From Candidatus Buchananbacteria bacterium (lineage in GTDB: Bacteria; Patescibacteriota; Patescibacteriia; Buchananbacterales; UBA6539), in assembly GCA_016930315.1 (NCBI GenBank), contig JAFGGX010000029.1:1-38827 (forward strand): a stretch of DNA of 38,827 bases, given 5' to 3'. The translations under genes and the position numbers were made by a program. The notes under the pieces are model-generated. The model was given only the letters and a program-made list of their open reading frames with translations, was not told the DNA's origin and ran no database searches. This document shows, piece by piece, positions 1 through 38,827 of this stretch (its first letter is position 1; every line of letters begins with the position of its first letter).

Positions 1-91
1 ACAGTATATGCGGTTCGCTCGTTGCACTTCGCTCTCCCATATTTTGCTCCGTTTCACTCCGCAAAACATCGCATATACTGAAACGTTGTGT
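1..91 (+). repeat. attC site 1 (left end truncated by window)
   Basis: Arms CAGTATATGCG (2-12) and CGCATATACTG (70-80) are perfectly inverted, followed by AAAC and the core GTTGTGT (85-91). The R'' box should end just before base 1 and is not visible. The loop starts GTTCGC, as in sites 2 and 3. It belongs to a cassette lying to the left of the window. Confidence 0.75.
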
Positions 92-739
92 GAAATATTT
101 TTATTAAAATTCAACTATATATCAAAAGATATCGACAAAAAAGAAATCATCAATTACTTTAGAGCTAATATCTACGAAGCTCTGGTCTCTTTTAATGCCT
201 GGCAAATTTTGTTTTTTTCAAAATCTAAAGATATGGTCTCTGAAGAATTAGCTAAACAATATGTTGAAATCCAAAATTACCACAAAAATTTTTTTGTTGC
301 AGCTGAAAGAGCTTTCCTTGTTAACGCAATAATGTTGCTTTGTCACTCATTCGACAACAGAGATGACTCCTTATCTTTGTACAAAATTAATAACGATAAA
401 ACAAAACTGTTCGTTTCAAAAAATAAAGCTATAATTAAAAAATTGAAAAATCTAAGATCAAAAATATTTGCCCATCGGGATGTTAAGGCAGAAAAAGATA
501 ACATAATTCCACCGGCAACTGAAATTGATGATTTTTTTAAAAACCTGATTTCTTTCTATAACGAATTATCAAAAAATGTTGATAATTCATCCACTTATTT
601 TAACCATGCAAACGATATTAAGAAAGATACCGATAACCTTCTTATGAATGTTTATAGGGGTGAGACTATTCGTAAAACAGAGGTAGACATTAAATGGAAA
701 TGGCAAGAAAACAACAAAAAAATATCTGGCATAATATAG
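86..739 (+). CDS. HEPN-domain (AbiU2-like) cassette protein
   Basis: An all-helical, lysine-rich protein of about 217 residues. The motif RSKIFAHRD fits the HEPN signature R-x4-6-H, and its wording (R.K..AHRD) matches the AbiU2-type HEPN group. HEPN proteins are often RNases in toxin-antitoxin, abortive-infection and other defence systems, so a defence role is an inference. The open frame begins at base 8 inside attC 1, which is coincidental. No in-frame ATG occurs before base 233, and starting there would remove the first helix. The TTG at 86, the first codon of the cassette, is therefore the most economical start but is unproven. The stop lies about 30 bp before the next attC, as expected for a cassette ORF. 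Confidence 0.6.
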   Translation: MCEIFLLKFNYISKDIDKKEIINYFRANIYEALVSFNAWQILFFSKSKDMVSEELAKQYVEIQNYHKNFFVAAERAFLVNAIMLLCHSFDNRDDSLSLYKINNDKTKLFVSKNKAIIKKLKNLRSKIFAHRDVKAEKDNIIPPATEIDDFFKNLISFYNELSKNVDNSSTYFNHANDIKKDTDNLLMNVYRGETIRKTEVDIKWKWQENNKKISGII

Positions 740-771
740 TTGAATTTTAATTAATAAAAATAAAATACTTC

Positions 772-1052
772 ACACAACACGGGCTAGTCGGTTCGTGCTT
801 GCTAAAAATTATTAAGAAAAAATATGGAAAAAATAAATGAATTTATAACAATAGTTGCGCTCCTTATGGGGGTTAGAGCATATCTAAATGCTTCCCGTCT
901 ACAGAAAAGGTTTAATAAACTTGAAGAAAGCCTACAGAATAAGGGAATAGTGGTAGAGAAAGATTTATGGCCAAATTAAACATTAATAATTTTTAGCGCG
1001 CTCACGCAAATCCCGCGTTCGCGGGACTTCGACTAGCCCGGAAACGTTAGCT
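772..1052 (+). repeat. attC site 2, with an ORF inside its loop
   Basis: R'' ACACAAC (772-778), spacer A, L'' CGGGCTAGTCG (780-790); L' CGACTAGCCCG (1030-1040), spacer GAAAC, R' GTTAGCT (1046-1052). The 11-bp arms pair perfectly. R'' matches the 5' end of its own cassette (TTGTGT at 86). The loop is about 240 nt and contains the 51-codon ORF at 824-979 plus a GC-rich hairpin, TCCCGCGTTCGCGGGA (1010-1025). Confidence 0.75.
824..979 (+). CDS. Small membrane-type protein inside attC loop
   Basis: A 51-residue ORF lying entirely between the arms of attC 2. Residues about 6-20 are hydrophobic (FITIVALLMGVRAYL), followed by a basic/acidic amphipathic stretch that could form a short coiled coil. 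I recognise no family. The start ATG is preceded by an A-rich stretch (AAGAAAAAAT) but no clear Shine-Dalgarno sequence. It occupies the same position relative to the left attC arm as the 126-residue ORF in attC 3, which argues it is not a chance frame. Expression is unproven. Confidence 0.4.
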   Translation: MEKINEFITIVALLMGVRAYLNASRLQKRFNKLEESLQNKGIVVEKDLWPN

Positions 1053-1073
1053 GAAATTTTATTTTTTACATCT

Positions 1074-1304
1074 ATGTCTACACCAGAAAGTTTTGAACCA
1101 ACTATAGAACAGCCAAAACCATATTGGCAACAAATTAGAGAGATAGAATCTCAGCTTTTTCCTGAATTTAAGGATGAGGATTTTTGTATTCACCCACCTG
1201 AGACAAAATGTCTTTATTTCGCCCCAAGTGTACATTTTAGGAAAGACTTGATCACAGAAGCAGATGTTGAAAATTTTAAAAACGATCCGGAAAAAAAATG
1301 TTAA
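1074..1304 (+). CDS. N-terminal part of frameshifted methyltransferase-like protein
   Basis: A 76-residue frame starting 21 nt after the attC core GTTAGCT, the usual distance in this array. It ends at TGT-TAA directly after an A8 run (1291-1298). The next frame (1298-1756) continues at that point with a Rossmann motif I. Inserting one A, or a -1 slip on the heptamer A AAA AAA, would join the two into about 228 residues reading ...DPEKKMLSVGAGAAYLE. The N-terminal portion (residues 10-70) resembles the helical lead-in of class I methyltransferases but has no motif of its own. It may be a frameshift, an assembly homopolymer error, or programmed or transcriptional slippage. Confidence 0.6.
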   Translation: MSTPESFEPTIEQPKPYWQQIREIESQLFPEFKDEDFCIHPPETKCLYFAPSVHFRKDLITEADVENFKNDPEKKC

Positions 1305-1756
1305 GTGTCGGGGCTGGTGCGGCTTACTTAGAAAGATTACTCGTACACCTAGGCGTCAACAAAGACAATATTATTTTAGCTGATGTCGAGCCAAAACATT
1401 TGCCAGATGACTTTCAAATTAAAATTTTCGACATGTTTGAAGAGTGGCCCGAATTCAAAGATAGACAAAAATTTGATCTAATTATATTCCCGGAAAATCC
1501 TTCTATTAATGTGCATTGTCATAAATATGGTGAGCCTGAAATTCAGACATTCTCCTCAATTTTCGCAAAAGCGTTACAAAATCTAAAACTAGAAGGCGAA
1601 ATAAAAATGACAGGCAATCCCACTGGACCAGAAATAACAGAAAAAGTTGAGCAAGAATTACGCAAAGCTGGCTATAATGTTACGGTTCAAAACCTTCACC
1701 CAACTAAAGAGTCACTAATTGTAGTAAAAAATAAAACATCACCTAACACGGGCTAG
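1298..1756 (+). CDS. Class I SAM methyltransferase-like domain (cassette)
   Basis: A 152-residue Rossmann-type domain. The glycine motif LSVGAGAAYLERLL is the SAM-binding motif I, ILADVEP supplies the acidic residue after strand 2, and FDLIIFPEN fits motif IV. The substrate cannot be told. The ATG at 1298 lies inside the A8 run and has no Shine-Dalgarno sequence, so this is most likely the C-terminal part of a protein starting at 1074. The stop TAG falls inside the L'' arm of attC 3, a common arrangement in cassettes, where ORFs run to or into their attC. Confidence 0.65.
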   Translation: MLSVGAGAAYLERLLVHLGVNKDNIILADVEPKHLPDDFQIKIFDMFEEWPEFKDRQKFDLIIFPENPSINVHCHKYGEPEIQTFSSIFAKALQNLKLEGEIKMTGNPTGPEITEKVEQELRKAGYNVTVQNLHPTKESLIVVKNKTSPNTG

Positions 1757-2237
1757 CCGGTTCGCGAGCTAAAAAATTATTTCATTACCACTATGGGTAG
1801 TTTCATTGAGACAAATGATACACTCCAAATCACCTCAGATCAGGGTTTTCCTCGTGAGCTAGATTATGAGCAACATAAAAAGAAACCCTTCACGGCCAAG
1901 GCTTTTAAAGATAAAGTATTTGAATTTAGAGACAAAGATAAAATTAGAATCTATCACGCTCCTCCGGTTAGAGTGTTTCTTGTGCATAATATCGATGGTA
2001 AGTGGCTCTATTGGGGCTTGGTACATATCCTTAAAGTCGTGCATGACCAAGTGAATAAGACGACCTCTGGGAAATTCAAAATCATCTATATTTATACACC
2101 GGAGGAAATGAAACAAGCTCATCGGCTGATCGATCGAAATCCGAAGACAGACTTCTTGCAAGTAATGAAATAATTTTCTTAGCTCGCTCACCCAAATCCC
2201 GCGGTCGCGGGACTTCGGCTAGCCCGAAACGTTAGCT
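1741..2237 (+). repeat. attC site 3, with an ORF inside its loop
   Basis: R'' ACCTAAC (1741-1747), spacer A, L'' CGGGCTAGCCG (1749-1759); L' CGGCTAGCCCG (2216-2226), spacer AAAC, R' GTTAGCT (2231-2237). R'' differs by one base from the complement of its cassette's 5' end. The segment between the arms also has inverted ends, GCGAGCTAA (1763-1771) and TTAGCTCGC (2179-2187). It carries the 126-residue ORF and a hairpin TCCCGCGGTCGCGGGA near the right arm. Confidence 0.75.
1793..2173 (+). CDS. Hypothetical protein inside attC loop
   Basis: A 126-residue basic, soluble protein rich in K, F, Y and I. The middle (residues about 55-105) alternates hydrophobic and polar residues, with VRVFLVHNIDGKWLYWG followed by FKIIYIYTPEEM, suggesting a small alpha/beta fold with several strands. 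I do not recognise a family. The gene lies wholly between the arms of attC 3 and starts 33 nt after the left arm, as the ORF in attC 2 does. The antisense frame of similar length (1859-2191) has no recognisable composition and I regard it as a shadow. Confidence 0.6.
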   Translation: MGSFIETNDTLQITSDQGFPRELDYEQHKKKPFTAKAFKDKVFEFRDKDKIRIYHAPPVRVFLVHNIDGKWLYWGLVHILKVVHDQVNKTTSGKFKIIYIYTPEEMKQAHRLIDRNPKTDFLQVMK

Positions 2238-2255
2238 GAAATAATTATAAACAAC

Positions 2256-2681
2256 ATGCCAATAAGCAAAGAAGAAAAAATTCCAAAAGAAGCCTACCTC
2301 CTATTCGAAGAGGCAAACCAATTGAAAGATTTGAGAGCACAGCCACTTGCAATTCAAAAATATACCGAAGCAATTGAAATATATCCTAATTTCTGGGAAG
2401 CCTTAGACAATCGAGGCTTAACAAAAATGGATTTTGCCCAAGTAGACTTTAATCAAAACAAGGAAGCTATTTTAGATTTTGAAAAGTCTTTACTCATTAA
2501 TCCGCAATCGTTCGTTGCTCTATTTTCAATTGGTGAGTGTTACTTTAGGTTAGGTGAATATAATAAGGCGTTGGCAAAATTACAAGAATGCCTAAAAATT
2601 GACCCTGGCAATAAAGACCCTGAACACAAGTTCACTAAGCAGGCCATAGAGGACACAAAAAAACGGTTAAACGCTAAATAG
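2256..2681 (+). CDS. TPR-repeat protein (cassette)
   Basis: A 141-residue protein with three tetratricopeptide-like repeats, roughly residues 8-45, 46-82 and 83-118. Signature positions are visible in AIQKYTEAIEIYPNFWEALDNRG and again in ALFSIGECYFRLGEYNKAL.KLQECLKIDPGN. TPRs form a helical scaffold for protein contacts; the partner is unknown. There is no signal peptide. The start lies 18 nt after the attC core and the stop 30 bp before attC 4, so it is the single ORF of its cassette. Confidence 0.85.
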   Translation: MPISKEEKIPKEAYLLFEEANQLKDLRAQPLAIQKYTEAIEIYPNFWEALDNRGLTKMDFAQVDFNQNKEAILDFEKSLLINPQSFVALFSIGECYFRLGEYNKALAKLQECLKIDPGNKDPEHKFTKQAIEDTKKRLNAK

Positions 2682-2710
2682 GCTTTCTGATAAATGTTTA
2701 TAATTACATC

Positions 2711-2764
2711 AGCTAACAGCCGCTATTAAACATTAAAACGATTTCATAGCGGCGGACGTTAGCT
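2711..2764 (+). repeat. attC site 4 (compact, 54 bp)
   Basis: R'' AGCTAAC (2711-2717), spacer A, L'' GCCGCTAT (2719-2726), a 19-nt loop, L' ATAGCGGC (2746-2753), spacer GGAC, R' GTTAGCT (2758-2764). R'' and R' are perfect complements. This is a textbook-sized attC and the last one seen; sequence to its right is either chromosome or a cassette that has lost its attC. Confidence 0.85.
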
Positions 2765-2787
2765 GAAATAAAAAATAATTTTTAAAT

Positions 2788-3276
2788 ATGCCAAGATACT
2801 TTTCCCAAACTTTCGGAGTAGTCGGAGCTATTCTAGAAAAAGATGGTAAAATTGCTTTAGTCAAAGAAAATATGCCCGACAAACCAGACAACGGGAAGTG
2901 GAATCAACCGGCTGGCTGGATTGAAGTTGGCGAAGATCCAATTATTAGCGTTAAAAGAGAAGTGGAAGAAGAAACCGGTTTTGAATTTGAGCCAACCGGA
3001 GTACTAAGCATTTGTTCACTGGTCCGGAAAGACTTAACTGATCACTATAATGCTACCCCGCACGCCATTAAAATAATTTTTATCGGAAAAATTAAAACTG
3101 ACAAACAAAAAACTTTACACAACGATGTTTCCGAAATTAAGTGGTTTAGCCCCGATGAAATATATGCAATGGACAACCAAACCTTACGCGACGTTGACAT
3201 TAAAGATTTGGTCAAAGACTATTTGACCGGCAAACACTATTCATTGGAATTAATCAAACACACTGTCCAAAATTAA
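2788..3276 (+). CDS. Nudix hydrolase
   Basis: A 162-residue single-domain Nudix protein. The Nudix box G-x5-E-x7-REUXEEXGU is intact (GWIEVGE, then seven residues, then REVEEETGF; residues about 43-65). The glutamates bind the divalent metals that cleave a nucleoside diphosphate linked to another moiety. The substrate cannot be told from sequence. It starts 23 nt after the last attC core and has no attC after it, so it is either the chromosomal gene bounding the array or a stranded cassette. A weak hairpin follows the stop. Confidence 0.9.
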   Translation: MPRYFSQTFGVVGAILEKDGKIALVKENMPDKPDNGKWNQPAGWIEVGEDPIISVKREVEEETGFEFEPTGVLSICSLVRKDLTDHYNATPHAIKIIFIGKIKTDKQKTLHNDVSEIKWFSPDEIYAMDNQTLRDVDIKDLVKDYLTGKHYSLELIKHTVQN

Positions 3277-3278
3277 CC

Positions 3279-3297
3279 AAAGGCCAGATGTGGCTTT
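3279..3297 (+). terminator. Weak hairpin after Nudix gene
   Basis: AAAG(G)CCA and TGGCTTT form a 7-bp stem with one bulged G and loop GATG, starting 3 nt after the stop. The downstream tract TATAATAATT is poor in T, so termination would be weak. Confidence 0.35.
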
Positions 3298-3325
3298 ATA
3301 ATAATTACTGATTCATAATAAAAAT

Positions 3326-3514
3326 ATGTCTGAAAAAAATCCATGGGAATCAAACCCAGAGGAAAACCCATTTGAAGACTGGGAAAAAAAGCGGGAAAAA
3401 ATCCTGAATTTGCAGAAATGCTTGAAAGATGGAAAAGTATCGAGGATAATATCAAATCAAGAGAGGTGGATTATAGAGAAACAGACGAAGATTATGCATT
3501 TTTTATTAAAATAA
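3326..3514 (+). CDS. N-terminal part of frameshifted acidic protein
   Basis: The frame opens MSEKNPWESNPEENPFEDW, rich in E, N, P and W and typical of an intrinsically polar N-terminus. After the run GGGAAAAAATCC the reading continues better in the next frame: adding one A gives ...REKNPEFAEMLERWKSIED, running straight into the 3418-3897 ORF. The rest of this frame (to 3514) has no comparable character. I read only about the first 25 codons as real and take the two frames as one broken or mis-sequenced gene of about 190 residues. Confidence 0.5.
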   Translation: MSEKNPWESNPEENPFEDWEKKREKILNLQKCLKDGKVSRIISNQERWIIEKQTKIMHFLLK

Positions 3515-3897
3515 CTGACAATGGAGATACCTTTTTCTGCACAGGCAATAGCGAAAATAATAAAAGTGGTGAACTGATTACTTGGGTGAATAGTGATCCT
3601 AAAATAAAAAGAAAGTTAGAGGAAAATAAAATTGATATTGGTTTTTACCCAGCTTATTTTACAATTGAACCTAATCCAGGTGGTAATAGTTGGAAAATGC
3701 GCGTTAGATTAAAGAATGACGAATCAATCAACTGGGAATTAAATATTGATAAATTAGCAGTCTGGTTTCTCCAAGAAAATAGATTAGTCGAAGAAGGAAC
3801 GGTTGACGAAAAAGAGGTCGATCAGATAACCGATGAAATGTTAAGAGAAAATGATGATGACGAGAAAGATGAAGATGAATCGGATGATACAAAATAA
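3418..3897 (+). CDS. Hypothetical acidic-tailed protein (main part)
   Basis: A 159-residue soluble protein. Residues 20-120 look like an alpha/beta domain (FFIKITDNGDTFFCTG, IDIGFYPAYFTIEPNPGG, WKMRVRLK). The C-terminus is a run of D and E from about residue 136 on. No known family is recognised. The ATG at 3418 is internal to a longer open frame that begins around 3390, and the natural start is probably 3326 by way of a one-base frame correction in an A6 run. Two strong terminators follow immediately. Confidence 0.65.
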   Translation: MLERWKSIEDNIKSREVDYRETDEDYAFFIKITDNGDTFFCTGNSENNKSGELITWVNSDPKIKRKLEENKIDIGFYPAYFTIEPNPGGNSWKMRVRLKNDESINWELNIDKLAVWFLQENRLVEEGTVDEKEVDQITDEMLRENDDDEKDEDESDDTK

Positions 3898-3908
3898 AAA
3901 TTCTTTCC

Positions 3909-3946
3909 GGCCAGGCGTGGAAGCCTGGCCTTTATAATTCTTTTTT
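3909..3946 (+). terminator. Rho-independent terminator
   Basis: Stem GGCCAGGC (3909-3916) with GCCTGGCC (3923-3930), loop GTGGAA, followed by TTTATAATTCTTTTTT. It closes the plus-strand transcript of the 3326/3418 gene. Confidence 0.85.
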
Positions 3947-3963
3947 ATATTCCACCAAACAAC

Positions 3964-3997
3964 AAAGGTGAGGCGTAAAAAGCCTCACCTTTTATTT
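3964..3997 (+). terminator. Second rho-independent terminator
   Basis: Stem AAAGGTGAGGC (3964-3974) with GCCTCACCTTT (3982-3992), 7-nt loop, then TATTTC. It lies between convergent genes and could also serve the minus-strand stomatin gene, although the minus-side T-tract (CTTTGTTGTTTGG) is interrupted. Confidence 0.75.
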
Positions 3998-4018
3998 CAA
4001 CTCACCCAAAACAATCCC

Positions 4019-4780
4019 TTATTGCTTCTTGGTTTGATTATAAGTTTCAAAGGCTCTAAGAATTTCTAATGGTAGAGCAAAAACTACTGTATTTGACTGA
4101 TCAGAAGAAATGTCATTGATAGATTGAAGGGTTCGTAGATGCAAAGCCCCAGTTGATGAAGACAATATATGAGCGGCTTTGGCCATATTTTCAGCAGCCA
4201 CTACTTCTCCTTCGGCTTTAATAATTACTGCCCGTCGTTCCCGTTCGGCTTCGGCTTGCTTACCAATGGTGCGCTTCATATCTTCGGGCAAAGTGATGTC
4301 TTTAAGTTCAACATTAATCACTTTAATCCCCCACGGATCGGAAGCCTCGTCAACAATTTTTTGAATCCGCTGTGAAATCTGATCGCGATTCGCCAACAAC
4401 TCATCTAAACTAACTTCACCAGTGGCATTACGCATGGTGGTTTGAGCCAACTGGGAAATAGCGTAATTAAAATTTTCTACTTCAATTACTGCCTTAGCCG
4501 CATCGGAAACTTTGTAATAAATAACGGCATTAATTTTGACTGAAATATTATCTTTGGTAATTGATTCTTGGTCCGGCACATCAACGGCCTTAACTCTAAT
4601 GTCGACTTTGCGCATTGATTGAAAAATCGGCCAAACCAACCGCCAACCCGGCTCTATGGTTTTGGTATACTTACCAAGTGTAAACTTTACACCTCTTTCA
4701 TATTGATTAATCTGCTTAATTGAAGACAAAATAACCAAAACGATAATAATAAGTAACGGTGAGGAAAAAATATAAGACAT
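4019..4780 (-). CDS. Stomatin/prohibitin-like SPFH (band 7) protein
   Basis: A 253-residue membrane-anchored scaffold protein. Residues about 4-20 are a single hydrophobic anchor, followed by the band-7 opening INQYERGVKFTLGKY and the PGW...P element. A long SPFH domain follows (RNATGEVSLDELLANRDQI, WGIKVINVELKDITLPEDM). The alanine/glutamate-rich helix (KQAEAERERRAVIIKAEGE) is typical of the slipin/stomatin coiled coil that drives oligomerisation. It probably organises membrane microdomains or regulates a membrane protease. No NfeD-type partner is adjacent. It lies 25 bp downstream of a multi-pass membrane gene and is probably co-transcribed with it. Confidence 0.93.
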   Translation of the reverse strand: MSYIFSSPLLIIIVLVILSSIKQINQYERGVKFTLGKYTKTIEPGWRLVWPIFQSMRKVDIRVKAVDVPDQESITKDNISVKINAVIYYKVSDAAKAVIEVENFNYAISQLAQTTMRNATGEVSLDELLANRDQISQRIQKIVDEASDPWGIKVINVELKDITLPEDMKRTIGKQAEAERERRAVIIKAEGEVVAAENMAKAAHILSSSTGALHLRTLQSINDISSDQSNTVVFALPLEILRAFETYNQTKKQ

Positions 4781-4804
4781 AAATTTTAATTTTAATTATC
4801 TAAA

Positions 4805-6058
4805 CTAATTATATAATTGCGATATAATTTCTTGCTGAATTTGTGATATTAATTGAGTACACTCTGATTCTGATTTAATCTGTGAACAAGTATAATCAAA
4901 ACCCATGCCATAGCCAATAACAAACGACTGATTCTGCAAAGATTGGATTTGATCGTCAGTTAATGTACCTACCTCACCATCGGTGACATGCTGACCACCC
5001 AACACAAAGCCAGCTTTATAATCATCCAAAACCAAACCAGCATATACACTTTTTGCATAATCATAACTCGTTAATACTGGGTCAAGACCGTCTGACATAT
5101 CCTCAATTAAATTAGGCTGAAATTTAGCATCAGACACAGCAGAAAAAGTTTTTATTAAAGGCAGAACTACAGAAATACCAATGAACAAAATCAACCCAAA
5201 AATAATTATTAAACTTAAACCAAATTTTTTCCAACCGCTCATTAAATCAGTCTCAATTTTTTTAACCTCCTTAGCTTGTTTAATTTCCTGGTAAAGATAA
5301 TAATTAAACATCAAAGAAATTATTATTGCCGGAATCAACAGAATATAAAACACGACAGTACCAACAAAACCAAAAATACCGATAGCGCTGCTACTTAATT
5401 TTAAGACTGACGGTATCAAAATAAATAAACCGGCAATCAAATAAATAAAAGCCATCAAACAAATCTGAAGCACTAAGGCGCGGGAAAAAACCGTGAACCA
5501 ATAACCCTTTACCAGCTGATAACTCTTTTTGATTGAAAAAAATACCTTACCATCTTCAATGGCTAGAATAAAAGCCGCAAAGGACAGACTAATAGTTAAA
5601 TAAATACCTGGCACGGCCAAAAGTAAAAATCCAAGAAAAGTTATTAGGCCCACTATCAAATTCAGACCAACAAAAGGCAAAACTTTTTTCACTGATTTTT
5701 TAAGCGCCCGCCAAGCAGTAATGTTAGGCAAGTCTTTAAGTATAAGATATTGAGCCACCATCACCCAGTGTAAAATAAAGATAACCGCAATTATCCCCAG
5801 CAAACTTAAGATTATATTTGAGACAACAAGAAAAGATTGATTATCACCATGGGTTGCAAACGCAGTAACAAAGAAAAAGATTGCAAAAATAATCATCAAG
5901 ACTAAAAGCCCAACTAACAGACCAGTATAAACTTTTAAAAATTCCAACCAGCTATCTTTAAATAAGTGCCAAGACTTTACTAACAATTTTCTAGCTGGCA
6001 AAATATTTGACTGCTCGGTTACTGCTGCCGTGACAACAGACGAGTTTTGTTCTGTCAT
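4805..6058 (-). CDS. Multi-pass membrane protein with extracytoplasmic C-terminal domain
   Basis: A 417-residue protein with about six transmembrane segments between residues 40 and 260, one more near 280-305, and a soluble C-terminal domain of about 110 residues. The core reads FLLLAVPGIYLTISLSF followed by IKKSYQLVKGYWF, the pattern seen in the DUF975 and GPDPase membrane-domain group, where a PGI turn precedes an S..LVKG element. The C-terminal domain contains two cysteines (YTCSQ, SECTQ) that could form a disulfide. Function is unknown; the neighbours suggest an envelope role. It sits 51 bp downstream of the phosphohexomutase gene. Confidence 0.7.
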   Translation of the reverse strand: MTEQNSSVVTAAVTEQSNILPARKLLVKSWHLFKDSWLEFLKVYTGLLVGLLVLMIIFAIFFFVTAFATHGDNQSFLVVSNIILSLLGIIAVIFILHWVMVAQYLILKDLPNITAWRALKKSVKKVLPFVGLNLIVGLITFLGFLLLAVPGIYLTISLSFAAFILAIEDGKVFFSIKKSYQLVKGYWFTVFSRALVLQICLMAFIYLIAGLFILIPSVLKLSSSAIGIFGFVGTVVFYILLIPAIIISLMFNYYLYQEIKQAKEVKKIETDLMSGWKKFGLSLIIIFGLILFIGISVVLPLIKTFSAVSDAKFQPNLIEDMSDGLDPVLTSYDYAKSVYAGLVLDDYKAGFVLGGQHVTDGEVGTLTDDQIQSLQNQSFVIGYGMGFDYTCSQIKSESECTQLISQIQQEIISQLYN

Positions 6059-6109
6059 AAATTATTCTTATTAATAAAGCCCACAAGCTCTTGGCTCATT
6101 TTTTCTAGA

Positions 6110-8299
6110 TTAAATATCTTTATAAAAATAATCTTTATAAAGCTTATCGGTTAATTGATAAATATTATCATAAAATTCCTTTGGCACTAATTCTTCATAC
6201 GCTTGCGTTAGCTGGCCATCATAATTAAAAAGTTCTTCCATATATTTTAGACAACGTGCTTTATCTGCACCACCAACATACCCTCTCATCTTAGCGTCTG
6301 TGCCAGATCGCCTAACCTGAACAAACATGTTGGTAAACCTAAACTGAGTGCTTTCCCCGACGAAAATAATATCTAATAAATCAGAAAAGTCTAGATCATT
6401 AAAAACTTCAGACAATACTTTTTTAACATCATCCAAACTAATCTTTTTTTGGCGATAACTTAAAGCCAACCCAAGAAAAAATTTATCGGTTTTGTCGCGT
6501 CTTACTTCGCCAGCTAATTTCTCGGCTCTCATCTTTTCTGGATCCGGTTCACTTTCATTATAATAGACAATATCATTCCTAAAATAATAACGACTAACAA
6601 TATTATTCTCCGCAAAAATTTCTTCCAAATAATCCGATAATGATTTTTTCTTTAAAAATAAATCAGCCGCCACCGCACTCATAATAACTGATGCCTCACC
6701 AGCGCTTTTTTCGCGCATCGCAATTGCCTTACGCCCATTTTTACTAACAATAAATTCTTCTGGGCCGGTAATCATCCCACCGCTTTCTTCGCCAGCAAAA
6801 ATAATTCTTGGATCTTTACCCAAATTTAAATCTTGACCAAAAATGTCTGTCAATACTACCTCTTTTTCTGGATTAGCCGTGATCTGTTTTTCAATCTTTT
6901 TAATAATATTGGCAATCTCTTTAAAACCAACCGGACAAGAAATCACTTTAGCTCCCTGATTAGCCGCCCACTCATCCCACATTTTACTTGACGGTGCGGT
7001 AGTAATCATGACCCGTGAATGTTTATCCCACTGACCAGCGGCTTTTAACTGTTTAGCGTAAAAATCTGCGGTCATTAAAAAAGAAAAAGTTGGATCATAA
7101 ACTGAAAATATTTTTTTATCATCAATTTGAAGATAATTTATGCCCAAATCATCGAGCTTCCTGGCTTTTTCTGCCGGTTCAACCTGGCCAGCCACTAATC
7201 GATCACCATCTGGATCGGTAATTAAAACAATCTGACCAATCTCTGATTGAGCTAAATCATATTCATAACCCATTGTTTTTGCCACCGGCAAAAGAGTGGA
7301 ATCACAAGACAAATCAAAAAATTCTTTTTGGCCAGATTTTTCATCCACCCGCCAGATTTTTCCAATCCCATGGAAAAATGGATCTTGATCGGGATTGCGC
7401 CAAACATATAAATCGGAAATACCTAAACGCTCATGGATCGGCTTCATATTAAAATTCATACAACCACCAACCGCGTCAAAAATTATCTTCATCCCTTTTT
7501 CAGCCGCTTGCTTAATATAATTAAGATTCAAATCATTGCCAACGCCCCGTCTTAAATATTCAACATACAAATCAAACCCATCGAAATCTTGGACAATCGA
7601 TGTTACATCTCGAGCCGACAGAGTGATTGTAAAACCACCAGAATTCTCTTTTGCTTGTTGCAAATAAGATTTAATTTTTTCAACAAACAATAAAGACATC
7701 TCGGGCATAAACTGACTACCTTGATTATCGAGATCTTTAGTCGATGTTTTAGAAGAAATCGCGTGGCTGGAAGTTACATACTCTCCACCATCAAAATCTA
7801 ACATAAATATCAAAAAAGAAGTCATCCAAATTGTTGTAATAGCGTCATTATAAGGATGATGGATATTAATCCCTTGCTGCGCCTGAATCCTAGAGATTAA
7901 ATCAATATAATGATTAGTATTATATCTAACTTCACCAGAAACAATCTTGTTAATCGGTCGATCTTTAATTTGTTCTTTTAAAACTTCCGTTTTTGCTAAA
8001 GTCGCCAAGGCCACGCCAAGCTGATTAATTGGAAATCTAGTATCCCAATAGTAGACCACATTTTGTGGCCCTCTAACTCCACTGGTAGACACTTTAGCTT
8101 CTTTTTCGTAATCAGCGGCCCAACGATCAAGCTGGTATTTATCAATCAACTCCTTGTTTAAGGTAAATTTAATTTCGCCCGAGTTAGACAAATCAAAAAT
8201 TGGCTCATCTTTAATCCATTGAGGAGTAGATTTTTCGATATTAGCAAAAAATGTTTTCTTTAACTCCGCAATTTCTTGCTGTCTTTCTTCTCTGGTCAT
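6110..8299 (-). CDS. Alpha-D-phosphohexomutase (phosphoglucomutase/phosphomannomutase)
   Basis: At 729 residues this is longer than the usual 450-600. It should interconvert hexose 1- and 6-phosphates to supply sugar nucleotides. Superfamily landmarks appear in order: TSGVRGPQN near the N-terminus, VTSSHAISSKTS at the position of the phosphoserine loop (normally TASHNP), the metal loop ITDPDGDRL, the sugar-binding GEESGGM, and the phosphate-binding RRSGTDAKMR near the C-terminus. The divergent serine loop makes the phospho-acceptor uncertain, with either serine of SSH a candidate. It starts 1 bp after the bactofilin-like gene ends, so the two are almost certainly co-transcribed; surface glycan supply is the likely joint theme. 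Confidence 0.88.
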   Translation of the reverse strand: MTREERQQEIAELKKTFFANIEKSTPQWIKDEPIFDLSNSGEIKFTLNKELIDKYQLDRWAADYEKEAKVSTSGVRGPQNVVYYWDTRFPINQLGVALATLAKTEVLKEQIKDRPINKIVSGEVRYNTNHYIDLISRIQAQQGINIHHPYNDAITTIWMTSFLIFMLDFDGGEYVTSSHAISSKTSTKDLDNQGSQFMPEMSLLFVEKIKSYLQQAKENSGGFTITLSARDVTSIVQDFDGFDLYVEYLRRGVGNDLNLNYIKQAAEKGMKIIFDAVGGCMNFNMKPIHERLGISDLYVWRNPDQDPFFHGIGKIWRVDEKSGQKEFFDLSCDSTLLPVAKTMGYEYDLAQSEIGQIVLITDPDGDRLVAGQVEPAEKARKLDDLGINYLQIDDKKIFSVYDPTFSFLMTADFYAKQLKAAGQWDKHSRVMITTAPSSKMWDEWAANQGAKVISCPVGFKEIANIIKKIEKQITANPEKEVVLTDIFGQDLNLGKDPRIIFAGEESGGMITGPEEFIVSKNGRKAIAMREKSAGEASVIMSAVAADLFLKKKSLSDYLEEIFAENNIVSRYYFRNDIVYYNESEPDPEKMRAEKLAGEVRRDKTDKFFLGLALSYRQKKISLDDVKKVLSEVFNDLDFSDLLDIIFVGESTQFRFTNMFVQVRRSGTDAKMRGYVGGADKARCLKYMEELFNYDGQLTQAYEELVPKEFYDNIYQLTDKLYKDYFYKDI

Positions 8300-8300
8300 T

Positions 8301-9470
8301 TTATTGTAATTCTTTAATTATCTCTTTTTTAACCTGGAGTACCCCACCCAAAGCCCACCAAATTGCCACTAGCATTATTAACCAACCAATCACTGGAATA
8401 CTGCCAACAATTACCACCACCAATAAACCAATAATCAATGGCCAAACTAAGTTACCTTGGTATTTGCCTTTAGATAATTTAACAAATAGCCACCAACCAA
8501 CTACAAAGCCAACCACCATTTTACTTAAGTACAAAGCAATCAACCACAATGGAATTAAAATCAAAGCCAACGGCAAGCCAATTAAAGTAATAGCTAAAAC
8601 AAAAACGGCAATCGGGGTTAGAAAGAAAAAGATTACCCCCCAACCAATCGAAGCTCCTGGCTTTTGCATCATTTTATCATTAACTCTAACCATAAACTTC
8701 GGCGCTAAAGAAACCAAAAGCAAGCCGACCACTAACAAACCAAATAGCGCGATTAATTTTCCAACGGCAAAAGCGGCATAAAAAGCTTTCTGCGCTTCTT
8801 GACCTGACGCTACTGGAATGGCTTTTCGACTAGTTTCGCCCGCGACTTGAGCGCCATCTTGCAAGACCAATTGACTGTCTTTGTCGGCTTTATAATTTAA
8901 GTCGCCGGCTAATTTAGCAGTTGGATAAAGAATAATCTGACCATCTTTACCAACCTCTAAACTCACATCTTTACCAACCTTGTTAGCAATAATAATATTA
9001 CCCCCAGCAGCCGCTAAATTACCATCAACATCACCTTTAACCGTTACACTCCCCCCCGAACTATACAAATCCCAGCCAACGCTTGATTGATCACCAAAAT
9101 TAACATTACCAGCCACTACCCAAGCGTTATGACCAACGTTGCCGTCGATATCAACATTACTACCGGCAACTCGTACGCTGCCATTAACATCACCGGTAAT
9201 TTTTATAACGTTACCAGCTGCAATTACATCACCAGCGACTGGCCCAGAAATCGTAATCGTGTTACCAAATACAATCAAGTCCCCCTTAACCGCTCCGGCA
9301 ATATCAATCACATTGCCAAATTTGATTAAATTACCATCGATAATCTGATCGGCGGCCACATAGACCGAATCGTTTTGATTAGCAGCTAAAACCGTCACCG
9401 GCAAAGCAATCAAAAAAAGGCCCAATACCAGCAGCCCCCATGATTTTTTTAAAAATTTTCCCTTGAACAT
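8301..9470 (-). CDS. Secreted bactofilin-like beta-repeat protein with membrane C-terminus
   Basis: 389 residues. Residues 1-29 form a signal peptide or anchor (KKSWGLLVLGLFLIALPVTVLA). Residues 35-215 are short repeats of about 10-18 residues with alternating V/I and G/D/N (DGNLIKFGNVIDIAG, KGDLIVFGNTITISG, AGDVIAAGNVIKITG), typical of a right-handed beta-solenoid as in bactofilins and other polymer-forming proteins. Residues about 232-385 contain at least four transmembrane helices. The combination suggests an extracytoplasmic solenoid attached to the membrane, possibly self-assembling. A TTGTCA-17-TAAAAT promoter lies just upstream, and the phosphohexomutase follows 1 bp after its stop. 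Confidence 0.8.
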   Translation of the reverse strand: MFKGKFLKKSWGLLVLGLFLIALPVTVLAANQNDSVYVAADQIIDGNLIKFGNVIDIAGAVKGDLIVFGNTITISGPVAGDVIAAGNVIKITGDVNGSVRVAGSNVDIDGNVGHNAWVVAGNVNFGDQSSVGWDLYSSGGSVTVKGDVDGNLAAAGGNIIIANKVGKDVSLEVGKDGQIILYPTAKLAGDLNYKADKDSQLVLQDGAQVAGETSRKAIPVASGQEAQKAFYAAFAVGKLIALFGLLVVGLLLVSLAPKFMVRVNDKMMQKPGASIGWGVIFFFLTPIAVFVLAITLIGLPLALILIPLWLIALYLSKMVVGFVVGWWLFVKLSKGKYQGNLVWPLIIGLLVVVIVGSIPVIGWLIMLVAIWWALGGVLQVKKEIIKELQ

Positions 9471-9501
9471 AGATTAAAAAAATTAATAGTTATCTAGTCT
9501 A

Positions 9502-9530
9502 ATTTTAGCATTTCCTGGCAATTGTGACAA
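9502..9530 (-). promoter_or_regulatory. Sigma70-type promoter for the bactofilin-like gene
   Basis: On the minus strand, TTGTCA (9525-9530), a 17-nt spacer and TAAAAT (9502-9507) preceded by an extended TGC. It overlaps the last bases of the upstream methyltransferase gene and would give a leader of about 25 nt. Confidence 0.55.
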
Positions 9531-10200
9531 TATTTAAAAAACCCCTAGGTGAAGGCTCGGAAACCTCATTTTTAATGATTTCAAAGCCCTGTTTTTTTAA
9601 TTTTTTAGCCAATTTACGTTGTGAAAAAAGATGAACATATCGCTTTTTTTTAACCTGACCAAAAGAAATATAGATATCGCCAAAATCAAGTTGGTTTCGG
9701 CCAAAGATTTTAGCTATGGTATACTTAATTAATAACCACCAAATTTTTTTTGAGTGCCAGCACCAATTAGTCATAATTAAATAACCACCCGGCTTTAGAG
9801 CTGAGGCAATTTTTTCTAAAGCCTGATTACGCAATTTTTCACTGGGGATATGATGTAAAGACGCAATGGCAAAAACTGAATCAAATTGGGTCGCAAAATC
9901 AGGCAAGTCAACTAAATTGCCGATCATAAAATTACGATCCGGATATTTAGCCTGGGCAATTTTAATCAGCTCTTCGCTAATATCCAAACCGGTATAATTG
10001 ACATTGACAGATTTGAATAATTCGACTAGTCTGCCATTGCCACAGCCGACATCTAAAATCCGATCACTGGGCTTAATATAAGCCGAAAAATCCGAAAATA
10101 AAGACCAACCGCCCTTTCTGGTCTGATCCCATTGGCTGGCAATCTGATTATAGGTTTGCTTAACCGATTCAATTAAATTTTTAGCTTCCAAGATTTTCAT
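9505..10200 (-). CDS. Trm9/ALKBH8-like tRNA wobble-uridine methyltransferase
   Basis: A 231-residue class I SAM methyltransferase. The N-terminus YNQIASQWDQTRKGGW matches the Trm9 opening (YN.IA..F..TR...W). Motif I is ILDVGCGNGRLVEL, motif II the acidic GLDISE, and AIASLHHIPSEKLRNQALEKI..LKPGGYLIMTNW follows the Trm9 pattern (SIAVVHH...R...L..GG). The C-terminal RYVHLFSQRKLAKKLKKQGF resembles the family's YHVF...EL element. In eukaryotes Trm9 converts cm5U to mcm5U at tRNA position 34, acting after Elp3. It lies divergent to elp3 with a 13-bp gap, which supports the same role. A generic methyltransferase remains possible. The stop at 9505 overlaps the next promoter. Confidence 0.75.
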   Translation of the reverse strand: MKILEAKNLIESVKQTYNQIASQWDQTRKGGWSLFSDFSAYIKPSDRILDVGCGNGRLVELFKSVNVNYTGLDISEELIKIAQAKYPDRNFMIGNLVDLPDFATQFDSVFAIASLHHIPSEKLRNQALEKIASALKPGGYLIMTNWCWHSKKIWWLLIKYTIAKIFGRNQLDFGDIYISFGQVKKKRYVHLFSQRKLAKKLKKQGFEIIKNEVSEPSPRGFLNIVTIARKC

Positions 10201-10213
10201 AAGAAAAAGATAA

Positions 10214-11809
10214 ATGAATAATACTCAACTTGAGACAATCATACAAGCGTTAAATAAACGGCCTTTGAAAAATAGCCGGCAAATTTTAAATATCATCAGG
10301 CAAGAAGCCGGCAAATTCAAACAACCACCACCTCCCAAATCGGCTTTACTAACCGCCTACAAAAAACTAATCACCAAAAAACAAATTAAAATCCAGCCTG
10401 CTTTAAGACAGTTTTTAGTTAAACGGGCCGTTAGAAGTTTATCGGGCGTGTCGGTAATTACGGTTTTAACCAAACCATTCCCCTGTCCAGGCAAATGTGT
10501 TTATTGCCCCACTGAACTGATCATGCCAAAAAGTTATTTATCCAATGAACCAGCGGCGCAACGGGCTTTGCGCAATCAATTTGATCCACTAAAAATGATG
10601 GCTGCGCGCATCACTGCCCTAGAAGCTAATGGCCACGATGTTGATAAAATTGAACTGATTGTTTTGGGCGGTACCTGGTCGGCATACGACAAAAAATACC
10701 AAACTTGGTTTATCACCAGCTGTTTTTTTGCCGCCAACACTTACGGCAAAAAAAAGAAAAGAAAAATGAAAAGTCTGATTGAGGAACAAAAAATCAATGA
10801 AACGGCTAAATACAAAATTATTGGTTTAACTTTAGAAACTCGCCCTGACCATATTAATAAAAATGAAGTTAAAAGATTGCGCCAACTTGGTTGTACTCGA
10901 GTTCAACTGGGCGTTCAGCACACTGATGATAAAATTTTAGATTACATCAAGCGCGGTGATACCTTACAAAACGCCATTGACGCTACGCGCTTGTTAAAAG
11001 AAGCCGGTTTTAAAGTTGACCATCACTATATGCCAGATCTGCCGGGTTCAACTCCGGCCAAAGATTTAGCCATGTTTAAATACGTTTTCAGCCAACCAGA
11101 TTTACAGCCCGATCAAATTAAAATCTACCCAACAGTGGTTAACGAATTTGCCGAACTTTATAACTGGTACAAAACCGGCAAGCACAAACCCTACAAAGAA
11201 AAAGTGTTGCTAAAACTACTGCTAGACATCAAGAAAATTATTCCGCCCTATGTGCGAATCAATCGCCTAATCAGAGACATTCCCAAAGAAAGTATTACCG
11301 CTGGTAACAACATTACAAATCTACGCCAATACCTTCAGCAAGAAGCCAAAATTCAAGGCTGGAGTTGTCAGTGCATTCACTGCCGCGAAGTCCGCAACAC
11401 CGCCAAAACCACCGATAAAATTGAGCTGGTTAAACGTACTTATCGGGCTTCCGAAGGAACTGAGATATTTATTAGTTTTGAAAGCCCGGACCGAAAAAAA
11501 CTTTATGCTTTTTTACGCCTGCGTTTCAACGACCAATCAGAAAAAAATATTTTCCCCGAATTGCGCGGTGCTTCTTTAGTCAGAGAACTTCATGTCTATG
11601 GCCAAATGATTCCCGCCTTAAAACTCAGCGACCTAGACACTAAAACCCAACATCGTGGCTTAGGTTCTAAACTGATGGCCGAAGCGGAAAAAATGACTAA
11701 AGAAAATGGATTAAAAAAAGCAGCGGTCATCTCTGGCATTGGCGTAAAAAATTACTATCGTAAACTCGGCTACAAACAAATTGGAACTTATATGCTTAAA
11801 AATTTATAA
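10214..11809 (+). CDS. Elp3-like tRNA uridine(34) acetyltransferase, radical SAM + GNAT
   Basis: 531 residues with the two-domain architecture of Elp3. The radical SAM part (residues about 75-360) has the iron-sulfur motif PCPGKCVYCP, followed by SYLSNEP, ELIVLGGTW, GLTLETRPD and VQLGVQHTDD. The C-terminal GNAT acetyltransferase (about 400-531) has VRELHVYG, QHRGLGSKLM for acetyl-CoA, and GIGVKNYYRKLGY. A zinc-type CQCIHCREVRN element lies between them. Elp3 uses acetyl-CoA and a 5'-deoxyadenosyl radical to build cm5U at wobble position 34. It is single-subunit here, as in other bacterial and archaeal Elp3 proteins. The divergent Trm9-like gene would methylate the product. A good terminator follows the stop. 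Confidence 0.95.
   Translation: MNNTQLETIIQALNKRPLKNSRQILNIIRQEAGKFKQPPPPKSALLTAYKKLITKKQIKIQPALRQFLVKRAVRSLSGVSVITVLTKPFPCPGKCVYCPTELIMPKSYLSNEPAAQRALRNQFDPLKMMAARITALEANGHDVDKIELIVLGGTWSAYDKKYQTWFITSCFFAANTYGKKKKRKMKSLIEEQKINETAKYKIIGLTLETRPDHINKNEVKRLRQLGCTRVQLGVQHTDDKILDYIKRGDTLQNAIDATRLLKEAGFKVDHHYMPDLPGSTPAKDLAMFKYVFSQPDLQPDQIKIYPTVVNEFAELYNWYKTGKHKPYKEKVLLKLLLDIKKIIPPYVRINRLIRDIPKESITAGNNITNLRQYLQQEAKIQGWSCQCIHCREVRNTAKTTDKIELVKRTYRASEGTEIFISFESPDRKKLYAFLRLRFNDQSEKNIFPELRGASLVRELHVYGQMIPALKLSDLDTKTQHRGLGSKLMAEAEKMTKENGLKKAAVISGIGVKNYYRKLGYKQIGTYMLKNL
10218..10246 (-). promoter_or_regulatory. Putative promoter for the Trm9-like gene
   Basis: On the minus strand, TTGTAT (10241-10246), a 17-nt spacer and TATTAT (10218-10223). 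It lies inside the first codons of the divergent elp3 and would give a leader of about 10 nt. Confidence 0.4.
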
Positions 11810-11815
11810 TCGAAC

Positions 11816-11849
11816 AAAGTTGCTATTAACGGCAACTTTGATTTTTTTT
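11816..11849 (+). terminator. Rho-independent terminator after elp3
   Basis: Stem AAAGTTGC (11816-11823) with GCAACTTT (11832-11839), 8-nt loop, then GATTTTTTTT. Confidence 0.9.
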
Positions 11850-11863
11850 AATTTTGTTAAAAA

Positions 11864-12355
11864 TTATTCTACTTCAAATTTTTTCAACATTTTTTCTCCT
11901 GATAAAATCGTATACTTCAAAAGATTCCGATCTCCTAGAATAGTTTCAATATGAGGAAAATCAGTTCCTTTCTTAGACTGAAGAAAATTACTTAATGCAA
12001 TAATTTCTTTCAATCTTCTGGCAAGCTCTGTTTTGTTGGCTAAAAAACCTATTCTTTCTTCTGGTGTCAGGCTCATAAATATCCTATTCAAATCTGGTGT
12101 ATTATGACTTTCTATTTGAGCATTAAAATATTCTATTGCGCGCTCCAAGCCACTTTCAAAATCATCAACGATTCTAAGTTGTTCATCAAGATTATCTCCG
12201 ACATTGGCAAAAATAGCTTCAAAACCAATATTGGCTACAGTAACTGGCTCCGTTTCGGACGATTGATTTAATTTCTCAGAATCAGGTAGTCGCCAATTTT
12301 CTTGTGATTGACCGGATGAAGTTTCCCCCCCTCCTCTGCTCCAAAAAAATCCCAT
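11864..12355 (-). CDS. Hypothetical helical protein
   Basis: 163 residues from the ATG at 12355 (MGFFWSRGGGETSS). The frame stays open 20 codons further upstream, but that extension reads as translated AT-rich leader and I leave it out. A low-complexity polar region (residues 5-45) is followed by an all-helical domain with acidic heptads (NLDEQLRIVDDFESGLERAIEYFNAQIES) and ELARRLKEIIALSNFLQSK. There is no signal peptide or transmembrane segment. I recognise no family. It is convergent with elp3, and the elp3 terminator lies in the 54-bp gap. Confidence 0.65.
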   Translation of the reverse strand: MGFFWSRGGGETSSGQSQENWRLPDSEKLNQSSETEPVTVANIGFEAIFANVGDNLDEQLRIVDDFESGLERAIEYFNAQIESHNTPDLNRIFMSLTPEERIGFLANKTELARRLKEIIALSNFLQSKKGTDFPHIETILGDRNLLKYTILSGEKMLKKFEVE

Positions 12356-12473
12356 AAATTTATGATAAAAGATAAGTCTATAATTATTATAGACCCAACT
12401 GTACAAAAAAATCAATTCTGTGGTAATATTTATATATGATCTATGAATCCCTAGAATTTAAATAATATTTGCG

Positions 12474-12519
12474 AAAACCGCCGCCGTTTTTAGTTTGTCA
12501 GGCGGTTTTGTTTTTGTTA
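12474..12519 (+). terminator. Terminator-like hairpin in the glyA leader
   Basis: Stem AAAACCGCC (12474-12482) with GGCGGTTTT (12501-12509), 18-nt loop, then GTTTTTGTT. It has the form of a rho-independent terminator but lies 16 bp before glyA and downstream of no plus-strand gene. It could attenuate glyA, or be the 3' end of a small upstream transcript. Confidence 0.5.
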
Positions 12520-12534
12520 ACATTAATGTGATAA

Positions 12535-13881
12535 ATGACTAACAACAATATGATCAATAAAAAATTAGAAAATACTGACCCGACAATTGCCGAATTAATC
12601 GAAAAAGAAGGCAATCGGCAACAAAATGGGTTAGAAATGATTCCTTCGGAAAACCATTCCAGCCCAGCCGTGCGACAGGCTTTAGGCTCAATTTTGACCG
12701 ACAAGTATTCTGAAGGCTACCCAAAAAAAAGATACTATGGCGGCAATCAATTTATTGATGAGGTGGAACTAACCGCCATTGCCAGAGCCAAAGAACTGTT
12801 TGGCGTTGAGCACGTCAACGTCCAGCCATATTCTGGCAGTCCGGCTAACCAGGCAGTATACTTTGCCGTACTCGAACCAGGCGACACGGTCATGGGTCAG
12901 CACCTGTTTGCCGGCGGACACCTAACTCACGGCTGGGGTGTAAATTTTTCCGGTCGGTTTTACAAAAGCGCTCAATACCAAGTCGGCCAAGACGGCTATT
13001 TGAATCTAGATGAAATCAGACAATTAGCTTTAGAACACAAACCAAAACTAATCTGGTGTGGCGCCACTGCTTATCCACGAGAATTCCCTTTTGCCGAGAT
13101 GAGTAAAATTGCCGATGAAGTTGGTGCTTATTTTGCAACTGACATTGCTCACATCGCCGGACTAGTTGCCGGAGGTGCTCACGCCAGCCCAGTACCTTAT
13201 GCCCACATCATTACCACCACCACTCATAAAACTTTACGCGGTCCGCGCGGCGCAATGATTATGGTGACCAAAAAAGGTTTAGAAAAAGATCCGGAACTAC
13301 CAGAAAAAATCGATAAGGCCGTTTTCCCCGGTTTGCAAGGCGGCCCGCACAATCATCAAACCGCAGCCATTGCTGTTGCTTTAGGCGAAGCGTTAAAACC
13401 GGAATTCAAAACTTATGCCGCCCAAATTGTCAAAAACGCTAAAGCTTTAGCTGAGTCTTTAACTAAAAACGGCATTAAATTAATTTCAAACGGAACTGAT
13501 AATCACTTACTGTTGATTGACTTGACCCCTTTTGGCAAAGGCAAGGGTTTATTTGGCCAAGAAGGTTTGGAAAAAGCCGGAATTACGGTTAACAAAAACA
13601 CCATCCCAAACGATCCGGCGTCGGCTTTTTACCCCAGTGGCATTAGGCTTGGTACACCAGCATTAACTACCCGCGGGATGAAAGAAAAAGAAATGGAAAA
13701 AATTGGCGAAATTATTGCTCAAGCGCTCAAAATTGCCTGCGCCTTTGACTTTACAATTGATGATAAAGAAAAAAGAAAAAAAGACATTAAAGAATTTAAA
13801 AAACTAATTGGCCAAGAGACAAAACTAAACGAACTGAAACAAACGATCGAAGATCTTTGTAAGGATTTTCCACTGCCATAG
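12535..13881 (+). CDS. glyA: Serine hydroxymethyltransferase
   Basis: A PLP enzyme converting serine and THF to glycine and 5,10-methylene-THF. 448 residues, slightly longer than the bacterial norm near 415. Landmarks: [46 protein letters not shown], the [12 protein letters not shown] aspartate/histidine region, and the PLP lysine in [28 protein letters not shown] near the C-terminus carries the carboxylate-binding arginine. The ATG at 12535 and a second at 12550 are both plausible starts; neither has a good Shine-Dalgarno sequence. Its product feeds FolD, encoded two genes downstream. Confidence 0.97.
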
Positions 13882-13924
13882 CTAAATAGACACAATCAAC
13901 ATAGCGTTTAATCAAATAAATTCT

Positions 13925-14521
13925 ATGTTGAAAAGATTTAATCTAGAAAATCAAATTTATTTTATCACCAGTAAAACCTTTGACAACGAAAAGATTTTCA
14001 GCGATGATCGGAGTTGTCGGTTATTTATTGAAGTTTTAAACGAATGTAAAGATAAATACGGCTTTGAGTTGTTCGGGTATGTCATTATGCCCGATCATAT
14101 CCATTTATTGATTAAGCCAAATCCAAGGAATACAATTTCAGATGTCATGCATAGGATTAAAGGTAGTTTTGCCTATAAATATTTGATGATGACGCGGAAC
14201 CATAAAGGTTCCGCTACGCGAGAGAATGGCATAAATAAACCAACGCTACTGCGCATGAGTCAATCGCAACTCCGCGTAGCCGACCCTTCATGGGTTGGCG
14301 AAAAAAGGCAAAGGATAAAACAACAGCCAATCTGGCAAAAATCATTCTACGACCATGCCATCAGAAATCATCAAGACTTTCTGGAAAAACTAAACTACAT
14401 TCACAAAAATCCACTAAAACACAATATCGCTAACGATCTTAATCAATACCAATATTCCAGTTACCAAAATTATTATTTATCAAACAATAACCTAACTAAA
14501 ATCGATGAATACGAAATCTAA
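13925..14521 (+). CDS. RAYT-type Y1 (IS200-like) transposase
   Basis: A 198-residue HUH/Y1 transposase of the REP-associated (RAYT, TnpA_REP) type. The metal-binding HUH motif is in YVIMPDHIHLLIKP (residues about 54-67), and the catalytic tyrosine is in WQKSFYDHAIRN, followed by LNYIHKNPLKHNI, the typical RAYT C-terminus. RAYTs are single-copy, domesticated-looking relatives of IS200 transposases that process REP palindromes. Residues about 88-125 are an unusual segment encoded by palindromic DNA. The gene's end overlaps the start of folD by 17 bp, so it is embedded in the one-carbon operon. No flanking IS ends were identified. Confidence 0.9.
   Translation: MLKRFNLENQIYFITSKTFDNEKIFSDDRSCRLFIEVLNECKDKYGFELFGYVIMPDHIHLLIKPNPRNTISDVMHRIKGSFAYKYLMMTRNHKGSATRENGINKPTLLRMSQSQLRVADPSWVGEKRQRIKQQPIWQKSFYDHAIRNHQDFLEKLNYIHKNPLKHNIANDLNQYQYSSYQNYYLSNNNLTKIDEYEI
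14190..14302 (+). repeat. Palindrome-rich insert inside the RAYT gene
   Basis: Hairpin GCGGAACC/GGTTCCGC (14194-14201, 14207-14214), long-range inverted repeat GCTACGCG/CGCGTAGC (14213-14220, 14273-14280), and GACCC/GGGTT (14282-14286, 14292-14296). The encoded residues are absent from the conserved RAYT core, and the reading frame is kept. It looks like REP-type DNA captured in frame. Confidence 0.6.
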
Positions 14522-15371
14522 AAAAACTGCTGAAATTTTTGACGGTAAAAAATTAGCCGATGAAATTTTATTGGATTTAAGAAAAAAAATCCAACTGCTA
14601 CCCAGTCGACCAGGATTAGCTGCCGTTTTAATTGGCGAAGATCTAGCCTCTCATCTTTATGTTAATAGCAAAAAAAAGGCTTGTCAAAAAGTTGGCATTG
14701 ATTTTCATGAGTATCTTTGTGGCGAAAAATGCTACCGAGACATCAACCAAGAAGGCCTACTAGAGATGATTGATTTTTTGAATAACGACCCGGTTGTCGA
14801 CGGTATTATTGTTCAGTTGCCGCTACCTAAAGAATTTGACACGCAAAAGATAATCGAGCGAATTGACCCCAAAAAAGATGTTGACGTTTTTCATCCAAAA
14901 AATTATGAAAAATTTTTGACTGACGACAATCAACTAACTCCCCCGCTGATTCAAGCAATCCAAATTGCCTTGAGCCAAGTTAGAGAAAATCTAGCCGGCA
15001 AACAAACATTAATTGTGGCTAAAAACGAAATCTTTAGCCAATCATTAGACAAGGCTTTAGAAAAAAATGGCCTCAAAACTGAGGTGGCTAACCCAGATGA
15101 CAAAGACCTGCTAGCTAAAATAAAAATGGCCGACATCTTAATTTCAATTGTGGGTCAAAAACATTTTATTAAAGCCACAATGATCAAGCCTGGTGCGGTG
15201 GTAATTGATGCCGGCACGGTATTAGGTGAAGACAAAAAACTGTTTGGCAGTGTTGACCCAAAGGCCGAAAAAGTAGCCAGCTTTATTACACCAGTGCCAG
15301 GTGGAATTGGGCCATTGACTGTGGCAGCATTATTAAAAAATATTTACAAACTAGCAAACAATAAATTATGA
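14505..15371 (+). CDS. folD: FolD-like methylene-THF dehydrogenase/cyclohydrolase
   Basis: 288 residues, the normal length. FolD oxidises 5,10-methylene-THF and hydrolyses the product to 10-formyl-THF. The folate side is intact: the catalytic lysine in YVNSKKKAC, VQLPLP with its glutamine, KDVDVFHP with its aspartate, and TPVPGGIGPLTVA. The cofactor side is unusual: the PCTP loop reads LTPPL, and the NADP-binding G(R/A)S..VG.P element reads AKNEIFSQS. Dehydrogenase activity or cofactor preference may therefore differ. It overlaps the RAYT gene by 17 bp upstream and the Nudix ORF by 4 bp (ATGA) downstream, indicating translational coupling. Confidence 0.9.
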   Translation: MNTKSKKTAEIFDGKKLADEILLDLRKKIQLLPSRPGLAAVLIGEDLASHLYVNSKKKACQKVGIDFHEYLCGEKCYRDINQEGLLEMIDFLNNDPVVDGIIVQLPLPKEFDTQKIIERIDPKKDVDVFHPKNYEKFLTDDNQLTPPLIQAIQIALSQVRENLAGKQTLIVAKNEIFSQSLDKALEKNGLKTEVANPDDKDLLAKIKMADILISIVGQKHFIKATMIKPGAVVIDAGTVLGEDKKLFGSVDPKAEKVASFITPVPGGIGPLTVAALLKNIYKLANNKL

Positions 15372-15655
15372 ACCATTGGGAACGGCCTGGCAACAGAGAA
15401 AAAACAGAATTATCAGTTACTGAAAGCGAGGCCTTAATGGCAGAAACCATCTCAGCTGGCTTAGAAAAAAAAGAATTACCAAGATTTGCTTCGTTAGGTC
15501 TATTGTTGGACAAAAATGGTAAACCAATATTAGTTGAAAGAAAAACTCCCCCTCACGAAGGTTTATTTTCTGTTGTTGGCGGAAAAATTGATCAGGCCGA
15601 AAGGGAAAAAACTCAATTTTTCCGAAGCCCAACTCAACTTTATCTTCAAGATTAA
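15368..15655 (+). CDS. N-terminal part of an interrupted Nudix hydrolase
   Basis: Residues 1-75 are a Nudix N-terminus: FASLGLLLDKNGKPILVERKTPPHEGLFSVVGGKID, ending at the first residues of the Nudix box. From 15593 on the frame reads into a 71-nt insertion and stops at 15655. Removing bases 15593-15663 restores GGKID-GFETATYTMVREAAEEL, a perfect G-x5-E-x7-RE..EE box, continuous with the 15688-16134 frame. Translation probably couples to folD by the ATGA overlap. Unless the insertion is bypassed, the full enzyme is not made, so I treat this and the next entry as one broken gene. Confidence 0.7.
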   Translation: MNHWERPGNREKTELSVTESEALMAETISAGLEKKELPRFASLGLLLDKNGKPILVERKTPPHEGLFSVVGGKIDQAEREKTQFFRSPTQLYLQD

Positions 15656-15663
15656 TAAATCAA
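15593..15663 (+). other. 71-bp insertion within a Nudix box
   Basis: The segment separates the GGKID and GFET.. halves of a Nudix box. It contains a short inverted repeat GGAAAAA/TTTTTCC (15603-15609, 15617-15623) and is bordered by TTGAT on the left and ATCAA on the right. As 71 is not a multiple of three it shifts the frame. One extra base in its A6 run would instead give an open 24-residue insert. Confidence 0.55.
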
Positions 15664-15687
15664 GGATTTGAGACCGCAACTTACACG

Positions 15688-16134
15688 ATGGTTAGAGAGG
15701 CGGCCGAAGAACTTTATTTTGGCAGTACCAGTCATCCAATTTGGGAATATTTAAGTCGACTTCATAAAACAGGTGACACCGCTGAACTAAAAAATTTATT
15801 TTCACCAAAAAGGTATGGGGTAGTTTTTGATCGAGCTAATAATAGTTATTGCGCCTTATTTACCATCAATCAACCATCAGAATTAACACTGAATCCAAAA
15901 ACAAGAGAAATCGGTGAAATAAAAAATTTAGCCGACTTACGGCCAGAACAGATCAACCCATTAACCGCTTGGTTTCTAAAACATCTTCAATATACTGATT
16001 TGCCACTACCTAATATCCAAACTGGGCCAATAGAACATATTTACTATCTAGATGATATTTATAGACACATACAAAAAGGCCAGAATTTAAAACCATCACC
16101 ATTAGAAGAACCTGGCTGGCTAATAGACTACTAA
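15688..16134 (+). CDS. C-terminal part of an interrupted Nudix hydrolase
   Basis: 148 residues starting, as an isolated ORF, at an ATG inside the Nudix helix (TMVREAAEELYFG), so this ATG is not the natural start. It holds the metal-binding REAAEEL half of the box and the rest of a Nudix fold (YGVVFDRANNSYCALFTI, EIGEIKNLADL). The C-terminal 45 residues are a proline-rich extension ending in EEPGWLIDY. It belongs with the 15368 ORF. The next Nudix gene follows after 7 bp. Confidence 0.65.
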   Translation: MVREAAEELYFGSTSHPIWEYLSRLHKTGDTAELKNLFSPKRYGVVFDRANNSYCALFTINQPSELTLNPKTREIGEIKNLADLRPEQINPLTAWFLKHLQYTDLPLPNIQTGPIEHIYYLDDIYRHIQKGQNLKPSPLEEPGWLIDY

Positions 16135-16141
16135 ATTAATT

Positions 16142-16600
16142 ATGGCAAAAGAAAGATTTAAAATTACTCCAGCTGCCTATCTGATTATCATCAAAGACAA
16201 AAAAATCTTGATGTCTAAACGGCTTAACACTGGTTACGAAGACGGCAATTACAGTTTAGTCGCCGGACATTTAGACGGTGGTGAAACTTTCCGTCAAGCC
16301 ATGGCTAGAGAAGCTAAAGAGGAAACTGACCTAGACATTAATCCGGCCAAAACAAAAGTAGTCCATATTATGCACCGCTATGAAAAAAATAATAATCCGG
16401 AAATTAGAGAAAGAATTGATGTTTTTGTCCAAACCGATCAATATTTTGGCGTACCAAAAATTATGGAACCAGACAAGTGTGACGATATCAGCTGGTTTGG
16501 CCTAGACAATTTACCACCAAACACTATTCCTTACGTTAAATATGCAATTAAATGTATATTGAACAATATTACCTATAGCGAATTTGGTTTCGACGACTAG
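16142..16600 (+). CDS. Nudix hydrolase
   Basis: 152 residues with an intact Nudix box: GHLDGGE, seven residues, then REAKEETDL (residues about 40-62). The N-terminal KITPAAYLIIIKDKKILMSKR and the MHRY...RIDVFVQT strand are typical of nucleotide-cleaning Nudix enzymes of the MutT group. The substrate cannot be told from sequence. It follows the interrupted Nudix gene by 7 bp, so the folD-Nudix-Nudix string is likely one transcript ended by the terminator at 16608. Confidence 0.92.
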   Translation: MAKERFKITPAAYLIIIKDKKILMSKRLNTGYEDGNYSLVAGHLDGGETFRQAMAREAKEETDLDINPAKTKVVHIMHRYEKNNNPEIRERIDVFVQTDQYFGVPKIMEPDKCDDISWFGLDNLPPNTIPYVKYAIKCILNNITYSEFGFDD

Positions 16601-16607
16601 ATAAAAT

Positions 16608-16646
16608 AAAAAATAGACACGAGATTTAACTCAATGTCTATTTTTT
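16608..16646. terminator. Bidirectional rho-independent terminator
   Basis: Stem AAAAAATAGACA (16608-16619) with TGTCTATTTTTT (16635-16646), giving A- and T-tracts on both sides. It lies between the convergent Nudix gene (+) and the membrane gene at 16655 (-). Confidence 0.85.
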
Positions 16647-16654
16647 ATTTTAAA

Positions 16655-17140
16655 TTATTTTGATTGATTCTGTTGTGATTGATTGCTATTTGCCATTGGC
16701 TGCTGAGGTTTTGGTTGGCTATTAAATGGAGAAGCTTGTGGAGTCGCTGGTTTTTTAATCATCAATTCTCCGCCCCGAGTAAAATGAGAGGCTAAAACTG
16801 TCGCCGCTAATAAAACTATAAAACTAACGTACAAGTACCAAGAGGTATAAGCATAACTAAAAGTAATTCCACCTTGGCCAGAAATAGCGGCAATGCCAAT
16901 AATGACCCAATCTAAGATTGCATAAATTGCCACCCAGATTATTCCCAAAATTAATCCAGCTTGATAATCACCCGGTGTTTTTTTGAAATATAAAAAGGCG
17001 GCCAAATACCCCAAAACACCCAAAACAATAATCTGTAAAATTTGGCCCATCAAAGCTGAGCCTGGCATAACAATAATGGCTGATGTGATAATTAGCATCA
17101 AAAGCCAAATTGCTAAACCATAACCGATTTGTTTAAACAT
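16655..17140 (-). CDS. Four-helix membrane protein with Q/N/P-rich tail
   Basis: 161 residues. Hydrophobic segments lie at about 6-26, 30-52, 62-88 and 97-117 (MLIITSAIIVMPGSAL, IIVLGVLGYLAAFLYF, LILGIIWVAIYAILDWVIIG, SWYLYVSFIVLLAATVLA). A cytoplasmic-type tail from about residue 128 is rich in P, Q, N and S and ends QSQQNQSK. No family is recognised. It is a single gene between a bidirectional terminator and an AT-rich spacer. Confidence 0.75.
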   Translation of the reverse strand: MFKQIGYGLAIWLLMLIITSAIIVMPGSALMGQILQIIVLGVLGYLAAFLYFKKTPGDYQAGLILGIIWVAIYAILDWVIIGIAAISGQGGITFSYAYTSWYLYVSFIVLLAATVLASHFTRGGELMIKKPATPQASPFNSQPKPQQPMANSNQSQQNQSK

Positions 17141-17176
17141 AGATTTAGTAATTAAATTATTAACTATTTAAGCTCT

Positions 17177-17258
17177 AAATTCTAAACTCTAATTTTTAAT
17201 ATTTTTTGTTTTAGTTATTAGCACTTATTTAGGATTTAGAAATTATGATTTAGAATTT
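17177..17258. repeat. AT-rich inverted repeat in spacer
   Basis: AAATTCTAAA (17177-17186) and TTTAGAATTT (17249-17258) are perfect inverted copies inside a 125-bp AT-rich spacer containing several TCTAAA/TTTAGA words. Similar words occur again just before ychF (17945-17970). Function unknown; weak termination is possible. Confidence 0.3.
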
Positions 17259-17265
17259 TATAATT

Positions 17266-17604
17266 CTAGTTAGCTTTAATTAATTTACAATTTTGATCTA
17301 CTTCTACAAAATGACCGATCGCTCCTTGACGATAAACTTGACATTGATTATTAGAATTATCATCCACCACTTGTCTTGGATTATGAGCCACATCGCAAAC
17401 CCAGTCCGGCAACAATTTTTCCGACAGACAGGGTCCGGCCGATAAATTAATGCCATCAGCCAATCTTTGCTGACAGAGCTGCTGACACTTAGCCACGGCT
17501 TCTGTTTGTGTCACCGGTTGATCACTAACAAGATCATTAGCTTTTTGGCAACCACCTAGCAAAAATAAGGCTGGAATAATTAAAAATATAATTCTTTTAC
17601 TCAT
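17266..17604 (-). CDS. Cysteine-containing lipoprotein
   Basis: 112 residues from the ATG at 17604. The N-terminus is a lipoprotein signal: MSKRIIF, hydrophobic LIIPALFLL, then the lipobox LGGC (Cys19). The mature part has further cysteines (CQQLCQQR, GPCLSE, WVCDV, NQCQVY, NCKLI) suggesting disulfides outside the membrane. The frame is open further upstream, but that part runs through a terminator hairpin and is not credible. The promoter's -10 ends 6 bp before the ATG, so the message is probably leaderless. No family recognised. Confidence 0.75.
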   Translation of the reverse strand: MSKRIIFLIIPALFLLGGCQKANDLVSDQPVTQTEAVAKCQQLCQQRLADGINLSAGPCLSEKLLPDWVCDVAHNPRQVVDDNSNNQCQVYRQGAIGHFVEVDQNCKLIKAN

Positions 17605-17610
17605 GCTTAT

Positions 17611-17639
17611 ATTATACAACAAAAAAACGCGAGTGAAAA
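17611..17639 (-). promoter_or_regulatory. Promoter for the lipoprotein gene
   Basis: On the minus strand, TTTTCA (17634-17639), a 17-nt spacer and a consensus TATAAT (17611-17616). The predicted start site coincides with the ATG at 17604. It overlaps the terminator of the upstream small gene. Confidence 0.6.
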
Positions 17640-17644
17640 CTCGC
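17621..17644 (-). terminator. Rho-independent terminator of the small zinc-ribbon gene
   Basis: On the minus strand, GCGAGT (17639-17644), loop TTTC, ACTCGC (17629-17634), then G and TTTTTTT (17621-17627). Confidence 0.8.
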
Positions 17645-17661
17645 ATATAACAAGAGAGTAG

Positions 17662-17690
17662 GTCCTTGTTGATTTTATGCCAACAAGGAC
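17662..17690 (-). other. Perfect 10-bp hairpin upstream of the terminator
   Basis: GTCCTTGTTG (17662-17671) and CAACAAGGAC (17681-17690) with a 9-nt loop. It lies in the 3' part of the small transcript, between the short ORF and its terminator, and may stabilise the 3' end or act as a separate RNA element. Confidence 0.5.
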
Positions 17691-17728
17691 CGCAAACGAA
17701 AAAGAACAAGCGGGTTGATTCATACCCT

Positions 17729-17836
17729 TCACTTCTCCTTTGGCTTCGGGGGAGATGGTGACGGAGTTTGATTTTTGTTCCCAGGACAACAACCCCAACA
17801 GTTAAAGAGAAAGCTACCACAACGAGAACAAATCAT
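17729..17836 (-). CDS. 35-residue zinc-ribbon-like small protein
   Basis: The frame reads MICSRCGSFLFNCWGCCPG, then a tail of N, Q, T, S, P and K. The spacing CxxC...CxxCC fits a minimal zinc-binding ribbon. The ATG at 17836 has GAAAGGA eight nt upstream; an ATG three codons earlier (17845) is too close to that Shine-Dalgarno sequence. A strong promoter (TTGACA-17-TATCAT) lies 46 bp upstream and a terminator about 85 bp downstream, so the ORF sits in its own complete transcription unit. No family recognised. Confidence 0.55.
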   Translation of the reverse strand: MICSRCGSFLFNCWGCCPGNKNQTPSPSPPKPKEK

Positions 17837-17881
17837 TCTATCCATCCTTTCAAAAAATTTCCAGCCTAAGCTAGAGACAAA

Positions 17882-17910
17882 ATGATAACACAACTACCCA
17901 GACTTGTCAA
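17882..17910 (-). promoter_or_regulatory. Strong sigma70-type promoter
   Basis: On the minus strand, TTGACA (17905-17910), exactly 17 nt, then TATCAT (17882-17887). The same two hexamers and spacing occur before rpoB. It drives the small zinc-ribbon transcript. Confidence 0.75.
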
Positions 17911-17982
17911 GATCTAACTTTTACGCTAAACTAATTGCGTTTAGTCATTAGAAATTGGAATTTAGGATTTATCTTTTTAACT

Positions 17983-19032
17983 ATGTCATTTTCTATCGGT
18001 ATCGTTGGCCTGCCCAATGTCGGCAAGTCAACCTTATTTAAAGCCCTAACCAAAAAACAAGTTGACGCTGCCAACTACCCTTTTTGTACCATCGATCCAA
18101 ATGTTGGCACCGTGGCTGTTCCTGACAACCGGCTCGAGGCATTGTCCAAAGTTTCCAAGTCAGAAAAAATTGTGCCCACTACCATTGAATTTGTCGATAT
18201 CGCTGGCTTGGTTAAAGACGCCCACAAAGGTGAAGGTTTGGGCAATAAATTTTTATCCCACATCCGCGAAGTTGACGCAATTGCTCAGGTAGTCAGAAAC
18301 TTTTCTGACAAAAATGTAGTGCACATAAATAATAAAGTTGATCCGCAATCCGACCGCGAAACAATTAACCTAGAATTAATTTTCGCCGATTTGCAAACTC
18401 TAGAAAAACGCCAACAAAATTTGGTGCGCTTAACTCATGGTCAAGATAAAGAAGCCAAAAAGGCTTTAGCAGTAGTTGAAAAAATTAAAGCCGCCTTGGA
18501 TGCGGGCAAAATGGCTAGCACGGTTGAATTGAGCGTTGAAGAACAAGTTTATATAAAAGATCTGAATCTTTTGACTAGAAAACCAATGCTTTATGTTTTG
18601 AATGTCGATGAAGATAAAATCTACCAAGAGACTGACTACATCCCAATCTCTGCTAAAATTGAAGCAGAAATTTCTGAACTCAGCGAAACTGAAGCCAAAG
18701 AATATTTAAAAACTTTAGGCCTGCAACAAAGCGGACTCGACCGCTTAATTCAGGCTTCTTACAAACTTTTAGATTTGATTACCTATTTTACTTCCGGGCC
18801 AATGGAAAGTAAGGCTTGGACTATCAAAGCCGGCACTAAAGCACCGCAAGCAGCCGGCGTAATTCACACCGATTTTGAGAAAGGCTTCATTCGAGCTGAA
18901 ATAATCAACTGGCAAGACCTAGTCAACGCCGGCGGCGAAGTAGCCGCCAAAGAGAAAGGCTTAATCCGACTTGAAGGCAAAGAATATGTAATGCAAGACG
19001 GCGACGTATGTCATTTTCGTTTCAGTAATTAA
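17983..19032 (+). CDS. ychF: Redox/ribosome-associated ATPase YchF (OLA1 family)
   Basis: 349 residues from the ATG at 17983; the open frame 16 codons upstream is AT-rich leader. The P-loop is GIVGLPNVGKST (residues 6-17), switch 2 DIAGLVKDAHKGEGLGN, and the nucleotide-specificity motif LNVDED is the YchF variant that favours ATP over GTP. A coiled-coil region follows (TLEKRQQNLVRL), then the TGS domain (TYFTSGPMESKAWTIKAGT, HTDFEKGFIRAE) ending CHFRFSN. The family binds ribosomes. The final 24 nt are repeated twice downstream of the stop. Confidence 0.96.
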   Translation: MSFSIGIVGLPNVGKSTLFKALTKKQVDAANYPFCTIDPNVGTVAVPDNRLEALSKVSKSEKIVPTTIEFVDIAGLVKDAHKGEGLGNKFLSHIREVDAIAQVVRNFSDKNVVHINNKVDPQSDRETINLELIFADLQTLEKRQQNLVRLTHGQDKEAKKALAVVEKIKAALDAGKMASTVELSVEEQVYIKDLNLLTRKPMLYVLNVDEDKIYQETDYIPISAKIEAEISELSETEAKEYLKTLGLQQSGLDRLIQASYKLLDLITYFTSGPMESKAWTIKAGTKAPQAAGVIHTDFEKGFIRAEIINWQDLVNAGGEVAAKEKGLIRLEGKEYVMQDGDVCHFRFSN

Positions 19033-19127
19033 ACACCTTGAGCGGAGCCGAAAGGTGTCACTTCCGTTTCAGCAACTAAACACCCTGAGCGAAAGCCGAA
19101 GGGTGCCATTTTCGTTTCAGTAATTGA
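19009..19127 (+). repeat. Three copies of the ychF 3' tail separated by REP-like palindromes
   Basis: Segments 19009-19032, 19056-19079 and 19104-19127 each translate as C-H-F-R-F-S-N-stop. The differences (TGT/TGC, CAT/CAC, TTT/TTC, AGT/AGC, AAT/AAC, TAA/TGA) are all at synonymous third positions or between stops. The spacers form palindromes ACACCTT/AAGGTGT (19033-19039, 19052-19058) and CACCCT/AGGGTG (19081-19086, 19100-19105). The period is 47-48 bp. Only the first copy is the real gene end. Confidence 0.85.
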
Positions 19128-19129
19128 TA

Positions 19130-19362
19130 TGCTAAAATAAAATTAGCACTCTAGAAAGGAGGGCTAGGATATGGACCCCAAGTGCCGTACTACCTGTATA
19201 CCAAAATCCATCTAAAGGGGGTGATCCTATCTCCTTTGGGGTGAATGTTTCGCCATAAACGAAACGCCGGCCTAAAGCCGTGGTTAAAACCCCCATCCCG
19301 CTAAAATAGCGGCATGATAACTTCAGGGCGGAACTCAACCGAGTTTCGCCCCTTCCTCTTTT
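19130..19362 (+). ncRNA. Candidate structured RNA with own promoter and terminator
   Basis: An extended -10 (TGCTAAAAT, 19130-19138) opens the region. Three nested stems follow: AAAGGAG/CTCCTTT (19155-19161, 19231-19237), TAGGAT/ATCCTA (19165-19170, 19224-19229) and ACCCC/GGGGT (19175-19179, 19218-19222). Then come hairpins GTTTCG/CGAAAC (19247-19252, 19260-19265) and CCGCTA/TAGCGG, and a terminator stem GGGCGGAACTC/GAGTTTCGCCC (19326-19336, 19341-19351) followed by CTTCCTCTTTT. A strong Shine-Dalgarno sequence (AAAGGAGG) precedes a 14-codon ORF (19171-19215) but is sequestered in the first stem. No known RNA family is recognised. The end overlaps the 3' end of the opposing gene. Confidence 0.5.
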
Positions 19363-20501
19363 ACGAAAACCAAAATCTGGCGCCAAACTTTTTGATCTGG
19401 CCGGCTATAAAATAATTGTTGAGAATTAATTGGGTTAAAACCCATTTTTTTTATGTTTGGCAATATCTGCAAGGTCAAATCAAACTTTTTGAAATAAGGA
19501 AAAACAATAACGACTTTTCCACCTTGATTTAAAACTTTTTTAAATTGCTCAAAAGCTTCCAAATACAATTTCTCTAAATCTTGAATAATTTTTTTGATTT
19601 CGTTGAGACCCTCGCTCCCCTTCAACGGCGGGCCTAAAAATGGTTCCGTGACTATTGCATCTGCGTCTTTTACTTTTTCTGAAATATTTTGGACTGGAAC
19701 ATTCAACAATTTATAATCTTGGCTATTGTCACCCCGAGCCTGCCTGCGCAGGCAGGCTTGTCGAGAAGTGAGATTTTTACCCAGCCATTCCAAATTGTGC
19801 CGGCTATCTTCAATCGCTTTGCTACTAATATCCGAACCAATAATATCTTGATAACCCATTAAAAGCGCTTCCTGTAAAATTGTTCCCGAACCACAAAACG
19901 GATCTAACAATTTTTTATCTGGATTAATTTGAGCTAAATTGATCATAATCTGGGCTAACTTTGGCGGTAGACTACCCGAAACCAGATCTCGACTGGGTCG
20001 GCCGAAATCGCGCCTGGAATAATCCTCAAAATCCTGGACCGCACAGGTCTTAGCTAAATAAATTTTACCATCAGCTTCAGCCACGATAAATTCATGACAC
20101 TTATTTTTAGCAACAACAACCGAAGATAATGTTTTTTCTTTACTCACTACCAAACGAGAACTCAATCCTGCCTGCTTTAATTCTTTTTTTATTTCCAAAC
20201 CAATTTTTAAACTAGGCGCAAAATTATAAAAACTCAAGCCAAAATTAATTTTGCCGGTTTGTTTAACCTTTTTTAGTTCGGAAATTATCATTTCTTTATC
20301 AAAACAATCGCCAATAATCTGACCGATTTTGATCGTTCCGCCCAATTTTGATAAAACGGCCTGACAATCAATTTCTTTTGCTAAACTCAAAACTAAAAAG
20401 GTTGAATCAAAAACCTCAACTTGGCTATCGTCAAAAACAGCCTTGATCTCAGCTGCTGACAATTCACTATTTCTGCCTAAAATAAAAATGTATTCAAACA
20501 T
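19335..20501 (-). CDS. THUMP/Trm-G10-type RNA methyltransferase
   Basis: 388 residues. The N-terminal FEYIFILGRNSELSAAEIKAVF and the region to about 160 fit the THUMP-containing module of Trm11/Trm-G10 enzymes, which make m2G10 in tRNA. The methyltransferase part starts with RDFGRPSRDLVSGSLPPKLAQIMINLA and has motif I LLDPFCGSGTILQEALL and GSDIS. Motif IV, normally (D/N)PP(Y/F), reads VTEPFLGPPL. Residues about 245-259 (TSRQACLRRQARGDN) are encoded by a REP-like palindrome absent from the family core. It converges on the structured-RNA region and shares its terminator stem. Confidence 0.85.
   Translation of the reverse strand: MFEYIFILGRNSELSAAEIKAVFDDSQVEVFDSTFLVLSLAKEIDCQAVLSKLGGTIKIGQIIGDCFDKEMIISELKKVKQTGKINFGLSFYNFAPSLKIGLEIKKELKQAGLSSRLVVSKEKTLSSVVVAKNKCHEFIVAEADGKIYLAKTCAVQDFEDYSRRDFGRPSRDLVSGSLPPKLAQIMINLAQINPDKKLLDPFCGSGTILQEALLMGYQDIIGSDISSKAIEDSRHNLEWLGKNLTSRQACLRRQARGDNSQDYKLLNVPVQNISEKVKDADAIVTEPFLGPPLKGSEGLNEIKKIIQDLEKLYLEAFEQFKKVLNQGGKVVIVFPYFKKFDLTLQILPNIKKMGFNPINSQQLFYSRPDQKVWRQILVFVKEEGAKLG
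19729..19771 (-). repeat. REP-like palindrome inside the Trm-G10-type gene
   Basis: A 20-bp perfect palindrome (19738-19757) of the form GCCTGCCTGC plus its complement, with outer arms TCACCCCGA (19729-19737) and TCGAGAAGTGA (19761-19771). The frame is preserved. The TCACCCCGAG.../...TGTCGAG..GTGA form is widespread as an intergenic palindrome in bacterial genomes. Confidence 0.75.
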
Positions 20502-20561
20502 ACTTCAAGACTTATTATAACACAGTAAAACCGGTAAAAAAAGCATACTAGCCAGCCGCTA

Positions 20562-20590
20562 TTGACTAAAATCAAAGCTTATGATAGACT
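20562..20590 (+). promoter_or_regulatory. Promoter of the rpsF operon
   Basis: TTGACT (20562-20567), a 17-nt spacer and TAGACT (20585-20590). The expected start near 20597 places the S6:S18 leader about 25-70 nt into the transcript, with a 5' UTR of about 256 nt. Confidence 0.65.
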
Positions 20591-20623
20591 CAATTACACA
20601 AATTAAGCCTTTTCCAATGCGGT

Positions 20624-20668
20624 CTTTTGACCGATGAACCTTGCAAAAGCAAGGAAAGGTGTCCAAAG
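20624..20668 (+). promoter_or_regulatory. S6:S18-binding leader motif (S6S18CBM)
   Basis: An outer stem CTTTTGAC/GTCCAAAG (one mismatch) and an apical hairpin CCTTGC-AAAA-GCAAGG flank an internal loop with CCGATGAA on the left and AAAGGT on the right. The known motif is a conserved CCG in a bulge between a stem and a hairpin, mimicking the S6:S18 site in 16S rRNA, in the leader of rpsF-rpsR operons. Both genes follow here, so autoregulation by the S6:S18 complex is likely. An alternative pairing GCGGTC/GACCG could compete. Confidence 0.75.
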
Positions 20669-20688
20669 TTACATATTTTTAGCCAATG

Positions 20689-20792
20689 TAGCGCAGGCAC
20701 GCCTGGGCTATTTATTAATTAACTAAATAATTACTATAAATAAAAAATAAAATATCAAAGTTCAAAATTAATGTATCTCGCTTACGCGAGAT
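20689..20792 (+). repeat. Hairpins in the long rpsF leader
   Basis: TAGCGCAGGC and GCCTGGGCTA (20689-20710) form a near-perfect palindrome. ATCTCGC/GCGAGAT (20775-20781, 20786-20792) forms a second hairpin within AT-rich sequence bounded by CAAAATTAATGT and ACATTTTG. Neither is followed by a convincing T-tract. Together with the S6:S18 motif they fill the 352-bp gap; no further gene is seen there. Confidence 0.45.
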
Positions 20793-20852
20793 TCCAAAAT
20801 TTTACATTTTGATTTTTAAATTTTAAATTATAACTAAAGATTAACTAAGCAT

Positions 20853-21311
20853 ATGAATCACTACGAAATGCTCTATATTGTACCGGCCACCTATTCCGAA
20901 GAGGAGCTCGGGCCAATTAAAGAAATGGTCAAAGGTCTAATGGTCAAACACAACTGCCAAATTAAAATCGAAAATGATTTAGGCAAGAAAAAATTGGCCT
21001 ATCCAATCAAAAAATTTCGCCAAGGTTATTATTTGGCGGTTGAATTTGATGCCGAACCAGAAAACATTAAACCATTAGAAACTGAGCTTCATTTGTCTAA
21101 TGACATTTTAAGAGAAATGATTATTATCAAAGACCCAGCAGCCGCCAAACAAGCTGCCAGAATCGAGCGGGTAGAAAAAACCGAAACACCAAAAGAACCG
21201 GTGAATCAAAAAACTGTTGAACAAGCCGCTAAAGATGAAAAACAAGAAAAGGTTCGATTAGACGATTTAGATAAAAAGCTAGACGAAATTTTAGAGGGCA
21301 ATATTATCTAA
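20853..21311 (+). CDS. rpsF: 30S ribosomal protein S6
   Basis: 152 residues. Residues 1-95 are the S6 fold (YEMLYIVPATYSEEEL, DLGKKKLAYPIKKFRQGYYLAVEFDA, ELHLSNDILREMIIIKD). Residues about 97-152 are a charged extension rich in K, E and Q (VRLDDLDKKLDEILEG) beyond the bacterial core of about 95-100. S6 pairs with S18 on the 30S platform. First gene of rpsF-ssb-rpsR-efp, with a leader likely bound by the S6:S18 complex. No clear Shine-Dalgarno sequence precedes the ATG. Confidence 0.96.
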   Translation: MNHYEMLYIVPATYSEEELGPIKEMVKGLMVKHNCQIKIENDLGKKKLAYPIKKFRQGYYLAVEFDAEPENIKPLETELHLSNDILREMIIIKDPAAAKQAARIERVEKTETPKEPVNQKTVEQAAKDEKQEKVRLDDLDKKLDEILEGNII

Positions 21312-21369
21312 TTAATCTTAAAAGTCAAATCAACATCAAGCGCGACTTTAAATCATAAGCGAAAAAAAT

Positions 21370-21801
21370 ATGGATTTAAATAAAGCAATGTTAATTGGCA
21401 ACCTGACCCGAGACCCAGAAAGTCGAACCACTCCTTCCGGTCAAAATGTTACCAGCTTTGGGCTAGCCACTAACCTAGTTTGGACCGACAGTAGCGGCCA
21501 AAAACAAAAACGAGCGGAATTCCACAATATTGTTGCTTGGCGAAAACTTGGTGAAATCTGCGCCCAATATTTAAAAAAAGGCAACAAAGTCTACATCGAA
21601 GGTCGAATCCAAAACCGTGACTGGGAAGATAAAGAAGGCAATAAAAAAACCCGCACCGAAATTGTAGCCGACAACATGATTATGCTCGATACCAAAGGTG
21701 CCGGTGACAGCACCCCTCAACCAAAAAATACTTCTGACTACAGTCAACCAGCTCCAGCTGATAGCGAAGAAGAAATAAAAATTGAGGATATTCCATTTTA
21801 A
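21370..21801 (+). CDS. ssb: Single-stranded DNA-binding protein
   Basis: 143 residues. OB-fold signature: MDLNKAMLIGNLTRDPESRTTPSGQNVTSFGLATN, AEFHNIVAWRKLGEICAQYLKKGNKVYIEGRIQNR. The C-terminal third is a disordered P/Q/S/D linker ending EEEIKIEDIPF, the acidic tip that recruits repair and replication proteins. Location between rpsF and rpsR is the classic bacterial order. Confidence 0.97.
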   Translation: MDLNKAMLIGNLTRDPESRTTPSGQNVTSFGLATNLVWTDSSGQKQKRAEFHNIVAWRKLGEICAQYLKKGNKVYIEGRIQNRDWEDKEGNKKTRTEIVADNMIMLDTKGAGDSTPQPKNTSDYSQPAPADSEEEIKIEDIPF

Positions 21802-21814
21802 ATTCTAAAAAATT

Positions 21815-22069
21815 ATGGTCAAAAAAAATAATTACAACAACAAAAGCCACGCGCCGATTAATCAAAAGCCAAAGCAATGTAATTTTTGCGTCAACAACAT
21901 TAATTACATTGACTACAAAGATGCCGTAACCCTAAAACGCTTTACTTCATCTTACGCTAAAATTGCTCCTCGCAAGCGAAGCGGCGTTTGTGCTAAACAT
22001 CAACGGTCACTAGCCACTGCTATCAAACGCGCTCGTATTATGGCTTTATTACCATTCACCAACAAATAA
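21815..22069 (+). CDS. rpsR: 30S ribosomal protein S18
   Basis: 84 residues. Conserved core IDYKDAVTLKRFTSSYAKIAPRKRSGVCAKHQRSLATAIKRAR.MALLPF. It is of the zinc-binding (C+) type: CNFC near residue 22 plus CAKH. Binds S6 and 16S rRNA on the platform. Third gene of the operon, 13 bp after ssb and 4 bp before efp. Confidence 0.97.
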   Translation: MVKKNNYNNKSHAPINQKPKQCNFCVNNINYIDYKDAVTLKRFTSSYAKIAPRKRSGVCAKHQRSLATAIKRARIMALLPFTNK

Positions 22070-22073
22070 TCCT

Positions 22074-22646
22074 ATGTCAGTTTTAGGATCACTCAACGAC
22101 ATCAAACAAGGCATGACCTTGAATTATAATGGCGAACCGTATCTAGTTTTGATCGCTAATTTTGTTCGGATGCAACAAAGAAAACCAGTCATGCAAACTA
22201 AAATGAGAAATTTAATCAATGGCAAGGTTTTAGAATACAGTTTTAAACCGGGCGAAAAAGTTGAAACAGCTGACGTTAATCGTAAAAAAGTTAATTTTCT
22301 CTATGCCGCCGGCGATGAATTTGCTTTTATGGACAGCGATTCCTATGAGCAATTTTCTTTCAGCCGAGAAAAAATTGGCGATCAGGCTCAATACCTAAAA
22401 GACGGCTGCGAGGTTACTTTGATTTCTTTCAACGATCAGCCAATCAATATTGAATTGCCAATCAAAATGGAATTCAAAATCATCTCTACTCCAGAGGGCG
22501 TTAAAGGCGATACCGCCCAAGGCCGAGTAACCAAAGAAGCTACTATTGAAACCGGCGCTAAAGTCTTAGTACCATTATTCGTTAAAGAAGGCGAAATAAT
22601 TAGAGTGAACACCGACACTGGCGAATACGTAGAACGAGTTTCTTAA
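22074..22646 (+). CDS. efp: Elongation factor P
   Basis: 190 residues with the three beta-barrel domains of EF-P: domain I SLNDIKQGMTLNYNGEPYLVL, domain II KVNFLYAAGDEFAFMDSDSYEQF, domain III IELPIKMEFKIISTPEGVKGDTAQG...GAKVLVPLFVKEGEIIRVNTDTGEYVER. EF-P rescues ribosomes stalled on polyproline. The domain I tip, KPGKGQA in E. coli with modified Lys34, reads RMQQRKP here, with Gln35 at the lysine position. The usual lysine modification is therefore not possible there. Last gene of the operon. Confidence 0.97.
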   Translation: MSVLGSLNDIKQGMTLNYNGEPYLVLIANFVRMQQRKPVMQTKMRNLINGKVLEYSFKPGEKVETADVNRKKVNFLYAAGDEFAFMDSDSYEQFSFSREKIGDQAQYLKDGCEVTLISFNDQPINIELPIKMEFKIISTPEGVKGDTAQGRVTKEATIETGAKVLVPLFVKEGEIIRVNTDTGEYVERVS

Positions 22647-22653
22647 GCCAACT

Positions 22654-22727
22654 AAAAACACCTCGCTGTGCTTTAGGGATTCCGGATCAAGTCCGGAATG
22701 ACAAAAAACTGCGAGGTGTTTTTATTT
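22654..22727. terminator. Bidirectional terminator with a REP palindrome in its loop
   Basis: Perfect 13-bp stem AAAAACACCTCGC (22654-22666) with GCGAGGTGTTTTT (22711-22723), T-rich on both strands, between convergent efp and recA. Its 44-nt loop carries a second hairpin ATTCCGGA/TCCGGAAT (22679-22686, 22692-22699) of a widespread REP-like type. Confidence 0.85.
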
Positions 22728-22735
22728 TGCTAGCT

Positions 22736-23779
22736 TTATTTTTTCTCTTGGCTCTCCGCCAAATCACCAGCTTTAACTGCCTGCCAGACTGCTTTTCTAA
22801 TTTGTTCAAGTAATTTTTTATCACCTTTCAAAAATTGTTTTACATTTTCCCGACCGACTCCTAGTTTGATATCGCCAAAACTGTAGGTATTACCCGACTT
22901 ATCAACCACCCCATAAGCAGCTGCCGTATCCAAAACATCGCCAGCTACCGAAATTCCTTCATTATACATGATATCGAATTCGCAAGTCTTGAATGGCGAA
23001 GCCACTTTATTTTTTACCACCTTGGCTTTAACTCGGTTGCCGATAATCTTTTCGCCCATCTTAATTTGAGCGGCTCGCCTGACTTCAATTCTAACCGAAC
23101 AATAAAATTTTAAAGCCATCCCACCGGTAGTAGTTTCCGGATTACCAAAAAATACTCCAATTTTTAATCTAACCTGATTGATAAAAATAACAATCGTATT
23201 GCTTTTAGAAATCAATCCGGCCAATTTACGCAAGGCTTGACTCATCAAGCGAGCTTGCAGGCCCATATGAGAAGCCCCCATATCGCCTTCGATTTCCGCT
23301 TTAGGGGTTAGGGCGGCTACCGAGTCAACCACAATTACATCAACCCCGCCTGATCGAACTAAAGTTTCAACAATTTCTAAAGCTTGTTCGCCGGTGTCTG
23401 GCTGAGAAATAAACAACTCATCAATATTAACGCCAATGTGCTTGGCATATTCTGGATCCAAGGCGTGTTCAGCGTCGACAAAAGCCGCAATACCGCCAAC
23501 TTTTTGGACCTCAGCTACGATGTGCTGGGCTAGAGTGGTTTTACCAGACGCCTCTGGACCGTAAACTTCAATAATCCGACCCCTCGGCACTCCACCGATT
23601 CCCAAAGCGATATCAAGCGATAAACAGCCGGTTGAAACAGCGGCGACATCCATTTGTCTGGCCTCGCCTAACTTCATAATTGAGCCAGCTCCAAATTTTT
23701 CTTTAATCTGCTCAATTGCTTGAGCGGTTGCTCCGGCTCGATTGGTTGCGCTGGTTGATTTTTCTGTCTTTTTTGCCAT
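22736..23779 (-). CDS. recA: Recombinase RecA
   Basis: 347 residues. Walker [10 protein letters not shown] (residues 74-82), Walker [11 protein letters not shown], loop L1 [23 protein letters not shown], loop L2 region [22 protein letters not shown]. The usual L2 'IGVMFG' reads IGVFFG. The N-terminus has a 15-residue polar extension before [15 protein letters not shown]. RecA catalyses strand exchange and triggers the SOS response. It follows the RodZ-like gene by 23 bp and converges on efp. No SOS box was recognised upstream. Confidence 0.98.
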
Positions 23780-23802
23780 ATTTTTATTAAATTCTTAAAT
23801 TT

Positions 23803-24510
23803 TTAATTATCTAAATATTGTAAATTATCATTAACTACAATTTGCCGATCAATTTCAGAAATTCGACTATGCTTTTTTTGAGCGGTAACTTCAATTATGT
23901 TATTACCCGACTGCAGACCTAAAGTTTCTTTAAAATTGCCGGCCTCATCAATCAAAACTTTTTGGCCATTAATCTTAACTACCGCTCCAATTTCTGAATG
24001 ACCAGTAATTTCAATTAACTTTTGATCAATGACAATGTCGCCAGCTGGCGAATCTAGTTCTAAAATTGGCGGTGAAAAAATTTTTTGGATTTTAAAACCT
24101 AAATAAACTAAGCAAGAAAAAGCTAAAATTACGATTGCTACGTTCCGAATCAATTTTGGAGTGGCAACTAGATTCCATTTGCCAATTTTTTCAACTGGTT
24201 TGCCAAAATCACGATCCAGCTCCGGTTGTTTGGTTTTACTAAAAATTTTTGTTTCTGAAATATATTTAGCCAACAAATCTTCCGCGTCCAACCCCAACCA
24301 ACTGGCATAACTTTTTAAAAAATTTCTAGCGTAGACATCGCCTGGCAGTTTGGTATACTGACTATTTTCCAATGCCTTTAAATAATCAACTGTAATTTTT
24401 GTTTCTGTAGCCGCCACTTCTAAAGTTAAATTCAAATTAATCCTTTGCTGTCGTAACCTTTCGCCAACCGTTAAATCGGTTTTAATATTTTTTAATTTAA
24501 AACCAGTCAT
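23803..24510 (-). CDS. RodZ-like HTH transmembrane protein
   Basis: About 235 residues from the ATG at 24510, four bases after the ftsK stop. Residues about 12-75 form the HTH_25 domain of RodZ (LTVGERLRQQRINLNLTLEVAATETKITVDYLKALENSQYTKLPGDVYARNFLKSYASWLGLD). A single transmembrane helix (NVAIVILAFSCLVYLGFKI) follows at about 121-140. The extracytoplasmic part is an Ig-like domain (LDSPAGDIVIDQKLIEITGHSEIGAVVKINGQKV). RodZ links MreB to the cell wall; here the C-terminal domain is the Ig-like type common in relatives. An upstream in-frame start (24567) would overlap ftsK and is less likely. Confidence 0.85.
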   Translation of the reverse strand: MTGFKLKNIKTDLTVGERLRQQRINLNLTLEVAATETKITVDYLKALENSQYTKLPGDVYARNFLKSYASWLGLDAEDLLAKYISETKIFSKTKQPELDRDFGKPVEKIGKWNLVATPKLIRNVAIVILAFSCLVYLGFKIQKIFSPPILELDSPAGDIVIDQKLIEITGHSEIGAVVKINGQKVLIDEAGNFKETLGLQSGNNIIEVTAQKKHSRISEIDRQIVVNDNLQYLDN

Positions 24511-24514
24511 AACA

Positions 24515-26758
24515 TTATTCCGTTTCAAATTCTTCTTGACTGTCGTCGTCTTCCTGATCATCTTCAACCTCGACTGCCTCGTCTAATTGATCCGCAGTTT
24601 GAGTAAATAATACTTCCCTAGGTTTAGCACCATCGCCTGGGCCAATTAAACCTTTAGCTTCGAGCAAATCAAGCAATCGGGCCGCTCGCGCATAGCCAAC
24701 CCGCAATCGTCGTTGCAGTAAAGAAGCCGAGGCTTTTTTGGCCTGCAAAATTACTTCTTTAGCTTCACCTAAAAGTGGATCAGAATCGCCATCATCATCG
24801 TTACCGCCAAATTCACCGGAGCCTGATTGCTGTTTTTCGGTCACTTCGCTTATGTATTCCGGTTCGGCTTGTTTTTTTAGATGATCAATAATAGCTTTAA
24901 TTTCATCATCAGAAGTAAAGGTGCCTTGAATCCGTTTTGGCTTGCCCAATTCAGCTGAGATATAAAGCATATCACCTCGACCTAATAATTTTTCGGCGCC
25001 AGCCATATCTAAAATTGTTCTCGAATCAACTAACGACGCCACCGAAAAAGCAATTCTAGAAGTAATATTAGCTTTAATCAAACCGGTAATAACGTCAACT
25101 GACGGTCGCTGAGTGGCTAAAATTAAATGAATCCCCACCGCCCGAGCCATCTGTGACAGCCGGATAATAGCTGCTTCCACCTCAGCCGCTGAAGCAGACA
25201 TTAAATCAGCCAATTCATCAATCACAAAAACAATATAAGGAATTTTTTCGGGCATCTCGGCATTATAACTTTCAATATTTCTTTTGTTAACCTGAGATAA
25301 TAATTCGAACCGCCGTTCCATTTCACTAACCGCCCAGCGCAAAGCATTGATGGTTTTTTTTACGTCAGTAATCACCGGGGTAAGCAAATGCGGAATGCCG
25401 TTGTAGCCTGGCAATTCAACGCGCTTTGGATCAACTAAAATAAATTTTAGATCACCGGGTCCATTTTGAAAAAGCAAACTTAAAATAATGGTATTAACCA
25501 TCACACTTTTACCCGAACCGGTAGCCCCAGCAATTAAAAGATGAGGCATCTTTTTTAAATCAGCCAACCAAGCTCGGCCCATCACATCTTGGCCCAAGGC
25601 TAACATTAAATTCGAGCTACGCTTAATAAATTGTTCAGAACTCAATACCGCTTTAATCGGCACCACGGCTTTAGAAGTGTTTGGTACTTCGATACCAACC
25701 ATCGGTCGACCAGGGATTGGCGCTTCAATTCTAATTGGATGAGCGGCCAAAGCTAAAGCCAAATTATCGTTTAAGCCAGTAATCCGAGAAAGCTTTACTC
25801 CCTCAGCCGGCTTTAAAGTATACTGAGTCACTGTTGGCCCCACTTGAGCTTCACCCATCAATGCCTCAATTCCAAAATTAGCTAAAGTCTTTTTGATAAT
25901 TGCTTTATTAGCTTCCAAGTCACCGCCATTTGGCGTGCCGGTTTTGCCAGTTAATAGGCTTAAAGGCAAATCAATTTGAATCTGTTTAAACTTTTTTACT
26001 CCCGCATCAAGCTCATCATCTTCCTTACTTTCTTCATCCGGTTCATCTGATTCATCTGAGCTGTCATCATCTGATTCATCTGAAGTTTCAATCTGATGAG
26101 TAGAAAATTCAGCCGTCTCTGGCACACCACCATTTTCTTCAAAAAGTTTTTCTTTTTCTTGCTGGACTTTTTTCACTCGTCGTTGTAAAAAAACATCGCC
26201 CATTTTTTCTTTCCAAGACGACAAGCTGGTAGTTTTTTCTGACAAATCAGCAAAGGAAGTATCGAAGAAAAGAAATAAACCAATTACCAACAAAGCAAAT
26301 AAAACAATCAGGCTCACCCAAAAGCCAGTAAAATTAAATAACACATAACCCAAAACTAAAGCAATCCAGCCGCCGCCCAATCCCGACTTAGCCGCTAAAA
26401 CTAAATCGTGATTATGACTAATCACGTGGATTAAAGCTGGCAAACTAAAAACAATTAGGATCAACCCAAAATAATTAGCGAACCTTAATTCATATTTTTT
26501 TGGCCGCGATAAAAAGTAACCAATCAATACTAATAATACCGGCGCCAACCAACGCAACGAGCCTAAAAGCGATTTAAGAAAGGAATTAAAATAAACGCCA
26601 ACCGTGCCGGCCAGATCAATCAAACTCAAAAAGCTAATCACTGCCAAAACAATCAAAAGAACCGCCACAATACTTTGTTTAGTTTCAGTTGAAACCTCAA
26701 ACCTTGGGCGGGTAAATTCTAAGTCAGTTAACCTCTTTCTTTGTTTTTTCCTTGCCAT
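24515..26758 (-). CDS. ftsK: DNA translocase FtsK/SpoIIIE
   Basis: 747 residues. N-terminal membrane part with four transmembrane segments (about 27-48, 65-85, 90-150 and 150-165). The linker is acidic (SDDDSSDESDEPDEESKEDDE). The motor domain has Walker A GATGSGKSVMVN and Walker B YIVFVIDELADLM. It ends with the gamma winged helix (KASASLLQRRLRVGYARAARLLDLLEAKGLIGP) that reads polar DNA sequences. FtsK pumps chromosome ends and activates Xer recombination at dif; a Xer-type recombinase is encoded at 38069. The predicted promoter places the start site about 5 nt before the ATG. Confidence 0.97.
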   Translation of the reverse strand: MARKKQRKRLTDLEFTRPRFEVSTETKQSIVAVLLIVLAVISFLSLIDLAGTVGVYFNSFLKSLLGSLRWLAPVLLVLIGYFLSRPKKYELRFANYFGLILIVFSLPALIHVISHNHDLVLAAKSGLGGGWIALVLGYVLFNFTGFWVSLIVLFALLVIGLFLFFDTSFADLSEKTTSLSSWKEKMGDVFLQRRVKKVQQEKEKLFEENGGVPETAEFSTHQIETSDESDDDSSDESDEPDEESKEDDELDAGVKKFKQIQIDLPLSLLTGKTGTPNGGDLEANKAIIKKTLANFGIEALMGEAQVGPTVTQYTLKPAEGVKLSRITGLNDNLALALAAHPIRIEAPIPGRPMVGIEVPNTSKAVVPIKAVLSSEQFIKRSSNLMLALGQDVMGRAWLADLKKMPHLLIAGATGSGKSVMVNTIILSLLFQNGPGDLKFILVDPKRVELPGYNGIPHLLTPVITDVKKTINALRWAVSEMERRFELLSQVNKRNIESYNAEMPEKIPYIVFVIDELADLMSASAAEVEAAIIRLSQMARAVGIHLILATQRPSVDVITGLIKANITSRIAFSVASLVDSRTILDMAGAEKLLGRGDMLYISAELGKPKRIQGTFTSDDEIKAIIDHLKKQAEPEYISEVTEKQQSGSGEFGGNDDDGDSDPLLGEAKEVILQAKKASASLLQRRLRVGYARAARLLDLLEAKGLIGPGDGAKPREVLFTQTADQLDEAVEVEDDQEDDDSQEEFETE

Positions 26759-26769
26759 AAAACACTATT

Positions 26770-26798
26770 ATTTTACCATATTTTGCTCAAGCGGTAAA
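26770..26798 (-). promoter_or_regulatory. Promoter for ftsK
   Basis: On the minus strand, TTTACC (26793-26798), a 17-nt spacer and TAAAAT (26770-26775) with extended TGG. Near-leaderless start. Confidence 0.5.
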
Positions 26799-26807
26799 CC
26801 TAAAATC

Positions 26808-26834
26808 AAAACAGCGCAGGACTTGCGCTATTTT
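26808..26834 (-). terminator. Hairpin terminator after rpoC
   Basis: On the minus strand, AAAATAGCGC (26825-26834) pairs with GCGCTGTTTT (26808-26817), with one G-T wobble and a 7-nt loop, followed by GATTTTAGG. The T-tract is short, so termination may be partial. Confidence 0.6.
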
Positions 26835-26852
26835 GATTAATTTTTGCTAAAT

Positions 26853-29800
26853 TTAGTCTTTTTTATGGTAGCCAGTACCGGCTGGAATCAACCGACCAAT
26901 AATCACATTTTCTTTCAAACCTTCGAGCCGGTCGATCCGGCCTTCAACGGCCGCGTTGATCAACACCCGAGCGGTTTCTTGGAAAGAAGCAGCCGCTAAA
27001 AAGCTTGATGTTGACAGAGAAACTTTAGTGATGCCCAACAATAAATCTTCAAACTCAGCTGGCCGTTTATTTTTTTCTTTCGCTTCACTATTAATCCTGG
27101 CAATGCTTTTTTGATCTAATCTTTCGCCAACTAAAAGTTCGGTATCGCCCGGATCTTTAATCATCACCCGAGAAAACATTTGGCTAGCAATCATTTCAAC
27201 GTGACGATCGTTTAACTTCTGACCCTGAGAACCATAGATCTTTTGAATTTCATCAACAATATAACGCTGAGTCGCTTCCTTGCCTCTAAGCTTAAACAAC
27301 TGCTTCAAATCCAAACTACCGTCAGTTAAAATATCGCCAGCGCCAACCAGTTCTCCATCTTTGCAAAGCATATTAAACTCAGTTGGTACTCGATATGACT
27401 CTAATTTATTTTCTTTAGTTACAACAATTACTCTGTCGGCCTCTACTTTCACCGTACCGGCACTTTTGGCTAAAACCTTTTCACTATTTTCATCGGTAAA
27501 TAATGCCTCACCTTTTTTCACCTTGGCGCTGTCTTTAACTAACAACTTAGCCTTCTTGGCATCTTTTGGCAATGGATAAATGTCTTGAGCAATTTCTTCG
27601 TGCTCAATTGATAAAATATTATAACAGCTGCTGCTGTTGGCTTTTTCAATTTTGACTTTACCAGCCACTTCGGCCATAAAAGCTTTCATCTTTGGCGGAC
27701 GACATTCAAAAATTTCTTCCACCCGTGGCAAACCTTGAGTAATATCTAAACCAGCCACCCCACCAGTGTGGAAAGTTCTCATGGTTAACTGAGTACCTGG
27801 TTCACCAATACTTTGAGCGGCCATAATCCCAACGGCAGTACCAATATCCACCACTCGACTGTGAGCCAAATCCCAACCATAACATTTTTGGCAACAGCCA
27901 ACCAATGATTTACAATTCATCACTGAGCGAACTTTGATTTCCGGAATTTCAATTCCCTGCAATTCTTTGGATTTTTCTGGGGTAATTAATTCACCAGCTT
28001 TAACAATAGTCTTTTTGGTTTTTGGATCAACAATTTTTTCCAAAACAAATCGACCCTTGATTCTTTCAACAATATCAACCCCGACTTTTTCGCAAGAAGA
28101 TTTAGTAATTAATACTCCATTTTCATCACCACAGTCCTCTTCGCTAACTACCATATCTTGAGAAACATCAACCAATCTTCGAGTTAGATAACCAGCATTA
28201 GCCGTTCTTAAAGCTGTGTCAGACAAACCTTTTCTGGCTCCGTGAGTAGAGATAAAAAATTCCAACACATCAAAACCTTTTTTAAAGTTACCTTTAACCG
28301 GCAGTTCAATAATTTCACCGGACGGGTTAGTCACCAAACCTTTCATCCCGACGATTTGAATCAACTGACTCCAACTACCCCGAGCACCCGATTCAACCAT
28401 GGTATAAATTGGACCGGTTAAATCCAAAGTATGACGACTCAAATCAACCACTTTGTCCTTAATCCCCATCCAGATTTTAATAATTCTAGTGTGGCGTTCG
28501 CTATCGGTTAACAAACCGGAATCATACTGACCTTCAACTTTACTCACCTCTTCTTCGCCTTGTTTAATTAATTCAGCTCGACCTGGAATGTCTGGAATAT
28601 CATCCATCCCCCAAGAATAGCCGGAGCGAGTTAAATATTTTAAAGTAGTAGTTTTAATTTCATCAAGTAAATTAGCCACCAACTGATTGTCATATTTCAA
28701 AAGACACTCGCTAATAATTTGGCGCAAGGCCTTACTGTTAGTAGTTTTGTTAATATAAGGATAACCAGCCGGTAAAATTTCATTAAATAAAATCCGACCA
28801 ACTGAAGTTTCAACTATACGATCAGAAATTCCGGCAGCCAAAAATCTTTCTTCTAACCAACCATGAACTTTAATTTTAACTTTTTCCTGCATTTTGACAT
28901 GACCCAGTTTGTAGGCTAATAATAGTTCATTAAAAGAAGAAAAGGCTTTTGGCGCATTATCTTCGTTTAACATGGTCATATAATAACAACCCCAAACCAA
29001 ATCTTTGGTTGGTTTCGCCACTGGATCACCGGTTGCTGGCTTTAACAGGTTGTTAGTTGAAAGCATTAGATGTTCGGCTTCCCAACGAGCTTCTTTGGTT
29101 AATGGCACGTGAACAGCCATCTGATCTCCATCAAAGTCAGCATTATAAGCTTCACAAACCAACGGATGGACCTGAATTGCTTTACCTTCAATCAAAATTG
29201 GTCTAAAAGCTTGAATACCCAAACGATGCAAAGTTGGTGCCCGATTCAACATGACAAACGCATCTTTAATAATTTCTTCCAAAATATCCCAGACTTCCGG
29301 TTTGCCCAAAGAGATAAACCGGTTAGCACTTCTAACATTATGGACATATTCATCACGAATCAAGCGAGAAATAATAAATGGTCGGAATAATTCCAAGGCC
29401 ATTCGTTTTGGCAAGCCGCATTGATGCATTTTTAATTTTGGCCCAACCACAATCACGCTCCGGCCTGAGTAGTCGATTCTTTTTCCTAAAAGATTTTGGC
29501 GGAAACGGCCTTGCTTACCTTTTAAAATATCGGCTAAAGATTTTAGCATCCTTTTCTGCCCGGTAGAAGCCACCACGGTTTTGCCGTGTCTGGCAGAATT
29601 ATCAATTAAAGCGTCAGCCGCTTCTTGCAGCATCCGCTTTTCGTTTCGCGTAATTACTTCCGGCGCATTGAGTTCAATTAATTGCTTGAGCCGATTGTTT
29701 CGGTTGATAATCCGGCGATACAAATCGTTTAAATCAGACGTGGCAAACCGACCACCATCCAATGGCACCATTGGCCGTAAGTCTGGCGGAATAACTGGGA

Positions 29801-30749
29801 TAGTATTTAAAACCATCCATTCTGGCCGCAAACCGGTTTTGATAAAATTTCTAACCAATCGCAACCGTTTGGCTAATTTTTCTTTTTGCGGACCATGAGC
29901 TTTAGCCGAATCCTGTTCGAGTTCAGCGATTAACTTTTCTAAATTAACTTCTTTTAGCAAATCATGAACCGCTTCCGCTCCGATGCCAGCCGAAAAAATA
30001 TGGCCATATTTCAAAGACAAATCCTGATAAACGTGTTCGCTAATAATTTTTAACGGTTTCAATTCTTTTAATTCTTGTTCGGCTAACTGTAAAGCCTGTT
30101 CTAATTCTTTGATCTTTTCTTTTTTAGCATCTTCGTGTTTGAGTGCTTCCTGTTCAATTAAACTGTCTTTATCTTTTTGGTCAACCGCAGTTTTATCTTG
30201 ACTGATTTTTACTTTAACTACATTAAGCTGCTGGGCAAAATCATTTTCGATTTTTTTCTTTTTGGCTTTAAATTCTTGACGAATTTGTTCGATGGTTTCG
30301 AGTTTTAAATCGTCGTCAACTTTAGTAATAATAAAATTGGCAAAGTAAATTACTTTTTCTAACGCCACTGGCGAAAGATCTAAAATCAAACCAATTTTTG
30401 ATGGCACACCGCGCAAAAACCAAATATGCGAAACCGGCGCGGCTAAATTAATATGGCCCATGCGTTCTCGCCGAACCACTGACCGAGTTACTTCCACGCC
30501 GCACTTATCGCAAACAATGCCTTTGTAACGGACCTTTTTATATTTACCGCAATAACATTCCCAATCTTTTGACGGACCAAAAATCTTTTCACAAAACAAA
30601 CCATCTTTTTCCGGCCGCTGGGTCCGATAGTTGATTGTTTCTGGTTTTAAAACTTCACCATGAGACCATTGATGAATGTCATCCGGCGAAGCCAAAGTTA
30701 ATCTAAGCGAATCGAAATCAATGACTTTTTTTTCTTCGTAGATTGGCAT
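26853..30749 (-). CDS. rpoC: RNA polymerase subunit beta'
   Basis: 1298 residues. The N-terminal zinc ribbon has CYCGKYKKVRYKGIVCDKCG, the catalytic loop has NADFDGDQMAVH with the three Mg-binding aspartates, and the region GARGSWSQLIQIVGMKGLVTNPSG is the trigger-loop neighbourhood. A second zinc site, SCEKVG...CKSLVGCCQKCYG, is present. There is a coiled insert rich in K, E and Q at about 155-255, the clamp coiled-coil region. No intein. The start is 1 bp after the rpoB stop, so the two are co-transcribed and probably coupled. Confidence 0.99.
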   Translation of the reverse strand: MPIYEEKKVIDFDSLRLTLASPDDIHQWSHGEVLKPETINYRTQRPEKDGLFCEKIFGPSKDWECYCGKYKKVRYKGIVCDKCGVEVTRSVVRRERMGHINLAAPVSHIWFLRGVPSKIGLILDLSPVALEKVIYFANFIITKVDDDLKLETIEQIRQEFKAKKKKIENDFAQQLNVVKVKISQDKTAVDQKDKDSLIEQEALKHEDAKKEKIKELEQALQLAEQELKELKPLKIISEHVYQDLSLKYGHIFSAGIGAEAVHDLLKEVNLEKLIAELEQDSAKAHGPQKEKLAKRLRLVRNFIKTGLRPEWMVLNTIPVIPPDLRPMVPLDGGRFATSDLNDLYRRIINRNNRLKQLIELNAPEVITRNEKRMLQEAADALIDNSARHGKTVVASTGQKRMLKSLADILKGKQGRFRQNLLGKRIDYSGRSVIVVGPKLKMHQCGLPKRMALELFRPFIISRLIRDEYVHNVRSANRFISLGKPEVWDILEEIIKDAFVMLNRAPTLHRLGIQAFRPILIEGKAIQVHPLVCEAYNADFDGDQMAVHVPLTKEARWEAEHLMLSTNNLLKPATGDPVAKPTKDLVWGCYYMTMLNEDNAPKAFSSFNELLLAYKLGHVKMQEKVKIKVHGWLEERFLAAGISDRIVETSVGRILFNEILPAGYPYINKTTNSKALRQIISECLLKYDNQLVANLLDEIKTTTLKYLTRSGYSWGMDDIPDIPGRAELIKQGEEEVSKVEGQYDSGLLTDSERHTRIIKIWMGIKDKVVDLSRHTLDLTGPIYTMVESGARGSWSQLIQIVGMKGLVTNPSGEIIELPVKGNFKKGFDVLEFFISTHGARKGLSDTALRTANAGYLTRRLVDVSQDMVVSEEDCGDENGVLITKSSCEKVGVDIVERIKGRFVLEKIVDPKTKKTIVKAGELITPEKSKELQGIEIPEIKVRSVMNCKSLVGCCQKCYGWDLAHSRVVDIGTAVGIMAAQSIGEPGTQLTMRTFHTGGVAGLDITQGLPRVEEIFECRPPKMKAFMAEVAGKVKIEKANSSSCYNILSIEHEEIAQDIYPLPKDAKKAKLLVKDSAKVKKGEALFTDENSEKVLAKSAGTVKVEADRVIVVTKENKLESYRVPTEFNMLCKDGELVGAGDILTDGSLDLKQLFKLRGKEATQRYIVDEIQKIYGSQGQKLNDRHVEMIASQMFSRVMIKDPGDTELLVGERLDQKSIARINSEAKEKNKRPAEFEDLLLGITKVSLSTSSFLAAASFQETARVLINAAVEGRIDRLEGLKENVIIGRLIPAGTGYHKKD

Positions 30750-30750
30750 A

Positions 30751-33700
30751 TTATTTTTCTTCGTTAGTTTGGTCTAAAGTTTGATCGGCCTTTTCTTTTT
30801 TGTCAGCAGCATCTTTTTTATCTTCTTCCATTCTAATTTCCGGCAGAGTCGATCGGATCGAATCAAAATCTTTTTCAATGGTAAATTCGGCCTTTTTACC
30901 ATTCTTTAATAATTCAACATTCAAACACAAACCATTTAATTCGCGGAGTAAAACATTAAACGATTCCGGAATATTTAATCGTCTAATCGGTTCACCTTTA
31001 ATAATCGACTCATAGGCTTTTGATCGACCGGAGACATCGTCTGATTTGATGGTTAAAATTTCTTGCAAGGTATGGGCAGCACCATAAGCTTCCAAGGCCC
31101 AAACTTCCATTTCACCAAACCGCTGGCCGCCGAATTGGGCTTTACCACCCAATGGCTGTTGAGTAATCAATGAGTATGGACCAATTGACCGTTGGTGAAT
31201 TTTGTCTTCAACCATGTGATTCAATTTCAACATGTAAATTACCCCGACTGCCACCGGATTATCAAATTTTTCACCATTTCGGCCATCGTACAAATCCATT
31301 TTACCGTTTTCATTTAAATTAGCTTTTTTCAATTCTTCTTTAATCTGTTTTTCTGTTACTCCATTTAAAACCGGCGTCATCACTTTGTAACCCAGCCGTT
31401 GAGCGGCAATACCCAAATGGGTTTCTAAAATCTGACCCAAGTTCATCCGGGAAACCACGCCTAATGGACTCAAAAGAATATCAACTGGAGTTCCGTCAGC
31501 CATAAATGGCATATCTTCGGCCGGCAAAACAATCGAAACCACCCCTTTGTTACCATGACGGCCGGCCATCTTGTCACCAACTTGAATTTTTCTTAAATTG
31601 GCAATCGACACTTGAATCATTTTAATTACACCAGAAGAAAGTTTGTCGCCATTTTCTCGAGAAAAAACTTTAATATCAACCACTTTACCTTGTTCACCAT
31701 GTTCCAAATATAATGAACTATCGCGAACGTCTCTGGCTTTTTCACCAAAAATCGCCCGCAATAATTTTTCTTCAGCCGACAATTCAGTTTCGCCTTTTGG
31801 CGTAATTTTACCAACCAAAATATCACCGGAACCAACCCAAGCACCAATTCGCACTACCCCTTCGGCATCTAAATCTTTTAATTTTTCTTCACCAATGTTT
31901 GGAATGTCAGAAGTTACAATTTCTGGCCCCAATTTTGTTTCGCGCACTTCAATTTGGAAATCTTCAATATAGATAGAAGTAAACAAATCATTTTGCACTA
32001 CTCGTTCTGATAAAATAATAGCGTCTTCATAGTTGTAACCTTCCCAAGCCATAAACGCCACGGTAATATTTTTGCCCAAACCAAGTTCACCATTTTGAGT
32101 CGATGGTCCGTCGGCTAAAACATCACCGGCTTTAACCGCTTGACCGACATCAACAATCGGCCGTTGGTCAATGCAGGTAGAAGCATTTGATCTAACAAAT
32201 TTTAAAACTGGATAATTTTTAACTGCGCCGCCTTTTTCTTCCACTTTAATCATGTTACCCTGAACGGCTTTTACCACTCCATCATTTTTAGCAATAATCA
32301 AATGGCCCGAGTCAAAAGCGGCTTTAGCTTCAACGCCGGTGCCAACTACTGGCGATTGCGGTTTAATACAAGGCACGGCTTGACGTTGCATGTTTGAACC
32401 CATCAAAGCCCGAACGGCGTCGTCGTGTTCCAAAAATGGAATTAAAGAAGTGGTAATGCTAATAATTTGATTCGGTGCTACATCCATGCAATCAATTGAA
32501 TTGACCGATTCAATTTCCGGTTCACCAAATTTTCTTACCTCCGCTCTTTCTTTTAGGAAATGGCCGTTTTCATCAATTGGAGTAGTGGCGGCAGTAGAAA
32601 TAATTTTTTCGTTTTGAAAAGCGGTTAAATATTTGACTTCATCGGTTACTCGAGGGACAATCGCCACCGTTTTAATGGCCGAATGCTTTTCTAATTCTTT
32701 GGCGATTTGGTCAGTGATTTTTTCGCCCGCTTTAACCACAGTTTTATTTGAATCAGGATCAACGATATCTTCCCTGGTTACTTCACCGCTAGTTTCGCTG
32801 GCAACATTTTTAACGTCGTGTTTAACGGTCCGATAAGGGGTTTCGATAAAACCATATTCATTAACTCGAGCGTAACAGGACAAGTGACCAACTAAACCAA
32901 TGTTTGGACCTTCAGGAGTGGCAATTGGACAAATACGGCCATAGTGAGTTGGATGCACATCACGAACATCAAAACCGGCCCGTTCTCTGGACAACCCGCC
33001 CGGACCCATGGCTGACAATCGGCGTTTGTGTTCAAGTTCAGCTAACGGATTGGTTTGATCCATAAACTGTGACAACTGAGAAGACATGAAAAATTCTTTG
33101 ACCGAACCAATCACCGGCCGAGCATTAATCAACCGATTCGGGTTGACTTCATTAATATCCAAAGTACTCATCCGGTCGCGAATAATTCTTTCCATCCGAG
33201 CCAACCCAATTCTAAATTTATTTTGGACCAATTCGCCAATTGCTCTCACCCGTCTGTTTCCCAAGTGATCAATGTCGTCAGCGTCTTTTTGAGAAATATT
33301 TAATTTAATAATTTCTTTAACCACGTTGACTAAATCTTCCAACCGTAAAACTCGATTTTCAGTGGTATTTGGCACGTCTTGGCTAAAGCGTTGGTTAATT
33401 TTGTAACGACCAACTCGACCAAAATCATAACGGTCGAAATTAAAAAACATTGCAAAAATCAAAGACTTAGCGTTGTCGGCCGTGGCTAAATCACCCGGTC
33501 TAATTCTTTTATAAATTTCTTTCAAGCCTTCACCTTGATTGTGAGAAGCATCTTTAGCCAAGGTGTTGGCGATGTAATCGATTTCCGGATGAGTATTGAC
33601 TGATTTAAAAAGTTCAGCGATTTCTTCATCGCTGTCATAACCAAAAGCCCGCAATAATGAAGTGACGGCCACTTTTCTTTTACGGTCAATTTTTACCCAA

Positions 33701-34221
33701 ATAACATTGTTAACGTCAGTTTCAAACTCCAACCAAGAACCACGATTCGGAATAATTTTAGCGCCGTAGTATTTTTTCTCACCCAATTGTTCAGACGAAA
33801 AAAATACCCCGGCCGATCTAATCAACTGGGAAACAATTGCTCTTTCAATTCCATTGATGATAAATGTACCGCGTTCGGTCATCAATGGGAAATCGCCTAA
33901 AAATACTTCTTGCTCAACTTCTTGATTTAATCTCTTATTAACCAACTTGGCCATCACCCGCAATGGGGCTTCATAACTTAAGTTCTTGGCTTTACTGGTC
34001 ACTTCATCAAACTTCGGCTCGTCTAAGATGTAACGACCGAAATGCAGTTCTAGATCCCGGCCGATGAAATCTCTAATCGGTGAGACTTCTTCGAATAGTT
34101 CTTTCAAACCGACGGTCAAAAACCAATCGTAAGAACGTTTCTGAACCTCGATTAGGTCCGGCATCTCGACTGCCGGCTTGAGGTTGGTGAACGAAACTCG
34201 CTGAGTTTTGATTTGTGCCAT
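30751..34221 (-). CDS. rpoB: RNA polymerase subunit beta
   Basis: 1156 residues. All major beta landmarks are present: YDWFLTVGLKELFEEVSPI, the rifampicin region SQFMDQTNPLAELEHKRRLSAMGPGG (wild-type, sensitive-like residues), HYGRICPIATPEGPNIGL, GYNYEDAIILSE, and GDKMAGRHGNKGVVS. The C-terminal ~25 residues are an acidic/lysine tail. Upstream is a consensus promoter with a leader of about 150 nt. The usual L10/L12 genes are not upstream here. Confidence 0.99.
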   Translation of the reverse strand: MAQIKTQRVSFTNLKPAVEMPDLIEVQKRSYDWFLTVGLKELFEEVSPIRDFIGRDLELHFGRYILDEPKFDEVTSKAKNLSYEAPLRVMAKLVNKRLNQEVEQEVFLGDFPLMTERGTFIINGIERAIVSQLIRSAGVFFSSEQLGEKKYYGAKIIPNRGSWLEFETDVNNVIWVKIDRKRKVAVTSLLRAFGYDSDEEIAELFKSVNTHPEIDYIANTLAKDASHNQGEGLKEIYKRIRPGDLATADNAKSLIFAMFFNFDRYDFGRVGRYKINQRFSQDVPNTTENRVLRLEDLVNVVKEIIKLNISQKDADDIDHLGNRRVRAIGELVQNKFRIGLARMERIIRDRMSTLDINEVNPNRLINARPVIGSVKEFFMSSQLSQFMDQTNPLAELEHKRRLSAMGPGGLSRERAGFDVRDVHPTHYGRICPIATPEGPNIGLVGHLSCYARVNEYGFIETPYRTVKHDVKNVASETSGEVTREDIVDPDSNKTVVKAGEKITDQIAKELEKHSAIKTVAIVPRVTDEVKYLTAFQNEKIISTAATTPIDENGHFLKERAEVRKFGEPEIESVNSIDCMDVAPNQIISITTSLIPFLEHDDAVRALMGSNMQRQAVPCIKPQSPVVGTGVEAKAAFDSGHLIIAKNDGVVKAVQGNMIKVEEKGGAVKNYPVLKFVRSNASTCIDQRPIVDVGQAVKAGDVLADGPSTQNGELGLGKNITVAFMAWEGYNYEDAIILSERVVQNDLFTSIYIEDFQIEVRETKLGPEIVTSDIPNIGEEKLKDLDAEGVVRIGAWVGSGDILVGKITPKGETELSAEEKLLRAIFGEKARDVRDSSLYLEHGEQGKVVDIKVFSRENGDKLSSGVIKMIQVSIANLRKIQVGDKMAGRHGNKGVVSIVLPAEDMPFMADGTPVDILLSPLGVVSRMNLGQILETHLGIAAQRLGYKVMTPVLNGVTEKQIKEELKKANLNENGKMDLYDGRNGEKFDNPVAVGVIYMLKLNHMVEDKIHQRSIGPYSLITQQPLGGKAQFGGQRFGEMEVWALEAYGAAHTLQEILTIKSDDVSGRSKAYESIIKGEPIRRLNIPESFNVLLRELNGLCLNVELLKNGKKAEFTIEKDFDSIRSTLPEIRMEEDKKDAADKKEKADQTLDQTNEEK

Positions 34222-34377
34222 AGAGATATAACAACAAAATTACTCCCCGCATCATTTTTAGAAGCGGCGAGATTTGATAATTAGATTAATCTTTTACCAA
34301 AATTTGACCCCCACTACGATATTTTTAAAAAATAAGTCGCGAAGCAATAGCGGGAAATTAATAAAATAATCTCTAAT

Positions 34378-34406
34378 ATGATATCAAACAAGATACCATT
34401 TGTCAA
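34378..34406 (-). promoter_or_regulatory. Consensus promoter of rpoBC
   Basis: On the minus strand, TTGACA (34401-34406), exactly 17 nt, TATCAT (34378-34383). Hexamers and spacing are the same as at 17882-17910. The start site near 34371 gives a leader of about 150 nt with a weak hairpin (CTCGCCGC...GCGGGGAG) close to the rpoB start. Confidence 0.8.
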
Positions 34407-34477
34407 TAGAATAAAATAAGAATATCCAAAATAGCTTTTTATCTTAACTAAGCTAAAAAATTTCTAGAAATAAGCTT

Positions 34478-34498
34478 TTATACACAGATTCATCCACA
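34478..34498 (+). promoter_or_regulatory. Two DnaA-box-like sequences
   Basis: TTATACACA (34478-34486) and TCATCCACA (34490-34498), each one mismatch from TTATCCACA, same orientation, 12 bp start to start. They lie about 70-90 bp upstream of the rpoBC promoter, in the 285-bp spacer, with AT-rich DNA on the left. May be chance. Confidence 0.3.
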
Positions 34499-34505
34499 GC
34501 TAAAA

Positions 34506-34769
34506 TTAAAACCTTTTTTTGGGAATTTTTCTGGGTTTGAAATTATTCTTTGATTTAGCTAAAATTTGATTTTCGATCAGCTTTTGACTGTCATTTTGAT
34601 TAGATTTAGACTTTCTAAACCTCCAAGTACCCAAAACCGACTGAGTGGCATAACCAATGGCAAAAATTAAAACGAAAAGCTCCAAATCATAACCAAATTT
34701 TTGCTTGGCAAAATACCAAATTACCAAACACAATGCTCCGGTCAGCCATGGTGCTAATGACTTATTCAT
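34506..34769 (-). CDS. Small two-helix membrane protein
   Basis: 87 residues. Two hydrophobic segments, about 7-21 (WLTGALCLVIWYFA) and 30-50 (LELFVLIFAIGYATQSVLG), then a basic tail of K, S, N, Q and R ending RKIPKKRF. Its start overlaps the end of the MurE-like gene by 8 bp, so it is translationally coupled as the last gene of that operon. No family recognised; an envelope role is an inference from context. Confidence 0.7.
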   Translation of the reverse strand: MNKSLAPWLTGALCLVIWYFAKQKFGYDLELFVLIFAIGYATQSVLGTWRFRKSKSNQNDSQKLIENQILAKSKNNFKPRKIPKKRF

Positions 34770-36093
34770 CTTTTTTTAGTTTTAATTTAGCCAATTCTTC
34801 TTTAATCACTTGACGGTCATCCCAAGGAATTTTTTGATTGTCTTTAACCACTATCGCCTGTTCGCTTCCCTTGCCGGTGACTAACACTAAGTCATTATTT
34901 TTAGCCAAACTCAAGGCTTTAGCAATCGCTAATCTCCGATCCATAATCTTAAACAAATTTTGATTTTCAACCTTGCCAACTGAAACCGCCCCCGAGGCTA
35001 CCTGATCAATAATTTCTTGAGGGTCTTCGTCATACGGGTCTTCGTTGGTAACAATTATATAATCGGCTTTTTCACCGGCCATTTTGCCTAAAATCGGTCG
35101 CCGAGCTTTATCGCGCCCGCCACCGGTGCCGCCCAAAACATGAATAGTTTTTTGGTGATTAATTAATGAAACAACCCTGTAAAGTTTTTCCATCGCCTTA
35201 GGCTCAAAAGCATAATCAACAATCACTTTAAAATCTTGACCTTCATCAATAAATTCTAATCGACCGGGAATACCCGAAAAATTTTCTAAACCACGGCTAA
35301 TGGTTGGCAACTTTAAATCTTGAGATAACCCAACGCAAACGGCCGCTAAGACATTGCCGACATTATGTTCACCTAAAATTTTTAGCCGAAACGGAATACT
35401 GCTGATTGAAAACTCAATCCCCTCACCAGTGGCTTTAATATCTTCAGCCCGAATTACCTGAGCCTGATCGGTTGATTTATTGGTAGTGGTAAAACCATAT
35501 TTTTTTTCGGCCCATTGGTTTAAAAAGTCATCGACATTTTCGTCATCCAAATTAGCGATAATAGTTTTTTCGATTCTTTGACCGGCGATTAATTTTGGTT
35601 TTTGCTTTTCTAATTTTTTAAACAACTTTAATTTAGCTTGTTTATAATTTTCAAAACTACCGTGCGATTCAATATGCTCGGGATAAAGATTGGTAAAAAT
35701 ACATAGATCATAATTAATACCCACGTGTCGAGATTGTTTAATCCCTTCGGAAGTGGTTTCGACAATGGCATACTGACAATTGGCCTTAACCATCTGGCTT
35801 AATAACTTTTGCAATTGAAACCGACCCAACATGGTCATCTTCTTGTCATTGATCCATTCTTTACGATCAACTTTAAAAAAAATAGTGGAAGCGCAGCCAA
35901 CCTTATAGCCGGCACTATCTAACATTTTACTAATTAGATAACAAACCGAGGATTTACCGGCCGTGCCGGTTACCCCAATGACAATTAACTTTTCCGATGG
36001 ATTTTTATACCAAAAATTGGCAAAGACCGCCAAGCAATAATGATAATAATTAATTAAAAATTTAGGAATAATTTTTTTAAAATATTTTTTCAT
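34762..36093 (-). CDS. MurE-like Mur ligase (canonical copy)
   Basis: 443 residues. An N-terminal amphipathic or membrane-associated lead (KFLINYYHYCLAVFANFWY) precedes the P-loop VIGVTGTAGKSSVCYLI. The central domain has TTSEGIKQSRH, FTNLYPEHIESHGSFENY and GEHNVGNVLAAVCVG. The C-terminal domain has IPGRLEFIDEGQDFKVIVDYAFEPKAM and the MurE element HVLGGTGGGRDKARRPILGKMA, then IIVTNEDPYDEDP. The DNPR motif that reads meso-diaminopimelate is replaced by EDPY, so amino-acid specificity is unclear. MurE ligases extend UDP-MurNAc peptides. It is 6 bp downstream of a paralogue. Confidence 0.85.
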   Translation of the reverse strand: MKKYFKKIIPKFLINYYHYCLAVFANFWYKNPSEKLIVIGVTGTAGKSSVCYLISKMLDSAGYKVGCASTIFFKVDRKEWINDKKMTMLGRFQLQKLLSQMVKANCQYAIVETTSEGIKQSRHVGINYDLCIFTNLYPEHIESHGSFENYKQAKLKLFKKLEKQKPKLIAGQRIEKTIIANLDDENVDDFLNQWAEKKYGFTTTNKSTDQAQVIRAEDIKATGEGIEFSISSIPFRLKILGEHNVGNVLAAVCVGLSQDLKLPTISRGLENFSGIPGRLEFIDEGQDFKVIVDYAFEPKAMEKLYRVVSLINHQKTIHVLGGTGGGRDKARRPILGKMAGEKADYIIVTNEDPYDEDPQEIIDQVASGAVSVGKVENQNLFKIMDRRLAIAKALSLAKNNDLVLVTGKGSEQAIVVKDNQKIPWDDRQVIKEELAKLKLKKDE

Positions 36094-36099
36094 AAATAA

Positions 36100-37419
36100 T
36101 CAGCCTCTATCTCTAAAATTAATTAAATTTTCTCTAACCACCAAACGATCATCCCATGGGATACCACGATGACTTTCAATCATCAACTTTTGCTCACCGC
36201 CTTTACCAGTTATCAAAATTAAATCATTAAAATTGGCTAACTGAATTGCCTTTTGAATTGCTTGAGTTCGATCTAAGATTTTAAATAAATTTTGGTCTGA
36301 AATTTTACCCGTTGATTCGACTGCCTGAAAAATCTGTTTAGCAATAAACTCCGGATCCCGACCAAACGGATCAACATTAGTGACAATCACAATATCGCTC
36401 TTGTTGCCAACCACTTCGCCCAATTCATGCCATAGTTCTTGAAAACGGCCGCCCCCACCAATAACGTGAATAATTCGATTTTTATTCAAACCACCAACTA
36501 CGCGGTAAAGTTCGCTCATCTGAGCCTGATCAAAAGCACAATCAACAATCACTTTAAAATTCTGGCCTTCGTCGATCAACTCCAATCGACCCGGAATAAC
36601 TAAGTTTTGGCTTAAAATTTTTGCGATCTTGTCTAATTCTATCCCCTGACAATTGGCTGTGGCAATCGCTGCCAAGAGATTGTAAAAATTATGTTGGCCT
36701 AATAAATTAGAACTAAAACTAACACCCTGGATACTAAAAGAAAGGCCTTGATCATTAATATTAAACTGATCTGGATAAATTGTTTCGATTTCATTGGCCA
36801 CCTTATTTTTAATTGTAAAGCCGAACTTTTTGTCGGCCTGACAATCTAAAAAATCCTTAGCATTAATATCATCTAAATTAACAATGATTTTTTTTGGCAC
36901 TTTTCTACCGGCCAAAAATTTAAGTTTTTGTTTAGATATCTGCTTAAATATTTTTAATTTGGTTTTTTTATAATTCTCAAAATTACCATGAGCTTTAAGA
37001 TGCTCTGGATATAAATTGGTAAAAAGAAGTGAATCATAGTTAAGACCAATGTGACGAAATTGCTTAATGCCTTCAGAAGTAGTTTCAACAACTGCATATT
37101 GGCAATTGGCTTTAACCATTTGGCTTAATAATTTCTGCAAAGCCAATCGGCCTGGCATGGTAATCATTTTGTCATTTAACCATTCTTTTTGATTAACTTT
37201 TAAGACTGCACTCGAAATACACCCAACCTTATAACCAGCCCCTTCCAAAATTTTTGCAATCAAATAACAAGTGGTGGTTTTGCCGGCAGTGCCGGTTACT
37301 CCAATCAAAATTAATTTACCCGAGGGATGGCGATACCAAAAATTAGCAAAAATAACCAAACAATAATGATAAAAATTCACCAATGGCTTTGGCACAAACT
37401 TTTTTAAACGATGCAGCAT
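36100..37419 (-). CDS. MurE-like Mur ligase paralogue (diverged C-terminal motif)
   Basis: 439 residues, clearly a duplicate of the next gene: LVNFYHYCLVIFANFWYRHPSGKLILIGVTGTAGKTTTCYLI at the N-terminus, then TTSEGIKQFRHIGLNYD, FTNLYPEHLKAHGNFENY and IPGRLELIDEGQNFKVIVDCAF. The P-loop is intact. The C-terminal element that reads GGTGGGRDKARRPILG in the sister copy is GGGGRFQELWHELGEV here, losing the RD..RRP residues. VTNVDPFGRDP replaces the DNPR region. It may have a different substrate or an accessory role. It begins 0 bp after ruvA ends. Confidence 0.85.
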   Translation of the reverse strand: MLHRLKKFVPKPLVNFYHYCLVIFANFWYRHPSGKLILIGVTGTAGKTTTCYLIAKILEGAGYKVGCISSAVLKVNQKEWLNDKMITMPGRLALQKLLSQMVKANCQYAVVETTSEGIKQFRHIGLNYDSLLFTNLYPEHLKAHGNFENYKKTKLKIFKQISKQKLKFLAGRKVPKKIIVNLDDINAKDFLDCQADKKFGFTIKNKVANEIETIYPDQFNINDQGLSFSIQGVSFSSNLLGQHNFYNLLAAIATANCQGIELDKIAKILSQNLVIPGRLELIDEGQNFKVIVDCAFDQAQMSELYRVVGGLNKNRIIHVIGGGGRFQELWHELGEVVGNKSDIVIVTNVDPFGRDPEFIAKQIFQAVESTGKISDQNLFKILDRTQAIQKAIQLANFNDLILITGKGGEQKLMIESHRGIPWDDRLVVRENLINFRDRG

Positions 37420-38022
37420 TTAATTTTTGTTTAAAATTTTCAAAGCTTCTTTGACTCGTTGACCGCTGTCGGTAATAGTTGAGTCAACCTGGCCTAAAGC
37501 TTTACGGGCTTCGATATTGCTATAACCAAAACTGACCAAAGCTTCAAATGCATCGCTATCTAAATTAGCCGCAACTACTTGATTTTTACCTTTGGTTTTA
37601 ACTGACAAACTTTCAACTTTATCTTTCAAAGCCATAATAATTTTTTCCGCCGTTTTAGCACCCAAGCCGGCCATCTTGGTTAAAATGGTCGGATCATTAT
37701 CCAAAATTGCTTGTTGGACTTCTTTCATGGTGGTTTTTTCTAAAATACCAATCGCTGATTTAGAACCAATGCCCGGTACATCAAGTAACAACATAAAAAA
37801 AGTTTTGTCTTCCATGTCTAAAAAACCATATAGATCCATCGCGTATTCAGAAACCGATAGATAAGTGTAAGCGATTACTTCGTCGCCAATATTAACATTC
37901 GCCAATCGGCTGGCGGGCGTAAAAATTTTATAGCCCACCCCGGCAGCTTCAATTACAAGATAAGAGTCTTTTTTCAACTCCGAGGTTTTATAAATAACTT
38001 GGCCATGGATTGATGCGATCAT
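37420..38022 (-). CDS. ruvA: Holliday junction helicase subunit RuvA
   Basis: 200 residues, the typical size. Domain I is IASIHGQVIYKTSELKKDSYLVIEAAGVGYKIFTPA. Domain II has two helix-hairpin-helix motifs: LLLDVPGIGSKSAIGIL and LTKMAGLGAKTAEKIIMAL. Domain III (residues ~150-200, DSDAFEALVSFGYSNIEARKALGQV) binds RuvB. RuvA tetramers clamp four-way junctions for RuvB branch migration. ruvB and ruvC are not in view. It lies 46 bp after the recombinase gene and abuts the first MurE-like gene. Confidence 0.97.
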   Translation of the reverse strand: MIASIHGQVIYKTSELKKDSYLVIEAAGVGYKIFTPASRLANVNIGDEVIAYTYLSVSEYAMDLYGFLDMEDKTFFMLLLDVPGIGSKSAIGILEKTTMKEVQQAILDNDPTILTKMAGLGAKTAEKIIMALKDKVESLSVKTKGKNQVVAANLDSDAFEALVSFGYSNIEARKALGQVDSTITDSGQRVKEALKILNKN

Positions 38023-38068
38023 ATTAGTTACATTTTAGCAGATGATGAATTTATTTTCCACCGCCTAG

Positions 38069-38827
38069 TTAATCCAACGGCGATTTAATCGTTTTAAGTT
38101 TTTCGCCACTAACTTTTGTATAAATTTGAGTGGTAGTTAAACTCCGGTGACCCAATAGCTCTTGAATATAACGAATGTCGGTGCCGCCTTCCAATAAATG
38201 AGTGGCAAAACTATGGCGCAGACTGTGACAGCCAGTCTGTTTGTTGATTTTGGCATCCGCTAAAGCCTTTTGAAAAATTTTTTCGATTGAACGAATCGAT
38301 AAATGATTATAATAATTCTGGCCAGAAAACAAATAGGCAGCCTTTGATTTTTTGGCAACCAATTTACTCAAAACAAAAATTAATTTATCGGCAATAATTG
38401 TCCGTCGATCTTTTGCCCCCTTACCGCCGCGCACCCAAAGTAAATGATTATCCAAATCAATATCTTGAATCTTTAAACTAGCCACTTCGCTAATTCGCAA
38501 GCCCGAAGAATAAATCAGCGCTAAAATCAATTTGTGTTTTGGATTTTTAATTGTGCCAAGCAACATTGCAACCTCTGGCTTAGACAAAACAACCGGTAAC
38601 TTTTTTGCTCTTTTTGGCAATTGAGTGTTGGATAAATAACTAAAGTGCCTTTTTTGAATTCGTGAATAATAAAATTTTAAAGCGTTGATGGCCAATCTGG
38701 CTGTTACCGGTGATACTTTTCTGTCATTAAGTAAATAGTAGACATAATTCCGAATGTCTGAATCTTTGATCAACCGCGGATCTTTATTCTGACAAAATTT
38801 TAACAAATCCTGATTATAATAAAGATA
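38069..38827 (-). CDS. Xer-type tyrosine recombinase (5' end outside window)
   Basis: The frame stays open to the right edge, so the start lies outside; about 250 residues are visible of an expected ~290. The N-terminal SAM-like DNA-binding domain is partly present (DIRNYVYYLLNDRKVSPVTARLAINALKFYYSRI). The catalytic domain has R in SGLRISEVASLKIQDID, K in RGGKGAKDR, HSLRHSFATHLLEGG, and LGHRSLTTTQIYTKV with the nucleophilic tyrosine. The set R-K-H-R-H-Y is complete. It is likely the chromosome-dimer resolvase acting with FtsK, but an integrative-element recombinase cannot be excluded. A TTG at 38806 is a possible internal start but would remove part of the core-binding domain. Confidence 0.9.
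   Translation of the reverse strand, partial: YLYYNQDLLKFCQNKDPRLIKDSDIRNYVYYLLNDRKVSPVTARLAINALKFYYSRIQKRHFSYLSNTQLPKRAKKLPVVLSKPEVAMLLGTIKNPKHKLILALIYSSGLRISEVASLKIQDIDLDNHLLWVRGGKGAKDRRTIIADKLIFVLSKLVAKKSKAAYLFSGQNYYNHLSIRSIEKIFQKALADAKINKQTGCHSLRHSFATHLLEGGTDIRYIQELLGHRSLTTTQIYTKVSGEKLKTIKSPLD

Follow-up and report, generated by a model that had tools for sequence, protein, structure and literature searches.

A cluster of Elp3 and Trm9 homologues in Sulfolobus solfataricus has been on record since 2008 (PMC2584109), and (m)cm5U34 has been reported for Haloferax volcanii (PMC6367351). An archaeal single-subunit Elp3 yields cm5U in vitro with no other subunits (PMC13315578). Statements on bacteria have differed: a 2017 review of Trm112 considered Trm9-like genes undetectable in bacteria (PMC5372719), a 2020 review described bacterial Elp3 as confined to one clade, Dehalococcoides (PMC7663514), and a 2026 paper mentions 'numerous bacteria' with Elp3 (PMC13315578). 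Our literature search found no paper on Elp3 or Trm9 in Patescibacteria, and relative to the literature found, the wide occurrence of an Elp3-Trm9-like gene pair in Patescibacteria is new.

The window considered here is the whole stretch of DNA analysed, 38,827 nucleotides from a Candidatus Buchananbacteria bacterium. Its gene content points to a two-gene wobble-uridine module of Patescibacteria, which we regard as probable, in which Elp3 would form cm5U34 and a Trm9-like methyltransferase (MT) would convert it to mcm5U34 without Trm112.

The locus and its Elp3 gene

The locus lies on a contig of 38.8 kb from an 897 kb genome in 53 contigs, with the bacterial core genes rpoC, recA, ftsK, ruvA, and ychF elsewhere on the same contig. 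The two genes are divergent, as originally described, and both are complete, with their start codons 13 bp apart (Table 1). Because only this short gap separates the starts, the promoters of both genes must sit there or in the 5' end of the neighboring gene; the overlapping regulatory DNA that had been proposed is implied by the spacing alone, and a promoter scan of the gap region gave no excess of matches (8, versus a shuffle mean of 6.9). The overall number of terminator-like matches was likewise not above that in shuffled sequence, and the hairpin downstream of Elp3 is suggestive only. The window also holds a transposase gene flanked by those for serine hydroxymethyltransferase and folD, overlapping the start of the latter, as well as tandem genes for Mur-ligase-domain proteins beside ruvA, and a HEPN domain protein that is possibly defence-related.

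Table 1. Features of the window, with positions counted from its first nucleotide
Feature	Position	Strand	Basis
AbiU2-type HEPN domain protein	8-739	+	30.7 bits vs cut-off 26.8
Trm9-like class I SAM methyltransferase (MT), 231 aa	9505-10200	-	intact ORF; Methyltransf_11
Gap between the two ATG codons, 13 bp	10201-10213	.	sequence
Elp3 (radical SAM + GNAT/KAT), 531 aa	10214-11809	+	intact ORF; TIGR01211
Terminator-like hairpin, 10 bp stem, then T-run, 3' of Elp3	11815-11840	+	terminator-like match
Serine hydroxymethyltransferase	12535-13881		
REP-associated tyrosine transposase	13925-14521	+	NF047646, 132 bits
folD	14505-15371		
Mur-ligase-domain protein, 443 aa	34762-36093	-	
Mur-ligase-domain protein, 439 aa	36100-37419	-	

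The larger of the two divergent genes encodes an Elp3, with a predicted function as tRNA U34 carboxymethyl synthase. The match to TIGR01211 (539.6 bits; cut-off 350) starts at residue 10 and spans the full length, and the radical SAM (PF04055), C-terminal radical-SAM (PF16199), and GNAT domains were all found, which bears out the complete radical SAM-GNAT protein described at the outset. Alignment to the archaeal Elp3 structures 6iaz/6ia8 scored 398 bits, and yeast Elp3 also aligns. The closest named relatives by Elp3, at 62-65% identity, include Candidatus Komeilibacteria, which places the host most probably in the Patescibacteria (candidate phyla radiation, CPR).

Linkage and co-occurrence in Patescibacteria

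In the host order, seven genomes carry the divergent pair and an eighth has the two genes at the ends of contigs, while the four genomes without Elp3 are also without a close methyltransferase. Our survey of 144 genomes of the class revealed both genes in 83, the methyltransferase only in 10, Elp3 only in 3, and neither in 48 (Fisher p about 1e-24 for co-occurrence, a value that ignores relatedness among these mostly metagenome-assembled genomes). Under a stricter score the corresponding counts were 75, 5, 11, and 53, and the 11 Elp3-bearing genomes without a strong methyltransferase match count against the proposed module. The genes lie no more than 1 kb apart in 64 of the 83 two-gene genomes; these 64 represent 37 families, and the genes are divergent in every one of them. 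This adjacency is far above chance and is not unique to the host genome.

The same arrangement recurred in other samples. Sixty of 80 named Elp3 loci had the methyltransferase within about 2.5 kb, in records assigned to Komeili-, Buchanan-, Falkow-, Magasanik-, Portnoy-, Moran-, Staskawicz-, Peregrini-, and Gracilibacteria, with one Subteraquimicrobium; in a phylum-wide sample, it lay within 1.5 kb at 18 of the best 30 Elp3 loci, always on the opposite strand. Two of the records with the pair are named outside Patescibacteria, that of Candidatus Subteraquimicrobium, labelled Actinomycetota, and a metagenome-assembled genome labelled Lysobacteraceae, which may be a contaminated bin.

Wobble-uridine modification context

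MnmG was found neither in the host genome nor in any of the 144 genomes of the class, in a search with positive controls, and in only 6 of 240 genomes phylum-wide. The 89 Elp3 carriers of that phylum sample include none of these six, which suggests that the two routes to modified U34 may be mutually exclusive. A one-for-one replacement of MnmG by Elp3 within the class was considered and dropped, because none of the 144 genomes has MnmG, whether Elp3 is present or not.

The host genome encodes MnmA (424 bits), whereas CmoA and CmoB were undetected there by query search. Trm112 (PF03966) was not found in it either, as had been predicted for this pair, and across the class PF03966 matches are few, weak, and nearly all within long ORFs. 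The host tRNAs include those with anticodons UUU, UUC, UUG, UCU, UCC, and UAA, serving Lys, Glu, Gln, Arg, and Gly as well as Leu, and these boxes have C34 partners too. With MnmG absent and neither CmoA nor CmoB detected, the genome shows no further carboxylated U34 substrate of a known kind, and this context leaves Elp3 as the sole visible source of C5-modified U34. For an enzyme of the Trm9 type, cm5U would then be the natural substrate.

Identity of the methyltransferase

Domain libraries class the 231 aa protein as a class I SAM methyltransferase and nothing finer. A search of the PDB with the single sequence placed Yarrowia Trm9 first, at 51.1 bits versus 48.2 for unrelated methyltransferases, a lead too narrow to call, so that the resemblance required further tests. 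With a profile of 35 relatives, the best solved structure was again Yarrowia Trm9 (5cm2_Z, 102.1 bits; runner-up, 85.6), in an alignment that covers profile positions 21-222 and runs through the C-terminal lid with its D..xPW and RYxH motifs. Furthermore, Yarrowia Trm9 and haloarchaeal (Natronorubrum) queries each matched this gene alone in the genome, and the best Trm9 match was the Elp3-adjacent gene in 60 of the 64 genomes with the linked pair. A Trm9 search of phages gave no match, and one of plasmids gave a single haloarchaeal homologue, not beside an annotated Elp3.

In Trm9, residues R29, H115, R241, Y243, and N271 matter for tRNA binding and activity (PMC5372719). Four of these five are kept: R28, H116, R187, and N223 of the methyltransferase correspond to R29, H115, R241, and N271 of Sc Trm9, which are conserved in 29, 25, 30, and 30 of 30 family members, respectively. 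The Trp of VWALEQ is also kept in 30/30, and in other methyltransferases these Trm9-type residues (R29, H115, R241, N271, and the VWALEQ Trp) present a mixed picture. Y243 is not kept: this protein has Val at the site, and the family varies there, with Tyr in 13 of the 30. In the lid, this protein has a Phe at the site of the usual PW motif. In the AlphaFold model, which is of high confidence (pLDDT 90.6), two strands (175-180 and 185-190) lie where Trm9 has its two-stranded lid, and a helix spans residues 151-165, a region with only a short counterpart in Yarrowia Trm9. A Foldseek search with this model ranked an uncharacterised Methanosarcina methyltransferase (3sm3) first and Trm9 second; because Trm9 came only second and all class I folds score, this comparison was dropped as a discriminator.

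The non-conservation of Y243, this helix, and the failure to detect Trm112 in the genome would also be consistent with an enzyme that works on what Elp3 makes, or on the tRNA that Elp3 modifies, other than as a cm5U carboxyl methylase, for example with another cm5U derivative as the final nucleoside or with methylation at a different position. We consider this unlikely, given that four of the five residues important for Trm9 activity are kept and that the tRNA context offers no carboxylated U34 other than cm5U among known substrates.

In trees with other class I methyltransferases, the family grouped with Trm9 at a support of 80/59, or 93/83 when long branches were pruned, with two Trm9-type references only and no ALKBH8 in the trees, eukaryotic Trm9/ALKBH8 being otherwise left out. 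The predicted affiliation with Trm9 is thus recovered in the best tree with moderate support, but an AU test did not reject grouping with UbiE (p 0.27), so that the tree by itself is no proof of Trm9 membership. Besides this test, the low-scoring matches of the single sequence to numerous class I methyltransferases and a PF01209 score of 28.2, above a lax cut-off of 20.1, might indicate a generic Methyltransf_11 enzyme of the UbiE/BioC-like kind, methylating a small molecule and placed beside Elp3 by chance. The divergent position beside Elp3, seen in 64 genomes from 37 families, makes this improbable, as do the NCBIfam scores, which are far below cut-off for UbiE/COQ5 (39.5 bits versus 216, and 38.5 versus 158) as well as for BioC and UbiG, and the reciprocal search, in which E. 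coli UbiE matched other genes of the genome and never the methyltransferase. CmoM, the cmo5U34 carboxyl methylase, was also rejected, as the E. coli CmoM query missed the methyltransferase at E 0.01 and the genome has no detected CmoA or CmoB. By profile, reciprocal search, and best tree, the protein appears to go with Trm9 and not with UbiE/COQ5, a clustering that had been named as one that would overturn the original prediction, and it is a predicted cm5U34 carboxyl methyltransferase.

Catalytic residues of Elp3

Across 29 aligned Elp3 proteins of divergent sequence, the cluster cysteines C91/C95/C98, the residues E208, K303, and Y305, and the zinc-site cysteines C385/C387/C390 are all invariant. 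E208/K303/Y305 are the counterparts of the archaeal tunnel residues E207/K302/Y304 (infernus numbering), which are essential for activity (PMC13315578). That the pair has ceased to modify tRNA, or that this Elp3, intact by sequence, has another substrate, as the very weak activity of the tested Dehalococcoides enzyme could suggest (PMC7663514), is highly improbable in light of these invariant motifs, of an N-terminal extension that is short in the Dehalococcoides protein (PMC7663514) and present here, and of the finding that, in vitro, Elp3 enzymes from all three domains are triggered to hydrolyse acetyl-CoA by tRNA and not by histone or tubulin peptides (PMC6367351).

A proposed two-gene module

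In the module that we propose, Elp3 alone would use acetyl-CoA (or derived acetate) and a SAM radical to place a carboxymethyl group onto C5 of U34, giving cm5U34, and the divergently encoded Trm9-type methyltransferase would esterify the carboxylate of cm5U34 with SAM to mcm5U34. In tRNA-Lys, tRNA-Glu, and tRNA-Gln, 2-thiolation by MnmA would lead to mcm5s2U34. By analogy with archaeal and bacterial Elp3, no other Elongator subunits would be needed. The methyltransferase would act without Trm112; known Trm9 enzymes work with Trm112, which counts against this step, as the AU test, the Foldseek ranking, the non-conservation of Y243, and the lid Phe count against the module as a whole.

The intact genes, the catalytic residues, the orthology-type evidence, the linkage, the absence of MnmG, the non-detection of Trm112, and the presence of MnmA and of U34 tRNAs are observed, and from them we infer both reactions, their tRNA targets, and the independence from Trm112. 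The original observation is confirmed, and its interpretation is partly supported, with the chemistry of the pathway still read from the genes. We also lean, if only slightly, towards a broader proposal, that much of Patescibacteria uses, in place of MnmE/MnmG, an Elp3-Trm9 pathway of archaeal and eukaryotic type, free of Trm112, which leads to mcm5U34 and, with bacterial MnmA, to mcm5s2U34. It would be the first mcm5U pathway in bacteria and possibly a minimal form of the Elongator/Trm9 system.

The pair is widespread in Patescibacteria, a group in which almost every genome sampled is without MnmG, and it offers a testable answer to how their reduced genomes modify U34. If mcm5U is made, a nucleoside used as a eukaryotic and archaeal signature would also be bacterial, and a Trm112-free Trm9, if confirmed, would provide a simple system for the study of wobble-ester formation.

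Comparison with known systems

The proposed reactions, from U34 to cm5U and then mcm5U, are shared with yeast Elongator and Trm9-Trm112 and with human ALKBH8-TRMT112, as are the Elp3 catalytic core, the Trm9 fold, and most active-site residues. The Patescibacteria system differs from these in that no Trm112 was found in the host genome, AlkB and RRM domains are absent, Y243 is not kept, and, if archaea are a guide, further Elongator subunits would not be expected. The gene identities and the pathway originally proposed from them hold up, but because an Elp3-Trm9 cluster was already known in Sulfolobus, the term 'eukaryotic' overstates the precedent, which is also archaeal (PMC2584109, PMC6367351).

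The MnmE/MnmG (+ MnmC) system likewise acts at C5 of U34, in the tRNAs that read split codon boxes, with chemistry and enzymes that differ from those of the Elp3-methyltransferase pair, which would take its place here, where MnmG is absent. The Elp3 of Dehalococcoides mccartyi is also bacterial and stand-alone, and differs in its short N-terminal extension. A stand-alone Elp3 together with a Trm9-type methyltransferase is shared with the archaea Sulfolobus solfataricus, where the genes are clustered, and Haloferax volcanii (PMC2584109, PMC5372719). Archaea like H. volcanii possess both Trm112 and an archaeal-type thiolation (Tuc1), whereas in the Patescibacteria host Trm112 is undetected and thiolation would be carried out by MnmA, and the gene arrangement is a divergent pair conserved in bacteria.
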